Source: Candidatus Gastranaerophilales bacterium
GTDB taxonomy: Bacteria > Cyanobacteriota > Vampirovibrionia > Gastranaerophilales > Gastranaerophilaceae
Reading direction: 5' to 3'
Assembly (NCBI GenBank): GCA_944326585.1
Contig: CALVEN010000001.1
Location: 62,001 to 126,000 of the forward strand
Length of the DNA: 64,000 nt
In this document: positions 1 to 64,000 of the stretch, piece after piece
Position numbering within the stretch: the stretch's first letter is position 1
How the letters are laid out: each line of letters opens with the position of its first letter
The notes under the pieces: model-generated
The model's input: the letters and a program-made list of their open reading frames with translations, nothing else
What the model was told of the DNA's origin: nothing
Database searches by the model: none
Made by a program: the position numbers and the translations under genes

Positions 1-1257
1 GTCGGCGCAAGAAACTCAATAGTAGACGATTTGCCTGGTGTTACCCGTGACAGGATTTATTTTGATGTAGAATGGCAGAATAAAGTTTTCACCTGTATTG
101 ATACCGGCGGAATTGTTCCCGGAGATGAAGATGAAATTATGCTTTCTATTTTTGATCAGGCAAAAATAGCTTGTGATGAAGCGGATAAAATAATTTTTCT
201 TGTTGACGGAAAAGAAGGTGTTAATCCTGTTGATTATGATATTGCAAATATTTTAAGACAAACCGACAAACCGGTTTTTCTTGCGGTAAATAAGCTTGAT
301 AACCCGAATTCACAATATATGACAAGTGATTTTTATTCACTTGCAATAGGGGAACCTATAGGAATTTCAGCATTACATGGTTCCGGCGGTGTGGGGGATT
401 TGTTAGATCTTATAACAGAAGATTTTGAGATTGACGAAAACCCTGAAAAAGACGAAACAATAAAGATAGCAATAGTCGGCAGACCAAATGCCGGTAAATC
501 TTCAATTGTTAATGCATTGTTGAATGAAGAAAGAGTTATAGTTTCCGATATATCAGGAACAACAAGGGACAGTATTGATGCAAAGATTAATTATAAAGAC
601 AAAGAATTTGTAATAGTTGACACAGCAGGCATCAGAAAGAAATCAAAAGTCGATTGGGGTGTGGAAAAATTTGCGGTCGACAGAGCCATCCGCTCAATTC
701 GGGATTGTGATGTTGCAGTTCTTGTAATTGACGCTACTCAGGGAATTTCTGATCAGGATAAAAAGATTTCATCAATCATAACGGATGCAGGGAAAGGTTT
801 GATTGTTGCTATTAACAAATGGGATTTGATAGAAGACAAAAAATCAAATACCATTAATCAGTTTGATAAAAAACTTGCAAACGATATACCTTTTTTGGAC
901 TTTGCACCGAAAATTTATATCAGTGCTGTAACCAAACAAAGGTTAAATCAGATTTTCGAAAAGGCGCAGGAAGTTTATGAGCAGTCTACAAAAAGAGTTT
1001 CAACAGGTTTGTTGAATAAGATTGTGAACGAAGCCTATACTCTTAATCCGCCGCAAAGTGTTAAAAATAAACGATTGAAGATTTTATATTCAACACAGAT
1101 TAATGTTCAACCTCCGACATTTATAATTTTTGCGAACAATGCTGACTTATTAAAAGATCATTATAAGCGTTATTTAGAAAACAAATTGCGCGAGGCGTTC
1201 GGATTTTTCGGGACACCGATAAGGATTTCCGTCAGGGAACGAAAAAATAAAAATTAA
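1..1257 (+). CDS. der: GTPase Der (EngA), 5'-truncated by window edge
   Basis: Der is a tandem-domain GTPase needed for maturation of the 50S ribosomal subunit. The reading frame is open from base 1, so the start and the first P-loop lie outside the window. What remains of G domain 1 shows the G2 region (LPGVTRDR), G3 (DTGG) and G4 (NKLD). G domain 2 is complete, with GRPNAGKSS, TTRDSID, DTAGIRKK and NKWD. The C-terminal part, which includes RISVRERKNK at the very end, matches the KH-like domain of the family. The stop codon overlaps the stop of the convergent minus-strand gene by four bases (TTAA read on both strands). Identification is secure. Confidence 0.97.
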   Translation, partial: VGARNSIVDDLPGVTRDRIYFDVEWQNKVFTCIDTGGIVPGDEDEIMLSIFDQAKIACDEADKIIFLVDGKEGVNPVDYDIANILRQTDKPVFLAVNKLDNPNSQYMTSDFYSLAIGEPIGISALHGSGGVGDLLDLITEDFEIDENPEKDETIKIAIVGRPNAGKSSIVNALLNEERVIVSDISGTTRDSIDAKINYKDKEFVIVDTAGIRKKSKVDWGVEKFAVDRAIRSIRDCDVAVLVIDATQGISDQDKKISSIITDAGKGLIVAINKWDLIEDKKSNTINQFDKKLANDIPFLDFAPKIYISAVTKQRLNQIFEKAQEVYEQSTKRVSTGLLNKIVNEAYTLNPPQSVKNKRLKILYSTQINVQPPTFIIFANNADLLKDHYKRYLENKLREAFGFFGTPIRISVRERKNKN

Positions 1258-1649
1258 GGTGTTGTTTTGCGTTTAAACAATCCGATAAAAGTATTCCAGC
1301 CTTTTTGAATACCGCTCCATGCTTTTTTTGGTAAATCTTTTATATTTGTCCATGTAATTTTTGTTATAAAATTTTTAACACATTTAAGTTTTGATGCGCC
1401 AAAAATCAATCCTGCAGCTGCCATAAGACCAAAGAGCCATTTTTTCCAGGCAGGGTTTCCTGTTTTTGGTTTACTCGGCTTAAATTCATCTTTTTTGGGT
1501 TGAGTATTCATTTGAGGCAGCGAGTCAGGAAGAGTTTCCAATGCCGGATGCCCGTAATACCTCGGTTGAGTTCCCATAACATATGCCGGTGCATCAAATC
1601 CTATTACACCTGCTGAAGCTAATGCGTCAAAATCATTTATCCAGGACAT
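1254..1649 (-). CDS. Small membrane-associated protein of unknown function
   Basis: This protein of about 131 residues has no family I recognise. I place the start at ATG 1649 because AAGGAG lies seven bases upstream; an in-frame upstream ATG at 1688 has no such site. The N-terminal half is rich in Gly, Pro and Tyr, the middle is charged and Lys/Pro-rich, and residues of roughly 75-95 form one hydrophobic segment (WLFGLMAAAGLIFGAS). A basic, Trp-containing amphipathic tail follows. A single membrane segment with a basic cytoplasmic or surface tail is the simplest reading. It resembles in layout, not clearly in sequence, the protein at 55246. It is divergent from metG and convergent with der. 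Confidence 0.6.
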   Translation of the reverse strand: MSWINDFDALASAGVIGFDAPAYVMGTQPRYYGHPALETLPDSLPQMNTQPKKDEFKPSKPKTGNPAWKKWLFGLMAAAGLIFGASKLKCVKNFITKITWTNIKDLPKKAWSGIQKGWNTFIGLFKRKTTP

Positions 1650-1724
1650 ACCTACTCCTTTATATGTATATAAAGTTTTTTTCATCAAAAAAATTGCCTT
1701 TTGAAAAAAAATTGTAACTTTTTT

Positions 1725-1734
1725 GTGATATAAT
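1725..1734 (+). promoter_or_regulatory. Extended -10 promoter of metG
   Basis: TGATATAAT forms an extended -10 (TATAAT at 1729-1734), with no good -35 at 16-18 bp. The predicted start near 1741 gives a leader of about 32 nt that contains a GGAAGGA ribosome-binding site before the ATG. Confidence 0.55.
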
Positions 1735-1772
1735 CAATGGAGAAACCCTTTTTGGAACGGAAGGAACAGTAA

Positions 1773-3329
1773 ATGGAAAAATATTATTTAACAACAGCAA
1801 TTGATTATGTAAACGGAGCGCCCCATATAGGTCATGCTTATGAAAAGATTTTGACGGATATTATTGCAAGACATTACTCCCAAAGAACGGAAGTTTTCTT
1901 TTTAACAGGAACTGATGAGCATGGTATAAAAATTCAAAAAACCGCAAAAGAACAGGGTATTACACCTAAAGAACTCTGTGACATAAATGCCAAAAAATTT
2001 CAGGACGCCTGGAAATCTCTTGATGTTGATTATACAAAGTTCATAAGAACAACTGATGAATATCATAAAAAAACTGTTCAAAAAATATTTCAAAAATTAG
2101 TTGAAAAAGGTGATATTTATAAACATTCTTATGAAGGATTATACTGTTCCGGATGTGAATGCTTTTTGAGCGAAAAGGATTTGACGGAAGACGGTTTGTG
2201 TCCCGATCACCTTAAAAAACCGGAATTAGTCAAAGAAGAAAATTATTTCTTTAAACTTTCAAAATATAAAGATGCAATTATCAAACATATAAAAGAAAAT
2301 CCTGATTTTATAGTGCCGTCATTCAGGGCAAATGAGGTTTTAAACCAGCTTGAAGATATTCAGGACATATCTGTTTCCCGTGCAAAAACCAATGTTCAGT
2401 GGGGTATAGATGTTTTGGATGATCCTGATCAGGTAATATATGTCTGGATAGATGCACTTTCAAATTATATTACGGCAATCGGCTATGATACCGAAAATCC
2501 GTCAGAATTATACAAAAAGCTCTGGCCGGTTGATGTTCATGTGATAGGAAAAGATATTTTAAAATTCCATAGTATCTATTGGCCGGCATTTTTGCTTGCT
2601 CTGGATTTGCCGCTGCCAAAACATATTTTTGCGCATGGCTGGATTACGATAGATGAATCCAAGATGTCAAAATCTCTCGGTAATGTAATTTCTCCGACGG
2701 CTGTTTTGGAAAGTTTTAATTTGGAATATCCGGATGCATTCAGATATTATATGGCAACATCAGCTCCATGCGGTCGTGACGGGAATTATTCCGACGAAGA
2801 TTTTAAAGAAAAAGTTAATGCTCACCTTGCAAACAGCATGGGAAATCTTTTAAACAGAACCCTTTCAATGCTTGTAAAATACTTTGACGGTGAGGTTAAG
2901 CCTGAATTTAAAGTTCAATCCGATTTGTTTAAAAAGGCTTTAGGAACAATTAAAATAGTTGAAAATCACTTTAATCATTTTGAAATTGCGGAAGCAGCGC
3001 AGGAGATTATCGGACTTGTTGATATGACAAATAAATTTGTAACCGATAATGCCCCGTGGACTCTTGCAAAAGAGGAAAAATGGACGGAGTGCGGACAGGT
3101 TTTGACAACGGTTTTAGAGATTATGTGCATAGTAACTGCGCTTATTTATCCTTATTGTCCGAATATTGCGCAAGAAATGGCAAAACAATTGTCTTTTGAT
3201 CTTAGTATAAAACTTGATGATTTAACCCGTGACAATATAAAAACCGGCAAACTTATTTCAAAAGATGAGATAAAACCCGTATTTTTACGTGTTGACAGTG
3301 AACTTGCCGATAAATCAAAGAAAAAATAA
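1773..3329 (+). CDS. metG: Methionyl-tRNA synthetase
   Basis: MetG charges tRNA-Met with methionine in the cytoplasm. The class I signatures are present: PHIGHAY near residue 20 and the KMSKS loop (SKMSKSLGN) near residue 300. The connective-peptide zinc knuckle is seen as CSGCEC followed by LCPDH. At 518 residues the protein has the catalytic and anticodon-binding domains but ends in a Lys run without the C-terminal tRNA-binding dimerisation domain found in longer homologues. A GGAAGGAAC ribosome-binding site precedes the ATG. A terminator follows, so it is probably monocistronic. Confidence 0.97.
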   Translation: MEKYYLTTAIDYVNGAPHIGHAYEKILTDIIARHYSQRTEVFFLTGTDEHGIKIQKTAKEQGITPKELCDINAKKFQDAWKSLDVDYTKFIRTTDEYHKKTVQKIFQKLVEKGDIYKHSYEGLYCSGCECFLSEKDLTEDGLCPDHLKKPELVKEENYFFKLSKYKDAIIKHIKENPDFIVPSFRANEVLNQLEDIQDISVSRAKTNVQWGIDVLDDPDQVIYVWIDALSNYITAIGYDTENPSELYKKLWPVDVHVIGKDILKFHSIYWPAFLLALDLPLPKHIFAHGWITIDESKMSKSLGNVISPTAVLESFNLEYPDAFRYYMATSAPCGRDGNYSDEDFKEKVNAHLANSMGNLLNRTLSMLVKYFDGEVKPEFKVQSDLFKKALGTIKIVENHFNHFEIAEAAQEIIGLVDMTNKFVTDNAPWTLAKEEKWTECGQVLTTVLEIMCIVTALIYPYCPNIAQEMAKQLSFDLSIKLDDLTRDNIKTGKLISKDEIKPVFLRVDSELADKSKKK

Positions 3330-3350
3330 AAAACATAACGAAAAATTTAG

Positions 3351-3377
3351 GCTCTTGTTACAAACAGGAGCTTTTTT
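3351..3377 (+). terminator. Rho-independent terminator after metG
   Basis: GCTCTTG and CAGGAGC (3351-3357 and 3365-3371, one G:U pair) form a stem followed by six T residues. Confidence 0.75.
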
Positions 3378-3473
3378 AAATAACTTCGTTTCCCGAAAAA
3401 GAAAGTCTCGTCGAAAGACAAGACTTATAAATATACATTTACCCCACATCTTTTATAACATAAAAAAATATGA

Positions 3474-3502
3474 TTGTCAAGTGGTGTGTATTGTACTAAA
3501 AT
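3474..3502 (+). promoter_or_regulatory. Promoter of the U32 peptidase gene (leaderless type)
   Basis: TTGTCA at 3474-3479, a 17-bp spacer and TAAAAT at 3497-3502. Only six bases separate the -10 from the ATG, and there is no Shine-Dalgarno sequence, so transcription should start at or next to the A of the ATG. Confidence 0.7.
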
Positions 3503-3508
3503 AAATTT

Positions 3509-5263
3509 ATGAAGAAAATTGAACTGCTTGCTCCCGCAAAAGATAAAGAAACAGCAATTGCCGCAATAAATTACGGCTGCGATGCGTTATATATAGGTGC
3601 CAAAAGTTTTGGAGCAAGGCAAAATGCGGGTAATTTGATTGAAGATATCAGGGAAGTTGTTGAATATGCCCACAAATTTTATGTAAAAGTTCATGTGACG
3701 ATTAACACTATACTGGATGATAATGAATTAATTTTGGCAAAAAGATTGATACAAGATCTTTATGATACTGGAGTAGACGCTATAATTGTTCAGGATACGG
3801 GGATTTTGGAGCTTGCCATAAAAGGTGAACTCCCGCCTATCCCTATACATATAAGCACACAATGTGATAACAGAACGCTTGAAAAGGTCAAATTTTTTGA
3901 TGAAATTGGTGTTTCAAGAGTAATTCTTGCCCGTGAACTTTCTATTGAACAGATAAAAGAAATTTGTACAAATACAAAAACAGAGATTGAAACATTTATG
4001 CACGGCGCCTTATGTGTATCCTATAGCGGGCAATGTTATATGAGTTGTTCTAATGGCGGGCGTTCTGCAAACAGGGGTGAATGCGCTCAAAGCTGCCGGA
4101 AAAAATACACTCTTATTGACGAAACCGGTAAAATTTTAGCAAAAGATATGTATCTTTTGAGTTTGAAAGATTTTAACGCCTCAAATCATTTGCAAAAATT
4201 GGTTAATGCAGGTGTCAAATCTTTTAAAATAGAGGGCAGATTGAAGGATATAAATTATGTAAAAAATGTCACGGCATATTACAGAACCGAGCTTGATAAA
4301 ATATCTGAAAGAACATCTTCCGGCAAGGTTTTTCTTGATTTTGAACCCGATGTTAATAAGAGCTTTAATAGAGGTTTTACGGATTATTTTCTTGAAAAAA
4401 GAAAAGAATGTTTTAATTTCAGAACTCCGAAATCAACGGGTGAAAAACTCGGTAAAATTACCGCCGTCGGCAAAGATTATTTTGAAATAAATGCATCATT
4501 GAGTCCTCAGGACGGTCTGTGTTATTTTGTCGACGGGGAGTTGTGCGGTTGTCTTGTGAATAAAGTCGAAGGGAACAGAATTTATCCGAATAAAACGGAT
4601 AATTTAAAAAAAGGAATGACAATTTACAGAAATTTTGATTCAAAATTTGAAAAACAGCTTACTAATTCCAAAACCCGCCGCAGAATCGAGGCAAAATTTT
4701 TGTATAATGAAGGTGTTTTGCATGTTATTGATGAGGACGGAAATGAAGCTGCGATGGCTGTTGACACCCTTGAAACTCCCAAAAACCCTGACAAAATGCT
4801 TGAAAATTTTAAAACCCAGTTAAAAAAATCTGGCGAAAGCGATTTTTATATAACAGATATTCAAATAAACGGCGATTTGCCATTTCTTCCGATTTCTGAA
4901 ATAAATAATCTGCGCCGTGATATTTTGGATAAACTTATGGAAGAACGAATTAATAACTATGAACGTGACGTTCAGCAGCCTCTGCATTATGCGGAATTTC
5001 CGGTAAAAAATCTTGACTACAGAGCAAATATCCATAATCACGAAGCAAAAAGTTTTTATGAAAATTGCGGCTGTGAAACTTGTGAGATGTCTTATGAAAG
5101 CACAAAACCGAAAAATGTTGAACTTATGCGCACAAAACATTGTCTGAAATATGCCTTTGATATGTGCAAATCACCTGTAAATTTGTTTTTGATTGACGAA
5201 AAAGGCAAAAAATATCCGCTTAAATTTGATTGTAAAAATTGCGAAATGATAATAATCGGTTGA
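3509..5263 (+). CDS. Peptidase U32 family protein (RNA-modification type)
   Basis: This belongs to the U32 'collagenase-like' family, whose studied members (TrhP, RlhA) act in hydroxylation of tRNA or 23S rRNA rather than as proven peptidases. The signature is clear around residues 164-185: ETFMHGALCVSYSGQCYMS, followed by further cysteines (CSNGG, GECAQSCR) that could bind a metal or Fe-S cluster. The long 584-residue form carries extra C-terminal domains after residue about 310 and a Cys-rich end (NCGCETCEMSYES, CKNCE). The gene starts directly downstream of its promoter. No partner gene is adjacent, so its substrate cannot be told from context. Confidence 0.9.
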   Translation: MKKIELLAPAKDKETAIAAINYGCDALYIGAKSFGARQNAGNLIEDIREVVEYAHKFYVKVHVTINTILDDNELILAKRLIQDLYDTGVDAIIVQDTGILELAIKGELPPIPIHISTQCDNRTLEKVKFFDEIGVSRVILARELSIEQIKEICTNTKTEIETFMHGALCVSYSGQCYMSCSNGGRSANRGECAQSCRKKYTLIDETGKILAKDMYLLSLKDFNASNHLQKLVNAGVKSFKIEGRLKDINYVKNVTAYYRTELDKISERTSSGKVFLDFEPDVNKSFNRGFTDYFLEKRKECFNFRTPKSTGEKLGKITAVGKDYFEINASLSPQDGLCYFVDGELCGCLVNKVEGNRIYPNKTDNLKKGMTIYRNFDSKFEKQLTNSKTRRRIEAKFLYNEGVLHVIDEDGNEAAMAVDTLETPKNPDKMLENFKTQLKKSGESDFYITDIQINGDLPFLPISEINNLRRDILDKLMEERINNYERDVQQPLHYAEFPVKNLDYRANIHNHEAKSFYENCGCETCEMSYESTKPKNVELMRTKHCLKYAFDMCKSPVNLFLIDEKGKKYPLKFDCKNCEMIIIG

Positions 5264-5298
5264 CATATCCTTAAAAAACCTTAAATATAATACAAAAG

Positions 5299-5320
5299 TA
5301 TGAGTTAAAAAAAACTCATA
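5299..5320 (+). other. 8-bp hairpin upstream of the TPR gene
   Basis: TATGAGTT and AACTCATA enclose a six-A loop. A TTGACA (5260-5265) and TATAAT (5286-5291, 20-bp spacing, suboptimal) lie just upstream. The hairpin would therefore be at the 5' end of the following mRNA, or act as a weak terminator of the U32 gene. Confidence 0.4.
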
Positions 5321-5357
5321 TCATGTATGATAGGTATGTAAAACCAGAGGTATGTAA

Positions 5358-6749
5358 ATGGGGTTGAATTTAAACAGCGTATATCAACGTCCATATTTTA
5401 TACAAGACAGGCGCAATCAGGTCAGAAAAAAACAAGACGAAGAGCGCTCAACTTCTAATGCTCAAAGAGAAGAACAAACAAATCAAAATGCCAGAAGCAG
5501 AGGACTTCAATACGTTGAGCATAATAATTACGCTGCATATCAACCGGTTCATACCGAACACCCCGTTCAATACCCTAACGAAGTTGCAACAGCTCTTGCA
5601 CAGCGTAATCCCAATATAAACATTGCCCAAATTCTTAAAGATTTTAAAAATACGGCAATAGCAATCGGAACGCCCGATGATTTGAAAGAAGAAGTCAGCG
5701 GATATCTTGCGCTGATAGAAAAACAGGTTACAAAAGAAGCCCCGAACAGCAAACTTATTAAATCAAATCTTAAAAATGCAGCCTCAATTTTAGATAATTA
5801 TATTTCCAAAACGCTGGATAAAGATTCAAAAGTTGTGGAAAATTGGGTTGATGCTCTGTTTTTACAGCAAATAGATTTTAAATACAATGAAAATGATGTT
5901 AATCCTGAATTTTTGGTAAAATTTCCGGAAGAAACTCAAAACAGAACCTCTGAAGCGGAAGAAGTGCAAAAAGAGCAGATAAATCCTTTTATTCCGCAGG
6001 ATAAAGAACTTAAAAAGCTCTTTATAAAAGCTAAAAAAATGTCTTATGCAAATAAACCCAAAGAAGCCATAGAAGCTTTCCAAACCGCCCTTGAGCGCGC
6101 AAATGAGGTGGATGATAAAGAAACTCAGTCAAAAATATTTTTAGAAGTCGGTAAAATTTATGATGACCATGATTATCTTGCGCAAGCCTTGAAAAGTTAC
6201 AATCAGTCAGTTCAAAGAACAAAAGACTGCAACGTAAAAACCCGTGCTCATTATTCAATGGCTGAAATTTATAACGACGTAAATCAGATTGAGCCTGCAA
6301 TAGATCATTATTTCAGCACGGTATCCTATGCGGGCGAAGCCGAAAATCTTTCCGCGCAATCTAAATCCATGACAAAAATCGGAAATATTTATTCTGATAT
6401 GTATGAAATGACTGCTTTTGATTACTATGAAATAGCTGATACAATTGCTGATGAAACAGATAATGCAAAAGTGAAAGGTTATGTTTCATCAAGCATCGGC
6501 GATGCTTATGACAAATTCGGCGATTCACCTGAAGCTTTGAAAGCATATTCAAAAGCCGTCAAAAATTATCTTGATGCTGATTCTCCTGAGAAAGCCGCTC
6601 AGAATTATTTGAATGCCGCAGAAATTATGCTTGAATACAAAAATGAGAATAAAGCTAAGAGTCTGCTTGAAAAAGCTCAAAAATTGGCGCGTCAGACAAA
6701 TAATTTGAATTTGATGACAGAAATCAGCAATACTCTGGTTAGTTTATAA
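5358..6749 (+). CDS. Cytoplasmic tetratricopeptide-repeat protein
   Basis: This 463-residue protein has no signal peptide and no catalytic domain that I recognise. Residues 1-75 are Gln/Arg/Asn-rich and probably disordered. Residues about 80-170 form a helical domain. From about residue 210 to the end there are five or six TPR-like helical pairs, for example ANKPKEAIEAFQTALERA, LAQALKSYNQS and SPEALKAYSKAVKNY. TPR arrays are protein-binding scaffolds; the partner is unknown. AGAGG lies nine bases before the ATG. The gene converges on the decarboxylase gene with a four-base gap. Confidence 0.75.
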   Translation: MGLNLNSVYQRPYFIQDRRNQVRKKQDEERSTSNAQREEQTNQNARSRGLQYVEHNNYAAYQPVHTEHPVQYPNEVATALAQRNPNINIAQILKDFKNTAIAIGTPDDLKEEVSGYLALIEKQVTKEAPNSKLIKSNLKNAASILDNYISKTLDKDSKVVENWVDALFLQQIDFKYNENDVNPEFLVKFPEETQNRTSEAEEVQKEQINPFIPQDKELKKLFIKAKKMSYANKPKEAIEAFQTALERANEVDDKETQSKIFLEVGKIYDDHDYLAQALKSYNQSVQRTKDCNVKTRAHYSMAEIYNDVNQIEPAIDHYFSTVSYAGEAENLSAQSKSMTKIGNIYSDMYEMTAFDYYEIADTIADETDNAKVKGYVSSSIGDAYDKFGDSPEALKAYSKAVKNYLDADSPEKAAQNYLNAAEIMLEYKNENKAKSLLEKAQKLARQTNNLNLMTEISNTLVSL

Positions 6750-6753
6750 GTGA

Positions 6754-8178
6754 TCATTTTATAACTTCAAGAAATTCATAATCCGTCAAATACGGCATGT
6801 GGCTTTCGGTTATCAATTCACCCGGGAGCAGAACAGCAATCCCCGGCGGGCATTCTGCAATTATTTCTGCGGAAATCCTGCCGATTGCTTCTGTTTTCGG
6901 GATAGTTTCTTTTTCCGAATAATATGCCTCGCGCAAGTTCATTTTGATAACCGGTGTAAGCATCGGCATGTGTTTTTTATTTTCAAGATAACAGATGTCT
7001 GAATAATTTGTTCTGTCAATTTTTTTCAGGCATTCAACGAGATACTGAATATCGGAGTGTTTGTTGCCGATGTTTGATAACAATAAAAGTCCTGCGTCAG
7101 ATGCGCTTTCAACCTCTATATTAAAATCAATTTCCAAAATGGATTCAAGCCTTTTGCCGGATAAACCGTCAGCTTTGATAAACACTTTTGTAACATCCGT
7201 TTTATATCCGAAATCAGGTTTTAATTGATGAATATGTTCCAATTTATCAATTTCACGGCGTAGATATTTTGCGTTGGAAACTGCTCTTTGAAGTTGTTTT
7301 CTGCCTCTTGGGCTTTCAAGGTTTGCTCTTGCCGCATCAAGACTTGCAAGAAGCATTAAAGAAGGGCTTGTTGTGTGTAAAAGTTTTAGAGCTTTTTCAA
7401 CAGCGTCAACATCCAGAATAGAATTTTCCGCTATGTGGAGCATGGAACTCTGGCTCATGCTGCCGCCTGTTTTGTGAAGTGAATGAACAACGGCATCTGC
7501 GCCGAGTTTTAAGGCAGATGTCGGTAAATGATCGTTAAAATTCCACAAACACGCATGCGCTTCGTCAACAATTAGTGGAACATTGTATTTTTTACATACT
7601 GCGGAAATTGATTTTATATCAGATACAACGCCTTCGTATGTAGGGTTTGTAATCCAGACCATTGACACATCTTTGTTGGTTTTAAGTAATTCTTCAACGC
7701 GGTCAGGGTTTACGTTCCCCCATATTCCCCAGTCTTCAAATCTTTCGGGAATAAGCCATAATGGTTCTGCGCCGGAGATTATCATACCTGTCAGAACTGA
7801 TCTGTGACAGTTTCGGTTTGTTATAATTTTTTGTCCCTGTTTGGTCAAACCCATTGCAAGCGCAAGGTTTCCGGCAGTTGAGCCGTTAAGTAAAAAGAAA
7901 GTTTTTTTGGCGCCGAAAGCTTTTGCAGCAAGTTCTTGCGCTTCTTTTATCGGACCTGTTGCAGGATGAAGTGTTCCTAAATTATCGAATTCATCAGTTG
8001 TATCAACTGCTAAAGCTTTTTTGCCTATAAGCTGTTTGAATTCAGGTAATGCACCGTTGCCTTTTGTATGACCCGGAATGTGAAATTGATATGTAGGATT
8101 GTCGTAAGCCTTTTTTAATGCTTCTACAATCGGGGCATGGGTTTTTGTATATTTATAATTTTTTGTTACAGTTGTCAT
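6754..8178 (-). CDS. Fold-type-I PLP decarboxylase (Orn/Lys/Arg family)
   Basis: Members of this family decarboxylate arginine, lysine or ornithine to agmatine, cadaverine or putrescine. The PLP-binding lysine is visible in HSLHKTGGSMSQSS, the cofactor Asp in LIVDEAHACLW, and FHIPGHTKG near residue 36 is the family's N-terminal signature. The 474-residue length matches the short SpeA-like class of Firmicutes and cyanobacteria, which lacks the wing domain of the E. coli enzymes. I use ATG 8178; the frame stays open upstream to 8406 but that stretch runs through the promoter and into the divergent gene. Substrate cannot be assigned from sequence alone; arginine is the commonest for this class. 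Confidence 0.88.
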   Translation of the reverse strand: MTTVTKNYKYTKTHAPIVEALKKAYDNPTYQFHIPGHTKGNGALPEFKQLIGKKALAVDTTDEFDNLGTLHPATGPIKEAQELAAKAFGAKKTFFLLNGSTAGNLALAMGLTKQGQKIITNRNCHRSVLTGMIISGAEPLWLIPERFEDWGIWGNVNPDRVEELLKTNKDVSMVWITNPTYEGVVSDIKSISAVCKKYNVPLIVDEAHACLWNFNDHLPTSALKLGADAVVHSLHKTGGSMSQSSMLHIAENSILDVDAVEKALKLLHTTSPSLMLLASLDAARANLESPRGRKQLQRAVSNAKYLRREIDKLEHIHQLKPDFGYKTDVTKVFIKADGLSGKRLESILEIDFNIEVESASDAGLLLLSNIGNKHSDIQYLVECLKKIDRTNYSDICYLENKKHMPMLTPVIKMNLREAYYSEKETIPKTEAIGRISAEIIAECPPGIAVLLPGELITESHMPYLTDYEFLEVIK

Positions 8179-8187
8179 AGTAATAAT

Positions 8188-8217
8188 AATATACAATAAA
8201 AAAAAATTAAATTGCAA
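8188..8217 (-). promoter_or_regulatory. Promoter of the PLP decarboxylase (near-leaderless)
   Basis: On the minus strand TTGCAA (8212-8217), an 18-bp spacer and TATATT (8188-8193) lie nine bases before the ATG, leaving a leader of two or three bases at most. Confidence 0.6.
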
Positions 8218-8225
8218 TATGTTTA

Positions 8226-8234
8226 TGATATAAT
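8226..8234 (+). promoter_or_regulatory. Extended -10 promoter of the outer-membrane barrel gene
   Basis: TGATATAAT is an extended -10 whose TATAAT (8229-8234) sits eight bases before the ATG at 8243. No Shine-Dalgarno is present. Confidence 0.6.
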
Positions 8235-8242
8235 TAATATTT

Positions 8243-9517
8243 ATGAAGACCTTTTTACAAACGGTTTTAATTATATTGTTTACATTTATCTCAGGGAGTG
8301 CTTTTGCGGTGGAAGGACTTTCTGTTGAAAAAAATGTTATGGAAGGCGAAATTTTGCTGCCTGAAAATACAAAGCTGCCTGCAAGGGATTTGAATAATGA
8401 CGGCATTATTGACAGTAAAGATTTGTTGATAGATACAAGTGAAGAAAACTTTTTTACGTTTGAGCATCTTGGCGACCCGATAAACAGGGAAGAAGGTTCT
8501 TTGTTTTATAAGATAGAAAAAGCCCTAAAGGCGGAGGTTACAAGAACGGATTACAGTAATTATCTTTTTAAAGATATTTTGACCGTTGATTTGGATAAAG
8601 GTCCTGTAGACAGAATTCAATTTTACGGTAAATACCGCGGTAATATGTCGTTTAATTTTGTTGAACAAGGTGATTATGACGGGGATTATGATATCACCTC
8701 AATTGACGTAGGTATGATGGGGCAGTTTAATCCGAAATATAAAACGGATTTTAAATTACAGTTGAAATTTACGCCGACGTCGGAAAGGACTTTTTTTCAA
8801 AATCTCATAAGCGATGCATATATTGTAAACACGGCAATACCGCATCATCAAATAATGCTCGGGAATTCCCGTAATCAGGTTGGTGTTGAAGGCGGAATGA
8901 GTACAACGTATGTGCCGTTTGTTTTAAGATCACAAATCGCAAGAACATTTGCAAACACCCGTGCTTTTGGTGCAAGGGTTATCGGGAATTATTCCCTTGT
9001 GGATTACAGTTTGGCGTTTAACAGTTCGGACAGGTTTTTCAGGGAATTTTTTCCCGGAGCTGAATTTACGGGCTGGGTGAATTTAAAGCCGCTCGGCAAA
9101 ACCGACGGCAAGTACGGAAAACTTGTGATGGGCGGTGGTTTGAATTCCGGCAGGCGTCATGAAGATTATACAGTAGGCGGTGCATATATAGGCTGGAATT
9201 ATAAAGATTTTATGATAAATGCTGAATATTCTGTTGCAGACGGCTATAATGCCAGAGTTTTTTCAACTGATAAGGCAGAGGGTTTTTATACAACAGTGGG
9301 CTATAAGTTAACTCCGAAAATTCAGCTTGTGGCGCGTTATGACCAATTTGACCCCAACAAAGATTTATCCGGTGACATTAGGCGAGAATATTCTGCCGGT
9401 ATAAACTATTTTGTAATCGGACAGGGCATGAGAATTTTATTAAATTACGTTTATTGTGATAATCAAAATACGGAAGACAGTCACAGACTTATTTTAGGCA
9501 CACAAATATTATTGTAG
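8243..9517 (+). CDS. Predicted outer-membrane beta-barrel protein with a Ca-binding-like loop
   Basis: Residues 1-22 are a signal peptide ending SAFA. Residues about 45-62 carry DLNNDGIIDSKDLL, which fits the DxNxDGxxD calcium loop of dockerin/EF-hand type. The rest is rich in alternating aromatic and polar residues, with repeated beta-strand-like segments (KYRGNMSFNF, DYSLAFNSSDRFF, YIGWNYKDFMINAEY, LLNYVYCDN). The last segment, HRLILGTQILL, is hydrophobic, as expected for the final strand of an outer-membrane barrel although it ends in Leu rather than Phe. Function is probably a porin or channel; the substrate is unknown. It is divergent from the decarboxylase. Confidence 0.7.
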   Translation: MKTFLQTVLIILFTFISGSAFAVEGLSVEKNVMEGEILLPENTKLPARDLNNDGIIDSKDLLIDTSEENFFTFEHLGDPINREEGSLFYKIEKALKAEVTRTDYSNYLFKDILTVDLDKGPVDRIQFYGKYRGNMSFNFVEQGDYDGDYDITSIDVGMMGQFNPKYKTDFKLQLKFTPTSERTFFQNLISDAYIVNTAIPHHQIMLGNSRNQVGVEGGMSTTYVPFVLRSQIARTFANTRAFGARVIGNYSLVDYSLAFNSSDRFFREFFPGAEFTGWVNLKPLGKTDGKYGKLVMGGGLNSGRRHEDYTVGGAYIGWNYKDFMINAEYSVADGYNARVFSTDKAEGFYTTVGYKLTPKIQLVARYDQFDPNKDLSGDIRREYSAGINYFVIGQGMRILLNYVYCDNQNTEDSHRLILGTQILL

Positions 9518-9556
9518 AAAATTATTCTGCAACCGGAATGAAAAAGATAAGAAATC

Positions 9557-9742
9557 CTATTTAACGTCGTCCTTGATAACGATGAGGTTATTCATAATTT
9601 TCATTGCGCAGGTCGGCAAAACAACATGCTCCAAGCCGTCGGCAATACTCAAAATTTTTCCTGCGCCAAGTACAACATCTTCGCCTTTGTACTGAAATTT
9701 GTAATCAGTTTTTCTGTCAGAACGGATTGTGATTTTGTCCAT
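9557..9742 (-). CDS. 61-residue protein of unknown function
   Basis: This short soluble protein has alternating charged and hydrophobic residues suggesting a small beta-rich fold (KITIRSDRKTDYKFQYKGEDVVLGAG). No family is recognised. AAAGGAAAA precedes the ATG. It lies 14 bases downstream of the nucleotidyltransferase-like gene and so is probably the last gene of the hisS unit. Confidence 0.5.
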   Translation of the reverse strand: MDKITIRSDRKTDYKFQYKGEDVVLGAGKILSIADGLEHVVLPTCAMKIMNNLIVIKDDVK

Positions 9743-9756
9743 TGTTTTTTCCTTTA

Positions 9757-10089
9757 CTAGTCTTTCATTATACCGAGAGCATCAAAAAATATGCCCTCCT
9801 CCATTACTTCATTATATAAATCTTCATCCTTTTTGAAATCCTCCATTGTATAAGGATAAAGGTCTATACAAACATTCATTTCGGTTTCAATTTTTCCGAT
9901 AATCGGCCAAATTTCTTCGCGTTTTGATTTGTCCTCAACATCAAAAATCGCAACGAGTTCAATGTCTTCGCCTTCATGGTTTTTGCCGTCCAAAAATTGA
10001 CCGAAAAGATAAATCCCCTTAAAATCGTCGAATTTTTTTCGGAACGCTGATGTCAAAACTTTTATGACGTCGTGAACGGGACTTGTCAT
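9757..10089 (-). CDS. Degenerate nucleotidyltransferase-like small protein
   Basis: The 110-residue protein looks like a minimal nucleotidyltransferase (MNT/KNTase) fold: an N-terminal helix, then YLFGQFLDG where the family has GSxxxG, then EDIELVAIFD corresponding to the DxDLxV metal-binding strand, and IDLYPYT later. The key Ser of the GS motif is Gln and the first Asp is Glu, so catalysis is doubtful. No HEPN partner is adjacent. Its ATG overlaps the hisS stop as ATGA, and the AGGAG at the end of hisS serves as its ribosome-binding site, so it is translationally coupled to hisS. Confidence 0.5.
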   Translation of the reverse strand: MTSPVHDVIKVLTSAFRKKFDDFKGIYLFGQFLDGKNHEGEDIELVAIFDVEDKSKREEIWPIIGKIETEMNVCIDLYPYTMEDFKKDEDLYNEVMEEGIFFDALGIMKD

Positions 10090-11321
10090 AATATACTCCT
10101 TAATTCTTGTCTTGAAACGGTTTTCTGTTCGCCGGTTGCAAGATTTTTCACGGAAATTTTGCCTGCTTTAATCTCATCTTCGCCTAAAATTAAAGCGTAA
10201 TCCGCAACTTTTGAAGCTTTTTCAAGTTGTTTTGTAAATTTTTTATTACTCAGGTCAAATTCTATATTAAATCCGTCATTGCGCAGTTCTTCCGCAAGTT
10301 CAAAGGCATCAACCGGAGAAGTTGAAACAATATAGCCGTTGAGTTTTTGAGGTTCAGAATCAGGCAAAAGGGAATTTAATCTTTCCATCCCCATTGCCCA
10401 TCCGACAGCAGGTGTGTCATCGCCGCCGAGATTTTTTACAAGACTGTCATAACGACCTCCGCCGCAGACGGCATTTTGGGAACCTAAATTGTTTGATTTA
10501 ATTTCAAAAACGGTTCTGTTATAGTAATCCAACCCTCTTACCAACAGTTTATTTACATTGTATTTTACGTTTAATTTATCAAGATAAGTTTTTAATTTTG
10601 CAAAATGTTCCGCGCATTCTTCACAAATATAATCAGCCTGGATAACTTTTTGGATTTCGGGTTTTTCAAAAATAGCTTTGCAGCTTTCGACTTTGCAATC
10701 CAAAAGTCTTAACGGATTTTTTTCATATCTTGTTTTGCAGTCATCGCAAAGGTTATCAAATTCGGGTTTTAAAACTTCTTTAAGTCTTTTTTTGAATTCT
10801 TCACGGCATTTGGGGCAGCCGAGAGAATTTATTTCAACATCTAAATCGTTAAGTCCGAGGGATTTCAGATAATTTACAGCCATCAAAATAACCTCTGCAT
10901 CAGCTGTCGGTTCTTTTATTCCGAACATTTCAACGCCGACCTGATGGAATTGTCTTTGTCTGCCTTTTTGCGGGCGTTCGTATCTGAACATCGGGCCTTT
11001 ATACCATAATTTTACGGGCGGAGATAATCTTGCCATTCCGTTTTCAATGTATGCTCGAACAACGCCTGCCGTGTTTTCGGGGCGAAGTGTTAATGAACGT
11101 TCGCTTTTTTCAAAGGTGTACATTTCTTTATTTACAATATCGGTTGTGTCGCCTACTCCGCGGGCAAAAAGTTCCGTTGCCTCAAAAATCGGTGTCCTGA
11201 TTTCTTTATATCCGTAACGGCTAAAAATTTTCAAGGCATTTTCTTCCAGAATATGCCATTTGTCAACCTCTTGAGGTAAAATGTCGTGCGTTCCTTTGAT
11301 TACATTTATGATTTTTGCCAT
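10086..11321 (-). CDS. hisS: Histidyl-tRNA synthetase
   Basis: HisS is a class II synthetase charging tRNA-His. Motif 2 appears as FRYERPQKGRQRQFHQVG, the histidine-specific motif as LVRGLDYYNRTVFEI, and motif 3 as GWAMGMERL. The C-terminal anticodon-binding domain follows (residues about 320-411). Cys pairs at CPKC, CDDC and CEEC in the insertion domain may bind zinc. The length is usual. A consensus promoter ends six bases before the ATG, and no Shine-Dalgarno is present. Two short genes follow in the same unit. Confidence 0.97.
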   Translation of the reverse strand: MAKIINVIKGTHDILPQEVDKWHILEENALKIFSRYGYKEIRTPIFEATELFARGVGDTTDIVNKEMYTFEKSERSLTLRPENTAGVVRAYIENGMARLSPPVKLWYKGPMFRYERPQKGRQRQFHQVGVEMFGIKEPTADAEVILMAVNYLKSLGLNDLDVEINSLGCPKCREEFKKRLKEVLKPEFDNLCDDCKTRYEKNPLRLLDCKVESCKAIFEKPEIQKVIQADYICEECAEHFAKLKTYLDKLNVKYNVNKLLVRGLDYYNRTVFEIKSNNLGSQNAVCGGGRYDSLVKNLGGDDTPAVGWAMGMERLNSLLPDSEPQKLNGYIVSTSPVDAFELAEELRNDGFNIEFDLSNKKFTKQLEKASKVADYALILGEDEIKAGKISVKNLATGEQKTVSRQELRSIL

Positions 11322-11327
11322 ACGTTG

Positions 11328-11356
11328 ATTATAGTAAGTTAAGTTTTGATTGTCAA
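11328..11356 (-). promoter_or_regulatory. Consensus promoter of hisS (leaderless type)
   Basis: TTGACA (11351-11356), a spacer of exactly 17 bp and TATAAT (11328-11333) on the minus strand. Six bases separate the -10 from the ATG, so the mRNA should begin at the start codon. Confidence 0.8.
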
Positions 11357-11364
11357 TCGGTATA

Positions 11365-11390
11365 TTAAAAAAGCTCCCAAAAAGGAGCTT
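11365..11390 (-). terminator. Rho-independent terminator of the S41 protease gene
   Basis: AAGCTCC and GGAGCTT form the stem; on the minus strand the stem is followed by a run of T residues. It separates the protease gene from the hisS promoter. Confidence 0.75.
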
Positions 11391-11399
11391 TTAAATCCT

Positions 11400-12620
11400 C
11401 TATTGATTTGCCACAGCGCTGCCCCGTGTCATATTTTGCATAATCTCAATTGCTTTTTTAAGCTGAACATCGTCTTTATTTTTCACGTTTTCTTCGGTCA
11501 ATTCAACAACCAGATCGGGCGTTATACCTTTTTTGTTGATATCAGTGCCGTTTGGCGTTAAATATTTTTGAATTGTTATATTAAGACCGGATTCATATGG
11601 CAATTTGTTAATTTCTTGAACAAGACCTTTGCCGAAAGACTGCTCACCGATTATAACACCTCTGTGGTTATCTTTAATCGCGCCGGAGAAGATTTCGCTT
11701 GCAGAGGCAGAACCTTTGTTAATCAAAACTATGAGAGGTTTATCGGTTACCATACCTTTTGCAGCGCGCTGGGTTTCTTTGTAGCCGTCCCTGTCAACCG
11801 TACTTACGATTACACCGCCGTCTAAAAACATATCTGAGATGTAAATGGCGTTACTTAAAAGTCCGCCGGGGTTTGATCTTAAATCAATAATAAACCCTTT
11901 TTTATCTTTTGAGTTAACCAGAATATCACTGAATTCTTTTGCGGCATTACGGCTTATAAAAGAACTTAATCTTATATATCCTATGTCATTCGGCAATGTA
12001 ATATTATCGGGCAGTTTTTGTGAAATTGATTTGATTTCAATTTCAGCACGGGTAATTGTGTATAATTTCGGTGCCGTATCTTTACGTTTGATAAGCAAAG
12101 TGACGGTTGTGCCTTCTTTGCCGCGGATTTGGTCGGCAGCTTTATCAACGGTAATCCCTTTTGTGCTTTTGCCGTTAATTTCAAGAATTTCGTCGTCAGC
12201 CAAAAGTCCTGCTTTTTCCGCCGGTGTGTCTTCAATCGGTGCGATTACCATTAATTTGCCGTCTTTAACACCTATTTGTATCCCGATACCTTTTAAGGAA
12301 CCTTTGATTGAGCTTGTTTCTTCCGCAAATTCTTTAGGATCTAAAAATTTTGTGTACGGGTCATTTAAACTCGCAATCATTGTGTTGATTGCAACGTAGG
12401 CGTCTTCGTTGGTTTTTATAACATTGTCGTATTTATGACGCCATTTTGACCAATCCTGATCATTATTTGTCTGGTCTACAAATTTTGCATTCACAAGTCT
12501 CCAGACATTGTCGTAAAGCTCAACGGGTGTGTATGCCATACTGTAATTTTTGACGACACATCCGAATAATATCAGAAATGTCCACAAAAATATAAAACTT
12601 TTTCTCATAATATTTCTCAC
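11400..12620 (-). CDS. C-terminal processing protease, S41 family
   Basis: CtpA/Prc-type serine proteases trim C-termini of periplasmic or envelope proteins. An N-terminal hydrophobic segment ends in LFGC, so the protein may be a lipoprotein or be exported with a cleaved signal. A PDZ domain covers residues about 95-190 (LKGIGIQIGV to GKEGTTVTLLIKRK). The S41 domain carries the catalytic Ser in NKGSASASEIFSGAIKDN and the Lys in GEQSFGKGLVQ. I place the start at GTG 12620 because GGAGG lies eight bases upstream; ATG 12608 and GTG 12635 are alternatives. A terminator follows at 11365-11390. Confidence 0.92.
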   Translation of the reverse strand: MRNIMRKSFIFLWTFLILFGCVVKNYSMAYTPVELYDNVWRLVNAKFVDQTNNDQDWSKWRHKYDNVIKTNEDAYVAINTMIASLNDPYTKFLDPKEFAEETSSIKGSLKGIGIQIGVKDGKLMVIAPIEDTPAEKAGLLADDEILEINGKSTKGITVDKAADQIRGKEGTTVTLLIKRKDTAPKLYTITRAEIEIKSISQKLPDNITLPNDIGYIRLSSFISRNAAKEFSDILVNSKDKKGFIIDLRSNPGGLLSNAIYISDMFLDGGVIVSTVDRDGYKETQRAAKGMVTDKPLIVLINKGSASASEIFSGAIKDNHRGVIIGEQSFGKGLVQEINKLPYESGLNITIQKYLTPNGTDINKKGITPDLVVELTEENVKNKDDVQLKKAIEIMQNMTRGSAVANQ

Positions 12621-12720
12621 TAAATATTCCTCCACCTAACTCTTACGTTTTTATAGATGTTTTTTTCAAAAATTAGTTCCATAAAAATTTAAAAGTCTTA
12701 CAATATAATATCATATATAT

Positions 12721-12748
12721 AAAAAATGTGGAAGTCTTCCACATTTTT
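12721..12748 (-). terminator. Terminator of tdk
   Basis: AAAAAATGTGGAAG and its complement form a near-perfect stem immediately after the tdk stop; on the minus strand it ends in six T residues. Confidence 0.8.
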
Positions 12749-12750
12749 TA

Positions 12751-13368
12751 TTATTTATGAAATTGTAAAAGTTTGAGTCCGCCTTTTTCTTTCGGATGAA
12801 AATCCGGTAATTCATAACATTTTATGCATCGGGCTTCATAAGTTTCATCGCCGCCTATCATAATCAGCGGAGAATTTTTATCAGCCGGTTTGCCGTCAAT
12901 AAGCCTTTGGGTTCTGGTTGCCTCATCACAGCCGCATTTCATGCAAACTGCATGGAGTTTGTCAACTGTTGTTGCAATACACATTAATTCCGGCATGGAA
13001 CCAAACGGTTCTGCCTTAAAATCAAGTTCCAAACCGGTCCCTATTACTCTTTTGCCGTCTTGCATAAGTTTTGAAATAACTTTTACAATATTGCTGTCAA
13101 AAAATTGTAATTCATCAATTGCGACAATTTCATCTTCAGGTTTTACAATACTCAAAATTTGTATTGAATGTTTAACCTTAATTGCATCAAGCCATAATCC
13201 GTTTCTTGATTCAATATAATCACCTTTTGTACGTGTGTCCACATCAGGTGAAATAACTTTGACTTTTTTCTTTGCAATAATACAGCGTCTTATTCTGCGC
13301 AAAAGTTCTTCTGTTTTGCCGCAGCTCATCGGACCTGTAATCAGTTCAAAACTATACCCTTGTATCAT
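12751..13368 (-). CDS. tdk: Thymidine kinase
   Basis: Type II thymidine kinase phosphorylates thymidine to dTMP in the salvage pathway. The P-loop is GPMSCGKTEELLRR near residue 12, the catalytic region is VAIDELQFFD with the Glu and Asp expected, and a zinc ribbon is formed by CMKCGC and CIKCYE. The thymidine-binding tail (GGDETYEARC) is present. The length is typical at 205 residues. A promoter (TTGCAA, 16 bp, TATAAT at 13410-13415) gives a leader of about 40 nt. Confidence 0.96.
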   Translation of the reverse strand: MIQGYSFELITGPMSCGKTEELLRRIRRCIIAKKKVKVISPDVDTRTKGDYIESRNGLWLDAIKVKHSIQILSIVKPEDEIVAIDELQFFDSNIVKVISKLMQDGKRVIGTGLELDFKAEPFGSMPELMCIATTVDKLHAVCMKCGCDEATRTQRLIDGKPADKNSPLIMIGGDETYEARCIKCYELPDFHPKEKGGLKLLQFHK

Positions 13369-13409
13369 CCCTATATCCCCAAAAATATGTCGTATCTTTT
13401 ACACTTTTT

Positions 13410-13437
13410 ATTATACTCCCGAACAAAGTTTTTGCAA
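13410..13437 (-). promoter_or_regulatory. Promoter of tdk
   Basis: Minus-strand TTGCAA (13432-13437), 16 bp, TATAAT (13410-13415). Unlike many neighbours, it gives a conventional leader. Confidence 0.6.
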
Positions 13438-13526
13438 AGTATACATTACGAATTTGTTAAGTAAAATTTTTTTGCTGTAATGCAAACCGGAAGATTATCA
13501 TTAAAATGCCGGATTAAGGTCAAAGT

Positions 13527-13823
13527 TTAAGCAACTTTTACTGTATAGCCAAGTTCTTTTATGATTTTTAAAGCTGTCGATAATTGCGGCTGCTGTTCAC
13601 CGTTGAATATTGCATAAAGATTGCTGCGTGATATCCCTGTTTTTTTGGATATTCCTAATATAGAATCTTTTGCCCTGACCGCATATTCCAATGCCTTGAC
13701 AAAAGCATTTAAGTCATTGTCCTGTAAAAATTCTTCAAAACCTATATTTATCCATTCTTTGATATCTTCATCTGTTTTTAAATTTTTTAGTATATATTCA
13801 TTAAATGAGCCGGTATTATTCAT
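13527..13823 (-). CDS. HigA-like antitoxin (addiction-module antidote, HTH)
   Basis: This 98-residue protein matches the small antidote family whose genes follow RelE/HigB-like killers. The N-terminal half binds the toxin in known family members, and the C-terminal half is a Cro/C1-type helix-turn-helix (GISKKTGISRSNLYAIFNGEQQPQLSTALKIIKELGY). It overlaps the toxin gene by eight bases, in toxin-first order as in HigBA. By family precedent it should bind the palindrome at 14147-14172 and repress the pair. Confidence 0.88.
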   Translation of the reverse strand: MNNTGSFNEYILKNLKTDEDIKEWINIGFEEFLQDNDLNAFVKALEYAVRAKDSILGISKKTGISRSNLYAIFNGEQQPQLSTALKIIKELGYTVKVA

Positions 13824-14142
13824 TTATAGACCTCCATTTGTTGAAAAATTCGTGTGCTTTTTTAATATCATTACTTTGTGTGGATTTATCTCCGCCGTTT
13901 ATTAAAAGAATAATTTTATTTTTGTTTTCTGCGTAATAAATTCTGTATCCTTTTCCAAAAGAAAAACGTAACTCTGAAATTTCATTAGATATTTTTTTAT
14001 AGTCTCCAAAATTGCCTTCTTCAATTCGAAGGATTCGTTGAATTATACGTTTGCGTATTGTATTGTCAAGAGAGTTGAGCCAATCTATAACAGGTGCGCT
14101 TCCGTTAGGTAGAATCAGATATTCTATTGTGTAACTGTTCAT
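13816..14142 (-). CDS. HigB/RelE-like toxin (addiction-module killer)
   Basis: RelE-fold toxins of this group cleave mRNA at the ribosome. Family marks are visible: PVIDWLNSLD near residue 20, a GNFGDYKKI stretch, ELRFSFGKGYRIYYAE and the C-terminal LLINGGDKSTQSNDIKKA. I choose ATG 14142 over the longer in-frame ATG 14169 because the latter lies inside the promoter spacer. The chosen ATG is six bases from the -10 and so is probably leaderless. The gene overlaps its antitoxin by eight bases. Confidence 0.88.
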   Translation of the reverse strand: MNSYTIEYLILPNGSAPVIDWLNSLDNTIRKRIIQRILRIEEGNFGDYKKISNEISELRFSFGKGYRIYYAENKNKIILLINGGDKSTQSNDIKKAHEFFNKWRSINE

Positions 14143-14146
14143 ATTA

Positions 14147-14177
14147 ATATTGTACTGTGTACAGTACAATATGTCAA
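14147..14177 (-). promoter_or_regulatory. Promoter and palindromic operator of the toxin-antitoxin operon
   Basis: A perfect 26-bp palindrome (14147-14172; arms ATATTGTACTGT, two-base centre) covers the -10 and the whole spacer. The promoter is TTGACA (14172-14177), 17 bp, TACAAT (14149-14154) on the minus strand. Binding there would exclude RNA polymerase, as expected for autoregulated type II modules. Confidence 0.8.
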
Positions 14178-14180
14178 TAT

Positions 14181-14981
14181 TTAATGTATATTATATTTAG
14201 AATTTTTGCTTAAGATTTTGTCTTTGAGTTTTTTCAAACCGGCGCCGTAGAAGTATTTTAACTGTTCAGGGAAGCTGTCTTCTATATCCAAAAGGTACAT
14301 GTCGTGGACTATAAATTCTTTTAAAAGGAACACAATTTGCGGGTTTTTGGTCCAGATAGCTTTTGATTCCGATTTGCCGAAAAGACCTTCGGTATTGTCT
14401 GCCAGAAGAAATACCATACGTCCCCCGAGTGACAGTTCAAGTTCTCTGCCGTTTTTGTGTTTAAAAACGGTGCCGAACGGACATTGAAAATTGTCATAGC
14501 CAACAATTTTTATGTCAAGACCTCTGTTGTAAGCGTCAAAAAGATACTGTTCAATATATTTGAAGTCATGTGACCAGATTTCAAGATATATATCTGATTT
14601 GGCGGATTTTATTATTTCCGTCATTTTTTCTCTTATTTCAGATATTCCCGAAACGGGATGTATGGGGTCATTGTAGTCGTTTTTGACATCAGGAAGCTTT
14701 TTTTCCAAAAAATCAAGATTGGATTCAAATTTTCGTCTGTAGCGTTTTGTCAAATCTTTAGGTTTAATCGGAATAAAAGTTTGAGGTTTTTCGCCGGTAG
14801 AGGATACAATTTTTGCCGTTTCAAGAGATTTGAGGGTGTCGTAAGCCCTTGATTGCGGTATGTCGGCAAGTTTTGCAACTTCATAACCTGTTGCAGGATA
14901 TTTTTTCAAAAGTGCAATGTAGACTTTTGCCTCATAGCTGTTTAATCCGAGTTCTTTTAAGCTTTCTATTACGTCATTCAT
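14181..14981 (-). CDS. TrmB-family transcriptional regulator
   Basis: TrmB-type regulators bind DNA through an N-terminal winged helix and sense sugars or other ligands through the C-terminal domain. The winged helix is at residues about 1-75 (LNSYEAKVYIALLKKYPATGYEVAK, IPQSRAYDTLKSLETA). A phospholipase-D-like sensor domain follows (residues 105-240: EIREKMTEIIKSAKSDIYLEIW). The family is best known in archaea but occurs in bacteria. No sugar transporter is adjacent, so the target is unknown. The start at ATG 14981 lies six bases after an extended -10. Confidence 0.85.
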   Translation of the reverse strand: MNDVIESLKELGLNSYEAKVYIALLKKYPATGYEVAKLADIPQSRAYDTLKSLETAKIVSSTGEKPQTFIPIKPKDLTKRYRRKFESNLDFLEKKLPDVKNDYNDPIHPVSGISEIREKMTEIIKSAKSDIYLEIWSHDFKYIEQYLFDAYNRGLDIKIVGYDNFQCPFGTVFKHKNGRELELSLGGRMVFLLADNTEGLFGKSESKAIWTKNPQIVFLLKEFIVHDMYLLDIEDSFPEQLKYFYGAGLKKLKDKILSKNSKYNIH

Positions 14982-14987
14982 AAGGCA

Positions 14988-14996
14988 ATTATATCA
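14988..14996 (-). promoter_or_regulatory. Extended -10 promoter of the TrmB-type gene (leaderless type)
   Basis: Minus-strand TGATATAAT; TATAAT occupies 14988-14993 and six bases separate it from the ATG. Confidence 0.6.
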
Positions 14997-15011
14997 TATT
15001 TTTTCAAAATA

Positions 15012-15037
15012 AAAAAGCGGGAGTTTACCCGCTTTTT
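15012..15037 (-). terminator. Terminator of the glyoxalase gene
   Basis: AAAAAGCGGG and CCCGCTTTTT form the stem and overlap the stop codon; T residues follow on the minus strand. Confidence 0.75.
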
Positions 15038-15419
15038 ACCAAACAACTTTTTCTATAAGTTCAATTTCATATCCGTCAGGATCTTTAATAAAGGCAATTT
15101 TTGTACCTTTTCCGTTTAAATCATAAGGTTCATACAAATATTCATAGCCAAGTCTGTGAAGTTTTTTCGTAAATTCGTCAAGCGATTTGACGGAAAAGGC
15201 AAGATGTCCGAAACCTGTGCCTAAATCGTAGCCGTTTTTAGGTGTTTCGTCATTATATGTCAGTTCCAACTGTGTTGTGCCGTCCTCATCATTTAAAAAA
15301 TACAGTTCACAGTCCTCAAGGCGTTTTTTCTTATCCAGTGTCATATTCAAGAGTTCAGTATAAAATTTTACGCTTTTTTCAGCGTCTTTTACCCTTATCA
15401 TGGTGTGTAACAGTTTCAT
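15036..15419 (-). CDS. gloA: Lactoylglutathione lyase / glyoxalase I
   Basis: Glyoxalase I isomerises the hemithioacetal of methylglyoxal and a thiol. The VOC fold is clear: LLHTMIRVKDAEKSVKFYTELL at the start, a metal-ligand His at residue 5, QLELTYN, GFGHLAFSV and the final Glu in DPDGYEIELIE. At 127 residues it is the short GloA form. The start at ATG 15419 is set by AAAGGAGG eight bases upstream. It lies 48 bases after xerD and may be cotranscribed with it. The thiol used by this organism is unknown. Confidence 0.92.
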   Translation of the reverse strand: MKLLHTMIRVKDAEKSVKFYTELLNMTLDKKKRLEDCELYFLNDEDGTTQLELTYNDETPKNGYDLGTGFGHLAFSVKSLDEFTKKLHRLGYEYLYEPYDLNGKGTKIAFIKDPDGYEIELIEKVVW

Positions 15420-15467
15420 AAATCCTCCTTTTGAAAGGATTATACCATAACGGTTTTTGATGCGCAA

Positions 15468-16325
15468 TTAGTCTTTATTAATTGAAAAGTATACTTCTTT
15501 CAGGCGTTTTTTGCTTATATGTGTATAAAGCTGCGTTGTTGAAACGTCACTATGACCGAGAAGTTCCTGCACAACACGCAAATCAGCTCCGTTTTCAAGT
15601 AAATGTGTTGCAAAACTGTGTCTGAGAGTATGAGGGGAAATAGTTTTGTGGATTTTTTTGCCCTGAGCATGTATGAAATTATAAACATCCTGACGGGTCA
15701 GCTCTCTCCCGTTTTCGTGGATTAAAAGTCTTTTTGTATTCAATCTGTATTTTTGGATTAAATAATCTCTTTCCGGCATATAATTTTTAACTGCCGTAAC
15801 GGCTTTTTTGCCCATAGGCACAATTCTTTCTTTGGAACCTTTTCCGTAACACTGGATATATTTGGCATTTAAGTCATAATCGTTTATTTTTAAATTGACA
15901 AGTTCGGAAACACGGAGTCCGCAGTCGTACAAAAGTTCAAGGATAACTTTTTCAAGTTTTGTCAAATGCTGGTTTAAAAGGGTTTCAATTTCTTGAAGGG
16001 TCATGACTTTAGGGAGTTTTTTGGGGACTTTGGGCTGTTCAAGAGTGAGTGTAGGGTTTGATGTGCAGTAATTATTGGCGCATAACCATTTGAAAAATCC
16101 CCTGAGCGATGCAATTTTTCGCATTACACTTGTCGGTGAATAGTGTTTTTCATGAAGATTTCTTATGTATGTTGTAATTTGACTTCTGGTTATATTTGAA
16201 AGTTCACATTTTATATCGGACATAAAATCCGTCAAGTCGCGTCTGTAAGCCTGAGTTGTGTTTTCAGACAGACCCTTTTCTATTTCCAGATATTCCAAAT
16301 ATTCCGATAGAAGCTGCATACTCAT
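15468..16325 (-). CDS. xerD: Tyrosine recombinase XerD-like
   Basis: XerC and XerD resolve chromosome dimers at dif. This protein has an N-terminal SAM-like domain (residues 5-85) and the full catalytic set: Arg in LLYDCGLRVSEL, HTLRHSFATHL, the second His in LLGHSDVSTTQ and the Tyr in LYTHIS. A second Xer recombinase lies at 28493, so the two probably form the housekeeping pair. I call this one XerD because the other ends in the XerC-like HPRA. Two ATG codons (16325, 16319) are possible; the first is seven bases after a TATAAT. Confidence 0.85.
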   Translation of the reverse strand: MSMQLLSEYLEYLEIEKGLSENTTQAYRRDLTDFMSDIKCELSNITRSQITTYIRNLHEKHYSPTSVMRKIASLRGFFKWLCANNYCTSNPTLTLEQPKVPKKLPKVMTLQEIETLLNQHLTKLEKVILELLYDCGLRVSELVNLKINDYDLNAKYIQCYGKGSKERIVPMGKKAVTAVKNYMPERDYLIQKYRLNTKRLLIHENGRELTRQDVYNFIHAQGKKIHKTISPHTLRHSFATHLLENGADLRVVQELLGHSDVSTTQLYTHISKKRLKEVYFSINKD

Positions 16326-16332
16326 ATTTCAA

Positions 16333-16338
16333 ATTATA
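16333..16338 (-). promoter_or_regulatory. -10 box of xerD (leaderless type)
   Basis: Minus-strand TATAAT seven bases before ATG 16325; the -35 region is poor. Confidence 0.5.
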
Positions 16339-16373
16339 AGGCTTTTTTGAAAACTTTTAATGCTTTAAATGAA

Positions 16374-17084
16374 TTATTTTCTGGGCAGCGTAAAGGTAAA
16401 TCGCGTGAAATTTCCGGGTTCACATTCCACAAAAATTTCTCCGCCGTGAGCATTTATTATTTCTTTTACTATATAAAGTCCCAAACCGGATGCTAGGGAT
16501 TTGCTTTCTTTGCTCATTGAAACGAATTTGTCAAAAATTTCATCAGGATTTGTAAGATTGAAGTTACATCCTTGGTTTTCAATAGACATACATACATTGT
16601 TGTTTTTCTCAAACAGTTTTATCAATATTTCGGTATTTGCAGGCGAATATTTGGTGGCATTGCTTAATAGATTGTTTACGGCACGTGTTAATTCCAAAAT
16701 ATCTATTTCGGCAACGGTATTTTTTAAATTATTTATAATTTTTACGGTTTGATTTTTGTCCGAAAGAAGATATCTGAATTCTTCTATTGTAGTATTTAAA
16801 AATATAGTGAAATCTATGGGGACTTTTTTTATATGATAAACTTTATTGTCAAGCTTGTATCTGTCAAGAACGTTTTCAATAAGGTCTTTCATATATTTGA
16901 AACCGAACATTAAACTTTCCAGAATTTCTGTCTGGTATGGATTTAGAGGCGATAATTTTGAATTCTGTAATAGTTTAAGAGCCATTATACCCGAACTTAC
17001 AGGATTTTTTAAATCGTGTGAAACCATTGCTAACAGGGATTCTTTGTCCTGTGTTTTGTTTTTTTCTTTTTGTGTATTATTCAT
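16374..17084 (-). CDS. Soluble orphan sensor histidine kinase
   Basis: This 236-residue protein is a bare transmitter: a HisKA helix pair with the phospho-His in VSHDLKNPV near residue 24, then a HATPase domain with N box NLLSNATKYSP and G box ASGLGLYIVKEI. It has no membrane segment and no recognisable input domain; only about 15 residues precede HisKA. No response regulator is adjacent. It probably receives its signal through a partner protein. Confidence 0.9.
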   Translation of the reverse strand: MNNTQKEKNKTQDKESLLAMVSHDLKNPVSSGIMALKLLQNSKLSPLNPYQTEILESLMFGFKYMKDLIENVLDRYKLDNKVYHIKKVPIDFTIFLNTTIEEFRYLLSDKNQTVKIINNLKNTVAEIDILELTRAVNNLLSNATKYSPANTEILIKLFEKNNNVCMSIENQGCNFNLTNPDEIFDKFVSMSKESKSLASGLGLYIVKEIINAHGGEIFVECEPGNFTRFTFTLPRK

Positions 17085-17163
17085 TTAATCTTAATCGGTA
17101 AGTACCATAAACAAATTTTACAAATTTTTTTTGAATATGAATATTACCCAGGTGACTAGAATT

Positions 17164-17191
17164 TTGCTTAAAAAAATATTAATGATAAAAT
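17164..17191 (+). promoter_or_regulatory. Promoter of dnaG-rpoD (leaderless type)
   Basis: TTGCTT (17164-17169), 16 bp, TAAAAT (17186-17191) with an extended TG. Six bases separate the -10 from the dnaG ATG and no Shine-Dalgarno is present. Confidence 0.65.
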
Positions 17192-17197
17192 GTAGTT

Positions 17198-19075
17198 ATG
17201 GCAGATACTCTGGAAGAATTAATATCTCAAATAAAAGACAGGCTGGACATAGTTGATGTCGTATCAGAACAGGTGGTTCTTAAAAAATCAGGCAGTCATT
17301 ATTGGGGTTTGTGTCCTTTTCATAAAGAAAAAACACCGTCTTTTTCAGTAAATCCTCAGTTGGGAATTTACAAATGTTTTGGCTGCGGTGCAGGCGGCGA
17401 CGCGTTATCTTTTATTATGAAAACAAAAAACATTGAGTTTATGGATTTGATAAAAGATCTTGCACAGGAATTCGGACTTGAACTGCCGAAAAATCTCCGG
17501 CATGGCGAAGCGTCCAAAGATGTCAAACAGCAAATGATGAACGCCTGTGCGCGTGCGGTCGAGTTTTATTCAAATGGTTTATTAAAAAATTCCGATTCAA
17601 CAACGGAAAATGTTTTGAAATACCTTACAAAACGCGGGATTTCAAAAGATATTATCAAGAAGTTTCATCTAGGTCTTGCGCCGAAAAGCTACACGGCATT
17701 ATATGATGAATTGAAAAAAGATTTTTCCGATGAAATTTTGGAAAAAGCCAATCTTATAATCCCGGGCAAAGAAAGCCGTTTTATTGACAGGTTCAGAAAC
17801 AGGGTTATAATTCCTATTCAAAATGAATTCGGGGATTTTGTGGCTTTTGGTGCGCGTGCAATTGAGGAAGGGCAATCGCCCAAATATTTGAATTCATCCG
17901 ATTCGCTTATTTATAACAAAAGCAAGCTTTTATACGGATTATATACGGCAAAAGATGCCATAAAAGAGCAGGATAGCGTTGTTTTGATGGAAGGATATTT
18001 TGATGTTATCTCCGCTCAGGCGCACGGGATTGAAAATTGTGTTGCAGCCTGCGGAACAGCTTTGACTCAGGAACACGTTAAACTTCTTTCACGCTATACA
18101 AAATCAAGAAAAATTTATCTTTCTTTTGATACTGATTCAGCCGGTCAAAAAGCTACTGACAGAGGCGCTGAAATTATTAAGGAAGTTTTTGAAGGTGTGG
18201 GGAATATAAAACTTTTTGACGAAAGCTATATATCAACCTCTGACGATAAATATGCCTGTGAAATCCGCGTAATTTCACCGCCGGAAGGTAAAGACCCCGA
18301 TGAATTTATACGTTCTGTCGGTGCCGAAAGTTATAAACAATATATGGAGCATGCTCCGCTCTTGATTGATTTTCAATTGAATAATATTTTGAAAGATAAA
18401 GATAAATACAAAACACCCGTTGAAAAAGCACGTTTTGTTAAAACAATTATTCCTGTTTTGCAGGAAATCGGCAATAAAATTGTTCGCGCTGAATATACGG
18501 AAATGGTTGCTCAGGCGCTTGATTTGGACGGTAAAGTTTTGGCAAGAGAAGTTAATTCTTTTTCGCAATCAAAAACAGTTCCCGAAAGTTTTGTTAAGAA
18601 TGTAACAAAAAATGTTTCAATTATGGAAAAAGCGCAAAAAAATTTATTGAGTGTTTTTCTAGTACCAGAAAGCCCGTTAAGTTTTGATACAATCAAGACT
18701 ATAATTGGCGATACGGCATTTGAAAATGAAACGTTAATAATTGTAAAATCTACAATTGACAAATTGACATGTACCGTAAATAATGTAAAGGAATTAATTG
18801 AACATTTATATACGGAATTCATTCAAAAACCGGAATTACAGGCGATTGTAACCGATTTGATAAGTACTTCCGAAAGTTATAAAAATCTGTCCCAAAAAGA
18901 CTTTGAAAATATAATTAAAGAAAATATTAATAAAATAAATCAATGTCAGCGGGAAAAAGAAAAAGAACAAATTCGCAGTTTATATAAAAATGTAAATGAC
19001 GATGATACAGAAGCCCTGAAAATTCAAATGCAATTAAGAGATAAAATTAATAATCGGAGAAAAATTAATGAGTAA
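17198..19075 (+). CDS. dnaG: DNA primase
   Basis: DnaG makes RNA primers for replication. The N-terminal CHC2 zinc finger is seen as [11 protein letters not shown] and CFGCGAGGD (residues 39-65). The catalytic core has the conserved FRNRVIIPI and the TOPRIM Glu in [10 protein letters not shown], then [10 protein letters not shown]. The C-terminal helicase-binding part is divergent, as usual. The 625-residue length is normal. It overlaps rpoD by eight bases, giving a shortened form of the classic macromolecular-synthesis operon without rpsU. Confidence 0.97.
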
Positions 19076-20171
19076 AAAAAGACAACCCAATTCCTCAGTT
19101 GTAAGCGTTATGGAAGATGAAACATTAGATTTACACGATTTAGACGAGGATGCTGTTTTAGAGTCCGAAAATGATAGCGTAAACTACATGAATATGGACA
19201 TAAGTACCGATAATATTGAAGATATTGTTACCTCAAAAATCGGCAATAAGATGAATATGGATGATATTTATATGATGTCGGGTTCTGATGAAGAATCGGA
19301 AGATGCTGATTTTGATTTGCCTAAAGGTATAGCTGTTGATGATCCTGTCAGATTATATTTAAGAGAAATCGGAAGAATTAAACTTTTATCTGCAAAGGAA
19401 GAAATTGAACTTGCAAGAAAAATTCTTCAAGGCGGTACACCTGGAGCTATTGCAAAAAGAAAACTTGTTCAGGCAAACTTGCGTTTGGTTGTTAGTATTG
19501 CCAAAAAATATGTAGGACGCGGAATGTTATTTTTAGACCTTATTCAGGAAGGCAACTTAGGCTTAATCCGTGCGGCTGAAAAGTTTGACCATGAAAGAGG
19601 TTTCAAATTTTCAACATACGCAACATGGTGGATAAGACAGGCAATTACTCGTGCTATTGCCGATCAGGCAAGAACAATTCGTATTCCCGTACATATGGTT
19701 GAAACAATTAACAAGTTGAAAAAAGTCACCCGCCGCTTGGCTCAGGAACTTTCAAGAAAACCGACCGAAGATGAACTCGCAATTGAAATGAATGTTTCTA
19801 TCCCGAAACTTCGTGAAATTATTAAAATCGCTCAGGAACCTTTATCTCTGGAAACTCCTATAGGTAAAGAAGAAGATTCCCGCTTAGGTGATTTTATTGA
19901 AGATAAGGAAGCTGACGCTCCTATTAAAACTGTTGCATCCGAACTTTTGAGAGAAGATCTTGCAGAAGTTCTATGTACATTATCTCCGAGAGAACGTGAT
20001 GTTTTGAGATTGCGTTTCGGTATGGATGACGGACGTCAGAGAACTCTTGAGGAAGTAGGACAATTGTTCGGTGTAACCCGCGAGCGTATCAGACAAATTG
20101 AAGCTAAAGCTCTGAGAAAACTCCGCCACCCGAACAGATCCAAACGCTTGAGAGAATATGTAGAATCATAA
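19068..20171 (+). CDS. rpoD: Primary sigma factor (RpoD/SigA)
   Basis: The housekeeping sigma factor. After an acidic N-terminal region of about 95 residues comes region 1.2 ([13 protein letters not shown]), region 2 ([30 protein letters not shown]), region 3 and region 4 with its helix-turn-helix ([20 protein letters not shown]). Its regions 2.4 and 4.2 are standard, consistent with the TTGACA/TATAAT-like boxes found throughout the window. GGAGAAAAATTA before the ATG lies inside the end of dnaG, so translation is coupled. A terminator follows. Confidence 0.97.
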
Positions 20172-20175
20172 TAAA

Positions 20176-20199
20176 AAAGGCTGACATTTGTCAGCCTTT
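20176..20199 (+). terminator. Terminator of dnaG-rpoD
   Basis: AAAGGCTGA and TCAGCCTTT stem with T residues on both sides. Confidence 0.75.
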
Positions 20200-20233
20200 A
20201 AATTTGTGTGTGAGTAAATGTGATTTTATAAGT

Positions 20234-20620
20234 CTAAATTTCGAATTCTTTGTTTAGCGCTTGAATAAATGGGGATGAAGCCATTTTTCTTTCCATGTCA
20301 ATCATTGCAAAATTATTATCCAATTCCGCAATGCCGTCTGTTGTAGCAGCAGAAATCGCTGTGTCTTTGAGGTTTAAGCCTTTTAACGCATCACCCCAGA
20401 ACGCTTTGTCGATTTTTGTACCTGCCGGTTTTGCAAAATTGATTCCGTAAGCACTTGCTGCCGTTTGGGTAAGCAGATCTTCGCCCAAATCTTTTACAAA
20501 TTTGTTGTCTACTACCTGTTCCGTTACCTTTTCTTCCTTCTGAACATCTTTGGAGTTCGGCATTTCCTTGCCGATTCTTAAATTGTTTACCTTTCCTTTT
20601 CCGTTAAATTCGATTGCCAT
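20234..20620 (-). CDS. 128-residue protein of unknown function
   Basis: A soluble, Lys/Asp/Ala-rich protein with no recognised domain. It starts at ATG 20620, set by AAAGGAG nine bases upstream; a GTG codon directly before it is unlikely to be used. The N-terminal 45 residues look disordered and charged. The remainder (LGEDLLTQTAASAYG to the end) looks helical and contains several small-residue runs. No signal peptide or membrane segment is seen. It is convergent with rpoD. Confidence 0.55.
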   Translation of the reverse strand: MAIEFNGKGKVNNLRIGKEMPNSKDVQKEEKVTEQVVDNKFVKDLGEDLLTQTAASAYGINFAKPAGTKIDKAFWGDALKGLNLKDTAISAATTDGIAELDNNFAMIDMERKMASSPFIQALNKEFEI

Positions 20621-20759
20621 CACATGACTCCTTTTATTTACTCACATGTAATTTATCGGTATATTTTTAATTTTCTTTAATGAAAAAGCAGATTTTCATC
20701 TATTTATTTTACAAAACTTAATAATTAATTATTATCCTTTTGTATACTCCAACCGGTTA

Positions 20760-20789
20760 TTGTTAGAGGTTTATTATTGTTTTTATAAT
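20760..20789 (+). promoter_or_regulatory. Promoter of the FHA-like gene (leaderless type)
   Basis: TTGTTA (20760-20765), 18 bp, TATAAT (20784-20789), then seven bases to the ATG. Confidence 0.6.
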
Positions 20790-20796
20790 TTGAATT

Positions 20797-21096
20797 ATGG
20801 ATATAATAATTTCTTCAAATAATAATGAGCGGATTTTTTCCGGCAAAAATGTAATCACTATCGGTACAAATTCCGGTTGTAATTTTCAGCTGGATTTGGA
20901 TTATGAGGTTTTGATTACAATTCAGTTTGATTTTTCTATTCAGAATTATATTATTTTGAATACTTTCGGCAATAAAAATGTTTTATTCAGGAGCGAACCT
21001 TTGAGGCGTCTTGAACTAGGAAGCATCAACAGAATTGCATTTAAAAATTCTAACCAAACTTTGAATATTAAACTTTTACAAAAGATTCCGGCATAA
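20797..21096 (+). CDS. Small FHA-like domain protein
   Basis: This 99-residue protein consists of beta-strand-like segments in the order of a forkhead-associated fold: an opening strand (DIIISSNN), NVITIGTNSGCNFQLD in the place of the GR-S-N phosphothreonine-binding region, and a closing LGSINRIAFKN. The usual Gly-Arg and Ser-His binding residues are not all there, so phosphopeptide binding is doubtful. The assignment is by pattern only. No kinase is nearby. Confidence 0.4.
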   Translation: MDIIISSNNNERIFSGKNVITIGTNSGCNFQLDLDYEVLITIQFDFSIQNYIILNTFGNKNVLFRSEPLRRLELGSINRIAFKNSNQTLNIKLLQKIPA

Positions 21097-21100
21097 TATT

Positions 21101-21126
21101 AAAAAAAAGCCGGCATTTCTGCCGGC
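21101..21126 (-). terminator. Bidirectional terminator between the FHA-like and TolC-like genes
   Basis: GCCGGCA and TGCCGGC enclose a TTTC loop. The minus strand has eight T residues after the stem, so it mainly serves the TolC-like gene. Confidence 0.75.
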
Positions 21127-21166
21127 AGGTTTCACTTTTAAAGTAAAGAGGTGATGATTTAGATTT

Positions 21167-22564
21167 TTATAATTTGCTCCCGACTGCTTTATAAAGACCT
21201 ATGTAATCTACCAGACAGTCGACTTTATTTTGTGCTACCAGTTTGTCCATTGTTAAAAGGTTTTCTTTAAACTGGATTAAATCAAGTTTTGAAATTGTTC
21301 CTTCATTGTATCTGTGGGTATTGTAACCGAAGTCGGCTTTTTCAAGTTTTGCCTGTTTTTCGGTTTCCGTCATTTTATCGGTATCCATTTTTATGCTTAC
21401 AAGTGAATCATTTACCTCCTGAATTGCTGTCAGGTTTGTCTTGTAATAATTTTGCAAAATCCTTTCATATTCAGCTTTTCTTATTCGGAGGTTTGCAAAT
21501 CTTGAACCGCCGGTAAAGAACGGATACATAATTGAACCGCCGAGCATTGCCAGCATTCCTTTTGTTGAGAAAATGCTTCCTAAATCATTTGCGTTAAATA
21601 ATGCAAGTCCGGTTAAGCTTATTGACGGTAAAAATTCTTTTTTTGCAACGCGGACGTCAATTCCTGCTTTTTCTACCATTTTTTCGGCTTTCATATAATC
21701 AGGACGTTGAATTATTACATCTGACGATATTTCATCCGGAATTACTCCTGTAAAATCAAGGTCATCAAGGTATGCCCGCTGTAATGTATCAGAGTTTTCA
21801 GGACTTTCGCCAATTAAAACGCATAATTGATGAAGCATTGTTTCACGTTGTTTTTTTAAGTCAATAAGATTTGTATTGCCGCTTACGTAAGATTTGTTTG
21901 CCCTGACAGTATCAGCTGTTGAGGCAAGTCCTTCGCTGTGGCTCAAAACCATTAAATCGTATATTTCTTTTCTGTCTTTTACGATTTCTTCCTGTATTTC
22001 AATAATTTTGTCCAGCATGACTATGTTCAAATAAGTTGTGCCGACCGCTGATGCAACTGAAATATAGGCACTTCTTTCATCAAGCTGTGAACCTTCCCAT
22101 AACTTTTTGGAGGCTTTGGTTTTATCTCTGTTTTTTAAGAACAAATCTATTTCATAGTTTGCAATTGCCGGAACCGCATACATTCCTGTTGTGTTGGTGG
22201 CGCCGGGCATTTTCAATAAATTCGGCGCAAAGCCTGCAGTAACTGTCGGCAATTCGTTCGCGAATTGTGCTCTTGTCTGCTGGTAATATTCTTCAACCGC
22301 AAGAGTTGCCATTTTTAAATCATAGTTGTTTTCAATTGCCCTTCTTATATAACTGTTTAAATTTTCATCGTTGAAATTTTTCCACCAGTCCATATTTACA
22401 TAAGCGTATTTGTAATCGTTGTTAACTTTTTTATTTTTTTTCGCCATGCTTTTGAATTCTTTTGGGGTTGCAGTTGATTTTTTTACATCTTCAATTGCAA
22501 AAATCGGGGCTGCATTCATTATTAATATTCCTGCTATAAGTGTTGCTGCTATTGCCTTTTTCAA
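21167..22564 (-). CDS. Outer-membrane efflux channel, TolC/NodT family
   Basis: TolC-like channels carry substrates from inner-membrane pumps across the outer membrane. The mature part has two outer-membrane-efflux repeats (residues about 45-250 and 260-465) with the helix pattern of the family, for example ANELPTVTAGF and GKEFLPSISLTGLALF-like segments and NYYKTNLTAIQEVNDSLV. I propose TTG 22564 as the start: it has GAGG eight bases upstream and gives a proper signal peptide (KKAIAATLIAGILIMNAAPIFA). ATG 22597 is the alternative and would add an acidic stretch before it. It is divergent from the marR-emrAB genes, which supplies the missing pump parts. Confidence 0.88.
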   Translation of the reverse strand: MKKAIAATLIAGILIMNAAPIFAIEDVKKSTATPKEFKSMAKKNKKVNNDYKYAYVNMDWWKNFNDENLNSYIRRAIENNYDLKMATLAVEEYYQQTRAQFANELPTVTAGFAPNLLKMPGATNTTGMYAVPAIANYEIDLFLKNRDKTKASKKLWEGSQLDERSAYISVASAVGTTYLNIVMLDKIIEIQEEIVKDRKEIYDLMVLSHSEGLASTADTVRANKSYVSGNTNLIDLKKQRETMLHQLCVLIGESPENSDTLQRAYLDDLDFTGVIPDEISSDVIIQRPDYMKAEKMVEKAGIDVRVAKKEFLPSISLTGLALFNANDLGSIFSTKGMLAMLGGSIMYPFFTGGSRFANLRIRKAEYERILQNYYKTNLTAIQEVNDSLVSIKMDTDKMTETEKQAKLEKADFGYNTHRYNEGTISKLDLIQFKENLLTMDKLVAQNKVDCLVDYIGLYKAVGSKL

Positions 22565-22625
22565 TTTCTCTTCCTCATATAAAATTTTTACTTGCATTTT
22601 TTATAATGATATGTTAGCATAATAT

Positions 22626-22657
22626 TGTTGTAAATGCAACATATTTTTTTTACAACA
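22626..22657. promoter_or_regulatory. Inverted repeat in the divergent tolC/marR region (probable MarR operator)
   Basis: TGTTGTAAA and TTTACAACA face each other across about 14 bases between the two divergent genes. The position fits autorepression by the MarR protein and control of the channel gene at once. The binding itself is inferred. Confidence 0.5.
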
Positions 22658-22685
22658 TAATGTTAAGATTTTAAAAGGAAGTTGA

Positions 22686-23150
22686 ATGTACAAAAAACTC
22701 AAACATTATACCGATACTTTGAATTATGAACTTGAAAAAACCGCAAAAGTCATGAAAATTCTCGGTATGCAGGTTATGGAAAAACTTAATATAAGTTTGT
22801 TATTGGATGAATATGTTGCGCTTGATATAATATCTTGTCATCAGGGAATTTGTCAGAGAGATCTTGCAAAACTTATTATAAAAGACAGGGCAAATACCGG
22901 CAGAATTTTAAATTCCCTTGAAGAAAAGGGCTTAATTACCCGTTTTGTTGATACGAAAAATAACAGACTTGTCAGAAAAATGGCAATAACTGAATCAGGT
23001 TATAAAATGTTAAAAAATATTAACAAAAAAATAGAAAGTTATATATCAGAAACCAAAAAAGTTGTTTCTGAAGAAGAACTTGACGGATTGTATAATTCGT
23101 TAAAAAAAGTTAGAGAAAGATTTGAAGAGCTGATAGAATTGAAAATATAA
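22686..23150 (+). CDS. MarR-family transcriptional regulator
   Basis: MarR proteins are dimeric winged-helix repressors that usually release DNA on binding small phenolics or drugs. The winged helix is at residues about 45-110 (ALDIISCHQGICQRDLAKLIIKDRANTGRILNSLEEKGLI, then TRFVDTKNNRLVRKM as the wing). The 154-residue length is typical. AAAAGGAAG precedes the ATG. It is first in the emrA-emrB-emrB2 unit and divergent from the channel gene, the standard layout for a self-regulated efflux locus. Confidence 0.92.
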   Translation: MYKKLKHYTDTLNYELEKTAKVMKILGMQVMEKLNISLLLDEYVALDIISCHQGICQRDLAKLIIKDRANTGRILNSLEEKGLITRFVDTKNNRLVRKMAITESGYKMLKNINKKIESYISETKKVVSEEELDGLYNSLKKVRERFEELIELKI

Positions 23151-23159
23151 GAGGTCAAA

Positions 23160-24161
23160 ATGGAAGAAAAGGAAATTCAAACAGAGGAAAAACAAGAACA
23201 GCCAAAAGAAAATAAAATGTTTAAAAAGCCGGTTATAATTGCGATTGCAATAGTCGGTCTGGCATTACTGGCATATTTTATAGTAGATGTATTAACATAT
23301 CAATCAACCGATGATGCGTATGTTGAAACAACAACCGTATCTGTCGCGCCAAAGGTTAGCGGTCAGATTGTTGAAGTTTTAATAAAAGATAACCAGAGAG
23401 TTAATGAAGGCGATCTGGTTGCAAGAATTGATGATACGGATTATAAAATTAAAGTTGATCAGATGACGGCTCAGTATGAAAGAGCGTTATTAAACCAACA
23501 GAATGCAAAAGCAAATCTTAATGCGGCAAATACAAATATTGAAGTTGCAAAAAAAGATTTGGAAAGATATAAAAATTTGTATGAAGCAGGTGCGGTTTCA
23601 AAACAGACACTTGATGCTGCACAGGCAAAATATGACAGTTCAAAAGCTCAACAGGTAACGGCAGAACAGTCAATATTTTCCGATAATGACAGCAAAGTTG
23701 CCGACGCTGATTTGAAAGTTTTGAAAGCTCAAAAAGATCAGGCAGAAGTTAACCTTTCATATACAAACATTTATGCTCCGCAGTCAGGAACGGTTGCTTC
23801 AAGAAGGGTTGAAAAAGGTATGTATGTTCAGGTCGGAACGCCTTTATTCACAATCGTGCCTGATAACATTTGGGTTGTTGCAAATTATAAAGAAAATCAG
23901 CTTCGTCATATGAAACCCGGTCAGCCTGTTGATATCAAGGTAGATACCTATCCGAATAAAGTATTTAAAGGAAAAGTTGACAGTATTCAGAGAAGTTCGG
24001 GCGCAAAAGCAAGTTTATTCCCGCCTGAAAACGCCGTAGGTTCATTCGTTAAGATTGTTCAAAGAGTGCCTGTAAAAATTATATTTACGGAAGAAATTGA
24101 TCCTGAACAGTACAACGTAGTTCCCGGAATGTCAGTTGTTCCCAAGGTAAAAATAAGATAA
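23160..24161 (+). CDS. emrA: EmrA/HlyD-type membrane fusion protein
   Basis: The periplasmic adaptor linking an MFS pump to TolC. Residues about 23-45 are the membrane anchor (VIIAIAIVGLALLAYFIVDVL). A biotinyl-lipoyl domain follows (TTVSVAPKVSGQIVEVLIKD), then a coiled-coil hairpin (residues 105-195, Ala/Gln-rich) and the second lipoyl half (IYAPQSGTVASRRVEKG). The 333-residue length is usual for EmrA. GAGGTCAAA precedes the ATG, nine bases after marR. Confidence 0.92.
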   Translation: MEEKEIQTEEKQEQPKENKMFKKPVIIAIAIVGLALLAYFIVDVLTYQSTDDAYVETTTVSVAPKVSGQIVEVLIKDNQRVNEGDLVARIDDTDYKIKVDQMTAQYERALLNQQNAKANLNAANTNIEVAKKDLERYKNLYEAGAVSKQTLDAAQAKYDSSKAQQVTAEQSIFSDNDSKVADADLKVLKAQKDQAEVNLSYTNIYAPQSGTVASRRVEKGMYVQVGTPLFTIVPDNIWVVANYKENQLRHMKPGQPVDIKVDTYPNKVFKGKVDSIQRSSGAKASLFPPENAVGSFVKIVQRVPVKIIFTEEIDPEQYNVVPGMSVVPKVKIR

Positions 24162-24171
24162 GAGAGTTTAC

Positions 24172-24193
24172 AAAGCCGGCATTGCCGGCTTTT
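24172..24193 (+). terminator. Intercistronic hairpin between emrA and emrB
   Basis: AAAGCCGGC and GCCGGCTTT with a three-base loop and four T residues. It resembles a weak terminator and may reduce expression of the two pump genes relative to the adaptor. Confidence 0.5.
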
Positions 24194-24204
24194 AAGGGGA
24201 GAAA

Positions 24205-25788
24205 ATGTCCGAAGCAGTCACTCAAGATACTGAATGGAAACCATCGCGAAGCCCGTGGTTTATAATAATGCCGGTTATTCTTGCAACATTTATGTATGCA
24301 TTGGATGAAACCGTTGCAAACGTTGCACTGCCGCATATTGCAGGAAGTTATTCCGTCAGCAATCAGGAATCTATCTGGGTTTTGACAAGTTACCTGATGG
24401 CAAGCAGTATTGTTATTCCTATGGTGGATTTTTTCTGTAAATTTTTAGGAAGAAAAAATTTTTTTATGATCGGAGTGTTTATTTTTACACTTGCGTCATT
24501 TTTGTGCGGGGTTTCAAATTCAATTGGAATGATAGTAATAGCCCGTGCATTGCAGGGGATTGGCGGCGGATGTTTAATGCCTATGGCACAGGCAATTACA
24601 ATGGAGAGTTTTACGGGTGAGGCGAGAAACAAAGCTATGTCCGTATTTGGTCTGGTTGTAGTTGTGGCGCCGATTTTGGGACCTGTTATGGGCGGATGGA
24701 TTACGGAAAACTGGTCTTGGCCTTATATCTTTTTTATAAACGTGCCTTTCGGGTTTTTGTGTATTGCTCTGGCAAAAAAATATCTCGAGGATCCTCCGTA
24801 TGCCAGACGCCAAAAAAATACACATCTTGATAAGTTCGGGTTTTTGTGGCTTTGTGTATGGCTGATACCGTTGCAGATTGTATTTGATAAAGGTAATGAC
24901 GCGGATTGGTTTAATGCGCCGTGGGTCTGCTGGTTCTCGGCTGTTGCGTTAATCGGTGCGGTTTTATTCTTTGTTTCACAGGTTAAAGGCAAAAAGCCTA
25001 TGATAAAACTTGATGTGCTTCGTGACGGAAATTATCTTTGCGGAACAATAATGCTTATTTTGTTGAACGCGGTTTTACTGGCATCACTTGCAATATTACC
25101 GCAGATGCTTCAAAATATGCTCGGGTATGACGCATTTACAAGCGGTGTTGCCGTTATGCCGAGAGGTATCGGCGCACTAACTGCATTGATTATTTTCGGA
25201 TGTCTGGGCGGAAAATTTACGTATAGAACTTACGGGCTTGTCGGTCTTTTTTGTTTAGGTGTCGGCGGCTGGATGCTCGGCGGATTAAACCTTCAAATAA
25301 GCATGATGAATATTGTTATCCCGAATATTGTATTCGGATTCGGGCTGGTGTTCACTATGATGCCGATTACAACGTTATCTTGTATTACGTTAAGAAATGA
25401 ACAGATGACAAATGCGTCAGGGCTTCAAAATTTATTAAAAACAATCGGCGGTGCAATCGGTACATCGCTTGTTGCAACTATGATTTCAAGATTTTCACAA
25501 GTTCATCATAACGGTCTTGTAAAATCTTTGATAGATACAAATTCTGTTTTTATCGAAAGATTAAACAGTTATGCGGGGTCGTTTATTTCTATGGCGGGTG
25601 ACAGTATGAATGCAACATATATGGCAGGCAAAATGCTTTATAATCAGCTGATTCAGCAGTCTACTCTTTGTGCTTATATGACAACATTTAAAATCTTTGC
25701 TATTGCATGTTTTATTTTAATTCCGTTTATGTTTATATTAAAAAGTGAAAAACATGCAGCCGTGAAGGTAGAAAATAATGTCGACTGA
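24205..25788 (+). CDS. emrB: DHA2-family MFS drug transporter, EmrB-type (first copy)
   Basis: A proton-driven drug exporter of the 14-helix DHA2 group. Family motifs are visible: LDETVANVALPHIAG in helix 1, ARALQGIGGGCLMPMAQ (motif C region neighbour), VMGGWITENWSWPYIFFINVPFG and NEQMTNASGLQNLLKTIGGAIGTS. Length 527 residues. GGGGAGAAA precedes the ATG. It overlaps the second copy by 11 bases. The two copies share most of these motifs. Confidence 0.93.
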   Translation: MSEAVTQDTEWKPSRSPWFIIMPVILATFMYALDETVANVALPHIAGSYSVSNQESIWVLTSYLMASSIVIPMVDFFCKFLGRKNFFMIGVFIFTLASFLCGVSNSIGMIVIARALQGIGGGCLMPMAQAITMESFTGEARNKAMSVFGLVVVVAPILGPVMGGWITENWSWPYIFFINVPFGFLCIALAKKYLEDPPYARRQKNTHLDKFGFLWLCVWLIPLQIVFDKGNDADWFNAPWVCWFSAVALIGAVLFFVSQVKGKKPMIKLDVLRDGNYLCGTIMLILLNAVLLASLAILPQMLQNMLGYDAFTSGVAVMPRGIGALTALIIFGCLGGKFTYRTYGLVGLFCLGVGGWMLGGLNLQISMMNIVIPNIVFGFGLVFTMMPITTLSCITLRNEQMTNASGLQNLLKTIGGAIGTSLVATMISRFSQVHHNGLVKSLIDTNSVFIERLNSYAGSFISMAGDSMNATYMAGKMLYNQLIQQSTLCAYMTTFKIFAIACFILIPFMFILKSEKHAAVKVENNVD

Positions 25789-27349
25789 TGCAATAGAAGA
25801 AGAAAATCAATATTATCCCAAAAACCCGTGGCTTACGGCATCGGCTGTATTGCTTGCGGTATTTATATTTGTTCTGGACGGAACAATTGCAAACGTAGCA
25901 TTACCGCATATGGCGGGAAGTTTTTCGGTTACGCGTGATGAATCAATCTGGATTTTAACAAGTTATTTGATTGCAAGCGGTATTGTAATTCCTGCGGTTG
26001 ATTGGTTCAGCAAGGTTTTCGGGCGGAAAAACTTTTTTATAATAAGTATTTTATTATTTACTGTAGCGTCACTGTTGTGCGGACTTGCGAATTCATTATT
26101 AACAATGGTTTTGGCAAGAGTTTTGCAAGGGTTTGGCGGGGGCGGTATTGTACCGATTTCGCAAGCCATAATGCTTGAAAGTTTTCCGAAAAGAGAACGT
26201 CCGAAAGCAATGGCTGTTTTTGGTATGGGTATAATTATTGCGCCGATTATAGGACCTGTATTGGGCGGATGGATTACCGATAACTGGACGTGGCCGTGGA
26301 TTTATTTTATAAATGTGCCTTTTGGTTGTATTGCAGCACTAATGTGTAAAAAAATTCTTGTCGACCCTCCGTATGCCAAGCGTCAAAAAGGTGTAAAAAT
26401 TGATGCTCTCGGTTTTTTTCTTCTGGTTGTTTGGATTACTTGTTTGCAGATAGTTTTGGACAAAGGTAATAATGCGGACTGGTTTAATGCAACGTGGGTG
26501 TGCTGGATGTTTACGGTTTCATGCGTTGCGGGAATTTCGTTTTTTATATCTCAAATTTACCGCAAAGATACACTTATTGATTTGAGTGTGTTTAAGGATA
26601 TGAATTTTCTTGCAGGAACTGCAATGCAGGTTGTAATTCAAGCGGTTTTGTATGCGTCTATTGCGATTTTGCCTCAATTTTTGCAAAGTATGATGGGTTA
26701 TACTGCATTTTTAAGCGGATATTCCATGATGCCGAGGGGTTTGGGAAGTTTACTATCCATGGTAATTGTCGCAAATATTTCCAACAAAATCAGCAACCGG
26801 TTGATGGTTGTAATCGGGTTATCTTTGATTGGTACCGGCGGTCTTGTTTTGGGATTTTTGAATTTACAGATTGCAAGCATAAATATTATGATACCTAACT
26901 TTTTAATGGGTATGGGTATGGGGTTGGCAATGATTCCGATTATAAACCTGTCTGTTGATACATTGAGAAATGATCAGATGACAAATGCATCCGGTATTCA
27001 AAATTTGTTAAAAACAATCGGCGGTGCAATCGGTACATCGCTGGTTGCGACAATGCTTTCAAGATTTGCGCAAATGCATCAGTATATGATGGTCGGGAAA
27101 TTATCCGAATTAAACGGTGTTTATATGGAAAGACTTCAAAGTACCGCAGCAGCTTTATCTCAATATACGGAGCTTTCCGTTGCAAATTATATGGCACAGA
27201 CAACTTTGTATAAACAATTAATTCAGCAGTCTACTCTTTGGGCGTTTATTGATTCTTTCAGAATTTTCGGGCTGTTATGCTTTATAATTATTCCTCTGTT
27301 GTTGTTTATTAAATCAAATAAATCTTTATACGATCGAAATAATAAATGA
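25778..27349 (+). CDS. DHA2-family MFS drug transporter, EmrB-type (second copy)
   Basis: A tandem paralogue of the preceding gene, with the same motifs (LDGTIANVALPHMAG, ARVLQGFGGGGIVPISQ, VLGGWITDNWTWPWIYFINVPFG, NDQMTNASGIQNLLKTIGGAIGTS). The first acidic helix residue differs (LDGT against LDET), which may alter substrate choice or coupling. The start ATG lies inside the first copy's last codons. Two pumps sharing one adaptor and one channel could widen the drug range or form a heteromer; neither is shown by the sequence. Confidence 0.92.
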   Translation: MSTDAIEEENQYYPKNPWLTASAVLLAVFIFVLDGTIANVALPHMAGSFSVTRDESIWILTSYLIASGIVIPAVDWFSKVFGRKNFFIISILLFTVASLLCGLANSLLTMVLARVLQGFGGGGIVPISQAIMLESFPKRERPKAMAVFGMGIIIAPIIGPVLGGWITDNWTWPWIYFINVPFGCIAALMCKKILVDPPYAKRQKGVKIDALGFFLLVVWITCLQIVLDKGNNADWFNATWVCWMFTVSCVAGISFFISQIYRKDTLIDLSVFKDMNFLAGTAMQVVIQAVLYASIAILPQFLQSMMGYTAFLSGYSMMPRGLGSLLSMVIVANISNKISNRLMVVIGLSLIGTGGLVLGFLNLQIASINIMIPNFLMGMGMGLAMIPIINLSVDTLRNDQMTNASGIQNLLKTIGGAIGTSLVATMLSRFAQMHQYMMVGKLSELNGVYMERLQSTAAALSQYTELSVANYMAQTTLYKQLIQQSTLWAFIDSFRIFGLLCFIIIPLLLFIKSNKSLYDRNNK

Positions 27350-27355
27350 TATTTA

Positions 27356-27384
27356 TTGCCAAAATTTGAGAATTTTGATATAAT
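27356..27384 (+). promoter_or_regulatory. Promoter of the prepilin-like gene
   Basis: TTGCCA (27356-27361), 17 bp, TATAAT (27379-27384) with extended TG. AAGGAGAG follows, then the ATG at 27411, so this is a conventional leadered start. Confidence 0.75.
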
Positions 27385-27410
27385 AAACCCAAAACAAGGA
27401 GAGTATTGAT

Positions 27411-28496
27411 ATGACTAGTTCTAACAACGGGGGGGGGGCGACTCCTCCAGGTAGATATAGTAAGGGTTTTAGTAAGATTATCTTGGAAAAGTTACTAAGA
27501 TACTATGGCGCTAAGGCATTAAGAGGTAATAGAAATGTAGGTCGGCATTACTATGCCGACAGAAAAGTTTACCGTCGGGTTATTAAACCCGACCTACAAG
27601 ATATAAAACGAATTGACACAACACCAGAAGCAAATTATAATTCTAATATGATGAATTATAAATCAGAAATCCTGAAACGAGCTCAGGATGACACAAATGT
27701 TAGCAAAACTCACAGTAAAGAACTTAATGTCCTAACGTCTTATCGTCTTAACGACTTTAAAAAGAAAGCCGCCTTTACCTTAGCAGAAGTCTTGATAACC
27801 CTTGCCATAATCGGCATTGTGGCAGCTATGACAATCCCGACGCTTATAGCGAATTATCAGAAAAAACAGACGGTATCAAAATTAAAACAAACGTATTCTG
27901 TATTGTCGCAGGCTCTCACAATGGCGCAGGCAGAACACGGGGATACAACCACCTGGGAAGTGTCCGGAATTTACGGAACTCCGACAGCGGATAGTGATTT
28001 TTCTTCAAAAGAGGCGTTAGAACTTTTTGTTAAAAAGTATTTAATACCGTATTTAAAAGTATCAAAGGATTTTGGTTATACAACAAGACAAGCTATTAAG
28101 TATGATGGTTCTAAAAACCCGACGACCGGAGATTATACCGCGGGTGCCGGCACACGAAAGTATTTTTTTCTTTTGTCAAGCAATGTTTTGGTTAGTATAG
28201 TTATAGGAACTTCAGGCTGTGCGGAGGGTACAAGTGTCGCAGACGGAACATGTGTGGATAAATTTTTGAATCCTAATTTTTATGTTGATATAAACGGATT
28301 TCAAGGTCCCAATACGCTTGGCAAGGATGTTTTTGTAATGCGGTTCAACTTAAATTCTCGTCAATTTGAATTTTACAAATACGCTTCAAGCAGAGAGTCG
28401 GCATTGAAAAACTGTAAATTAGATAATATTTATACGTGCGGTTATTTAATATTTTTAGACGGATGGGAAATCAAAGAGGATTACCCGTGGCTTTAG
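27411..28496 (+). CDS. Prepilin-like protein with an unusually long leader and a G10 tract
   Basis: The type IV pilin/pseudopilin signature begins only near residue 120: KKKAAFTLAEVLITLAIIG, with the +5 Glu and a long hydrophobic helix, then the usual globular part ending with two Cys pairs. Such proteins are cleaved by prepilin peptidase and built into pili or pseudopili. The leader is about 120 residues, where 5-30 is normal. It is basic and is encoded partly by dispersed palindromic repeats (27537-27597 and about 27660-27699). Codons 7-10 hold ten consecutive G residues. No ATG, GTG or TTG lies close to the pilin motif in frame, and AAGGAG supports ATG 27411. The stop overlaps that of xerC by four bases. 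Confidence 0.75.
   Translation: MTSSNNGGGATPPGRYSKGFSKIILEKLLRYYGAKALRGNRNVGRHYYADRKVYRRVIKPDLQDIKRIDTTPEANYNSNMMNYKSEILKRAQDDTNVSKTHSKELNVLTSYRLNDFKKKAAFTLAEVLITLAIIGIVAAMTIPTLIANYQKKQTVSKLKQTYSVLSQALTMAQAEHGDTTTWEVSGIYGTPTADSDFSSKEALELFVKKYLIPYLKVSKDFGYTTRQAIKYDGSKNPTTGDYTAGAGTRKYFFLLSSNVLVSIVIGTSGCAEGTSVADGTCVDKFLNPNFYVDINGFQGPNTLGKDVFVMRFNLNSRQFEFYKYASSRESALKNCKLDNIYTCGYLIFLDGWEIKEDYPWL
27429..27438. repeat. Homopolymeric tract of ten G
   Basis: Ten consecutive G residues 18 bases after the start codon, in a low-GC genome. The length is in the range of contingency loci. Confidence 0.8.
27537..27597. repeat. Pair of dispersed palindromic repeats in inverted orientation
   Basis: GTAG then the hairpin GTCGGCAT-TACT-ATGCCGAC (27541-27560), followed by GTCGGGTT-ATTA-AACCCGAC (27574-27593) then CTAC. 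The ends are complementary (GTAGGTCGG against CCGACCTAC). A related hairpin occurs at 32543-32566. The repeat lies inside the prepilin reading frame. Confidence 0.75.
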
Positions 28497-29407
28497 GCTC
28501 TCGGGTGGGCTTCGTTATAGACTTCTTTCATATGCTGCATGGAAACATGTGTGTAGATTTGCGTATTTGAGATGCTGGCGTGTCCTAAAAGTTCCTGCAC
28601 CACACGTAAATCCGCACCGTTTTCTATCAAATGAGTTGCAAAACTGTGTCTGAATACGTGCGGTGTAACTTTTTTCGGCAATTCTATTTTGTCAACTGTT
28701 TCATTTATAACATTACGGATAGTTCTTGTTTGCAGCCTGTAGCCTGTGTTATTAATGAAAACAGGCGAACTTTCAGTCGGCTCTTCCAGCCTAAAGCCTT
28801 TTGGTATAAGCATACGGGCTGAAGTTAAATATCTTTCAAGGTAAGTTTTCGCACGGTCTGTCACAAGAATTATTCTTTCTTTGGCACCCTTTCCGAAAAC
28901 ACGGATTTCATTGTTTTCTAAATTCAAATCCCCGAAATTTAATCCGCTGAGTTCGGATACCCGCATTCCCGTTGCCCATAAAAGTTCCAGAATAGCTCTG
29001 TTTCTAAATCCCGCAGGTGTGTCAATTTTTACATTGTTAAGAATTTTTTCAATTTCATCCGGTGTTAAAAATTTGGGCAGAGATTTCGGACGCTTGGGAG
29101 ATGTTAAATTCATTGCCGGATTTGAGTTTACTTTTCTCTCTCTGTAAAGAAATTTGTAGAAAGTTCTTAGTGATGCAATTTTTCGGGCAATTGTTGTTTT
29201 TTTGTAATTGAATTTTTGGATAAAATGAAGATAATCCCTGACTTTGGAAAAGTTAACATTTTCACATGATGTATCATTTATCCACACTAAAAAGCTTAAA
29301 ACGTCCGAACAGTAGGCTTTTGCCGTATGTTCCGAAAAGTTTTTTTCAACTAAAATATATGATTTGAAATCTTCCAGATCCTGCTTTGAATTTGCGTTTA
29401 AACCCAT
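28493..29407 (-). CDS. xerC: Tyrosine recombinase XerC-like
   Basis: The second Xer recombinase of the window. N-terminal SAM-like domain at residues about 8-95; catalytic Arg in LLWATGMRVSEL, HVFRHSFATHL, second His in LLGHASISNTQ and Tyr in IYTHVS. The end MKEVYNEAHPRA is like that of XerC proteins. With the protein at 15468 it would form the XerCD pair acting at dif during chromosome segregation. No cassette array or att site is seen beside it. Confidence 0.85.
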   Translation of the reverse strand: MGLNANSKQDLEDFKSYILVEKNFSEHTAKAYCSDVLSFLVWINDTSCENVNFSKVRDYLHFIQKFNYKKTTIARKIASLRTFYKFLYRERKVNSNPAMNLTSPKRPKSLPKFLTPDEIEKILNNVKIDTPAGFRNRAILELLWATGMRVSELSGLNFGDLNLENNEIRVFGKGAKERIILVTDRAKTYLERYLTSARMLIPKGFRLEEPTESSPVFINNTGYRLQTRTIRNVINETVDKIELPKKVTPHVFRHSFATHLIENGADLRVVQELLGHASISNTQIYTHVSMQHMKEVYNEAHPRA

Positions 29408-29488
29408 CGTTCACCGTATTGCTTTTTTATAATATATATTATACAATATATTTATAATATTTAGAATAGTAAAAAATCAGGAGATAAT

Positions 29489-31306
29489 ATGAGTTGTAAA
29501 AAGTTATTAGTATCAGCAATGGTTCTTACAGGTATTATGTGCACATCTGCTGCATTCGCTGCAAATTTGGAAGCAAAGGTAGAAAAAAATAAGGTTTCAC
29601 AAAAATATCCGGAAATCAGTAAAATGATTGAATATAACAATTATTCACAGGCTGATTCGGCAATTAACAGTCTTTTGAAACAAAACCCGAATAATATTGA
29701 TGCTCAGGCTTTGCAGATTATTTCCATGGCAAAACAGTATAAACTTGCGCCTGCTCAAGCTGAACTCGATAAATTAATGAAACAAAATCCGAAAAATGCG
29801 GATTTACACTATGCGCAGGGTTTGATTTATATGCTCAGACAAACTTCTTCTGATGTTGAATATATTAAAAATGCAAGAAATCTTACAACAAACGCAATTA
29901 AAGAATTTGTTAACGCAGTTAATTTGAATAATAATCACTTTGAAGCATATAACGCAATGGGTGTTGCTACATTGAAACTCGGTAACAAGAAAGATGCGGA
30001 AGAATTATTTAAGGTAGCATTGCAAATTAAACCTGATTTTGCACCTGCTTACGATAATCTCGGCACCCTTGCTATGATAGATAATAAACTTGATGATGCG
30101 GAAAAATATTTCCAACAGTCTTTGAAATATAATTCTCATAACCCGACATCAATGTATCATATGGCACAGGTTGAAGCCAGAAGAAAGAATTATTCAGAAG
30201 CTTTAACATGGATTAACCATTCAATTCATATCAACCCGAATTCATCTCCGGCTTTGAATTTGCAGGGTGAATTATATTTAAGACAGGGAAATCAGGCTGC
30301 CGCTATTAATTCCTTCAAAAAAGCAGTTGCCGTAAAACCTGAAAATTCACGTCCTTATATCAACCTTGCAGGTGTTTATGAACGCAGAGCGGATTCAGAA
30401 TTCGCAATGGAACAGTTAAAAACTGCAATTGTTATTAATCCTAATTATAAAGACGGTATATACAGAGTCGCGAACATGTCTTTGGATACAAAAAAATATG
30501 ATCAGGCACTTGAATATTATTCAAAATTGCTCGGTGATGAAACTTATAATGACGAAGCTATAATCGGTCTTGCCAATACTTATTATGAAATGGCAAAAGA
30601 TGCCGGTGACAGTGAAGCTTACACAACAAACAAAGATGTTTATCTGGCTTATGATTATGTAAATAAAGCAATTGAAAAAACACCTGATGATTTGAAACTT
30701 CATCTTGCAAAAATTAAACTTGCAAGAATTACGCATCAGGTTCCGATGTCAAAAGACAGCTTGAATTATATTATTCAGTCCGCAAGCAATAGTCTTATGG
30801 ATACTGTAATTAAAGGCGAAGCTTATCTGGCACTTGGCAGAGAAAAAGATGCTGTTTATACTTTTGAAAATGCAATTAATTTCTCAAAAACAATTGATGA
30901 TTATCTTTATTTATCAGAAATTTTGTTGCACAATAAACAGTTTAGAACAGCAAGAACCGCGTTGGAAAAAGTTCTTCAGCAGGATCCGAATAACGTTGCT
31001 GCCAAAAACGGCATAGATTACATTAATCTTTGCGAAATTAAATCAAATGAATTTTTGGATGTTGCAAGAAGACAGTTCAAGGAAGAAAATTACGCATCAA
31101 CAATTGAATATTGTAACCGCGCAATTGATTTCTTCCACAATTCAGCTGATATTGCCAAATTAAAAGCAATGGCATACGAAGCTGAAAAGAATTATCAGGG
31201 CGCTGTAAAATACTATAATCAGTATTTGTCATATAACCCGAACGCTGCTGATAAAGCTTCCGTAACTAGAAAAATCAATAAATATCAGAAAAAAATTAAA
31301 AAATAA
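29489..31306 (+). CDS. Exported TPR-repeat protein
   Basis: Residues 1-24 form a signal peptide ending AAFA. The rest is an array of about 12-14 tetratricopeptide repeats, many canonical: FEAYNAMGVATLKLGNKKDA, FAPAYDNLGTLAMIDNKLDDA, PALNLQGELYLRQGNQAAA and RPYINLAGVYERRA. It should be periplasmic, or lipid-free at the outer membrane, and hold together a protein complex; PilF- and BamD-type scaffolds have similar architecture but are shorter. GGAGATAAT precedes the ATG. It is followed after four bases by a small gene and engB. Confidence 0.85.
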   Translation: MSCKKLLVSAMVLTGIMCTSAAFAANLEAKVEKNKVSQKYPEISKMIEYNNYSQADSAINSLLKQNPNNIDAQALQIISMAKQYKLAPAQAELDKLMKQNPKNADLHYAQGLIYMLRQTSSDVEYIKNARNLTTNAIKEFVNAVNLNNNHFEAYNAMGVATLKLGNKKDAEELFKVALQIKPDFAPAYDNLGTLAMIDNKLDDAEKYFQQSLKYNSHNPTSMYHMAQVEARRKNYSEALTWINHSIHINPNSSPALNLQGELYLRQGNQAAAINSFKKAVAVKPENSRPYINLAGVYERRADSEFAMEQLKTAIVINPNYKDGIYRVANMSLDTKKYDQALEYYSKLLGDETYNDEAIIGLANTYYEMAKDAGDSEAYTTNKDVYLAYDYVNKAIEKTPDDLKLHLAKIKLARITHQVPMSKDSLNYIIQSASNSLMDTVIKGEAYLALGREKDAVYTFENAINFSKTIDDYLYLSEILLHNKQFRTARTALEKVLQQDPNNVAAKNGIDYINLCEIKSNEFLDVARRQFKEENYASTIEYCNRAIDFFHNSADIAKLKAMAYEAEKNYQGAVKYYNQYLSYNPNAADKASVTRKINKYQKKIKK

Positions 31307-31310
31307 TTGA

Positions 31311-31562
31311 ATGCAAAAATTTGATATACGAAAAACATTTGAAATATTTTTGAGAGAGCCTCTAAGTGTCTTAACTGAGGGGCTTTTTCAGATTGTAAAT
31401 ATAAAAACAAATATTTTCAGCAATAAACCTTCCGTAAATGTTGATATTGTGAACAAAAAAACACAAATTACGGTTGTTGACAGTGACAATATGTACAATT
31501 TATTTCAAACGGTTTTGTATAAACGCAGGTTAAAAGAACAGAGGGAAAAGGCACTTAAATGA
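31311..31562 (+). CDS. 83-residue protein of unknown function
   Basis: A small basic protein with alternating strands (GLFQIVNIKTNIF, VNVDIVNKKTQITVVDSD). No family is recognised. Its stop overlaps the engB start as ATGA, which supports a real gene, but there is no good Shine-Dalgarno. A terminator-like hairpin (31357-31388) lies inside its first third. It may therefore be expressed only by readthrough from the TPR gene. Confidence 0.5.
   Translation: MQKFDIRKTFEIFLREPLSVLTEGLFQIVNIKTNIFSNKPSVNVDIVNKKTQITVVDSDNMYNLFQTVLYKRRLKEQREKALK
31357..31388 (+). terminator. Terminator-like hairpin inside a small gene
   Basis: AGCCTCTAAGT and ACTGAGGGGCT pair with one G:U and one mismatch, followed by five T residues. 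It could end most transcripts of the TPR gene. Confidence 0.5.
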
Positions 31563-32125
31563 GACCGTTTTTAGAGGCAAAATTTATAGTGAGCGCTGAA
31601 AAATTAAGTCAGTGTCCTGATTTTCAACTTAGCGAGTATCCGCTTTTGGGGCGTTCGAATGTGGGCAAATCCTCTTTTATTAATGCACTTGCGAATAACA
31701 AAAAGCTTGCCAAAACATCAAACACCCCCGGAAAGACACGGCTGATAAATTTTTTTAATTTTTCTGACAAATTTATAATAGCGGATTTGCCGGGATACGG
31801 TTATGCAAAAGTTTCAAAAGAAGCCCAGAACCGCTGGCAGAAGTATCTGGAAGAATATTTGTTAAATCGAAAACAGATAAAATCTTTAATCCAGCTTGTG
31901 GACGGCAGGCATGAAATCCAGAAGAATGATTTTCAGATGCGGGAATGGGTGGAAGCTTATAATTTGCCGGTATTTACAATAGTTACAAAAATAGATTATG
32001 TTCCTAAACCGAAAATCCAAAGTGTGTTAAAAAGGGTTGAAAAAGAATTCGGCGGTGAAGTTTACCCGTTTAGTGCTATAGATAACAGATATAATGAAAA
32101 GATTTTAGAAAAGTTACTTGGATAA
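31559..32125 (+). CDS. engB: Ribosome-biogenesis GTPase EngB (YsxC/YihA)
   Basis: A small TRAFAC GTPase needed for 50S subunit assembly. G1 is LGRSNVGKSSFINAL near residue 32, G2 is KTSNTPGKTR, G3 is DLPGYGYAKVS, and G4 is TIVTKIDYVPK in place of the common TKxD. At 188 residues the length is typical. It is coupled to the preceding small gene by an ATGA overlap. It is the last gene before a repeat region. Confidence 0.95.
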   Translation: MRPFLEAKFIVSAEKLSQCPDFQLSEYPLLGRSNVGKSSFINALANNKKLAKTSNTPGKTRLINFFNFSDKFIIADLPGYGYAKVSKEAQNRWQKYLEEYLLNRKQIKSLIQLVDGRHEIQKNDFQMREWVEAYNLPVFTIVTKIDYVPKPKIQSVLKRVEKEFGGEVYPFSAIDNRYNEKILEKLLG

Positions 32126-32128
32126 GTA

Positions 32129-32540
32129 TTTTACATAAAAACTATTATAGGTATCTTATTTTGTTCACTTTTTCTTTTTATTGCGATGTAAAAAGAAAAA
32201 GTGAACCGAAAAAGAAAAACACGCTGTTTATTTGCAATCCTTTGGATTGCACAAGCCCTAACGGGCGCACTCCGTGCCGTTGCAGTATTTTATCCATCGC
32301 CCGGTAGAGGGTGTCCGCAGGACGGGAGAGGGGCTAAAATCCTGCAATCTTTCACCGCGCCTATAATTACGGCGCGGAGCCGGCACAGCCGGCTTTAACG
32401 GGGGTGCGGGGGTGTCCCCTGCTCACTCGTTCATTTCAATCGCGTGTTTCTCTTTCTTTTGCCAGCGTTTTCTTTCTCTTTTCCTCGCAAAAAAGAGAAA
32501 GAAAATGCTGATACATAACTATAATAGTTTTTATGTAAAA
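32129..32540. mobile_element. 412-bp MITE-like element with 22-bp perfect inverted ends
   Basis: The ends TTTTACATAAAAACTATTATAG (32129-32150) and its exact complement (32519-32540) bound a segment containing two further long hairpins: a 17-bp stem at about 32165-32205 and a 15-bp stem at about 32467-32505. The centre is GC-rich and has no convincing gene. No clear target-site duplication is visible. It could be a non-autonomous transposable element or a structured intergenic repeat. Confidence 0.6.
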
Positions 32541-32542
32541 AT

Positions 32543-32800
32543 GTAGGTCGGATTTACTAATCCGACATTATATTAGATCCCGCAATAAATGCGGGATGAC
32601 GAATTGCATTCGACCAAAATCAGATGTCTTGTCCTGCCTCAGGCAGCGCGGGATGACGTATAAGGATTATCCAAGGTCAAGTTTGTTGTCGTGTCTCTCT
32701 TGTTCGCTCGCATTAAACGGCGTTGCGGCCTTTGCCTTTGCAAAGCCCTCCAGCCTCTGTTCGCTCATGCTTTGGTACTTTTTATGTAATTATTTTACAT
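32543..32800. repeat. Cluster of dispersed palindromic repeats
   Basis: Contains the hairpins GTCGGATT-TACT-AATCCGAC (32547-32566) and ATCCCGCA-ATAAA-TGCGGGAT (32577-32597), and a second GCGGGATGACG copy near 32647. The stretch GTCCTGCCTCAGG also occurs inverted near 49943. I see no gene in 32126-32866. Confidence 0.6.
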
Positions 32801-32878
32801 AAATCCATTAAATAGAGGATTAAAAAAAGAATTTGACCTGATAAAATGAACATGGGTAGGTAATCTGTGGGGTTTGTA

Positions 32879-33103
32879 ATGAGAGAGTATCAGGATGTTG
32901 AAGAAGATTTTTATCCTCAGACTAAGGGAGAAATTTCCGAATCCATAACACAAAATTGGACGGAACAAGCACTTGAATGCTATAGAATTCATTGTGACTG
33001 TAAAAAATGTTCTTTAGCACATGGTAATTACTCATTCGTCTGTCAAATGCCAAAAGTTATAGACGCATTAATAAATCTTACAGGTAAACCCCGGCTGGCT
33101 TAA
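32879..33103 (+). CDS. Small Cys-rich protein of unknown function
   Basis: A 74-residue acidic protein with a compact Cys/His cluster (CYRIHCDCKKCSLAHG, then FVCQMPK) that could bind zinc or an Fe-S cluster. No family is recognised. ATG 32879 is used; GTG 32867 in frame is an alternative. A TGATAAAAT extended -10 (near 32839-32847) lies about 30 bases upstream, and a strong terminator follows. Confidence 0.6.
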   Translation: MREYQDVEEDFYPQTKGEISESITQNWTEQALECYRIHCDCKKCSLAHGNYSFVCQMPKVIDALINLTGKPRLA

Positions 33104-33140
33104 TACTCCTTTTTTCCATTTTTCTGACAAAGTAATTGTT

Positions 33141-33168
33141 GCACTTCTCCAAAAAAGAAGTGCTTTTT
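33141..33168 (+). terminator. Terminator of the small Cys-rich gene
   Basis: GCACTTCT and AGAAGTGC stem followed by five T residues. Confidence 0.8.
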
Positions 33169-33170
33169 AT

Positions 33171-33200
33171 TTAAAAAAGCACCCCGAAAGGGGTGCTTTT
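33171..33200 (-). terminator. Terminator of the minus-strand small-gene pair
   Basis: AAAAGCACCCC and GGGGTGCTTTT around a GAAA loop (TTTC on the minus strand), with T residues after the stem on the minus strand. Confidence 0.8.
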
Positions 33201-33213
33201 CAAGTCCGGCAGC

Positions 33214-33432
33214 CTACTGAGGGGCAAGCCCCTCTTTGTGGAATTGCATCAGTTTTGCCAGATGCCATTCTCTGGCTTTTATCTCCTCTATATTGTTCTT
33301 TATCACTTCCAGTTCTGCAAGTAATGTGTCTAAACTTTTGTGCTGTCTGACAAATGGTTGTTGTTTGGGTTCAGCTTCGCCAATACATGGTAAAAAGCAG
33401 TTTTCCTGAAACAAATCGTCAAAATTTTCCAT
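33214..33432 (-). CDS. 72-residue acidic helical protein, unknown
   Basis: A soluble protein with a short Cys/Pro-containing N-terminal part and a helical C-terminal half (TLLAELEVIKNNIEEIKAR) likely to form a coiled coil. I choose ATG 33432 because GGGAG is eight bases upstream; the ATG two codons before it is too close to that site. It is 27 bases downstream of another small acidic gene and ends at a strong terminator, so the two form an operon. Confidence 0.55.
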   Translation of the reverse strand: MENFDDLFQENCFLPCIGEAEPKQQPFVRQHKSLDTLLAELEVIKNNIEEIKAREWHLAKLMQFHKEGLAPQ

Positions 33433-33459
33433 ACACATAACTCCCTAATTCAACGAGCT

Positions 33460-33666
33460 TTACACTTCTTTAACAAATGATCTGAATAAATCTGTCAAAT
33501 CAAATTTGCCGAATTTAAAAGCATAAGGTTTTTCAGCATATTCGCTGTCAGTAATCTTATGCAAATCCTGCATTTGCTGATAATCCAAAGAATTAAAGTC
33601 GAAACTTGTCATTTCTGCAAAATCAACCATTAAATCTTCTTCGCTCATGATTTTCTTCTCGTCCAT
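33460..33666 (-). CDS. 68-residue acidic protein, unknown
   Basis: A short, strongly acidic protein (MDEKKIMSEEDLMVDFAEM), with aromatic residues in its second half. No domain recognised. AAGGAGAAG precedes the ATG at good spacing. It is the first of two small genes transcribed together, between enolase and the small Cys-rich gene. Confidence 0.55.
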   Translation of the reverse strand: MDEKKIMSEEDLMVDFAEMTSFDFNSLDYQQMQDLHKITDSEYAEKPYAFKFGKFDLTDLFRSFVKEV

Positions 33667-33768
33667 AATACACTTCTCCTTAAAGATCTTACAAAAAATC
33701 TATCGGATTTCAGCTAAAAAATCTTTAAGGTTTTTAAGTGCTTTGTTACATATTTTTACATAATAGAA

Positions 33769-35115
<1,347 letters not shown>

Positions 35116-35207
35116 TTAAATTAGCGGATAGTATAATCTTTCATAATCATTTTTTCTGATGTATACATTTAGGATTTACTTTATCCTTTTTTAAGGAGGA
35201 AATTAGT

Positions 35208-35879
35208 ATGACAAAAAATATTTTAATAGCGGTTACAAATGTTGATTATTTTGGTGACGGCAGGACGCGCACAGGGCTTTGGTTTGAAGAATTTGCCGTG
35301 CCTTATGTGACGTTTTTGGAAAACGGGTATCATGTAAGCGTTGCAAGTTTAAAAGGCGGAGAGGTTTTGCTTGATCCGCAAAGTGAAAATTTTATAAACG
35401 ATATAAAATGGCATGAAGCGAAAAAAGCTCTGGATAATACTGAAAAATTGGAAAATTTTGACATGAATATGTATGATGCAATTGTATTTCCGGGCGGTCA
35501 TGGACCTATGTTTGATATTGCGGAAAGTGAACTTGTCGGTGAGATTGTGTCGGATTTTTATAAAAAAGTAAAGCTTATAGCAGCCGTATGTCACGGTCCT
35601 GCAGGTTTATTAACTGCCAAAAAAGATGACGGGGATTATATTGTATCAGGTAAACGCGTTACATGTTTTACCAATAAAGAAGAAGAATTCTATAAGAAAA
35701 CGGAACTTTTGCCGTTTAGCCTTGAAGATGCCTTAAAAGACAGGCATGCAATATTTGAAGAACTTCCTGTCGGTGAAATTAATGTAGTTGTCGACGGAAA
35801 TATTATCACAGGGCAAAATTATCAGTCATCTCAAACTTTTGCGGACACAATTGTCAAATATTTGTCAGATACGATTTAG
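35208..35879 (+). CDS. DJ-1/PfpI-family protein (class I glutamine-amidotransferase-like)
   Basis: The protein resembles the Hsp31-like group of the DJ-1/PfpI superfamily, implicated in chaperone, deglycase or protease roles. TGLWFEEFAVPYVTF near residue 25 and LDPQSE are typical; the nucleophile is the Cys in AAVCHGPAGLL (elbow), preceded by the FPGGHGPMFD loop. Length 223 residues. AAGGAGG precedes the ATG. Its 3' end overlaps the convergent MATE gene by 15 bases. Confidence 0.9.
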   Translation: MTKNILIAVTNVDYFGDGRTRTGLWFEEFAVPYVTFLENGYHVSVASLKGGEVLLDPQSENFINDIKWHEAKKALDNTEKLENFDMNMYDAIVFPGGHGPMFDIAESELVGEIVSDFYKKVKLIAAVCHGPAGLLTAKKDDGDYIVSGKRVTCFTNKEEEFYKKTELLPFSLEDALKDRHAIFEELPVGEINVVVDGNIITGQNYQSSQTFADTIVKYLSDTI

Positions 35880-37235
35880 TTTGTCTTTGAAAATTAATTT
35901 TTTAATATTAATAAAGTAACCCAGTGAAACAATAATGGATGCAGTAATCCATGCAATAGGGCCTGCATAGAACATGCCGTAGTAACCGAATTTCACAGCG
36001 AGATATACTGCGGCAAAGGCTCTTATCATAAGTTCCGCAAAAGATGAAGTGAGCGGAATAAGGGTTCTGCCCATACCTTGAAGCGCGTTTCTGAATATAA
36101 AAATTTGTCCTAAGAAGAAATAGAATAATGTGCTTATCCAGAGATATTCGTGCGCGAGATTGATTACCTCTGTTTTTTCCACGCCTATGAATATTCCGAC
36201 AATATTTGTTCCCCATACCCTCATGATAATTGCCATAAATATACTTAACAGAAGGTTTATCATAGAAGTTCTTAAAACACCGTAGCGGATTCTCGGGAGA
36301 TTTTTGGCTCCAAAATTTTGCGCAACAAAAACAGATACAGCAACTCCGAAAGAAATCATTGGCATGGTCGCAATTTGTTCTATTCTTAGGGCGGCTGTCA
36401 TCGCTGCAATTAAATTCGGACCAAATGTGTTACATACGCTTTGTATAATTAAAATTCCTATCCCAAGGACAGAAAATTGCATTGCCATTGGAAAACCGAC
36501 ATTTAAATGTTCCTTTATGAAATCAAAGTCTTCTTTGCGGTTTTCTTTTTTAAATTCCCAGTCGGATCTTTTTAAATGAAGTATGGGAAAACGTTTTTTA
36601 ATATATATAAGACATAGAATTACGGAAAAAGCTTGAGAAAGCACAAGTGCGATTGCAGACCCGGGGACACCCCAGTGAAAATTAAGAATGAAAATTAAGG
36701 CAAGAATTACATTAAGTATTGACGCAAATATCAGAAAATACAGAGGAGTTTTGCTGTCGCCGAGCGCGCGGACAACGCTTGCAAGAAGATTGTAATAATT
36801 TGCTGTTATAAGTCCGAAAACACAAATTTGAATGTACCAGTATGCGTCATGAAAGATTTCCGGAGGAACATTCATAAAAAGTAAAACCGGTTTCATTAAT
36901 ATCATAAAAATAATTGTAAAAAACACGGTAAAAATGGTGCTTAAAATAGTAGATATAACAACCGAGCGTCTTACACCGTTGTCATCATTCGCACCGAATT
37001 TTTGACCTGTTATAATGGCAAAACCGTTTGTCATACCTGTTACGGCAAACATAATAAAGAAAAATAAAGGTGCTGCCGCTCCGACTGAGGCGAGAGCTTT
37101 GACTCCCAAAGTTCTGCCGACGATTACAATATCTGCAAGGTTATACAACTGCTGAAAAATGTTTCCTATTAAAAGGGGTATGGAAAACAGCAGTATAAGC
37201 TTTAACGGTGCATCTTTTGTTAAGTCTTTAATCAT
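35865..37235 (-). CDS. MATE-family multidrug/Na+ efflux transporter
   Basis: Twelve predicted membrane helices in two homologous halves. The first begins LKLILLFSIPLLIGNIFQQLYNLADIVIVGR and contains the family's ALASVGAAAPLFF; the second begins GFPMAMQFSVLGIGILIIQ. Such transporters export drugs or metabolites in exchange for Na+ or H+. The natural start is ATG 37235 (MIKDLTKDAPL); the open frame upstream adds a hydrophobic stretch not typical of the family. No regulator is adjacent. Confidence 0.92.
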   Translation of the reverse strand: MIKDLTKDAPLKLILLFSIPLLIGNIFQQLYNLADIVIVGRTLGVKALASVGAAAPLFFFIMFAVTGMTNGFAIITGQKFGANDDNGVRRSVVISTILSTIFTVFFTIIFMILMKPVLLFMNVPPEIFHDAYWYIQICVFGLITANYYNLLASVVRALGDSKTPLYFLIFASILNVILALIFILNFHWGVPGSAIALVLSQAFSVILCLIYIKKRFPILHLKRSDWEFKKENRKEDFDFIKEHLNVGFPMAMQFSVLGIGILIIQSVCNTFGPNLIAAMTAALRIEQIATMPMISFGVAVSVFVAQNFGAKNLPRIRYGVLRTSMINLLLSIFMAIIMRVWGTNIVGIFIGVEKTEVINLAHEYLWISTLFYFFLGQIFIFRNALQGMGRTLIPLTSSFAELMIRAFAAVYLAVKFGYYGMFYAGPIAWITASIIVSLGYFINIKKLIFKDKLNRI

Positions 37236-37342
37236 AATGAAAAATTTATTGTTTACTACAAACAAAAAAATTATATAACTAAATACTTGAAAATTCAAAT
37301 CTTTTGTGCAAGAATAAAGCTTGTCGATAAATATGACAATAT

Positions 37343-37472
37343 TTATGGCAAGGTAGCCGACTTTGGTTCTTATGAACGAAGTGAATTAGAACCAACGGAG
37401 TCCTGAACTTGTTTCAGGATTTGAGCGGTTATTAAAATGATAAAAGAATATTTAAGATTATGGCAAGGTAGC
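37343..37472. repeat. 15-bp direct repeat of the tRNA-Met 5' end
   Basis: TTATGGCAAGGTAGC occurs at 37343-37357 and again at 37458-37472, where it starts the real tRNA. Between them is a palindromic segment: GGTTCT and AGAACC, and TCCTGAA-CTTG-TTTCAGGA near 37403. It looks like a truncated tRNA copy left by an insertion. Confidence 0.6.
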
Positions 37473-37535
37473 TCAGTTGGTGAGAGCGCACGGCTCATAC
37501 CCGTGAGGTCGAGAGTTCGAATCTCTCCCTTGCTA
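37462..37535 (+). tRNA. tRNA-Met (anticodon CAT, elongator type)
   Basis: A full cloverleaf: acceptor GGCAAGG/CCTTGCT (first pair G:U), D arm GCTC-AGTTGGTGA-GAGC, anticodon arm CACGG-CTCATAC-CCGTG, T arm GAGAG-TTCGAAT-CTCTC, discriminator A. The anticodon stem lacks the three G:C pairs of initiators, and the anticodon-arm sequence resembles elongator Met. A tRNA-Ile2 reading AUA through lysidine is the alternative. CCA is not encoded. Confidence 0.9.
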
Positions 37536-37537
37536 AT

Positions 37538-37570
37538 AAAAAAGAGACAGATTATTTCTGTCTCTTTTTT
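37538..37570 (+). terminator. Terminator of tRNA-Met
   Basis: AGAGACAGA and TCTGTCTCT stem within A and T runs directly after the tRNA. Confidence 0.85.
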
Positions 37571-37610
37571 ATTAGTTTTGTAATAACATTAATGTAAATG
37601 AAGTTTTGGA

Positions 37611-38099
37611 TTAATAAAGTTTCAACCCGTTTTTAAAGAGAGAATCTTTGTCGAGGTATTTTTGTTTTGTGGAATTTATCATATCATAAACCAGTTTCAT
37701 TAATTGTTCGTCAATTTTATCGGGTGCTTTTGAAGAAAAGAAACCTGCTTGTTCGGCAAACTTTTCCCCGTTAAAAATCATTTTTTCTTTATATTTTAAA
37801 AATTGAAAAACAGCTTTGAGTTTTTCTGCCACAGCTATATCCGGAAGTGTCATTAATTTTTTGTAAGCTTCTGCGGAAAGTTGTCCCGAAAGCCAGTTAT
37901 ATAGGTTATCTTTTGATAAAACTCCCATTAATAAATCTGTTCCCGGTCTGCCATTGATTCCGAATTTGGCATTCGGATAATCGGAAGTTTTATTTTCAAA
38001 AATTTTTGCAATATTTTTCCAGCGGTCTTTATCCGTTTTCATGGATTTAATATTTAATTTTGCCCCGAAACTAATATTATTCCGGCAGTTGATATTCAT
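37611..38099 (-). CDS. 162-residue protein with N-terminal SFGAK motif, unknown
   Basis: A basic, largely helical protein with no recognised domain. It starts MNINCRNNISFGAKLNIK. An early 'SF-G-K' motif of this kind also occurs in the unknown protein at 53759 (PPSFEGIK), so it may be a lineage-specific N-terminal tag. Residues 40-80 contain Gly/Asn-rich turns, the rest Lys/Ala-rich helices. No signal peptide or membrane segment is seen. Confidence 0.55.
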   Translation of the reverse strand: MNINCRNNISFGAKLNIKSMKTDKDRWKNIAKIFENKTSDYPNAKFGINGRPGTDLLMGVLSKDNLYNWLSGQLSAEAYKKLMTLPDIAVAEKLKAVFQFLKYKEKMIFNGEKFAEQAGFFSSKAPDKIDEQLMKLVYDMINSTKQKYLDKDSLFKNGLKLY

Positions 38100-38145
38100 A
38101 AAACCATCCGTTTTTTAGTTTTATTAAAACAGCTGAAATATTTTT

Positions 38146-38175
38146 TTGCTACCGGAACGATTTTTCATGTTAAAC
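38146..38175 (+). promoter_or_regulatory. Promoter of the ICMT-like gene (leaderless type)
   Basis: TTGCTA (38146-38151), 18 bp, TTAAAC (38170-38175), then seven bases to the ATG. The -10 is weak. Confidence 0.45.
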
Positions 38176-38182
38176 TTTTAAT

Positions 38183-38665
38183 ATGTTTGAATGGTTTAAA
38201 ACAATACTAATACTGCCGTTTAATGTAATTGTCGTTATTCCTTTTTTGATATTATATTTTTCAAATTATCATTACCAAATACCTGATGGAGTCTTTATAG
38301 TTATCGGGAGTATAATATTCATTGCGGGTATGTTTCTTTCCGGATGGACAATGGTGTTATTTAATAATACAGGATGCGGTACGGCAGCGCCCTGGAATCC
38401 GCCTAAAAATCTTGTTATAGAGGGACCATATTGTTATGTAAGAAATCCTATGATTATAGGTGTTTTGTTGATTCTTTTTGCGGAGTTTTTTCTTTTGAAT
38501 GCCGTACAGATATTATGGTGGATAATTATATTTTTTGTTATAAATACTATTTATTTTCGCGTCTTTGAAGAAAAGCAGCTGGAAAATAATTTCGGGGATG
38601 ATTACAGACGCTATAGACAAAATGTCCCGATGTGGATACCCCGATTTACCCCATGGCATTTATAA
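38183..38665 (+). CDS. Isoprenylcysteine/phospholipid methyltransferase-family membrane protein
   Basis: A 160-residue integral membrane protein with four predicted helices and the family's SAM-binding C-terminal motifs: VIEGPYCYVRNPMIIGVLL, then FEEKQLENNFGDDYRRYRQNVPMWIPR. Family members methylate prenyl-cysteine, phosphatidylethanolamine or other membrane substrates. The bacterial substrate is usually unknown, and the adjacent genes give no clue. Confidence 0.85.
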   Translation: MFEWFKTILILPFNVIVVIPFLILYFSNYHYQIPDGVFIVIGSIIFIAGMFLSGWTMVLFNNTGCGTAAPWNPPKNLVIEGPYCYVRNPMIIGVLLILFAEFFLLNAVQILWWIIIFFVINTIYFRVFEEKQLENNFGDDYRRYRQNVPMWIPRFTPWHL

Positions 38666-38707
38666 GTTTTAAAAATTGTCTTACTTTTTATATTAGTTAA
38701 TTATAAG

Positions 38708-39055
38708 TTAAATTTTTTTCTGTTTTTCAAGCAACTTTAAATATTCTTTATAGCCGCTGCCCCAGTCGGTCATTACGTCTAAAACCCCTGCAAGACTGTA
38801 TCCTATATCCGTCAGAGTATATTCCACTTTGGGTGGAATTTGGCTGTATACTTTTCTCATTACAAGTCCTTCTTCTTCCATGTTGCGTAGATTAGTTGTC
38901 AAAACTTTTTGTGTAATTGTACCGAGAGAGTTTTTTAATTCTCCAAAACGTTTTGTACCGCTTAATAAATCGCGGATTATCAGAACCTTCCATTTGTTGC
39001 TTAAAAGTTTTAAAGTTGTTTCAACCGGACACTTTGGCAGCTCTTTTAATTCCAT
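38708..39055 (-). CDS. HxlR-family transcriptional regulator
   Basis: Winged-helix regulators of the HxlR/YodB type, often sensing oxidants or electrophiles through an N-terminal cysteine. Here that is KCPVETTLKLLSNKWKVLIIRDL, with Cys at residue 9. The wing region is TLTDIGYSLAGVLDVMTDWG. Length 115 residues. TGAGG lies before the ATG. An inverted repeat overlaps its -10, which fits autoregulation. The downstream and upstream repair and fold genes (ogt, parvulin) are not obviously in its control. Confidence 0.92.
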   Translation of the reverse strand: MELKELPKCPVETTLKLLSNKWKVLIIRDLLSGTKRFGELKNSLGTITQKVLTTNLRNMEEEGLVMRKVYSQIPPKVEYTLTDIGYSLAGVLDVMTDWGSGYKEYLKLLEKQKKI

Positions 39056-39065
39056 TTTTACCTCA

Positions 39066-39108
39066 TTAGTATATTTTAGATACTAACATATTTTAAATAT
39101 ATTGTCAA
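39066..39108 (-). promoter_or_regulatory. Promoter and operator of the HxlR-type gene
   Basis: TTAGTAT and ATACTAA (39066-39072, 39080-39086) form an inverted repeat overlapping the -10 TAGTAT (39080-39085). The -35 TTGACA lies at 39103-39108 with a 17-bp spacer. Confidence 0.7.
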
Positions 39109-39563
39109 TTTTGGGAATTTTCAGCTTCCAGATCAAGCAGTTGTTTTTTAACATTTAAACCGCCTGCATAGCCCGTCAAATCACCGTTTGAGCCTACAAC
39201 GCGATGACACGGAATTACTATCATAATTTTATTTTTGTTATTTGCCATACCTGCTGCGCGGCAGGCTTTTTCGTTGCCTGCTCTTTTGGCGAGTTCTTTG
39301 TAGCTTATTGTTTTACCGTATGGAATTTTAATAAGTTCCTGCCAGATTTTTTTTTGAAATTCAGTACCGTTAAGCTTTAAAGGCAGGTCAAAAGTTTTTC
39401 TTTTGCCTGAAAAATATTCATCAAGTTCCTGAAAAGTTTTTTTAATTAAGGGAGTTTCTTTTTCACAAAAGTCGGGCTTGTTAAGAGATATTGAAAGGAC
39501 AAAATTTTCGTCGGCAGATATGTAAATTTTGCCGATTTTTGTGTTGTATCCGTAATAATACAT
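39105..39563 (-). CDS. ogt: Methylated-DNA-protein cysteine methyltransferase
   Basis: The suicide enzyme that removes O6-alkyl groups from guanine in DNA. The acceptor Cys is in MIVIPCHRVVGSNG; the helix-turn-helix (GKTISYKELAKRAGNEKACRAAGMANNKN) precedes it. At 152 residues it is the short Ogt form with a small N-terminal domain. Its ATG overlaps the stop of the parvulin gene by one base (TAATG), so the two are cotranscribed. Confidence 0.95.
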   Translation of the reverse strand: MYYYGYNTKIGKIYISADENFVLSISLNKPDFCEKETPLIKKTFQELDEYFSGKRKTFDLPLKLNGTEFQKKIWQELIKIPYGKTISYKELAKRAGNEKACRAAGMANNKNKIMIVIPCHRVVGSNGDLTGYAGGLNVKKQLLDLEAENSQN

Positions 39564-39913
39564 TATTTTTTATCCGTAACTTTGATTAAATGCCAGCCGA
39601 ATTCAGTCCCGACAGGATCTGAAACTTCACCGACAGGAAGTTCAAATGCAGCATCTTCAAAAGGCTGCACCATCTGACCTCTTGAAAAATATCCTAAATC
39701 TCCGCCGTTTTGACCTGACGGGCAAAGAGAATAGGTTTTTGCATAATATGCGAAATCTCCGCCGTTATCAATATCTTTTTTAATCTGGATAGCTTCTGCG
39801 CGGGTTTTCACCAAAATATGGCTTGCTCTTACCTGTTTTGCTTCATCATAAGCAAATGCTGTTCCGCATAAAAGTATAAATACCGTGAAAATTTTTGAAA
39901 AAGTTTTTATCAT
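39563..39913 (-). CDS. Exported parvulin-type peptidyl-prolyl isomerase
   Basis: A signal peptide (residues 1-21, ending AFA) leads to a single parvulin domain: VRASHILVKTRAEA, then YSLCPSGQNGGDLGYFSRGQMVQPFEDAAFELPVG, and FGWHLIKVTD at the end. These assist folding of periplasmic or outer-membrane proteins. At 116 residues it is only the catalytic domain, without the SurA/PrsA chaperone arms. AAGGTGATT precedes the ATG. Confidence 0.92.
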   Translation of the reverse strand: MIKTFSKIFTVFILLCGTAFAYDEAKQVRASHILVKTRAEAIQIKKDIDNGGDFAYYAKTYSLCPSGQNGGDLGYFSRGQMVQPFEDAAFELPVGEVSDPVGTEFGWHLIKVTDKK

Positions 39914-39931
39914 AGAATCACCTTATTTTAA

Positions 39932-39958
39932 AAAACAGGGGAATTTTATTCCCCTGTT
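39932..39958 (-). terminator. Terminator of ferritin
   Basis: AACAGGGG and CCCCTGTT stem that begins within the stop codon; six T residues follow on the minus strand. Confidence 0.8.
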
Positions 39959-40466
39959 AACCTATAACCGGAGCAACAAATGTTCTTGTTGCGAGATCTT
40001 TGTCTAACAATAATAATGCGTGTTTATCGTCACCGATTAGTTCTAATTTTGCAAGAACTCCGCCGACATTGTTTTCTTCTTCAACCTGTTCTTTTAAATA
40101 CCAGTCTAAAAATGACAGTGCTGCGCGGTCTTTTTCTTCTTCTGCCACGTCCATTAATTTGTTAATGCAAGAAGTTACAAATTGTTCGTGTTCAAGAACA
40201 TGTTTAAACACATCCAGAGGTGATGCCCAGTCGGTTTGCGGTTTGTCAATTGCCATAAGCTCAACTTTTCCGCCTCTTTCGTTCAAATAAGTGTACATTC
40301 CCATTGCGTGTGCATGTTCTTCCTGAACCTGTACTGTCATCCAGTTGGTAAAACCTGTCAAATTCATTCTTTCAAAATATGCCTGCATTGATAAATACAG
40401 ATATTCTGAAAATAATTCTTTGTTGATTTGTTCGTTAAAAGCCTTTTCCATTTTTTCAGATATCAT
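39957..40466 (-). CDS. ftnA: Non-haem ferritin
   Basis: Ferritin oxidises Fe2+ and stores it as a mineral in a 24-subunit cage. The diiron ligands are visible: Glu in ELFSEYLYLSMQAYFE, ExxH in VQEEHAHAMGMYTYL, Glu in LEHEQFVTSCI and the later EQVEEENNV. The 169-residue length is typical of FtnA. AAAGGAGAG precedes the ATG. Its transcription start should be in the region shared with the divergent peptide locus. Confidence 0.95.
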   Translation of the reverse strand: MISEKMEKAFNEQINKELFSEYLYLSMQAYFERMNLTGFTNWMTVQVQEEHAHAMGMYTYLNERGGKVELMAIDKPQTDWASPLDVFKHVLEHEQFVTSCINKLMDVAEEEKDRAALSFLDWYLKEQVEEENNVGGVLAKLELIGDDKHALLLLDKDLATRTFVAPVIG

Positions 40467-40551
40467 AATTCTCTCCTTTTTGACTTTAGTTTAACACGTA
40501 AAAATTAAAATGGAATAGGTATAATTTATTAATAATATTTCCTTATAATTA

Positions 40552-40580
40552 TTGACATAAACAAATGAAATTATTATAAT
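40552..40580 (+). promoter_or_regulatory. Sense promoter of small-peptide locus 1
   Basis: TTGACA (40552-40557), 17 bp, TATAAT (40575-40580); predicted start A40587, giving an mRNA beginning AGGGTAGACC. Confidence 0.8.
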
Positions 40581-40599
40581 TTAATCAGGGTAGACCAAA

Positions 40600-40651
40600 T
40601 CACCTCCGCCTCACAACAAACTTTACTGTAAAAAGGGTGGAAAGGAGGTGA
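40600..40651 (+). promoter_or_regulatory. Shine-Dalgarno-sequestering leader helix of locus 1
   Basis: TCACCTCC (40600-40607) is perfectly complementary to GGAGGTGA (40644-40651), the ribosome-binding site of the peptide gene. The full-length mRNA should therefore be translated poorly until refolded or processed. Confidence 0.65.
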
Positions 40652-40656
40652 GAACA

Positions 40657-40731
40657 ATGAAAAGGAAAATAGTAAAAAGTGCTATCAACGCACTGATAGC
40701 ACTTTTACAAATTATTGTTCTTTTCTTGTAG
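40657..40731 (+). CDS. 24-residue hydrophobic peptide, candidate type I toxin (locus 1)
   Basis: The peptide has a basic head (MKRKIVK) and a hydrophobic tail of about 16 residues ending LLQIIVLFL, as in small membrane toxins of type I systems. A near-perfect AAAGGAGGTGA lies six bases before the ATG. Codons 7-17 form a 13-bp inverted repeat that is a terminator for the opposing RNA. A homologous gene of identical length lies at 61176-61250 (10 of 24 residues identical by my alignment). Toxicity is inferred from architecture only. A regulatory leader peptide is the main alternative, but no target gene is positioned for that. Confidence 0.7.
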   Translation: MKRKIVKSAINALIALLQIIVLFL

Positions 40732-40766
40732 GGTCTGTAAAGGCTGTCAGGTGCGACAGCCACCCT
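40674..40766 (-). ncRNA. Predicted antisense RNA of locus 1 (candidate antitoxin)
   Basis: Promoter on the minus strand: TTGACA (40795-40800), 16 bp, TATAAT (40773-40778), start near A40766. It terminates at the 13-bp stem 40675-40706 followed by five U residues (40674-40678), giving about 93 nt that overlap the 3' half of the peptide gene and the 3' hairpin. Confidence 0.65.
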
Positions 40767-40772
40767 ATTTAT

Positions 40773-40800
40773 ATTATAACTCCTTTTCAGGCTTTGTCAA
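40773..40800 (-). promoter_or_regulatory. Antisense promoter of locus 1
   Basis: TTGACA, 16 bp, TATAAT. The spacer (nnGCCTGAAAAnGAGT) is conserved in locus 2, so sequence as well as spacing is maintained. Confidence 0.75.
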
Positions 40801-40869
40801 CTGTTATCCTATTTTGTAATTATATCGGGTAATGAAAAATTTATTGATTTTATTTATACATTAAATGTT

Positions 40870-42189
40870 ATGAATTGTGTAAATAAACTTTTAAAAGCTT
40901 CGGGGCATACAACAAAGCTTAAAAAAGACATCTGGACGGAAAATCATACATATTATGCCATAAATACCACAAAAAAATGGGTGGCAAATATTACGCCTTA
41001 TGAGCTTTTGAGACGTTCTTTAAAACAGGCTGTGGAATCAATTGTGACACTTTCGGAAGGTGATATATTTTATGATACTTTTCCGAATCTTATAGAAACT
41101 CCGAATTACGGGGACAGGTGGGGGCGTCTTGCAAATTATATTGAAATAAATAATCGCGCAATATCCGAGATGCATGAAAACAGGGACTGCTGCGGGATTT
41201 TGAGTATGATAAAAATTCTTCCTGCTATTCCGCCTTCCGCCAGAAGCTGGGCAAATTGTGTAATTATTTCCCAGATTTTTCCGAATATTTTCGGTGACGG
41301 TTATAATAAAGGGCCGTTTGAAGAAAATTCCATATACGGGCTAAAGCTGAATGCCGGCTATAGTGAGAACATAATTTCTTACGGGATTGCGGATAAGATT
41401 ACACCTGAGGAGCAATTGAGAGCATTTAATGATTTGGCGCATTTCAGAGGGATTAAATCAGGGTTCAGAATGGTAATTTCTGCTGATCAAATGAAGGTTG
41501 CATATCCGGATAAACAAGATGTGACTTTTGACTGGAAAAATTCTGAACACGTTGAAATTTACATAAACGAATGTGTAAAGCTTATGAATTTGGGATTTGA
41601 AGCGATGTTTATAGATTCCGCAAAACATATCGGGGGCTATGATATGGGGAATTACACGGGCGTGGGTGCGTTGCCTGAATATCCGCAGATGCAGTATATT
41701 TTGAACGAAATTCGCAGCCGTTCGGGTAAAACCGATATAAGTTTTGTCGGCGAAAAAAGTTCTGATGATTTTGAACGATACAGAATGATGGGGCTTACGG
41801 CAGGTACTGATTATATTACTGGGGATGATTTTTTTGCGGTCAGAGAGTTGTCTGAAAAGTGTAAATATATGAGGGATTATGCCCCTGGAGTTGAAGTCGA
41901 AAATGACAACAACGAAGGCGGTTTGTCTTATGAGCAGAGGCTCAACAGAATTAATTCGGCGCTTTTCGGGTTTTATCTCGCAAGTGATAAATTGCCGAGT
42001 TTTATGCAGACAGGCGATATTTTTCCATTACGGTATGACACAAACACTCATCACATAATGATGACAAACCCTTCATATTCCGAAAACGGCACACCCGAAA
42101 GCCATTGGGAAAATTTGTTTGCCAAAGATGACGGAAAATTTTATAACCACAAAGCAGGTGAGCTTTTTGCACACGCATTAGGCTTATAA
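40870..42189 (+). CDS. TIM-barrel-like protein, possibly GH13-related, unknown
   Basis: A 439-residue soluble protein that I cannot assign firmly. The middle resembles the core of alpha-amylase-type glycoside hydrolases: LGFEAMFIDSAKHIGGYDMG fits the strand-4 motif with the Asp nucleophile followed by A-K-H, and ISFVGEKSSDDFERYR fits strand 5 with the catalytic Glu. The Arg usually two residues before the Asp is not present (MFID), so activity is uncertain. It heads a tight operon (13 bases, then 3) with a ferritin-like protein and a small membrane protein, a combination I do not know. No signal peptide. Confidence 0.5.
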   Translation: MNCVNKLLKASGHTTKLKKDIWTENHTYYAINTTKKWVANITPYELLRRSLKQAVESIVTLSEGDIFYDTFPNLIETPNYGDRWGRLANYIEINNRAISEMHENRDCCGILSMIKILPAIPPSARSWANCVIISQIFPNIFGDGYNKGPFEENSIYGLKLNAGYSENIISYGIADKITPEEQLRAFNDLAHFRGIKSGFRMVISADQMKVAYPDKQDVTFDWKNSEHVEIYINECVKLMNLGFEAMFIDSAKHIGGYDMGNYTGVGALPEYPQMQYILNEIRSRSGKTDISFVGEKSSDDFERYRMMGLTAGTDYITGDDFFAVRELSEKCKYMRDYAPGVEVENDNNEGGLSYEQRLNRINSALFGFYLASDKLPSFMQTGDIFPLRYDTNTHHIMMTNPSYSENGTPESHWENLFAKDDGKFYNHKAGELFAHALGL

Positions 42190-42202
42190 AGAAAGGAGAA
42201 TT

Positions 42203-43510
42203 ATGACATTTAACGCTTTAAAAGAAAAGGGAATTCCTATAGAAAAACAGTTAAAATCCTGGCATGATATTGTAAAAAGACCGTATAAACGAATGGATGT
42301 TGACTGTTACACACGAACAAGACAAATTTTGATGAACGGGATTGAAACTGAAGCCTGGGGTTTCAAACACTGTTTTGCGAGAAAATGTGAAGATAATGAT
42401 TTGAAAATTTTGCTTGCAAAAATCCGACGTCTTGAAGATATGCAGCAGACTACAATTAACTGGTTATCACCAGTAAATCAAACAGTTCTTGACACAACGC
42501 TCGGCTATGAACAAGTTGCGGTGGATTTGACTGCATGGCTTGCACAAAATGAACCTGATGAATATGTTAAAGAAACGTATGATTTCGGTTTGCTGGAGGA
42601 TTTTGACCATTTGTACAGATATTCCCAGTGGGCTTATATGTATGAGGGAAACAATCCTGACGACATTTTGCAGGGAATGACGGATGTCGTAATCGGCAGA
42701 CCGACCCAGAATCACCATAACGATAATGCCGTAAGGCTCAGAAAACATTATGATAAAAATACAGCTTCTCCGCAGACAAAGGTTAATATTTTAACGCTGG
42801 TGTCAGGCGAGCAGCAAACTCATAACTATTACGCAGAACACGGTTTTATGTACGGAAATGACGATTTGAAAAAGACTTATGCAGAAATTTGCGACGTTGA
42901 AGAAGAACACGTTACAATGTATGAATCTTTAATCGACCCGACGGAAACCCCGCTTGAAAAATGGCTTATCCATGAATTTACCGAAGTTTGTAATTATTAT
43001 AATTGCTATGTTGATGAAGTTGATAAACGTCTTAAACTCATCTGGGAAGAAATGCTTGCAATGGAAATCGGTCATTTGCAAGTTGCGGCAGATGTTTTCA
43101 AAAAATATGAAAACCGTGACCCGGAAGAGATTATCGGAACGGATATTATTTTGCCGTGCCATTTTGAAAGCCAGAAAGCCTATGTTAAAAATATTCTGGA
43201 AAACGAAGTCGATAAACGTCTTGATGAAAATATGGACTACACAACAATCGACAAGCTTCCGGATAATTGGGCAAGCTATGACGCACAAAATGCCGTCAAC
43301 GGCAAGGGCGCTCCGACAGAGAAAACAATTCAGCTTATAAAATCAACCCTCAGCCGGGATATTGTCTGTGCGGATAAAAAACTTGTGAAAAAACAGCCCG
43401 AACTTCTCGAGAAAGGTTTGGAACGTAAAGCTCAAGCGCCTGATACGGTTTCCGTTGCGGAATATGAACGAATGACTGAAGTCGAAATTTATGACTTTGA
43501 GGAGGAATAA
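42203..43510 (+). CDS. Ferritin-like (diiron-type) protein, unknown role
   Basis: A 435-residue helical protein with several Glu/His motifs spaced as in ferritin-like diiron proteins: LEDFDHLYRYSQ, GEQQTHNYYAEHG, VEEEHVTMYESL and MEIGHLQVAADVF. The repeated E-x-x-H arrangement suggests a duplicated or extended four-helix bundle. It is larger than ferritin or rubrerythrin and has no rubredoxin Cys pairs. AAAGGAG precedes the ATG. A redox or metal role is inferred only from the ligands. Confidence 0.6.
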   Translation: MTFNALKEKGIPIEKQLKSWHDIVKRPYKRMDVDCYTRTRQILMNGIETEAWGFKHCFARKCEDNDLKILLAKIRRLEDMQQTTINWLSPVNQTVLDTTLGYEQVAVDLTAWLAQNEPDEYVKETYDFGLLEDFDHLYRYSQWAYMYEGNNPDDILQGMTDVVIGRPTQNHHNDNAVRLRKHYDKNTASPQTKVNILTLVSGEQQTHNYYAEHGFMYGNDDLKKTYAEICDVEEEHVTMYESLIDPTETPLEKWLIHEFTEVCNYYNCYVDEVDKRLKLIWEEMLAMEIGHLQVAADVFKKYENRDPEEIIGTDIILPCHFESQKAYVKNILENEVDKRLDENMDYTTIDKLPDNWASYDAQNAVNGKGAPTEKTIQLIKSTLSRDIVCADKKLVKKQPELLEKGLERKAQAPDTVSVAEYERMTEVEIYDFEEE

Positions 43511-43513
43511 ATT

Positions 43514-43768
43514 ATGAATAAAGTAACAGAAATTATACTCGGTACAGCAGCTGTTGCAGCCGGTGCTGTTATGATTTTTATGTTAATCAAAAAAGGCAAG
43601 CGAAATCGTTTGTCTAAACTCCAAACCGGTAAATATGCAGTGGATATGTTCAAAAAGATTACACATGATATGAATAAGGCAATTCGTTCCACAGAAAGGC
43701 GTCTTGCCAAGCACGACAAACTCCAAAAACTCTATGAACAAATGGAGTGGAAAGTTTGTAATAACTAA
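43514..43768 (+). CDS. Small single-pass membrane protein
   Basis: 84 residues: a membrane segment at about 7-25 (IILGTAAVAAGAVMIFMLI), then a basic amphipathic helical tail (KKGKRNRLSK, AIRSTERRLAKHDKLQ). It starts three bases after the ferritin-like gene, with GAGGAATAAATT as ribosome-binding site. It may anchor the operon's soluble proteins to the membrane. A terminator follows. Confidence 0.65.
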   Translation: MNKVTEIILGTAAVAAGAVMIFMLIKKGKRNRLSKLQTGKYAVDMFKKITHDMNKAIRSTERRLAKHDKLQKLYEQMEWKVCNN

Positions 43769-43792
43769 AAGGCTCTGAAAAGAGCCTTTTTT
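43767..43792. terminator. Bidirectional terminator
   Basis: AAAAGGCTC and GAGCCTTTT stem flanked by A and T runs between two convergent units. Confidence 0.8.
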
Positions 43793-43794
43793 AA

Positions 43795-43983
43795 TTAATC
43801 ACAACCACAGGTTGGGCTGAGGGTTCCGTCGCAGCATTGAGCGCTTCCGCCTGAGCAGCCGCACACTCCGCCATGGCTTGAACAGCAGCCGCGGCGGTTT
43901 AAAAGGTCAAAATTTGTCATAACTGCCATACTTGCGCCGGTGCAAAGAATTAAAACAAACATAATTATTAATGCGTTTTTCAT
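43795..43983 (-). CDS. Small exported Cys/Gly-rich peptide
   Basis: A 62-residue protein with an N-terminal hydrophobic segment (residues 4-20, ALIIMFVLILCTGASMAV) acting as signal or anchor. It then has a dense Cys motif, CCSSHGGVCGCSGGSAQCCDG, ending SPTCGCD. The HGGVCGC...CCDGT...SPTC.C pattern is widespread in short bacterial proteins of unknown function. The cysteines probably form disulfides or bind metal outside the cytoplasm. It follows carbonic anhydrase after three bases. Confidence 0.75.
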   Translation of the reverse strand: MKNALIIMFVLILCTGASMAVMTNFDLLNRRGCCSSHGGVCGCSGGSAQCCDGTLSPTCGCD

Positions 43984-43986
43984 AAA

Positions 43987-44571
43987 TTAGTCCTCTAAAA
44001 CTTCCACCAATCCAGTATCGTGATTGAAATGACATTTTGCAATATAAACTTTGTTGTTTTTAACGGCATCATTGATTATAACGGAATGTTTCATCAGGTA
44101 ATCTTCAACCCATTTTGTGTGTTCCTGAGCAAAAAAGTTGTGGCAGGTTATGTCCTCTTTTTTGTCCAGAACAGGATAAACACATTTTAATATTGATGAA
44201 AAATCGCTCATAGGTTCCGGATAATGTTCTTTTGCATACTTCATAACCCCGCAGTCATCGTGTCCCAGAAGGATTACAAGAGGCACCCGAAGTTTTTTAA
44301 CAGCGTATTCAATACTTTCTATAACATTCGGTCCGGTTGTCATTCCTGCAACACGAATGACAAAAAGTTCGCCTATCCCGCAGTCAAAAATAATTTCCGG
44401 CACAACCCTTGAATCAGAACACGTTAAAACGCACGCATAAGGCTCTTGATGATATGCAAATTTTTTCAAGGTTTCAAGGCTCATGTTTTTTGCGGTCGGT
44501 GTGCCGTTTACAAAATTTTTGTTCCCTTGTAATAATTTATCCAGTTCGTTTTTTGCTTTGTCAAAAATCAT
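43987..44571 (-). CDS. Beta-class carbonic anhydrase
   Basis: Hydrates CO2 to bicarbonate. The zinc ligands are visible: Cys in LTCSDSRVVPE (with the D-R dyad), His and Cys in LLGHDDCGVMKYA. The 194-residue length is typical of bacterial beta enzymes. It is followed closely by the small Cys-rich peptide. No carboxysome or transport genes are near, so it probably supplies bicarbonate for carboxylations. Confidence 0.94.
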   Translation of the reverse strand: MIFDKAKNELDKLLQGNKNFVNGTPTAKNMSLETLKKFAYHQEPYACVLTCSDSRVVPEIIFDCGIGELFVIRVAGMTTGPNVIESIEYAVKKLRVPLVILLGHDDCGVMKYAKEHYPEPMSDFSSILKCVYPVLDKKEDITCHNFFAQEHTKWVEDYLMKHSVIINDAVKNNKVYIAKCHFNHDTGLVEVLED

Positions 44572-44600
44572 AGGTCTATTTTATAATAGTTTCTCACATA

Positions 44601-44630
44601 TTGCAACTTTGGAGTATATTATAGTATAAT
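44601..44630 (+). promoter_or_regulatory. Promoter of the GT39-like gene
   Basis: TTGCAA (44601-44606), 18 bp, TATAAT (44625-44630), followed by a 20-nt leader with GAGAAGGG. Confidence 0.6.
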
Positions 44631-44655
44631 CGAAAAAGATGAGAAGGGATATAGT

Positions 44656-46326
44656 ATGGATTTTATAAACATTTTTAATAAAAAATTTGAAGGAATTAAG
44701 AATACAAAACTCTGGCAGTTTATTTGTAAACATCCGGAATTGTTTACAATAATCGGGTTATTGATTGCTTTTTATTACATATTTTTTAATGACATAGGAA
44801 CTTATGCGCTTATGGATGTGGATGAAACAAGATATGTTTCAATGGCGAGAGATATGTTTCATTCAAAAGACTTTATGACGCTTTATTTGAACGGTGAATA
44901 TTTTTTTGAAAAGCCGCCTTTATATTTTTGGGGTGAGTGTTTCTTTTTTGCATTATTCGGCAAAATAAATGAATTCACAGCAAGATTTCCGGTTGCTTTA
45001 TACGGAACTTTAACATGTTTTCTTGTTTATTTAACAGGGCGGAGAATTGTATCCAGAAAATTCGGGGTTTTATCAGCCTTAATTCTTGCGACAAGTTTGG
45101 AATTTGTAATTCTTGCAAAATTCGCAATACTTGATATTGTTCTTGCAATGTGTACGGCATTTTCGGTGTGTTTTGGGCTTTTGACTTATTTTTGCAGCGA
45201 ACGGAGTAAAAAGTATCTCTGGTGGCTGTTTTATATGTTTTCAGGTTTGGCTGTTATGGCAAAAGGCATTCCGGGGTTTGTTGTGCCTTTTGGAACAATG
45301 TTTTTTACGGCAATTGCTACAAAACGTTTTAAAGAACTTTTCAAACCGATTTATTGGATTCCTGGTTTGATATTATTCTTGCTTGTTGTTGTTCCATGGC
45401 ATGCTTTGATGTTTAAAATTCATGATCCGTTATTTTTTAAAGAATATATTATCAAACATCATATAGAAAGATTTTTTACATCGGATTATGTCGGACGTGA
45501 GCAGCCGTTTTATTTCTTTGTTGTGACGTTGTTATGGGGATTTTTCCCGTGGATTTTTTCATTTATTGCGGCAATTGTTGCAAAATTCAGGGCAATTAAA
45601 ATATATGCTTATGAAACTTTGACTGATGAACAAAAGTTTCTTTATTTGAATGTGATAACTTTTTTGTGGGTAATGGTATTTTTCTCAATATCCAGCACAA
45701 AACTTATAACCTATCTGCTTCCGATATATGTTCCTGCAGCGTTTATTACGGGATATATCTGGAATCATTACGGTGAATTTAAAAAACAGCTTGATATTTC
45801 ATCGTATATCCTCGGAGGAATTGTTTTAATCGCATTTATCGCAGGACTATGTACTCCGTTATATTTACCTTCTCAGCTTTATCAGGATATTTTGACTATA
45901 AAATGGTTTTGTATAGTTGTTTTATTTGTTGTAGGTATTTTGACTTTATATTTTACAAGAAAAAACAAGCCTTATGCGCTTTTTGCGGTTTTAGCGGGAT
46001 TTATACTTTTTGTATCCGCATTTGCGACGGAAGAATTTTTTGAAGTCGATTATGCTTTCGGACAAAATGACTTGATAGAATTTGCAAAATATGCAAAAGA
46101 AAATAATTACGATATAGGCGCGGTAGATCTTGAGCGTAAATATTCTCTTTTATATTACGGCGGCAAAAAGGTAGATTACAGAGAAGATGAGCAGGCGCAA
46201 GATATGCTCAAAGACAGTAATAAGGTTGTCGTAATTTTGAAAAAAGATCTGGAAAGAGTAATGAACGGAGCCGATTATGAGATTTTAAAAACCGGCCGCC
46301 GGTATCATTTAATAAAAGGCAAATAA
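44656..46326 (+). CDS. GT39/ArnT-like membrane glycosyltransferase
   Basis: A polytopic membrane protein (10-13 helices over residues 30-450) with the acidic first periplasmic loop of the PMT/ArnT family: YALMDVDETRYVSMARDM, with catalytic-type Asp and Glu, then GEYFFEKPPLYFWGE. Such enzymes transfer sugars from polyprenyl-phosphate carriers to lipid A, proteins or other envelope molecules. The C-terminal soluble part (residues 460-556) is short. The acceptor is unknown. Ends three bases from the convergent permease gene. Confidence 0.85.
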   Translation: MDFINIFNKKFEGIKNTKLWQFICKHPELFTIIGLLIAFYYIFFNDIGTYALMDVDETRYVSMARDMFHSKDFMTLYLNGEYFFEKPPLYFWGECFFFALFGKINEFTARFPVALYGTLTCFLVYLTGRRIVSRKFGVLSALILATSLEFVILAKFAILDIVLAMCTAFSVCFGLLTYFCSERSKKYLWWLFYMFSGLAVMAKGIPGFVVPFGTMFFTAIATKRFKELFKPIYWIPGLILFLLVVVPWHALMFKIHDPLFFKEYIIKHHIERFFTSDYVGREQPFYFFVVTLLWGFFPWIFSFIAAIVAKFRAIKIYAYETLTDEQKFLYLNVITFLWVMVFFSISSTKLITYLLPIYVPAAFITGYIWNHYGEFKKQLDISSYILGGIVLIAFIAGLCTPLYLPSQLYQDILTIKWFCIVVLFVVGILTLYFTRKNKPYALFAVLAGFILFVSAFATEEFFEVDYAFGQNDLIEFAKYAKENNYDIGAVDLERKYSLLYYGGKKVDYREDEQAQDMLKDSNKVVVILKKDLERVMNGADYEILKTGRRYHLIKGK

Positions 46327-46328
46327 AT

Positions 46329-47660
46329 TTAGCGTAAATATTTCAGATACAGATAAATTGAACTCAGTGTAAGTGAAATAAAAGTAACCAGAGCGCCGTA
46401 TTTCATAAACCGCATAAAGGTTATTGGGTGATTTTTAGAGGCAGCGGTTTCGCTGACAATAACATTTGCCGCAGCGCCGATAATTGTAAGGTTTCCGCCA
46501 AGGCATGCTCCGAGTGATAATGCCCACCACAAAGGATGGTGTGCGTGAATATGTGCCGCAAAAGGAAGTGTATGCTGAACTTCCGCAATTAAAGGCGCCA
46601 TTGTCGCAGTATAAGGAATATTATCTACAATGCCGGATAAAATCCCTGATCCCCAGAGAATCAGCATAGTGGCGGCTGTCAGACTTCCTTGCGTGAGTTC
46701 AATTAATTTATCCGCCAGATAACTTATGCCGCCGTTTGCTTCAAATCCGCCGATTATAATGAATAATCCGACAAAGAAAAATATTGTCATCCATTCGACG
46801 TTTTCATAAATTTCTTTTGGTTTTTCAAATATCAATAATACGGCAGCCCCGAAAAGTGCAAATACATACGCCGGAATTCCTGTTATATCGTGGGTTACAA
46901 ACCCTAAAATTACAAGAAATAAAACAATCATTGAACGTATCATAAGCGGTTTATCGGTAATTGTTTTGGAATTATCAAGATTTGCAATTTGGTTCATTTT
47001 TTCAGGCGTTGAAACAAGTTGTTTTCTGAACATAAATATAAGTATTCCGGTACATATCAGAAAAATTAAGGTTACAATATCCGTCAATTCATAAAGAAAA
47101 TCCATAAAGCTCAAGCCTGCTTTGGCGCCTATTATAATATTCGGCGGGTCGCCGATAAGTGTTGCGGTTCCTCCGATGTTTGACGCGAGAACTTCCGTAA
47201 TCAAAAACGGTACCGGATCAATATCAAGTTCTTTTGCTATTACAAAAGTTACAGGCATCATTAATACAACTGTTGTCACGTTATCCAAAAACGCTGATGC
47301 AAATGCCGTAAATGCCGCAAGTGTGAAAAGAACCCATTTTGGATGTCCCTTAGTTAATTTTAAAAGTTCAAGCGCCATCCATTTGAAAACTCCGCTTTTG
47401 CTGGCAATTTCCACTAAAATCATCATACCGATAAGTAAAAATATTACGTCAAATGATATGTATTCAAAAACTGATTTTATATAAATTCCGTTATCATAAT
47501 GCGCATGAAACGGCAGTAATCCCAATAAAAGTGTTAAACCGGCACCGGCTAATGCCACAACGGATTTTTGAATTTTTTCCGTGGCTATAAAAATATAAGC
47601 AATTAAAAGAATTGCTCCTGAAACTATCATACCCTGGTTTGATATAAAATTTTCCAACAT
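46329..47660 (-). CDS. ArsB/NhaD-family ion permease
   Basis: A 12-helix transporter of the ion-transporter superfamily. Both inverted repeats show the substrate-binding signature: ASAFLDNVTTVVLMMPV near residue 120 and LSGIVDNIPYTATMAPL in the second half. NIGGTATLIGDPPNIIIG also matches. Members move arsenite, Na+/H+ or dicarboxylates. The lack of ars genes nearby makes a Na+/H+ or anion role more likely. AAGGAG precedes the ATG; TATAAT is at 47680-47685. Confidence 0.88.
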   Translation of the reverse strand: MLENFISNQGMIVSGAILLIAYIFIATEKIQKSVVALAGAGLTLLLGLLPFHAHYDNGIYIKSVFEYISFDVIFLLIGMMILVEIASKSGVFKWMALELLKLTKGHPKWVLFTLAAFTAFASAFLDNVTTVVLMMPVTFVIAKELDIDPVPFLITEVLASNIGGTATLIGDPPNIIIGAKAGLSFMDFLYELTDIVTLIFLICTGILIFMFRKQLVSTPEKMNQIANLDNSKTITDKPLMIRSMIVLFLVILGFVTHDITGIPAYVFALFGAAVLLIFEKPKEIYENVEWMTIFFFVGLFIIIGGFEANGGISYLADKLIELTQGSLTAATMLILWGSGILSGIVDNIPYTATMAPLIAEVQHTLPFAAHIHAHHPLWWALSLGACLGGNLTIIGAAANVIVSETAASKNHPITFMRFMKYGALVTFISLTLSSIYLYLKYLR

Positions 47661-47710
47661 TTTTACTCCTTAGTTTTTTATTATAGCATAAGTCTGAATA
47701 TTTTTAATAT

Positions 47711-47725
47711 TGAGAATGATTCTTA
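47711..47725. promoter_or_regulatory. Fur-like 7-1-7 inverted repeat
   Basis: TGAGAAT-G-ATTCTTA lies 50 bases upstream of the permease ATG, just above its -35 region. The match to the Fur box pattern is good, but no iron gene is adjacent. Confidence 0.35.
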
Positions 47726-47842
47726 ATTTTTGTAAAATTTTAAATAAAATTACTGGAAAAATTATAAAAAAAGAGTTATACCGAAAGTAGGGTTAATGTG
47801 TTTATAAAAATCATTGTCGTGATTTGCCCTCTAAATAGCGTA

Positions 47843-47870
47843 TTGCAACAGAGGAAAAATGGTGTAAAAT
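47843..47870 (+). promoter_or_regulatory. Promoter of the GGDEF/HD-GYP gene
   Basis: TTGCAA (47843-47848), 16 bp, TAAAAT (47865-47870). It gives an 80-nt leader, unusually long for this window. I found no riboswitch fold in it. Confidence 0.5.
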
Positions 47871-47955
47871 TATTTTAAGTAATGTTAAAATTACAGGTTA
47901 AGCTAACAAAAAAACGAAGCTCGATGGTTTAGCATGAATAGTAGGTGGCTCAGTT

Positions 47956-49902
47956 TTGGAAAAAAATAAGGTAGAAAATAATAAAAAACAGGCTTCAAAA
48001 AAGTCTTTAAGTTCAAATCCTTTGACGGGTGCTGCATCCAATCCTATCGTCGATAAGATTGTTAAAACTGTTGCGCCGAAAAAAAATGAAGAGTCGCCTA
48101 AAAAGATTACAAATCCGTTTTCTGAAACAACAAACAGTATTGTAGCCAAAATTAATAATTTTAATTCATACAGAACCAATAACAGAATGTATTCAGGCGG
48201 TCTGACGAATTCTGTTACAACAAATGACAGGATTATAAATTATGCTGATTTGCTTCAGGAATTGGGTGAAAATTTTAAGGAAAGCAATTCGTTAAGTGAA
48301 GCTTTTAGTTCCATTAATACTACATTTACAGAAAAAATGGATTGTAATTTCACGGCATTTGGTGTTTTTCATGAAAAATCAAAATGTATAAATTTGAAAT
48401 TATATACAAAGCGCGGAGAAACTTATTCTTCCAAAATTTTATTGTCTGATGAGAATAATCCTGTCATAAGGTGTTTTAAGAATTCAATGCCTGTTTCGCA
48501 GGATGACATCAAATTTTTAAATATTCCGTATATGCAAAATTCTTCTGCTTTGATTCTTCCGATGAGATCCGTAAACCAAAGTATAGGAGTTTTGATTTTG
48601 GGAAAGGAAAGCTACAATGTAAATGTTAATTTATTAGAGCTTTTCGCGAATTATCTTGCCATGTTTATGCACAATGTTGAGTTGATGGCAAGAACCAATA
48701 AATACGCCAATACTGATACACTTACCTCATTATACAATCACAGAGGTTTTCAGGAGGTTTTATCCTCGGAATTACAAAAAGCCGAAGATAACAAAACACA
48801 TCTTTCGGTTGTAATGCTTGATGTAAACAATATTTCCAAAATTAACAGAGAACTCGGGCATGCAAAAGGTGATGAAGTAATCAAACTCGTTGCCGAAAAA
48901 GTTAAACAAAATATAAGACCGTCCGATAGCGCGGGAAGATACGGCGGGGATGAAATAGCAATTATAATGCCGAATACGGATACAAAAGAGGCAAAATATC
49001 TTGCTGAATATATTACGTATTGTCTTTCTTGCTGTTTTGTGGATGATGTTGGGCCGGTAAAAGTTGCCGTCGGGATTTCAACGTTCCCTGAATGTACAAA
49101 AGATCAGGAGAAATTGCTTATTCTGGCAGAACAAGCGATGTATATTTCGCAAGCCAAAGGTTATAAAGAAGGCATGTCAGCAATTATAAGTTCTCTGGAC
49201 TTCAATTTCTGGGATGATGTTGCTCTGAATTCGTTTGCGGAAATTTTGACAAAACGTCATGCCCAAATCGGTATCAATTTTGAAGAAGAACTGCTGGACA
49301 AATTTAATAATGAGCAAATAAAATCACATAATCATCTTGTGGAAATGGCAACCTCTTTAGCAGGAGCCATTGATGCTAAAGATCCTTATACAAAAGACCA
49401 CTCTACGTCCGTTTCAAGATATGCGGAGGCTCTTGCGCGCGCCGTAAATCTTCCGGAAGAAGAAGTTGAGCGCATAAAACTGGGTGCGTTATTGCATGAT
49501 GTCGGTAAAATCGGTATTCCGGAAAGTGTTTTGAAAAAACCGGACAAATTGCTTGACGATGAATGGGAAATTATGAAGCAGCACCCTGTAATAGGTGCAG
49601 AAAAAGTATTAGAGCCGAATGAAGCCTTAAGGGATTTAATCCCGATTGTAAAATATCACCATGAACGTATTGACGGGAAAGGTTATCCAGAAAATCTTAA
49701 GGGTGATAAAATACCGCTTGCCGCAAGAATTGTGTCGGTTGCAGACGCATATCACGCTTTAATAAGCGACAGACCTTATCGTAAAGGTATGTCCGTTGAA
49801 AAGGCATGCGAAATTTTGAGGATGGGTTCCGGAACTCAATGGGATGCGGATTTGGTAAGGCATTTTATCTCAATTGCACCGTCGCTTTCGACCAGTGTGT
49901 AG
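47956..49902 (+). CDS. GAF-GGDEF-HD-GYP signalling protein
   Basis: A cytoplasmic cyclic-di-GMP protein with both synthesis- and degradation-type domains. Residues 1-75 are charged and disordered. A GAF-like sensor lies at about 85-240, GGDEF at about 250-400 with intact RYGGDEIAII, and HD-GYP at about 455-645 with LLHDVGKIGIPE and YHHERIDGKGYPENL. GGDEI is a functional variant. The start is TTG 47956, with AGGTGG upstream; no ATG is available nearby in frame. It has no membrane segment. A terminator follows at 50067. Confidence 0.92.
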   Translation: MEKNKVENNKKQASKKSLSSNPLTGAASNPIVDKIVKTVAPKKNEESPKKITNPFSETTNSIVAKINNFNSYRTNNRMYSGGLTNSVTTNDRIINYADLLQELGENFKESNSLSEAFSSINTTFTEKMDCNFTAFGVFHEKSKCINLKLYTKRGETYSSKILLSDENNPVIRCFKNSMPVSQDDIKFLNIPYMQNSSALILPMRSVNQSIGVLILGKESYNVNVNLLELFANYLAMFMHNVELMARTNKYANTDTLTSLYNHRGFQEVLSSELQKAEDNKTHLSVVMLDVNNISKINRELGHAKGDEVIKLVAEKVKQNIRPSDSAGRYGGDEIAIIMPNTDTKEAKYLAEYITYCLSCCFVDDVGPVKVAVGISTFPECTKDQEKLLILAEQAMYISQAKGYKEGMSAIISSLDFNFWDDVALNSFAEILTKRHAQIGINFEEELLDKFNNEQIKSHNHLVEMATSLAGAIDAKDPYTKDHSTSVSRYAEALARAVNLPEEEVERIKLGALLHDVGKIGIPESVLKKPDKLLDDEWEIMKQHPVIGAEKVLEPNEALRDLIPIVKYHHERIDGKGYPENLKGDKIPLAARIVSVADAYHALISDRPYRKGMSVEKACEILRMGSGTQWDADLVRHFISIAPSLSTSV

Positions 49903-50297
49903 GGGAAGTTACTAAGAAGTGAGTAAAATGAGGTATTCCATGTCATCCTGAGGCAGGACAACATCTTTAGCTTTGGTCAAGCGAACCAACGAGGTACAAG
50001 TTGTGTGAGCATGGTCGGCGAAGCCGTTAGGTGTTTCAGAATCTCATGTAAAAGAACTGTAGAACGTATGTTGGGGTTACCACCCCAACATATTTTTTCT
50101 GTTATCCTGCCTTTGGCAGTTGGGCTGAAAGCCAAACAGTAAACTGTATATTTTTAGCTCCAAACCAAATAGCCTGAGTGTATAACCGCTTTTGGCAATG
50201 TTTCTGACGTTGGATGAAGTACATAATTTGGTATAAAGTTTGTTTTTTAACTTTTGGGGTTTTTCAAGCAAAAGCCCGCAAACACAAGGAGGTAAAA
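49903..50297. other. Intergenic region with dispersed repeat, terminator and promoter
   Basis: 49938-49965 holds a copy of the repeat seen inverted near 32620 (TCCTGAGGCAGGAC). 50101-50130 holds a related palindrome. A probable promoter for the SLH gene is TTGGAT, 16 bp, TATAAA ending near 50241. I see no gene here. Confidence 0.5.
50067..50098 (+). terminator. Terminator of the GGDEF/HD-GYP gene
   Basis: ATGTTGGGGT and ACCCCAACAT perfect stem around TACC, followed by six T residues. Confidence 0.85.
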
Positions 50298-52346
50298 ATG
50301 ACTATTAAAAAACTTACTGTGGCAGCTGCAATTGCCGTTGGAATAGCAACGTGTTCCTTGAATCAAGCAATGGCGGCTTGCCCGTGCGCAGAGCCGTTAC
50401 CGACAGTAACAGGTCCTGCATGTCCGATTGAAGAACAAATGCCTGTAGTTACAGGCGGGGCATGTCCGTGTGAAAAACCGGCACCCAAATGCAACACTTG
50501 CAAAAAAGCATTGCCTGATTGCGATTGTAAAAAACCTGCACCTTGCGATCCGTGCGAACAAGAAAAAAAATCCGACTGCGGTTGTCCCGATGAAATAAGC
50601 TGTGACGAACCTGCAGTACCGGCATGTGCATTGTGTCCTCAAACAGGCAAACCTGACAAAGCTCAAATGAAACAGGTTTACGGTTATCCGCAGGCAATCT
50701 ACGGTACGAACAACTATGTAGGCGAACCGGCTAATTCAATTTTTTCAACGGAAGCAGCTATGAAAGGCTGCTCATCAAGCAGATTATCATCTAACATCAG
50801 CGGTGTAACCGTTGCAACAGACGGCAATATTACCGGCGCTGCTGCTCAAATGCCTTGTTTGAATGAATTGCCTTCAATCAACAACGGTGTTTCCGTTAAC
50901 AGAAATGAAGCCACTATGGACGGCAACAACTGTCCGATTGACTTTCAATCATCAAATTCAATTGATGCAATAAAAAAGTCATTAGTCCCTTTTGATTTGA
51001 AACCGTTTGCAAATCAAACAACCGGTGCCGCAGCAGGTGTTGCAGGTGCATGTATGTTCCCGGACGTCCCGAACAGCCACTGGGCAGCATGCGATATTGA
51101 TAAATTAGCCATGAATGATGTTGTTGTAGGTTATCCGGACGGTTTGTTTAAACCTAACAAAAATATTTCACGTGCTGAATTTGCAACAATGTTAGTTAAA
51201 GGTTTTAACCTTGACTCATGCGGTCTTGAACGCGAAGGCATGTTTACGGACGTTCCGCGCGGAAACTGGGCTAATGCCGCAATTGCAAAAGCTGTTGATG
51301 AAAATCTGTTAAAAGGATACCCGAACGGACAATTCAGACCGAATAACAATGTTACAAGGGTTGAAGCATTAACATCAATTGCAAAAGGTATGACATGCGA
51401 TATTGACCAGTGCAAAGCCGATGAAATCTTAAGCAAATACACTGACGGCGCATCTGTACCTACATGGGCAAGAATTCCTGTTGCTAAATCTTTGGAAAAC
51501 GGTGCTTTGAAAGATTCACCTAATCCGAATATGATTATGCCGAATAAAGACGCTTCCCGTGCGGATGTTGCATCTATGATGCAGACAGTTCGCGTAGCTC
51601 TGGGTTATGATACTAACCCGAAAACTGCAAACAGCATTTGCCCTGCATGTCCGGTAGACAAAAATGCATTTGTTCAGGAAGAAGAAATCGTTAAAATTCC
51701 TACACTTCAAATTGAAATGATAGACCAGTTAACCGCAAAATCATCTCATGTAGGTCAATACTTCCGCGCAAATACACTTGAGGACGTTACAATTAACGGT
51801 GTAACTTATCCTTGCGGATCAACTGTTACAGGTCAGGTTGTCGAAGTTATCAGACCTTCAGGCTGTGACAAAGGTGCTTTGAAATTGGCATTTACCGATA
51901 TTAAAAACGGCGATTGCAAAACTAAGTTACCGAAACAAATTTTAAGCGCACAAATTAATAAATCTAAAAATGTAAACCCTGTTGCAAGACTTGTAGAAAT
52001 GCCGTTTACATGGGCAGGTTCATTAGTTGGTGTTGCCGGAAGAACAGTCGGCGGTGTTGTTACAAACCTCGGTAACGCTGTTGAAAACGTATCTAACGAC
52101 GCAGGTTATATGTTAGGTCACGTATTCCAGGGTAAATTCGGTGCTGCTGCACGTAACCTTGGCGACGGATTATGGGAAACTGTTAAAGCCCCTGTTGACG
52201 TAACTAGAACAGCATTGTCAGGTACTATGGGCTTATTCCAGACAACAGGCGACGAATTTGCTTACCTTGTTGACCCTCGCGGATATAAAATATCTGCCGT
52301 AAATCCAAGAGAACACGTTACTATTGCTTTTGGTTGTAATGAATAG
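50298..52346 (+). CDS. Cys-rich SLH-domain envelope protein
   Basis: A 682-residue exported protein. Signal peptide at residues 1-27 (ending AMA). Residues 28-120 hold 16 cysteines in Pro/Cys repeats (ACPCAEPLPTVTG, GGACPCEKPAP). SLH domains occupy about residues 255-420 (FPDVPNSHWAACDIDKLAMN, FTDVPRGNWANAAIAKAVDE and a third). The C-terminal third is Gly/Val-rich without a clear OprB barrel. SLH domains tie outer-membrane proteins to peptidoglycan-linked polymers in cyanobacteria and relatives. AAGGAGGTAAAA and regular codon use suggest high expression. ATG 50298 is chosen for this site. Confidence 0.85.
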   Translation: MTIKKLTVAAAIAVGIATCSLNQAMAACPCAEPLPTVTGPACPIEEQMPVVTGGACPCEKPAPKCNTCKKALPDCDCKKPAPCDPCEQEKKSDCGCPDEISCDEPAVPACALCPQTGKPDKAQMKQVYGYPQAIYGTNNYVGEPANSIFSTEAAMKGCSSSRLSSNISGVTVATDGNITGAAAQMPCLNELPSINNGVSVNRNEATMDGNNCPIDFQSSNSIDAIKKSLVPFDLKPFANQTTGAAAGVAGACMFPDVPNSHWAACDIDKLAMNDVVVGYPDGLFKPNKNISRAEFATMLVKGFNLDSCGLEREGMFTDVPRGNWANAAIAKAVDENLLKGYPNGQFRPNNNVTRVEALTSIAKGMTCDIDQCKADEILSKYTDGASVPTWARIPVAKSLENGALKDSPNPNMIMPNKDASRADVASMMQTVRVALGYDTNPKTANSICPACPVDKNAFVQEEEIVKIPTLQIEMIDQLTAKSSHVGQYFRANTLEDVTINGVTYPCGSTVTGQVVEVIRPSGCDKGALKLAFTDIKNGDCKTKLPKQILSAQINKSKNVNPVARLVEMPFTWAGSLVGVAGRTVGGVVTNLGNAVENVSNDAGYMLGHVFQGKFGAAARNLGDGLWETVKAPVDVTRTALSGTMGLFQTTGDEFAYLVDPRGYKISAVNPREHVTIAFGCNE

Positions 52347-52444
52347 GGTTTTCGAGTAGAAAATCCTAAAATCCTCTCCGGTATGTCTCAAAATTTGAAC
52401 CGTCCGGTAAGGACAACCCAGTAGTTTAAAAGTTCGTTAGCCTG

Positions 52445-52478
52445 GCAGCGCCCGTCAATTTGACGGGCGCTGCTTTTA
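52445..52478 (+). terminator. Terminator of the SLH gene
   Basis: GCAGCGCCCGTCA and TGACGGGCGCTGC, a 13-bp GC-rich stem, followed by TTTTATTTT. Confidence 0.9.
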
Positions 52479-52552
52479 TTTTATAGAACAATTTAATTTA
52501 TTTTAAATATTTATAATAGCCGCATTAGTATTCTGTATTTTGTCAAGAGAAT

Positions 52553-52580
52553 AAAAAAGAGCCTTTTTAAGGCTCTTTTT
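52553..52580 (-). terminator. Terminator of the rpsF-ssb-rpsR operon
   Basis: AAAAAGAGCC and GGCTCTTTTT stem; T residues follow on the minus strand. Confidence 0.85.
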
Positions 52581-52598
52581 GTATTATTTTGATAAAAA

Positions 52599-52832
52599 TT
52601 AATCAAAAACGTAAGGAATGATAGAAGCTTCTCTTGCACGTTTAATAGCTTTAGCAATCATTCTCTGGTGCTCTGCGCAGTTGCCTGTGATACGGCGCGG
52701 AATGATTTTTCCTGCTTCTGTCAAATATCTTTTTAATTTTGCAGCGTCTTTGTAGTCGATTTCTGTTACTTTATCTGCACAAAGACTGCAGTTTTTACGT
52801 TTTTTATCTTTTGAGATATCTATTTTTGCCAT
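52599..52832 (-). CDS. rpsR: 30S ribosomal protein S18
   Basis: S18 binds 16S rRNA with S6. The family core is seen in [41 protein letters not shown]. It is a zinc-type (C+) variant, with CSLC and C-A-E-H as likely ligands. Last gene of the rpsF-ssb-rpsR operon. Confidence 0.97.
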
Positions 52833-52888
52833 TTATTTTTTTTACCTTTCTATTTTGCGTCATTTGACGCTCGACCTGTTTTTTGTTA

Positions 52889-53290
52889 TTAAAACGGAAT
52901 TTCGTCTTCGCCTATAAGTTCATTTGACAAGTCATCAGACTCAAATTTAACTATTTCTTCCGTTCCGAATTTAGAAGATGCCGGTGCCATTGCACCTTCA
53001 CCTAATTTTTCTATTGTATTGGCGTCAATTTCGTAAATTCTTTTTTCAGAGCCGTCGTCCATTTTAACTGTTGCTGTTTGAAGTCTGCCTTCAACAAGAA
53101 CTCTTTCGCCCTTTTCAATATTATCAATAATTTCATCAAGCGCCTGACGTCTTGAAACTACTCTGATAAGAATTTCTTCTCTGTCGCCGATATTAAGAAC
53201 AAACGCAGATACCGCAATGTTGTTTTGTGTAAAACGTTTTTCCGGTGCTCTGTATACTGTTCCTGTTACAACTGATTTTGCAAGTGACAT
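52889..53290 (-). CDS. ssb: Single-stranded DNA-binding protein
   Basis: An OB-fold SSB of 133 residues. The N-terminal GTVYRAPEKRFTQNNIAVSAFVL and RVLVEGRLQTATVKMDDGSEKRIYE are typical. The acidic tail ends DEIPF, the peptide that recruits replication and repair partners. The linker is short. It lies between rpsF and rpsR as in many bacteria. Confidence 0.95.
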   Translation of the reverse strand: MSLAKSVVTGTVYRAPEKRFTQNNIAVSAFVLNIGDREEILIRVVSRRQALDEIIDNIEKGERVLVEGRLQTATVKMDDGSEKRIYEIDANTIEKLGEGAMAPASSKFGTEEIVKFESDDLSNELIGEDEIPF

Positions 53291-53299
53291 TTTTTACCT

Positions 53300-53599
53300 C
53301 TATACGCTGGCTTTTTTTGAAACTTCCAAGAACATTGTTCTTAAAATATTGTCATTCAAACGTAATTGTCTTTTGAATTCAGCAACTTTGTCGCTCGGTA
53401 ATTCCATTACCATTGATGTAAAGTAGCCGTCTCTGAAGTTTTGTACGTCATAAGCCAATTTTTTTCTGCCGATTTTGTCTGTTGATTCAACTTTTCCGCC
53501 GAATTCAGAAATTGTATCGCTGATTTTTGAAATCATTTTTTCAACTTCTTCAGCATCCAAATTCGGTTTGAATATTGCCAGCAATTCGTATGTTTTCAT
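53300..53599 (-). CDS. rpsF: 30S ribosomal protein S6
   Basis: S6 pairs with S18 on the platform of the small subunit. TYELLAIFKPNLDAEEVEKMI at the start and KIGRKKLAYDVQNFRDGYFTSMVMELP are diagnostic. First gene of the operon; AAAGGAG precedes the ATG, and a TAAAAT extended -10 lies about 40 bases upstream. Confidence 0.96.
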   Translation of the reverse strand: MKTYELLAIFKPNLDAEEVEKMISKISDTISEFGGKVESTDKIGRKKLAYDVQNFRDGYFTSMVMELPSDKVAEFKRQLRLNDNILRTMFLEVSKKASV

Positions 53600-53758
53600 C
53601 TGATTTCTCCTTTAAATTTTAGTGTATGCTTAAATTTTAGCATGAAAATAAAAAATATTACAACATGTAGTTTGCTCATAACGGTTAAAAATGAATAAAT
53701 GTTAAGCCTGAAACTTATTTCATGGCAAATTTAGATATTCAGCTGATTTAAAGAGGAT

Positions 53759-54745
53759 ATGTTTATTACAGGAATACAGCCTTATAACTTTCACAGCACC
53801 AGCCGGCAGAATGTAAAACCGCCGTCGTTTGAAGGTATAAAGACGATAGATTTGAACTATGTTTTGAAAAATCGTGCATATCTTTTGCCTGAGCGTGTAC
53901 GTGATAAAGCAAGTGAAATTGTTAAGTTGAATTTGTCGGAGATGCCGTCATTGAAACAGGTTCACAAAGAAGTATATGCCCCGCTTCTGGTTTGTAAAAC
54001 TTTAAACGATGCAGAACGATTGTTTCCGGAATTCGCCGGGATGAAGGAAACAGCTTTAGTTTTTCAGCGTAACCGCGGGAATATAAAAAAATTAAATACG
54101 GACGGTCATTTGCATGGTAATTTGTCTTTAAAACTGCTCCAAGATGTTTGGGTAAATTTGAAAACACAGGACGAAATTGCAGAAGAATTGGGTTTGAAAG
54201 GCAGATCCGCATTAGGCTGGGTATTGAAAAAGATAAATTTTGTCAGTTACAGTTCAAATTACAGAACATTATTAATGTCGTCGGATCCTGAAACGCGTGC
54301 TGTTATTGCCTCAAAGACAACTGCCTGGAATGCTTGTCATCCTGATTTGATGTATAAGAAAAACCGACATGCAGCACAGTTTTGTAAAACACCCGAATAC
54401 AGAAAAGCGCATTCCGAGCGGATGATTGAATATGACAAATTACATCCGGAACGCAAAGAGAAGATTCGCAATTTTAATTTGGATGTTTGGAAAAAGGTTC
54501 CGGAAATTAAATCTGCGATGTCGGAATTCGCAAAATTACAAAACGCATTTACAAAATCCGTAATTTCAAAAGATATATCCGGCGAACATTTGACATCTTT
54601 TGAAAAACGGATTAAAAAGAGTTTTTATAAAAAGTTCTGGCAGGCAAATCCTGATTTGAAAAAGAGATTTAAGGACGCACACAGGCAAGTCCGTGACGAG
54701 CGCGCAGCCTTAAAAAACGGTAAAACCCCCGATAAAAAGGTATAA
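53759..54745 (+). CDS. Protein with SFEG motif, HTH-like and NUMOD-like repeats, unknown
   Basis: A 328-residue basic protein. It begins with the early motif KPPSFEGIK, like the protein at 37611. Residues about 135-160 (LKTQDEIAEELGLKGRSALGWVL) look like a helix-turn-helix. Residues about 175-310 hold repeats of the kind x-P-E-x-R-K-x-x-S-x-x-M (DPETRAVIASKTTAW, TPEYRKAHSERMIEY, PDLKKRFKDAHRQ) that resemble the DNA-binding NUMOD modules of homing nucleases, but no nuclease domain is seen. DNA binding is plausible. AAAGAGGATAT precedes the ATG. Confidence 0.5.
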   Translation: MFITGIQPYNFHSTSRQNVKPPSFEGIKTIDLNYVLKNRAYLLPERVRDKASEIVKLNLSEMPSLKQVHKEVYAPLLVCKTLNDAERLFPEFAGMKETALVFQRNRGNIKKLNTDGHLHGNLSLKLLQDVWVNLKTQDEIAEELGLKGRSALGWVLKKINFVSYSSNYRTLLMSSDPETRAVIASKTTAWNACHPDLMYKKNRHAAQFCKTPEYRKAHSERMIEYDKLHPERKEKIRNFNLDVWKKVPEIKSAMSEFAKLQNAFTKSVISKDISGEHLTSFEKRIKKSFYKKFWQANPDLKKRFKDAHRQVRDERAALKNGKTPDKKV

Positions 54746-54803
54746 AATTCACTTGACAAAAATTTTTGTGCAGGTAGAATAAATAATATCCGAAAAATCG
54801 TTT

Positions 54804-54890
54804 GGAGGAGTGCCAGAGCGGTTGATTGGAGCAGTCTTGAAAACTGTCGAACGTTCACGCGTTCCGTGGGTTCGAATCCCACCTCCTCCT
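54804..54890 (+). tRNA. tRNA-Ser (anticodon TGA)
   Basis: Acceptor GGAGGAG/CTCCTCC, anticodon arm GCAGT-CTTGAAA-ACTGT with TGA, a long variable arm (CGAACGTTCACGCGTTCCGT region) and T loop TTCGAAT. The base at the discriminator position is T rather than the usual G. CCA is not encoded. Promoter TTGACA, 16 bp, TAGAAT lies near 54750-54780. Confidence 0.9.
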
Positions 54891-54894
54891 TATA

Positions 54895-54926
54895 AAAACG
54901 GGCTGACTTTAGTCAGACCCGTTTTT
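54895..54926 (+). terminator. Terminator of tRNA-Ser
   Basis: AAAACGGG-CTGAC and GTCAG-A-CCCGTTTT, one bulged base, followed by T residues. Confidence 0.8.
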
Positions 54927-54929
54927 ATT

Positions 54930-55245
54930 TTGTGTGGTGTGGATGAGAATCCATTTTAAGATGTTAGTCTTGATGTTGTTATAGTTTATTTTTGGTTCAT
55001 TGTATATAAAATAAGTTATCGGTTAAGCAATTATGTCCAATCAATAATACTGATAAGTCAAGCCATTTGATTTATATATCAATTGTAACAAATTGTAAAT
55101 ATGAATTTAAAAAGGGCTGAAATGCAGTTATAATACCTGTATGGTATGGTATGGTATGGTCGAAGTATGCTCTTGTCAATAATTTCAGCCGAAATTTTTT
55201 TGTAAATACGTAAGAGGTTTATAAAAAAGAAAGGTAAGGTAAATT
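54930..55245. other. Intergenic region with pentanucleotide repeat and inverted repeat
   Basis: Contains TATAAT (55129-55134), four tandem TATGG units (55140-55159) and an inverted repeat GGCTGAAAT (55115-55123) / ATTTCAGCC (55182-55190) that flanks them. No gene is seen. GAAAGGTAAGG at its end is the ribosome-binding site of the next gene. Confidence 0.5.
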
Positions 55246-55710
55246 ATGACAAATTATGCATCTCAAATGATAGTAGGACCGGGGCTTTCCCCATTTGTTA
55301 GTAAAGACAAAGGTGATTTTTCTAACAGAGCAAATTGTGCAGGTGCACAATTTACCAACAATTTAAAAACATTAGCCCAGGATGTTGTAGTCCTTGGTGG
55401 AGCACTTGGTGGTATTAAACTTGCAAGTAAAAGTGACAAATTCGCAAGACCGTTTGCAAAAATTACTGACGGATTTGCAAAATTAAATCAAACTTTAGTT
55501 AAAAAGCTGTATAAAACAAATGTTACTCCGACATGGATCAGAAAATTAAAAGGCTTATCACCAAAAACTAAAGCAATGGGGGCAATAGCAGCACTTGCTA
55601 TTAGTGCAGTATCATATATTTCCTGTAAGCATCTTTATAAGATGGGACAAATTGACCAGAAATATTCAGATAAAGCAGCAATTGAAAAACATCAAAAATC
55701 TGTTTTATAA
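55246..55710 (+). CDS. 154-residue membrane protein of unknown function
   Basis: A basic protein with two hydrophobic segments: about residues 46-62 (DVVVLGGALGGIKLAS) and 108-126 (AMGAIAALAISAVSYIS). The N-terminus is Gly/Pro-rich (MIVGPGLSPF). The segment between is Lys-rich (KFARPFAKITDGFAKLNQTL). No family is recognised. Layout resembles the small protein at 1254-1649. Its long, repeat-bearing 5' region suggests regulated expression. Confidence 0.6.
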   Translation: MTNYASQMIVGPGLSPFVSKDKGDFSNRANCAGAQFTNNLKTLAQDVVVLGGALGGIKLASKSDKFARPFAKITDGFAKLNQTLVKKLYKTNVTPTWIRKLKGLSPKTKAMGAIAALAISAVSYISCKHLYKMGQIDQKYSDKAAIEKHQKSVL

Positions 55711-55726
55711 ATTTTACACTTTTGTT

Positions 55727-55755
55727 AAAAAGGCGGTTATATAAACCGCCTTTTT
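55727..55755 (+). terminator. Terminator after the small membrane protein
   Basis: AAAAAGGCGGTT and AACCGCCTTTTT stem. Confidence 0.85.
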
Positions 55756-55851
55756 AATGTACTGTAAGCTGTTATATAAATCCCCAAAAATTTTGATTGA
55801 CGTGTTTTGCAAAATAGATTATTATAATTTTGTAAAAGAGAGGAGTGAATT

Positions 55852-57009
55852 ATGCAGAATTTTGAATTTTACGGTCCGACGCGTGTTGTGTTCGGTAAAG
55901 ATACCATAAAGGAGCTTTCAAGACTTATTCCGCGCGACAGAAAGATTTTAATGACATACGGCGGGGGTTCTATTAAGAAAAACGGGGTTTACGATCAGGT
56001 AAAAAAAGCACTTGAGGGTTATGATTTGTTGGAATTCGGCGGGATTGAGCCGAATCCTAAATATGAAACTCTGGCAAAAGCTGTTGAAATCGTTAAAAAA
56101 GAGGGCGTAAACTTTTTGCTTGCCGTAGGCGGAGGCTCTGTTCTTGACGGAACAAAATTTATTGCGCTTGCCTCTAAATACGACGGGGATGATGCTTATA
56201 ATGCTATTATGATTAGAGCCGAGCATCCGGCGTCAGCAATTGAATTGGCGGATGTGATTACGCTTCCTGCAACGGGTTCTGAAATGAATAACGGCGGTGT
56301 TATTTCAAGAATTTCTACAAGCGAAAAGCTTGCTTTCCACAATCCGAATGTGTTCCCGAAATTTTCTGTTATTGATCCCACAGTTACTTTCTCTTTGCCT
56401 GAAAGACAGACTATCAACGGCGTTGTGGATACTTTTGTTCATACAATGGAATTCAATTGTACTTATGACGTAAATTCACCGCTTCAGGATATCTGGGCAA
56501 TGGGAATTTTAAGAACACTTATATCGGAAGCGCCGAAAGCGCTGGCAAACCCTAAAGATTATGACGCAAGAGCAAATCTTTTCTGGTGTGCAACATGCGG
56601 CTTAAACTACTGGATTTCTTGCGGCGTGCCTCAGGACTGGTCAACACACATGATAGGACATGAATTAACTGCATTTTACGGAATCGATCATGGTCAAAGC
56701 CTTGCGATTGTTCAGCCGCGTTTGTTGAGAAATCAAAAGGTCGCAAAATCCTACAAACTCGCAAAAATCGCACGTGAAGTTTTCGGAATCAATGAGTCTG
56801 TTGATTTGAAGGCAGCTGATATGGCTATTGATAAGATTGAAGAATTTTATAACTCAATAGGTATGAAAACCAGACTTGCGGATTACGGTATAAACCCGCA
56901 AGAAGCTGCTGAAAAAATTCGTGACCGTTTCAGAGAACGTAATGTCGCTTTTGGTGAAAAAGGCGCAATTACGGCCGATGTGGCTTATGAAATAGTAAAA
57001 GCGTGCTAA
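55852..57009 (+). CDS. Iron-containing alcohol dehydrogenase (YqhD/BDH type)
   Basis: Group III alcohol dehydrogenases reduce aldehydes with NADPH or NADH. N-terminal FYGPTRVVFGKDTI and the nucleotide loop LAVGGGSVLDGTKFIA are characteristic. Metal ligands lie in VVDTFVHTMEF and in IGHELTAFYGIDHGQSLAI, which gives the expected Asp and three His. At 385 residues it matches butanol dehydrogenase/YqhD. It fits a fermentative or aldehyde-detoxifying life. AGAGGAG precedes the ATG; promoter TTGACG, 17 bp, TATTAT. Confidence 0.94.
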   Translation: MQNFEFYGPTRVVFGKDTIKELSRLIPRDRKILMTYGGGSIKKNGVYDQVKKALEGYDLLEFGGIEPNPKYETLAKAVEIVKKEGVNFLLAVGGGSVLDGTKFIALASKYDGDDAYNAIMIRAEHPASAIELADVITLPATGSEMNNGGVISRISTSEKLAFHNPNVFPKFSVIDPTVTFSLPERQTINGVVDTFVHTMEFNCTYDVNSPLQDIWAMGILRTLISEAPKALANPKDYDARANLFWCATCGLNYWISCGVPQDWSTHMIGHELTAFYGIDHGQSLAIVQPRLLRNQKVAKSYKLAKIAREVFGINESVDLKAADMAIDKIEEFYNSIGMKTRLADYGINPQEAAEKIRDRFRERNVAFGEKGAITADVAYEIVKAC

Positions 57010-57022
57010 ATTTGATTTTTGT

Positions 57023-57058
57023 AAAAAAGCCACTTTCTGATGAAAGTGGCTTTTTTTT
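57023..57058 (+). terminator. Terminator of the alcohol dehydrogenase
   Basis: GCCACTTTC and GAAAGTGGC stem with flanking A and eight T residues. Confidence 0.9.
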
Positions 57059-57062
57059 AAAT

Positions 57063-57686
57063 TTATTCACCTTTATGGCAGTGATGGTGGTGATGTCCGT
57101 GACAGTGGCTGTGTTCGCCGCCGCAAGAGTTCTCACCCGTCACAAGTGTTGAATTCATATATGAATTTACAACATCTTCAATCGGCATTTCAGGACAGCC
57201 GGATATAACTTTTACTCCGTTTTGGCTGAATATTCCAAGCGGTCGCTGCCCCATTCCGCCTGCCAAAACTACATTTGCTCCTTGTTCTGATATCCAGCTT
57301 GCGCTCTGGCAGCTTATTCCTTCTTCAGGAACCTTTGTTTCCATATTTAAAATTTTTTTTGTTTCAGGGTTTACCTCAACAAATGTAAATGACTCGCAGT
57401 GTCCGAAATGTGAACATAATTTCCCTTCTGCTGTCGGTACGGCAATTTTCATAATCCTATCTCCTTTTAATTTGTCTGTATTTGACTGCAGCAGTATCGC
57501 ACTTTCCAATGCTTCCGTTTCGGTTATGTTGTGCAATGTTGCATACTCTCTTAATATCTTTAGTACGTTTTCGTTAATTCTCCTGTTAAACGGAATTTTA
57601 TTCAGGCATGTCTTTTTTCGGCCGGCATTCAATCTCTTGCCGCCCCATTTTTGACATTCTTTATTTTTCCCGCAGCCCTTTTTCAT
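57063..57686 (-). CDS. DNA-binding-like domain fused to NifX/NifB-type Fe-Mo cofactor domain
   Basis: A 207-residue protein. Residues 1-78 contain CGKNKEC, KWGGKRLNAGRKK and a helical part like a CopG/ribbon-helix-helix region (RINENVLKILREYATLHNI). Residues about 79-180 are a dinitrogenase iron-molybdenum cofactor domain (MKIAVPTAEGKLCSHFGHCESFTF, VVLAGGMGQRPLGIF), ending in a His/Cys-rich metal tail (HSHCHGHHHHHCHKGE). Such domains bind metal or Fe-S clusters outside nitrogenase too; no nif genes are here. ATG 57686 lies seven bases after a good -10. A perfect AAAAGGAG site before Met 57452 suggests a second internal start for the NifX domain alone (129 residues). Confidence 0.75.
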   Translation of the reverse strand: MKKGCGKNKECQKWGGKRLNAGRKKTCLNKIPFNRRINENVLKILREYATLHNITETEALESAILLQSNTDKLKGDRIMKIAVPTAEGKLCSHFGHCESFTFVEVNPETKKILNMETKVPEEGISCQSASWISEQGANVVLAGGMGQRPLGIFSQNGVKVISGCPEMPIEDVVNSYMNSTLVTGENSCGGEHSHCHGHHHHHCHKGE

Positions 57687-57693
57687 TAATTTT

Positions 57694-57722
57694 ATCGTAC
57701 AATATTTTTTTGATTTTGTCAA
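57694..57722 (-). promoter_or_regulatory. Promoter of the NifX-domain gene (leaderless type)
   Basis: TTGACA (57717-57722), 17 bp, TACGAT (57694-57699), then seven bases to ATG 57686. The -35 overlaps the end of tspO. Confidence 0.7.
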
Positions 57723-58120
57723 TACATATTCAAGTTTAATTTAATAATTTCGTAATTCAGATATGCCGCAAAAATCAGCCAGAGAAAATACGGAATCAGC
57801 AGAAACGCAGCCGTTTTTGATTTTTTATAAAACAGTATAATATTTATAAAAACAAGAATTATGAGCGCGATTATGATAAAAAATGCGAGTTTGATATCGT
57901 GCGATTCGAAAAATACGGGCGTCCAGAGCAGGTTTAATATTATTTGTGTGATAAATATTACAAGCGGAATGATTTTTTCCTGCCTTAAGCCGTCTTTAAT
58001 ATAGAAAAACAGGGAAAGCGCTATCATTATATAAAGTATTGTCCACGCAATCGGAAATACTGCCGCCGGCGGGGTCAGCGGTGATTTGTTTAATGAATAA
58101 TACCATAGTGAGTTTTGCAT
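57719..58120 (-). CDS. tspO: TspO/MBR-family membrane protein
   Basis: A five-helix membrane protein binding tetrapyrroles and sterols. WYYSLNKSPLTPPAAVFPIAWTILY in the first loop is diagnostic, and the helix-3 LNLLWTPVFFESHDIKLAF and helix-5 FLLIPYFLWLIFAAYLNY segments fit. Length 133 residues is short but complete. In other bacteria it responds to stress or modulates porphyrin traffic; here no haem gene is near. Confidence 0.9.
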   Translation of the reverse strand: MQNSLWYYSLNKSPLTPPAAVFPIAWTILYIMIALSLFFYIKDGLRQEKIIPLVIFITQIILNLLWTPVFFESHDIKLAFFIIIALIILVFINIILFYKKSKTAAFLLIPYFLWLIFAAYLNYEIIKLNLNMY

Positions 58121-58175
58121 AAAAACATTATTGTAAAATATTTTTAAAAATAAAATTGTCCGGTTTTGCTATATT

Positions 58176-58203
58176 AAAAAAGCACTCTCAATCTTGAGAG
58201 TGC
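58176..58203 (-). terminator. Terminator of the HEAT-repeat gene
   Basis: GCACTCTCA and TGAGAGTGC stem followed by six T residues on the minus strand. Confidence 0.85.
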
Positions 58204-58226
58204 TTTCATTCCTTTCATTTAAAAAT

Positions 58227-59084
58227 TTAGAAAGTTGCAACAGGTTTTTTCTGAGCGGTAGCACCGGGAATTGATTGCCAGTTTGCAGCCATAATCTTTT
58301 TGAAAGATTTTAATGCTGTATCTTCCAATTCGCCCAATTCTTCAGCTTCCATAATCAATTCTCTTAAAGGAAGCAGTGCTCTTTGATCTCTCAAGACACC
58401 TAATGCAGCTGCGGCACCTGCTCTGACCAGTTCATTTTCATTACGATTTTTCATAACATCAATTAATGCAGGTACTGCTTTTGTATCGTTTAATTTGCCG
58501 AGTGAAGTTACTGCGTAAATTCTTACGTTAACCCATTCGTCATATAACATATTTATAACTTTATCAACGGCTTTTTTGTTTCCGATTTCGCCTAAAGCGC
58601 GGGTTGCGTCGCATCTTACGTTGACTTTTTCGTGATCTAATGATGCAATCAGGGCATCTGTTGCAACATCGCCGATTTCAATCAAAGCATCAGTTGCTGT
58701 TATACAAACCTGCGGGTTTTCATCATTTAAAGCTTCAACAAGCGGTTCAACAACGATTTCGCCGCCTAATCTGCCTAATGCTCTTGCTGCACGAACTCTT
58801 ACATCAACGTTTCTGTCTTCACGTAAAGATTCAATCAAATGAATTGTGGCTTTTGAATCGCCGAGTTCGCCTAAAGCACGTGCTGCATATAATCTTACAG
58901 AGCCGTTTTTGTCATGTTTTAATACATCAATCAACGGTTCAACTGCTTTGGAGTCACCCATCTCGCCTAATACTCGTGCCGCGTTGTATCTGACTTTTTC
59001 TGAGTTGCTTGTTTTTAAATCCATTAATAATTCGTCAAATGTCTTTTTTACTTGTTTTTTCTTGCTGTTCACACTAATTGTCAT
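58227..59084 (-). CDS. PBS-lyase-type HEAT-repeat protein
   Basis: 285 residues made of about seven HEAT repeats of the kind found in phycobilin lyases: VRYNAARVLGEMGDSKAVEPLID, VRLYAARALGELGDSKA, VRVRAARALGRLGGEIVVEPLVE, and so on. These form a right-handed solenoid for protein binding. No lyase activity is implied, as there are no phycobiliprotein genes. GGAGGAAAATA precedes the ATG. A terminator follows. Confidence 0.9.
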   Translation of the reverse strand: MTISVNSKKKQVKKTFDELLMDLKTSNSEKVRYNAARVLGEMGDSKAVEPLIDVLKHDKNGSVRLYAARALGELGDSKATIHLIESLREDRNVDVRVRAARALGRLGGEIVVEPLVEALNDENPQVCITATDALIEIGDVATDALIASLDHEKVNVRCDATRALGEIGNKKAVDKVINMLYDEWVNVRIYAVTSLGKLNDTKAVPALIDVMKNRNENELVRAGAAAALGVLRDQRALLPLRELIMEAEELGELEDTALKSFKKIMAANWQSIPGATAQKKPVATF

Positions 59085-59386
59085 TATTTTCCTCCGACAC
59101 TAAAGTAATAAATTCACACCTACATTTAATATAAAAAATTTGTGTTGAATTTAATTGCCTTTTTTATAACTTTCTACTTAATTTTCTGTAACAATTCCTT
59201 TTACTGTACCTATTGTGAGAAAATAATAAGGGTAACACTCACACTTTATATTTATAATATAACATATTTTTTGAACAAATTCTTGGGTTAAATGTATTAT
59301 TTTAAGTTTTTTATTAATTGTTTTTTTAAAAATACGTATAATAGAGGTATAGTTGTGTAATTCGTGTTACAAAACTTAATATAATA
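59085..59386. other. AT-rich intergenic region
   Basis: About 300 bases without a gene. Several TATAAT-like boxes are present (for example near 59260 and 59340), but no single promoter stands out; it should carry the HEAT-gene promoter and the end of the histidine-kinase unit. Confidence 0.4.
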
Positions 59387-61042
59387 CTACTCACTACAGA
59401 TAGTAATAATAAATTCACTGCCCTTGCCAACTTCACTGTTTACCAATATTTCGCCGTTATGCTTTTCAATTATTTTGCTGCAAATTGCTAAACCGAGTCC
59501 TGTCCCGACGCCTACTCCTTTTGTTGTAAAACCGGCTGTAAATATCTTGTTGAGCTGATCTTCGGGTATTCCTTTTCCGTTATCTTTTATCTTTACAATT
59601 AATTTTTTATCGTTATATTCAGTTGTAATTTCTATTATTCCCTTGTTTGAAATTGCCTGGCATGCGTTAATCAAAATATTGGTGAAAACTTGATTTAGCA
59701 TATTCGGATAGCATTTTATAAGCGGAAGATTTCCGTAGTGTTTTACGATTTCAATACGATTTTTTGTTTCGTGTCTAATCAAATCAAGAGTCAAATCGAT
59801 TTCTTTATTGATATCGGCTTCTTGAAGTTCGGCTTCATCAAGTCTGACGAATTTTTTGAGGGAAGTTACGATATTGCTGATTCTTTGAATTGCTTCGCGG
59901 TCGATTTCGTTTATTTCTTTGAGCATATCAGCGATTTCAGGGTCGTTAATCTGCGGGATGAATTTGTTTAAAATAGTATTATTTGATTTGATTGAGGCGA
60001 CCGGGGTATTAATTTCGTGTGCTACACCTGCGACTAACTGACCGAGGGATGCCATTTTTTCTGAATTTATCAGTTGAATTTGGGTTTCTTTCAGTTCTTT
60101 GAGGGTATTTTGAAGTTCTTGAACGGTTTTGATGTTATTTTGATAGAGTTCGGCTCTTATAATTGCGTTGCCGAGCTGGGATGAAATTGCTTCCAGAATT
60201 TCGAGTTCTTCATTCAGTTCACGTTTTTGATAACTTAAAAGAACGATAATGCCAATTAATTTTTGCATGTGGAAAATCGGGACAATAATTCTCATCACGG
60301 GTTGCTTAAAAGGTTCGGCGCCTATGTATTCAATCATGGAGTGGGTTATTGAAATATCGCCTGAAACTATCTGTTTGTAAGTCTTTTCATCAAACCTTAT
60401 TTTTTTGCCGGTTTTATTTTTGTTTCCGAAAGCTTCCGTTATAGAAAAACTGCCGTCATCATTTGAAGCATAATAAGCTTCGTAAGCGCCAAACATTATG
60501 GCAAGTTCCGATAATGCGGAATTTAAGATTTTTGATATGTCCATTGATTCTCTTATTATGTTGGACATTTTGTTAATAAGAGCAATACGGATAGCTTGAG
60601 ATTGAGCTTTTTGCCTGATTTTTTGGAGATCCTGATTTTCTTCTTCAAGGTGGTTATATTTATCCTGCAGCTTTTCCAATCGTGATTTATAAACTTCCAG
60701 CGCGTTTTCGGCAGTTACGTCCGTCATAAAAATAACCGTGTATTTCTTTTTTTTGATTGCTGTCAGGTAAAAATACAATATATTATTTGTTGTGATTTCG
60801 TATGAAACAAAAGCAAAAAAGTCCTCCTTTGAATTCAGCGCATGATAAACGGGAGAATAGATTTCGATGTTTTCGCTGTTTAAAGGGCAGATGTCAAAAT
60901 TCATGTTGTGGGAGAATTTTTTTAAGTTGGAAAAATTCGGAAATCTGCGTTTAAACGCATTGTTTTGAAAAACAACATCACCTAATTTATCGGTTACAAT
61001 AACCGCGTCCGGAAACTGATTTAAAAAACTGAATTTTTTCAT
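59387..61042 (-). CDS. Soluble PAS-GAF sensor histidine kinase
   Basis: 551 residues, no membrane segment. A PAS domain is at about 5-115 (PDAVIVTDKLGDVVFQNNAF), a coiled coil at about 125-165, a GAF domain at about 170-300, a second coil at about 305-335, then HisKA with the phospho-His in LVAGVAHEINTPVASIKSN and HATPase with NILINACQAISNKG, IKDNGKGIPEDQL and GVGTGLGLAICSKI. The HEINTP variant groups with kinases of the NtrB-like/complex-sensor class. No response regulator is adjacent. Leaderless-type start. Confidence 0.93.
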   Translation of the reverse strand: MKKFSFLNQFPDAVIVTDKLGDVVFQNNAFKRRFPNFSNLKKFSHNMNFDICPLNSENIEIYSPVYHALNSKEDFFAFVSYEITTNNILYFYLTAIKKKKYTVIFMTDVTAENALEVYKSRLEKLQDKYNHLEEENQDLQKIRQKAQSQAIRIALINKMSNIIRESMDISKILNSALSELAIMFGAYEAYYASNDDGSFSITEAFGNKNKTGKKIRFDEKTYKQIVSGDISITHSMIEYIGAEPFKQPVMRIIVPIFHMQKLIGIIVLLSYQKRELNEELEILEAISSQLGNAIIRAELYQNNIKTVQELQNTLKELKETQIQLINSEKMASLGQLVAGVAHEINTPVASIKSNNTILNKFIPQINDPEIADMLKEINEIDREAIQRISNIVTSLKKFVRLDEAELQEADINKEIDLTLDLIRHETKNRIEIVKHYGNLPLIKCYPNMLNQVFTNILINACQAISNKGIIEITTEYNDKKLIVKIKDNGKGIPEDQLNKIFTAGFTTKGVGVGTGLGLAICSKIIEKHNGEILVNSEVGKGSEFIITICSE

Positions 61043-61048
61043 AATTTT

Positions 61049-61077
61049 ATTATATTGTATAAAGTTTTTTCGGGCAA
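61049..61077 (-). promoter_or_regulatory. Promoter of the PAS-GAF kinase (leaderless type)
   Basis: TTGCCC (61072-61077), 17 bp, TATAAT (61049-61054), then six bases to the ATG. Confidence 0.7.
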
Positions 61078-61091
61078 TTATTTAACCATGC

Positions 61092-61119
61092 TTGACATTG
61101 CCTGAAAATGAGTTATAAT
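61092..61119 (+). promoter_or_regulatory. Antisense promoter of small-peptide locus 2
   Basis: TTGACA (61092-61097), 16 bp, TATAAT (61114-61119). Spacer GCCTGAAAA.GAGT is shared with the antisense promoter of locus 1. Confidence 0.75.
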
Positions 61120-61125
61120 GTATAT

Positions 61126-61230
61126 ATAGGGAAATGGTTCCAAGAACCGACATTCCTGAAACCATTCTTAACTCCCTATACAAATTCAGCGAGAATTTGA
61201 ATTAAATGTCCTAGTGTAGCTAGGACTTTT
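61126..61230 (+). ncRNA. Predicted antisense RNA of locus 2 (candidate antitoxin)
   Basis: Starts near A61126-A61128 and ends at a terminator (GTCCTAG, loop TGTAG, CTAGGAC, six T at 61227-61232) that lies inside the opposing peptide gene. About 105 nt, overlapping its 3' half and the 3' hairpin of its mRNA. Confidence 0.65.
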
Positions 61231-61250
61231 TTAATTATGTCCCGTTTCAT
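61176..61250 (-). CDS. 24-residue peptide, candidate type I toxin (locus 2)
   Basis: A peptide of exactly the same length as locus 1, beginning MKRDIIKK and continuing with an amphipathic or hydrophobic stretch that ends ILAEFV. Shared positions include MKR, I, K, L, L, QI and F. The ribosome-binding site AAAGGAGGTGA and the following ACAATGAAA are nearly identical to locus 1. It is less hydrophobic than locus 1, so it may act at the membrane surface rather than span it. Its mRNA should start near A61319. Function is inferred from architecture. Confidence 0.7.
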   Translation of the reverse strand: MKRDIIKKVLATLGHLIQILAEFV

Positions 61251-61254
61251 TGTA

Positions 61255-61303
61255 TCACCTCCTTTCCGCTTTAGTCCCTTAACAAGTCTGTGTCGGAGGA
61301 GGT
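61255..61303 (-). promoter_or_regulatory. Shine-Dalgarno-sequestering leader helix of locus 2
   Basis: On the minus strand ACCTCCTCCG (61294-61303) can pair with CGGA-aa-GGAGGT just before the ATG, ten pairs with a two-base bulge. This is the same device as in locus 1, with different sequence. Confidence 0.6.
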
Positions 61304-61325
61304 ATGGAGCTTACCCTCTGTGTTT

Positions 61326-61354
61326 ATTTTATATTGCTGCGTAAAAAATGTCAA
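61326..61354 (-). promoter_or_regulatory. Sense promoter of locus 2
   Basis: TTGACA (61349-61354), 17 bp, TAAAAT (61326-61331); predicted start A61319, mRNA beginning AGAGGGTAAG. Confidence 0.75.
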
Positions 61355-61372
61355 GAAAAACAGGAAATATTA

Positions 61373-62236
61373 TTAACTGTTTAAAACTGTTTCAAACGCT
61401 AGATTTTCGACAATAGTCTGGATATTCATATTTAATTTCAGTTCTTTTTTGGCTTTTTCAATTGTTTTGATATCAGAGAGGAGTTTTAATTTAAGCTGAG
61501 GATTTTTAAGATTTGATTTTAAAAGGTGAACAAGGTAATTTTGCATTTGAATAAAAACTTCTGAGGGGTCATTTTCTTTTGTGAGTGACAAAATCTCGTC
61601 ATTAAAGTTCAATACTTCGTTTCTTTTTATATCAAGGTAGTTATCCATAAGGTTTTTGACAAGTTCAAAGTTTTGCGGTTCGTCTTTTTTAGACGGGACA
61701 AAAAAGCATTGTGAACGTGAAACAACTGTTGATATCATATCTGAGATATCATTTGTTAAAAAGAAGAAAGTTGTATTGGCGGGAGGTTCTTCAAAAGTTT
61801 TCAACAAAGCATTAGCGGCATCGGTTGAAAAGTTAGTAGGATTAAGCCCGCAGGGTTTGCCGTTTGAATCTTTGTCGCAGAAGATTAAAACTCTGTGGTA
61901 ATCCGATGTTATTGCAAGGTCATTTTTAATCATTCGTGCCTGTGCGATTGAAAACATTGTTTTGGAATCATCATCTGAGGGTTTGTTGTCAACTTTTGAA
62001 TAGGTTAAGACAGCCGGATGCGAATTATTTTTTATCCATGTGCAATTAAGACAATTGCAGTCAGGTGAGGCATCGAGTTTGCAGTTTAAAATTCGTGCTA
62101 TTTCAAGCGCAAGTTCATACTGCGCCTCAATATCATTTCCCCAGAATAAAATGCAGTGAGAAATATTTTTATCGGGATTTTTAATTCCCTTTGTAAAATA
62201 ATCCGTCAGAAATTTGTAGTTTTCATAGATATTCAT
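61373..62236 (-). CDS. holB: DNA polymerase III subunit delta'
   Basis: A clamp-loader subunit. ISHCILFWGNDIEAQYELAL occupies the site of the degenerate P-loop expected in delta'; the zinc module is CKLDASPDCNCLNC; DAANALLKTFEEPPANTTFFFLT and STVVSRSQCFF (SRC motif) are diagnostic. 287 residues. GGAGAGG lies about nine bases before the ATG. It follows holA, so two clamp-loader genes are adjacent. Confidence 0.93.
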   Translation of the reverse strand: MNIYENYKFLTDYFTKGIKNPDKNISHCILFWGNDIEAQYELALEIARILNCKLDASPDCNCLNCTWIKNNSHPAVLTYSKVDNKPSDDDSKTMFSIAQARMIKNDLAITSDYHRVLIFCDKDSNGKPCGLNPTNFSTDAANALLKTFEEPPANTTFFFLTNDISDMISTVVSRSQCFFVPSKKDEPQNFELVKNLMDNYLDIKRNEVLNFNDEILSLTKENDPSEVFIQMQNYLVHLLKSNLKNPQLKLKLLSDIKTIEKAKKELKLNMNIQTIVENLAFETVLNS

Positions 62237-62253
62237 TTACAGCACCTCTCCGG

Positions 62254-62316
62254 AATTTCTGACACTCATTTTTCGTGTCGAAATTTTTTCCTCTTCCCTA
62301 TGGGGCGAGGTTTTTA
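62254..62316 (+). terminator. Two plus-strand-oriented hairpins between holA and holB
   Basis: AATTTC-T-GACAC / GTGTC-GAAATT (62254-62285) with T residues, then CCTC..CCC/GGG..GAGG (about 62291-62310) followed by TTTTTATTTT. Both have their T runs on the plus strand although the flanking genes are on the minus strand. Confidence 0.45.
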
Positions 62317-62318
62317 TT

Positions 62319-63275
62319 TTATCTGAACAGGACATCTTCGACCTCCTTTTCAGGGACTAAAGATTGTCCTGATTTTATTTTGTATTCAGCTTCCGTAAGA
62401 TTTTGTTTTAATTTGACTAAATCTTTCAGACTTGTGTTTTTAAGTTTTTGCAGGTTTAATTTAACGACATATTCGTGCTGTCCTGTAAGTTTTGAAAGTT
62501 CGAACGGGGAGCACTCAGAAGATTTTGCTTTTAATAAAATCCATTTTCTTATCATTGTTTGGAGTGCCGCAACGATTTCAAGGCAGAATTTTTTCTCTAA
62601 GAGTTTTCTGTATTCCAAAAGTGCCAGATCTTTTTCGTCTTTCATTAAGTAGTCCGAAAACGCAAACAAATCTTCGTTTGAAATACACAGTTCTTTCACC
62701 GTATCTTTTGTAATTTGTTTTTGGGGATAGATAAAAAGTTTGAGCTTATCAAGTTCGCCGTCAATTTCCCTCAGGTTATTTCCGATTTGTATAATCATTC
62801 TTGATGCGGCGTCTGAAGTTATTTCCAAATCCTTTGACTTTGCCTGTTTTCTGATCCAGCTTTCAAGTTCAGCGGTTTTATAGGTCGGGATTGAGGGGAA
62901 TTCTTTTGCATTATATTTTGAAAGCAGTTTGAAAAATTTTTTACGGCTGTCGAGTTTTTTGCCTTCGTTTCTGGGAAGTTCCGCAACAAAAACTATATCA
63001 AGATTTTCGTTATTATCTTCAAGCGCTTCTTCAATTTGTTTGATTTCTTTGTCTTCAAAAGCTTTGTTAAAATAGTCATTTGCCTTTATAATAACAAGCA
63101 TTTTGCCGAACATCATAGGCTGGGTTCTCAATATTGAGATTAAATCGGCGAATTTCGGGTTGTCATAAGTTTTCAGGCTCATTTCAAGAAAGTTTTTATC
63201 CAGACTTTTTTTGAGTTTGTTGACTTCCTGCTCTATATTGAATTCTTCGTCGCCGTAATAAAAATAGATTGCCAT
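62319..63275 (-). CDS. holA: DNA polymerase III subunit delta
   Basis: The clamp-opening subunit of the clamp loader. IYFYYGDEEFNIEQEVNKLKK at the N-terminus, domain I/II features (PMMFGKMLVIIKANDYF, DIVFVAELP) and ISNEDLFAFSDYLMK in the C-terminal domain are as in HolA. 318 residues, typical. TATAAT boxes repeat just before the ATG. It is upstream of holB in the same direction. Confidence 0.93.
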   Translation of the reverse strand: MAIYFYYGDEEFNIEQEVNKLKKSLDKNFLEMSLKTYDNPKFADLISILRTQPMMFGKMLVIIKANDYFNKAFEDKEIKQIEEALEDNNENLDIVFVAELPRNEGKKLDSRKKFFKLLSKYNAKEFPSIPTYKTAELESWIRKQAKSKDLEITSDAASRMIIQIGNNLREIDGELDKLKLFIYPQKQITKDTVKELCISNEDLFAFSDYLMKDEKDLALLEYRKLLEKKFCLEIVAALQTMIRKWILLKAKSSECSPFELSKLTGQHEYVVKLNLQKLKNTSLKDLVKLKQNLTEAEYKIKSGQSLVPEKEVEDVLFR

Positions 63276-63294
63276 AATTATATTATATTATAAA

Positions 63295-64000
63295 TTATTT
63301 ATTTAAAAAGCATGCGGAATTGTGATTTTGACCAACCGTAAACATAGGAGGAATTTCTTGTTTACAAATTTCCATACAAAACTTGCATCTGGGATGGAAT
63401 TTACACCCGTTTATTATCTGCTGGATTGTCGGCGGATGTCCGGCAATTGTTTCCAATTTTTCGCCTTTATTGGACGGAATAGCTTTCAAAAGCGCCATTG
63501 AATAAGGGTGATTAGGCGTCTGGAAAAATTCGTCAGCCGGTGCGTTTTCAACTATTCTTCCGGCATACATAACAGATACTTCATCTGCGTTTTCTCCGAC
63601 AAGTGCCAAATCATGCGTAATCAGCATAATCGCGGTTTCAGTTTGTTCTTTAATCTCTTTTAAAAGTTTCATAATTTGTGCCTGAATTGTAACGTCAAGC
63701 GCTGTTGTGGGTTCATCGGCAATCAGAATTTCGGCATTACAGCATAAAGCCATTGCAATAATCGCACGCTGTTTCATACCTCCTGAAAATTCATGCGGAT
63801 ATGACTTTAATCTAATTTCAGGACAGGGAATTTGTACCATTTCAAAAGCTTCAATTGCTTTTTGAAAAGCTTCTTTTCCCTCAAGATTCTGGTGAACTTT
63901 TAAAACCTCAAGCAATTGATCGCCTACGGTATAAAGCGGATTTAATGATGTCATCGGATCCTGCGGTATCAGGGCTATTTTTGCCCCGCGGATTTTTTGC
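63295..64000 (-). CDS. Oligopeptide/dipeptide ABC transporter ATP-binding protein, 5'-truncated
   Basis: The OppD/DppD-type ATPase of a peptide or nickel importer. The frame is open to the window edge, so the Walker A motif lies outside. Visible parts are the Q-loop (IALIPQDPMTSLNPL), the signature HEFSGGMKQRAIIAMAL, Walker B ILIADEPTTALD, the switch His (LITHD) and the C-terminal oligopeptide-family tail with its Cys cluster (CKFHPRCKFCMEIC). The other subunits would be beyond the edge, or upstream. Confidence 0.93.
   Translation of the reverse strand, partial: QKIRGAKIALIPQDPMTSLNPLYTVGDQLLEVLKVHQNLEGKEAFQKAIEAFEMVQIPCPEIRLKSYPHEFSGGMKQRAIIAMALCCNAEILIADEPTTALDVTIQAQIMKLLKEIKEQTETAIMLITHDLALVGENADEVSVMYAGRIVENAPADEFFQTPNHPYSMALLKAIPSNKGEKLETIAGHPPTIQQIINGCKFHPRCKFCMEICKQEIPPMFTVGQNHNSACFLNK

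Follow-up and report, generated by a model that had tools for sequence, protein, structure and literature searches.

The window—the whole stretch of 64,000 nucleotides analysed here—belongs to a host genome of 1.70 Mb that is 99.68% complete. It carries an operon of three genes with the following features:

40827–40859, plus strand: conserved block GGGTAATGAAA...TTATAC, ending 10 bases 5′ of the ORF1 start
40870–42189, plus strand: ORF1, 439 aa, predicted GH13-like barrel protein with putative catalytic residues D249 and E295 (plus D346/N347)
42203–43510, plus strand: ORF2, 435 aa, putative dimetal protein of tandem ferritin-like type
43514–43768, plus strand: ORF3, a small protein of 84 aa that has a basic tail and, at its N terminus, one putative membrane helix
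43767–43790, plus strand: intrinsic terminator hairpin, −14 kcal/mol, z −4.75, equalled by 0 of 200 shuffles

All three genes lie on the plus strand, and the original prediction of three genes spaced by 13 bases (ORF1–ORF2) and 3 bases (ORF2–ORF3) and ending at a terminator agrees with the coordinates and with the hairpin energy. The hairpin is not among the matches of the pattern scanner. Shine–Dalgarno-like sequences are AAAGGAG for ORF2 and GAGGAG for ORF3. The ORFs are taken as genuine genes because homologues exist in related genomes: among 59 genomes, the own one included, ORF2 occurs in 26 and ORF1, in either of its forms, in 35. A standard ferritin gene lies upstream of the operon at 39957–40466.

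The block 5′ of ORF1 is possibly the core promoter of the operon. Its position carries GGKAATG in 11 of 17 rows (the window and 16 loci, compared by eye). In the 160 bases before genes that are not adjacent, this motif was found for 1 of 16 ORF2 genes (L018) and for 0 of 14 genes of ORF1 or its paralogue, which makes 1 of 30 cases. A separate search for a promoter motif common to non-adjacent ORF1 and ORF2 likewise gave none.

ORF3 features a single strongly hydrophobic N-terminal stretch with a mean hydropathy of 2.53 over 19 residues. By tblastn, it has homologues in 7 of the 11 other ORF1/ORF2 loci of the same genus (L002–L005, L008, L037, and L038), two of which (L037 and L038) hold the homologue together with ORF1 and lack ORF2. 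Three loci have none by this search (L006, L007, and L009), and the contig of L011 ends 195 bases past ORF2. A marginal match 3′ of ORF2 occurs in another genus (L018, E 7e-4). In 36 loci, ORFs having a ribosome site were sought at most 120 bases past ORF2; eight of these loci carry a protein of 84 to 97 aa with one strong hydrophobic stretch there. By a hand-counted split, ORF1 precedes ORF2 in 20 of the 36 loci, seven of which have the small protein, and does not in 16, one of which has it. A further locus, L064, has a hydrophobic protein of 78 aa behind ORF2. ORF3 as a genus-only gene was rejected: tblastn places it mainly in the genus, and one-stretch ORFs of 88 to 97 aa, which may be homologous, also stand behind ORF2 in L010, L012, L013, and L018, which belong to other genera. 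As a third member of the operon, ORF3-type genes recur but are optional and change fast. The small membrane protein that had been proposed here is thus retained as to its putative helix, and its place in the operon holds for part of the loci only.

Predicted folds of ORF1 and ORF2

None of the three proteins has a match above cut-off in Pfam or NCBIfam, and the best match in PADLOC and PHROGs has an E value of 0.012. The component folds are known; the families of ORF1 and ORF2 are unnamed in the libraries searched. Neither the proteins nor the ORF1–ORF2 pairing was found in the papers searched.

A profile of 32 ORF1 sequences has no sequence match in the PDB. The predicted model of ORF1, built with 14 related sequences, is of moderate confidence (pLDDT 65.5, pTM 0.77) and features the (β/α)8 barrel of the GH13 fold. 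By Foldseek, its best match is an amylase at E 8e-7, with 231 chains at E ≤ 0.001. By VIA, the maltosyltransferase 1gju of T. maritima aligns over 340 residues at Z 15.9 and an rmsd of 4.2, and GlgE reaches Z values of up to 14.9; a family missing from either list is not thereby excluded. The TIM-barrel-like, GH13-like character originally proposed for ORF1 is borne out by this predicted structure.

GH13 enzymes bear as hallmarks an Arg two residues before the nucleophile and the Asp of region I. Against a profile of five GH13 proteins from related genomes, ORF1 gives a weak hhalign match (probability 16%, one-on-one E 0.0016) that pairs the region-I, nucleophile, and acid/base stretches in the correct order; these stretches do not line up with single GH13 proteins or with another pair. 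As placed by this weak alignment, D249 and E295 fall on the nucleophile Asp and the acid/base Glu, and both are invariant in 32 of 32 ORF1 sequences. Position 247, corresponding to the Arg of region II, is Phe in 30 and Tyr in two of these sequences, and position 200, corresponding to the Asp of region I, is Arg in all. In the area of the region-IV His–Asp, the register of which is uncertain, D346 and N347 are found in 32/32 and N345 in 31/32. The profile PF00128 does not match ORF1 at E ≤ 1; it does detect other genes, in 21 of 21 genomes. ORF1 is not filed as a member of GH13 because the arginine and the region-I Asp are absent; it is probably an enzyme, with a predicted GH13-like barrel and a reshaped active site. 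The genus and the family commonly carry a paralogue of ORF1 with approximately 40 to 48% identity. An N-terminal targeting tag F[TKRS]G, suspected from this paralogue, was rejected for lack of enrichment (9 seen versus 11 expected). In the collections searched, ORF1 is seen only within its own order, and phages, plasmids, and viral contigs gave no match.

For ORF2, the best Pfam match is Rubrerythrin (PF02915) at 16.9 bits, below the cut-off of 22.8, and the sequence search of the PDB gave three weak matches. The sequence has no CxxC pair and hence no rubredoxin domain. The predicted model, built with 22 related sequences, is likewise of moderate confidence (pLDDT 74.9, pTM 0.82) and places two four-helix stretches in tandem:

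42341–42646, plus strand: ORF2 N-terminal four-helix stretch, residues 47–148, putative ligands E48, E78, Q81, E103, D133, and H136
42770–43111, plus strand: ORF2 C-terminal four-helix stretch, residues 190–303, putative ligands E203, E233, H236, E258/E261, E288, and H291

The two halves pair in three comparisons. By hhalign, residues 64–159 align gap-free with residues 219–314 (E 9e-4, probability 22%), which corresponds to an offset of 155 residues. Among 240 offsets tried for the pairing of conserved D/E/H/Q columns, this one is again the best (13 versus 9 for the next best), as it is among 220 tried for ungapped identity (0.208 versus 0.142). It brings together E48/E203, E78/E233, Q81/H236, E103/E258, D133/E288, and H136/H291. 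In a weak alignment with rubrerythrin 1b71 (E 0.73), the residues E20, E53, and H56 of the latter, which we take to be metal ligands, fall on E203, E233, and H236.

The ligand positions were compared in 11 sequences from Gastranaerophilales, the distant genome G069 of the same phylum, Tistrella, Nonomuraea, Streptantibioticus, Pandoraea, and Subdoligranulum. The six positions of the N site are invariant in 11/11, with Gln81 sitting in a His position. Of the C-site positions, E233 and H236 show no variation, Lys replaces E203 in one sequence (L111), and E258 can be Glu, Gln, or His; E261, E288, and H291 are present in 10 of the 10 sequences reaching that region. The third copy of G069, L112, with 20% identity, was excluded from the count; it retains E103, H136, E203, E233, H236, and E288 and lacks E48, E78, Q81, D133, E258, E261, and H291.

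Foldseek finds nothing for the ORF2 model at E ≤ 0.001 (best 0.26). By VIA, Dps-like proteins, rubrerythrin, and Mn-catalase match best, covering both halves at Z 11.7 to 12.3, which lies below the value of 13 up to which helical bundles commonly score; NrdF and an aldehyde-deformylating oxidase are among the other matches. Mn-catalase gives no Pfam match at E ≤ 1, and KatB appears in VIA at Z 11.8 and an rmsd of 4.4 to 4.8. Relatives of ORF2 match the EncB and MbfA profiles weakly and far under cut-off. The model and the internal pairing point to ORF2 as a member of an unnamed tandem ferritin-like family, whose domains would have arisen by duplication and would hold two putative dimetal sites, probably di-iron or Fe/Mn. 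Of the large ferritin-like protein originally described, the ferritin-type helical bundles are thus recovered in the model; in place of one large ferritin, a tandemly duplicated protein that has two putative metal sites is favoured.

Linkage, co-occurrence, and neighbourhoods

Of 386 genomes of the phylum, 127 have ORF2 and 128 the main form of ORF1 (149 including the paralogue); 117 genomes hold ORF2 and main-form ORF1 together. Many of the close-relative records are labelled Candidatus Gastranaerophilales. The two genes are adjacent, with ORF1 first, on the same strand and within 1 kb, in 51 of the 117. Six further genomes carry both genes on a single contig: in G250 they are direct neighbours with their order reversed, and in the remaining five they are widely separated or on different strands. 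In the other 60, they lie on separate contigs, which is no proof of distance.

Co-occurrence was evaluated in 192 genomes of the family with a completeness of at least 90%. With listed matches of about 600 bits or more counted as main-form ORF1, both genes are present in 114, ORF2 only in 8, ORF1 only in 15, and neither in 55 (odds ratio 52, p 2e-25), and three of the eight genomes counted as ORF2 only (G138, G160, and G178) carry weak ORF1 matches. Stratified by genus, the Mantel–Haenszel odds ratio is 27 (p 5e-14) over 181 of the 192 genomes, the 11 without a known genus, all with neither gene, being dropped; stratification removes shared ancestry only in part, and kinship inside genera remains in these statistics. 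In the 13 genera in which carriers lack the adjacency, the association persists (54/5/4/20, stratified p 1.7e-7); g41 is omitted from this table owing to G250, single-genome genera contribute nothing to it, and the adjacency of some genomes was judged by eye. As a control, the ORF1 paralogue, with its presence taken from the match count per genome, shows no positive association with ORF2 (43/79/30/40, odds ratio 0.73, p 0.35; stratified odds ratio 0.27, p 0.09). The linkage of the operon genes is thus conserved beyond the window, both as adjacency and as co-occurrence in genera that lack it. Since relatives tend to hold both genes or neither, even where these are not adjacent, ORF1 and ORF2 probably work together; as one functional unit, they are well supported statistically, and the chemistry proposed below is conditional.

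Among 23 ORF2 loci, ORF1 stands immediately upstream in 15, one of them cut at the contig end, and the flanks vary. In three (L066, L072, and L075), a protein of 98 to 100 aa lies behind ORF2, that of L066 being Rubrerythrin/EncFtn-like. In G069, from another family, three divergent relatives of ORF2 adjoin genes for a BrkB family protein and a UvrD helicase and one gene without assignment. The plasmid search gave seven records with ORF2 relatives at 39.5 to 43.4% identity, six of them distinct and the seventh being the same Streptantibioticus plasmid. The relative in Tistrella adjoins DUF4142 and DUF892 genes, those in two Pandoraea adjoin ferritin-like and DUF892 genes, and those in Streptantibioticus and Nonomuraea adjoin a hemerythrin gene; the relative in Subdoligranulum lies beside a GH13 amylase gene in divergent orientation (PF00128, E 3e-45), the single such case outside the phylum. 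Outside the phylum, DUF892, DUF4142, ferritin-like, or hemerythrin neighbours are hence found in 5 of 6 records and GH13 in the sixth. YciE, which recurs below, we take to be a DUF892 ferritin-like protein.

Several further candidates were rejected. No additional partner is fixed, as no neighbour is constant over the lineages examined. A phage origin is not indicated: ORF1, ORF2, and the Pandoraea relative have no phage matches, and the one ORF2 relative in a contig labelled viral is surrounded over 5.9 kb by restriction genes, as judged by eye, and not by phage genes. A role as encapsulin cargo of the EncFtn type was set aside, the shell gene PF04454 being found in 0 of 21 genomes of the own genus and order, the own genome included. 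The controls of this search were positive in 3 of 14, and it did not specifically target the genomes of L066, L072, and L075.

Proposed function and alternatives

The reading that we prefer, with a probability of about 0.42, is a stress or storage unit in which a glucan-type enzyme is coupled with a dimetal peroxide or iron protein; its stress theme is drawn from the neighbours and from analogy. ORF2 would most likely remove peroxide or handle iron. The reshaped GH13-related barrel predicted for ORF1 may act on an α-glucan, a sugar phosphate, or a similar glycan. Together, they would serve a single accessory trait, most plausibly the ability to survive oxidative stress or starvation, by combining storage-glycan processing with redox or iron protection in the manner of the Pseudomonas glg/kat/yciE stress region. 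The site of action is presumably cytosolic, no signal peptide being seen by eye, and ORF3 is perhaps a membrane tether.

It had been stated that no known pathway unites such a barrel with a diiron-like protein. This overlooks a precedent: according to PMC9262955, the Pseudomonas region PA2134–PA2190 contains glg genes and katE, with PA2184—tabled there with E. coli yciE—near katN, and biofilms of a PA2184 mutant are susceptible to hydrogen peroxide. A yciGFE–katN operon of Salmonella is described in PMC8208086. The stress or storage unit is therefore favoured over a biosynthetic pair, an iron store, and mere co-variation.

ORF2 as a di-iron oxygenase or oxidase and ORF1 as a transferase or lyase, acting successively on one small molecule or glycan modification to yield an accessory metabolite, would be in keeping with the patchy yet coupled presence of the two genes, with the many invariant polar residues of the reshaped ORF1 active site, and with full Glu/His ligand sets as in R2- and oxygenase-type proteins, for which NrdF and the aldehyde-deformylating oxidase stand among the VIA matches. 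Such a pair is nonetheless unlikely: the hosts are presumed anaerobes of the gut, which makes O2-dependent chemistry less likely, none of the neighbours examined is a further biosynthetic gene that recurs throughout, and distant ORF2 relatives occur among stress-type ferritin-like genes. Iron storage or trafficking, a distinctly improbable reading with ORF2 as a ferritin-type store or oxidase and ORF1 as a non-catalytic scaffold or glycan-binding partner, draws on the standard ferritin gene upstream, on the occurrence, in several lineages, of adjoining ferritin, DUF892, hemerythrin, or EncFtn-like genes, and on the sub-threshold EncB and MbfA matches of ORF2 relatives. The putative catalytic residues of ORF1 are invariant in 32/32, which speaks against a non-catalytic partner, and the encapsulin gene is absent from 21/21 genomes searched.

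Least credible is that the pair has no specific joint function and that two accessory genes mark one lifestyle, such as host or diet, and are sometimes neighbours by descent. It would suit the 66 of 117 genomes in which both genes occur without being adjacent in ORF1–ORF2 order, and genus stratification takes out shared ancestry only partly; however, the equally accessory ORF1 paralogue has no positive association with ORF2, and the adjacency recurs amid different flanks. A more far-reaching proposal, which we regard as doubtful and much on a par with the iron store, makes ORF1–ORF2 an undescribed two-protein enzyme for redox-dependent glycan processing, consisting of a GH13-derived barrel without the canonical −1 subsite arginine and a tandem di-iron protein; it might, for instance, use peroxide or O2 to cleave or modify a storage polysaccharide. 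If it were true, the ORF2 family would be a multi-phylum dimetal family that is used elsewhere beside DUF892, DUF4142, and hemerythrin genes.

Two protein families without a name in the libraries searched are thus coupled across an uncultured gut lineage, through adjacency and through co-occurrence in genera that lack it. The substrate of ORF1 would tell of carbon storage or stress survival in Gastranaerophilales, and the multi-phylum tandem ferritin-like family, with its 12 putative metal ligands, is ready for structure and metal analysis.

Comparison with known systems

The GH13 α-amylase superfamily, with maltosyltransferase, GlgE, and neopullulanase-type members, shares with ORF1 the predicted barrel fold and, in weak alignment, the surroundings of the nucleophile and the acid at D249 and E295. 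In contrast to GH13, ORF1 has no Pfam match and, in 32/32 sequences, bears Phe or Tyr for the region-II Arg and Arg200 for the region-I Asp.

The Rubrerythrin/ferritin-like superfamily, which also includes Mn-catalase, Dps-like proteins, and COQ7, resembles ORF2 in its four-helix bundles, and the C half of ORF2 features the order E...ExxH...E...ExxH. Unlike these proteins, ORF2 fuses two bundles and a C-terminal tail, stays under every family cut-off, and has no CxxC pair.

Proteobacterial stress clusters that combine yciE and katN/katE with genes for glycogen or trehalose (PA2134–PA2190; yciGFE–katN) resemble the present locus in that they pair α-glucan genes with catalase and YciE-type genes, as described in PMC9262955 and PMC8208086. 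In contrast to them, the core of the locus in Gastranaerophilales comprises just two genes, one of them for a reshaped barrel, and no homology at the family level to ORF1 or ORF2 was seen in these clusters.

Repeated element upstream of ORF1

By a pattern scan of the sequence, an element of approximately 300 bases upstream of ORF1, the gene of the GH13-like barrel protein, features a type I toxin-antitoxin layout, and copies of it occur elsewhere:

Window 40517-40821: the ~300-base element
Window 61092-61376 (-): copy
G000:C1:41905-42116 (genome G000, contig C1): copy
G000:C1:161587-161796: copy

The element encodes a hydrophobic peptide of 24 aa whose ribosome site is strong, and a complementary stretch lies upstream. 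It also carries a pair of promoters with perfect TTGACA/TATAAT boxes, directed toward one another, and a terminator-like hairpin on its minus strand. The genome contains seven matches, including the element itself and its own inverted part, and four distinct copies encode related peptides of 23-24 aa. No Rfam family reached its gathering score in window 40400-43900. BLASTN alignments with the related loci L059 and L031 (both of one genome), L034, and L037 skip the element.

Small genes downstream of ORF2

ORF2 encodes the tandem ferritin-like putative dimetal protein. In three loci, a protein of 98-100 aa lies directly downstream of it:

L066 9305-9598
L072 9315-9608
L075 9309-9608

The L066 copy is Rubrerythrin/EncFtn-like; an encapsulin gene was found in 0 of the 21 genomes searched. 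In L010, L012, L013, and L018, which belong to other genera, the place of the small ORF3 directly behind ORF2 is taken by proteins of 88-97 aa, each having a single hydrophobic stretch and only slight sequence likeness to ORF3.

A further small gene adjoins the carbonic anhydrase gene:

Window 43795-43983 (-): 62-aa Cys/Gly-rich protein

Its product has an N-terminal hydrophobic stretch and matched nothing in Pfam at E <= 1.

Relatives of ORF1 and ORF2 elsewhere

G000:C5:66787-68022: ORF1 paralogue (L122), 43% identity
L170, OY725846.1, 6244-7551 (-) and 8001-9248 (+): pair of a GH13 amylase gene and an ORF2 relative

The paralogue, whose N-terminus is longer, is common in the family and shows no positive association with ORF2. 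L170 is a Clostridia record (Subdoligranulum), in which the amylase gene and the ORF2 relative stand head to head. The starts of further genes in this locus resemble GH3 beta-glucosidases, as judged by eye.

What the first reader, a model, noticed from the sequence alone, without database searches (positions are those of the whole stretch)
61208..61232. Antisense terminators are encoded inside the peptide genes
In both loci the intrinsic terminator of the antisense RNA is an inverted repeat within the peptide codons (40675-40706, 13-bp stem; 61208-61232, 7-bp stem with six T). The stem sequences differ between loci (AAAAGTGCTATCA against GTCCTAG) while the position is the same. Coding and RNA-structure constraints are thus overlaid, which would fix the antisense length and the pairing region.
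Basis: seen in the sequence. Interest (0 to 1): 0.75.

Follow-up and report, generated by a model that had tools for sequence, protein, structure and literature searches.

The report
Antisense terminator hidden inside toxin-like gene
In gut relatives of cyanobacteria (Gastranaerophilales), a large and apparently undescribed family of tiny membrane-peptide genes writes three messages into the same ~75 bases (the peptide, a lock that keeps its own mRNA shut, and, on the other strand, the stop signal of a matching antisense RNA), and the comparison of about 100 relatives shows each message is under selection.

Summary
Both stems lie at the stated coordinates, inside 24-codon ORFs, opposite a perfect convergent promoter. 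A covariance model finds 5 copies in this genome and matches in 179 of 383 family genomes (30 of 41 genera; Gastranaerophilales). Among 100 distinct coding sequences, an antisense hairpin plus T-tract is called in 90 (sense strand 19; synonymous recodings 6.5%), with compensatory changes at most stem pairs. Strand test: G·U wobbles in the coding-sequence stem fit the antisense RNA 61:4, whereas wobbles in the hairpin after the stop codon fit the mRNA 112:8, and start-region × last-codon pairs fit the mRNA 73:16. The mRNA also has covarying 5'–3' and anti-SD:SD pairings. Best reading: a new family of type I toxin-antitoxin-like loci. The mRNA is made locked, in the manner of hok and aapA; the ~100-nt antisense RNA terminates inside the toxin codons and covers the 3' half of the coding sequence and the 3' hairpin. 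No Rfam, Pfam or NCBIfam match exists. Toxicity and RNA ends are inferred.

The parts
40526..40543 (+). Conserved element TTATTAATAATATTTCCT just upstream of the toxin promoter -35 (locus 1)
   Evidence: Present upstream of the toxin promoter in all the genus-level homologues
40552..40580 (+). Toxin-mRNA promoter TTGACA-N17-TATAAT (locus 1)
   Evidence: Consensus match, conserved in homologues
40586..40596 (+). 5' end of toxin mRNA, AGGGUAGACC; pairs with the GGUCU right after the stop codon (5'-3' long-distance interaction)
   Evidence: MFE fold; covariation 0/2000 permutations
40598..40607 (+). Anti-Shine-Dalgarno AAUCACCUCC in the leader
   Evidence: MFE fold; covaries with the SD
40643..40651 (+). 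Shine-Dalgarno AGGAGGTGA
   Evidence: Sequence
40657..40731 (+). Toxin-like peptide ORF, locus 1: MKRKIVKSAINALIALLQIIVLFL
   Evidence: 24 aa, hydrophobic; family pN/pS 0.35
40675..40706 (-). Antisense RNA intrinsic terminator stem inside the peptide codons (locus 1); T-tract continues to about 40670 on the minus strand
40668..40767 (-). Predicted antisense RNA, about 95-100 nt (locus 1)
   Evidence: Promoter, terminator and fold z = -6.3
40729..40767 (+). Toxin-mRNA 3' hairpin (UAGGGU...GGCUGUC-GACAGCC...ACCCUA), which overlaps the stop codon and is opposite the antisense 5' end
   Evidence: G.U wobbles favour the sense strand 112:8 in the family
40773..40800 (-). Antisense promoter TTGACA-N16-TATAAT (locus 1)
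61092..61119 (+). Antisense promoter TTGACA-N16-TATAAT (locus 2)
61127..61234 (+). Predicted antisense RNA, about 105 nt (locus 2)
   Evidence: Promoter, terminator and fold z = -5.8
61208..61232 (+). Antisense RNA intrinsic terminator, 7-bp stem plus T6, inside the peptide codons (locus 2)
61125..61180 (-). Toxin-mRNA 3' hairpin after the stop codon (locus 2)
61176..61250 (-). Toxin-like peptide ORF, locus 2: MKRDIIKKVLATLGHLIQILAEFV
61255..61264 (-). Shine-Dalgarno AAGGAGGTGA (locus 2)
61298..61318 (-). mRNA 5' end AGGGUAAGCUCC (long-distance interaction) and anti-SD ACCUCC (locus 2)
   Evidence: Fold; covariation
61326..61354 (-). Toxin-mRNA promoter TTGACA-N17-TAAAAT (locus 2)
61362..61379 (-). 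Conserved element TTAATAATATTTCCT upstream of the toxin promoter (locus 2)

Best explanation
Each locus is a convergent sense/antisense pair that works like a type I toxin-antitoxin module. The sense promoter makes a ~190-nt mRNA encoding a 24-aa cationic-then-hydrophobic peptide. That mRNA is made locked: its 5' end pairs with the bases just after the stop codon, a leader anti-SD covers the SD, the AUG region pairs with the last codons, and a long hairpin closes the 3' end. The opposing promoter makes a ~100-nt antisense RNA that starts at that 3' hairpin, runs back through the second half of the ORF, and ends at an intrinsic terminator written into codons ~7-16. Its length and pairing region are therefore fixed by the peptide codons: it covers the 3' hairpin, the 3' half of the 5'-3' lock and the C-terminal codons, but not the SD or AUG. 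It probably acts by forming a long duplex (RNase III-type decay) with the mRNA. The mRNA probably becomes translatable only after 3' trimming opens the lock. Shown by sequence comparison: ORF, promoters, terminator stem and its strand, mRNA lock, cognate covariation. Inferred: termination, duplex decay, trimming, toxicity.
For: Antisense hairpin stronger than synonymous recodings (p < 0.05 in 91/100; mean z 3.8). Hairpin plus T-tract called on the antisense strand 90/100, sense 19/100, recodings 6.5%. Compensatory stem changes: 9 of 13 and 7 of 13 pairs change on both sides; covariation score above all 500 shuffles and all slides. Strand-specific wobbles: coding-sequence stem 61 antisense: 4 sense; 3' hairpin 8: 112; start-region x CDS-end pairs 16: 73, against a codon-constrained null of 1.45 and 23:2 across 27 peptide clusters. 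Covarying 5'-3' interaction, anti-SD:SD and AUG:CDS-end pairing, each 0/2000 permutations. Both window mRNAs fold into the same closed topology, z -7.6 and -6.1. The peptide is under purifying selection, pN/pS 0.35; 68% hydrophobic, with positive N-terminus. Some copies have a broken toxin half while the antisense promoter and terminator are kept: L026 without SD and ATG, L073 in this genome and L141 without the leader.
Against: No transcript or toxicity data. The 7-bp stem of locus 2 is not individually significant against recoding (p = 0.07). In locus 1 the sense CDS alone folds at least as well as the antisense, so single-locus energies do not decide the strand; only the family comparison does. 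T-tracts are short in some members (longest run 3 or less in about a third). The covariance model was seeded on the antisense side, so the retention of antisense in broken copies is biased. The E. coli-type promoter and terminator rules are assumed to hold in this lineage.
Confidence: 0.82

Rival explanations
1. The coding-sequence stem matters on the antisense RNA mainly as a recognition (kissing) loop or stability hairpin; termination there is secondary or absent.
For: Antisense terminator loops are the first contact in bsrG/SR4 (PMC6562991), so a stem can serve both ends; strand polarity alone does not separate the roles.
Against: A T-rich tail follows the stem on the antisense strand in 90/100 and at a near-fixed distance from the ATG, as a terminator needs; loop sequences vary freely between members.
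Confidence: 0.12
2. The stem is an mRNA element (translation block, attenuator, or sense terminator) of the peptide gene, and the antisense direction is incidental.
For: The perfect stem of locus 1 also folds in the mRNA; both window loci have a co-directional gene downstream.
Against: Wobbles in this stem are G.U on the antisense strand 61:4; the sense strand passes the terminator call in only 19/100; a sense terminator would cut the ORF short.
Confidence: 0.03
3. The locus is a convergent regulatory RNA pair whose peptide is a harmless or signalling membrane peptide rather than a toxin.
For: No toxicity data; no match to any Pfam or NCBIfam toxin.
Against: The whole apparatus (locked mRNA, sequestered SD and AUG, cognate antisense, multicopy loci, broken toxin halves with retained antisense) is what type I toxins need and what a harmless peptide does not.
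Confidence: 0.15
4. Chance: A/T-rich repetitive Lys/Ile/Leu codons give palindromes.
For: About 6.5% of recodings give a terminator-like call; locus 2 alone p = 0.07.
Against: 90/100 in the family, compensatory changes above all shuffles.
Confidence: 0.01

Closest known systems
aapA/IsoA type I toxin-antitoxin (Helicobacter pylori; PMC6733600)
   Same: Short (30 aa) membrane peptide; multicopy; ~80-nt cis antisense RNA; full-length ~225-nt mRNA inert through a 5'-3' long-distance interaction with the SD sequestered; activation by 3' trimming
   Different: The IsoA3 -10 box lies inside the ORF (its promoter was knocked out by two synonymous changes). Here the antisense starts 45-60 nt after the stop and ends inside the ORF. 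Here the codons themselves (AUG region with last codons) form part of the lock. No sequence family in common was found.
txpA/RatA, bsrG/SR4, yonT/SR6 (Bacillus subtilis; PMC3531473, PMC6562991, PMC5848175)
   Same: Convergent genes overlapping at their 3' ends; ~100-120 nt duplex; RNase III decay; antisense terminator lies opposite the toxin transcript
   Different: Longer toxins (58 aa for YonT); canonical terminators on the mRNA in txpA; the papers read here do not report the antisense terminator as coded by the toxin codons or its strand-specific conservation; different lineage and sequences
msoT1/msoA1 (Microcystis aeruginosa; PMC12390103)
   Same: Cyanobacterial lineage; [quoted passage not shown]
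   Different: 63-aa protein with two predicted membrane helices; predicted single loci; no structural covariation shown
hok/Sok
   Same: mRNA locked by 5'-3' pairing, unlocked by 3' processing (from general knowledge)
   Different: Sok acts at the leader and mok, not at the 3' half; the Pfam scan gives no match of these peptides to any family, Hok included

Membership tests
Type I toxin-antitoxin (functional class) | Short hydrophobic peptide ORF with own promoter and SD | tested here: met
   21-33 aa (83 of 100 are 24 aa), 68% hydrophobic, K/R at the N-terminus, pN/pS 0.35
Type I toxin-antitoxin (functional class) | Cis antisense RNA with own promoter and terminator | tested here: met
   Sequence level only: promoter pattern, terminator
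Type I toxin-antitoxin (functional class) | Peptide toxic, antisense RNA neutralises it | not testable with these tools
   Needs expression experiments
aapA/IsoA | 5'-3' long-distance interaction with SD sequestration in the full-length mRNA | tested here: met
   Covariation 0/2000 permutations
aapA/IsoA | Antisense promoter inside the ORF, antisense covering the 5' part of the mRNA | tested here: not met
   Antisense -10 is about 40-60 nt after the stop, and the antisense ends inside the ORF; IsoA3 layout
Fst/Ldr, Ibs, Hok and other type I toxins held in Pfam or NCBIfam | Match to the family's profile HMM | tested here: not met
   Four representative peptides: no Pfam match up to E = 1; no NCBIfam match above cut-off
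Rfam antisense/antitoxin RNA families | Match at the gathering score | tested here: not met
   Window: only two tRNAs reach the gathering score. Eight homologous loci searched by E-value: only chance-level matches below gathering scores
txpA/RatA type (3'-overlapping convergent pair) | Antisense and mRNA overlap at their 3' ends by about 100 nt with the antisense terminator opposite the mRNA | tested here: met
   Geometry; no sequence relationship was tested beyond Pfam and NCBIfam

The most novel reading that the evidence does not exclude
A large, previously undescribed type I toxin-antitoxin family confined to Gastranaerophilaceae, in which one ~75-bp stretch carries three selected codes at once: the toxin peptide, an mRNA lock (read on the sense strand, including AUG paired to the last codons) and the antitoxin's transcription terminator (read on the antisense strand). 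Toxin-core swaps at a fixed chromosomal site keep each antitoxin cognate because its terminator and pairing region travel with the toxin codons.
Probability: 0.75. Interest if true: 0.78.

Novelty: new variant of a known kind. Interest (0 to 1): 0.72.

Why it matters
[quoted passage not shown] the held literature describes them in Proteobacteria, Firmicutes and Tenericutes, plus one 2025 cyanobacterial candidate (PMC12390103), and nothing was found for Gastranaerophilales. Here a family in nearly half of the sampled genomes of a gut lineage can be read from sequence alone. The wobble test (which strand tolerates G·U) is a general, cheap way to decide on which strand an overlapping structure works. 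The locus is a compact natural case of protein code, mRNA fold and antisense terminator overprinted in the same codons.

Tried and rejected
Single-locus folding cannot decide the strand: locus 1 folds well both ways. RNAalifold on the mixed-register alignment missed the terminator stem because two stem registers one base apart coexist; the stems were therefore separated by register before counting pairs. My first parser versions lost many loci through over-strict -10 and stop motifs, were loosened, and two spurious ORFs were removed by hand; 20 of the model-found loci still gave no clean ORF, some of them broken copies. Viral contigs with the upstream element: two hits, not examined further. 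A sense-strand attenuator and chance were rejected.

Full report
WHAT IS THERE. Locus 1 (+ strand) and locus 2 (- strand) are homologous intergenic units in a 1.70 Mb genome. Locus 1 lies between a ferritin-like gene and a 439-aa ORF with no Pfam match; locus 2 lies between DNA polymerase III delta' and a histidine kinase. Each has a sense promoter, a ~70-nt leader, a strong SD, a 24-codon ORF, a long hairpin right after the stop codon and an opposing promoter.

HOW WIDESPREAD. A pattern of the element upstream of the toxin promoter finds many loci in records titled Candidatus Gastranaerophilales and in related gut cyanobacterial MAGs; hits in other phyla do not show the locus in the 360 bases printed. 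A covariance model of the antisense side finds 5 copies here, then a clear gap (E 1.5e-12, next 0.8). It matches 179 of 383 genomes of the same family (30 of 41 genera). In a phylum sample it matches 69 of 292 genomes, and all the listed matching genomes are in this one family; an order sample gave one match outside it, in a genome 66% complete. There is no Rfam, Pfam or NCBIfam family for it.

IS THE STEM A PRODUCT OF THE PEPTIDE? No. I parsed 125 loci with 100 distinct coding sequences. Synonymous recoding with the family's own codon usage leaves the observed antisense hairpin significant (p < 0.05) in 91 of 100 cases (mean z 3.8). With a stricter call (7 or more bp, 3 or more G-C, T-rich tail) the antisense strand passes in 90/100, the sense strand in 19/100, and recodings in 6.5%. 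The last stem base lies 20-24 nt from the ATG in most members. Stems of the two registers represented by the two window loci show both-side changes in 9 of 13 and 7 of 13 pairs. All 500 shuffles and all slid controls fall below the observed covariation.

ON WHICH STRAND DOES IT WORK? A G·U pair in one RNA is a C·A mismatch in its complement, so wobbles reveal the strand under selection. Coding-sequence stem: 61 wobbles fit the antisense RNA, 4 the mRNA (67 distinct stems). Hairpin after the stop codon: 112 fit the mRNA, 8 the antisense (79 stems). Pairing of the AUG region with the last codons, outside the terminator stem and within the same ORF: 73 mRNA, 16 antisense. Codon constraint alone predicts 1.45:1 for the first; thinned to 27 peptide clusters it is still 23:2. 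The terminator thus belongs to the antisense RNA, and the surrounding structure belongs to the mRNA. Counts are of distinct sequences, not independent events, so the exact ratios should be read with that caution.

THE MRNA LOCK. The mRNA 5' end (AGGGUA-GACC, -GUACC, -GCUCC, -GUUCC...) covaries with the bases right after the stop (GGUC, GGUAC, GGAGU, GGAAC...): mean duplex energy -9.1 against -7.0 (sd 0.2) when partners are permuted, 0 of 2000 as low. In a set thinned to 69 leaders, the anti-SD:SD, 5'-3' and AUG:CDS-end pairings all beat 2000 of 2000 permutations. Both window mRNAs fold into the same closed form (z -7.6, -6.1). This resembles the inert full-length aapA mRNAs (PMC6733600).

MODEL. 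Shown at sequence level: peptide selection (pN/pS 0.35), promoters, terminator and its strand, mRNA lock. Inferred: the antisense RNA is ~95-105 nt, pairs with the 3' half of the mRNA and triggers decay; 3' trimming of the mRNA unlocks translation; the peptide harms the membrane. The toxin mRNA lacks a classical U-tract after its 3' hairpin, so its own 3' end is uncertain.

SUPPORTING NATURAL VARIANTS. L026 has lost SD and ATG while the antisense promoter and terminator remain. L073 (the fifth copy of this genome) and L141 have lost the leader; L116 is frameshifted, and one L034 copy as well. At the locus-2 site, L035 keeps 97-100% identical flanks and both promoters but carries a different core (about 55% identical), with its own peptide, terminator stem and 3' hairpin. 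Cores are therefore swapped as a unit, which keeps toxin and antitoxin cognate.

KNOWN OR NEW. As a mechanism this is a type I toxin-antitoxin arrangement, closest in mRNA logic to aapA/IsoA and in convergent geometry to txpA/RatA. A terminator lying opposite a toxin transcript is not unprecedented; the demonstration that it is coded in the toxin's codons, with opposite strand polarity for terminator and mRNA lock, was not found in the papers searched, which is not proof of absence.

Noticed in passing
window 61100-61380 against L035:5600-6050: Same chromosomal site and promoters at 97-100% identity, but the toxin core (end of leader, ORF, 3' hairpin) is swapped for a different one at about 55% identity; L012/L020 and L010/L071 look alike by eye.
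   Followed up: partly
window 40526-40543 and 61362-61379: Element TTAATAATATTTCCT directly upstream of the toxin -35 is nearly invariant in the genus; it could be an UP element or a regulator site.
   Followed up: partly
L007 (G068:C56) 474-1400: Three tandem copies with three different peptides and three different terminator stems.
   Followed up: partly
L073 (G000:C1:166299-166829), L141, L026: Copies with a broken toxin half (no leader, or no SD and ATG) that keep the antisense promoter and the coding-sequence stem.
   Followed up: partly
L036:6839 and L036:7162: Distant subtype in tandem (MVINTQELAIILLIMLVLKNN and a relative) with a wide-loop stem and weak T-tract; may terminate differently.
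   Followed up: no
L010:5422-5592: 33-aa member whose antisense terminator sits near the C-terminus (stem start at CDS nt 53) instead of codon ~7.
   Followed up: no
L171, L172: Two viral contigs carry the upstream element plus TTGAC; not checked for a full locus.
   Followed up: no
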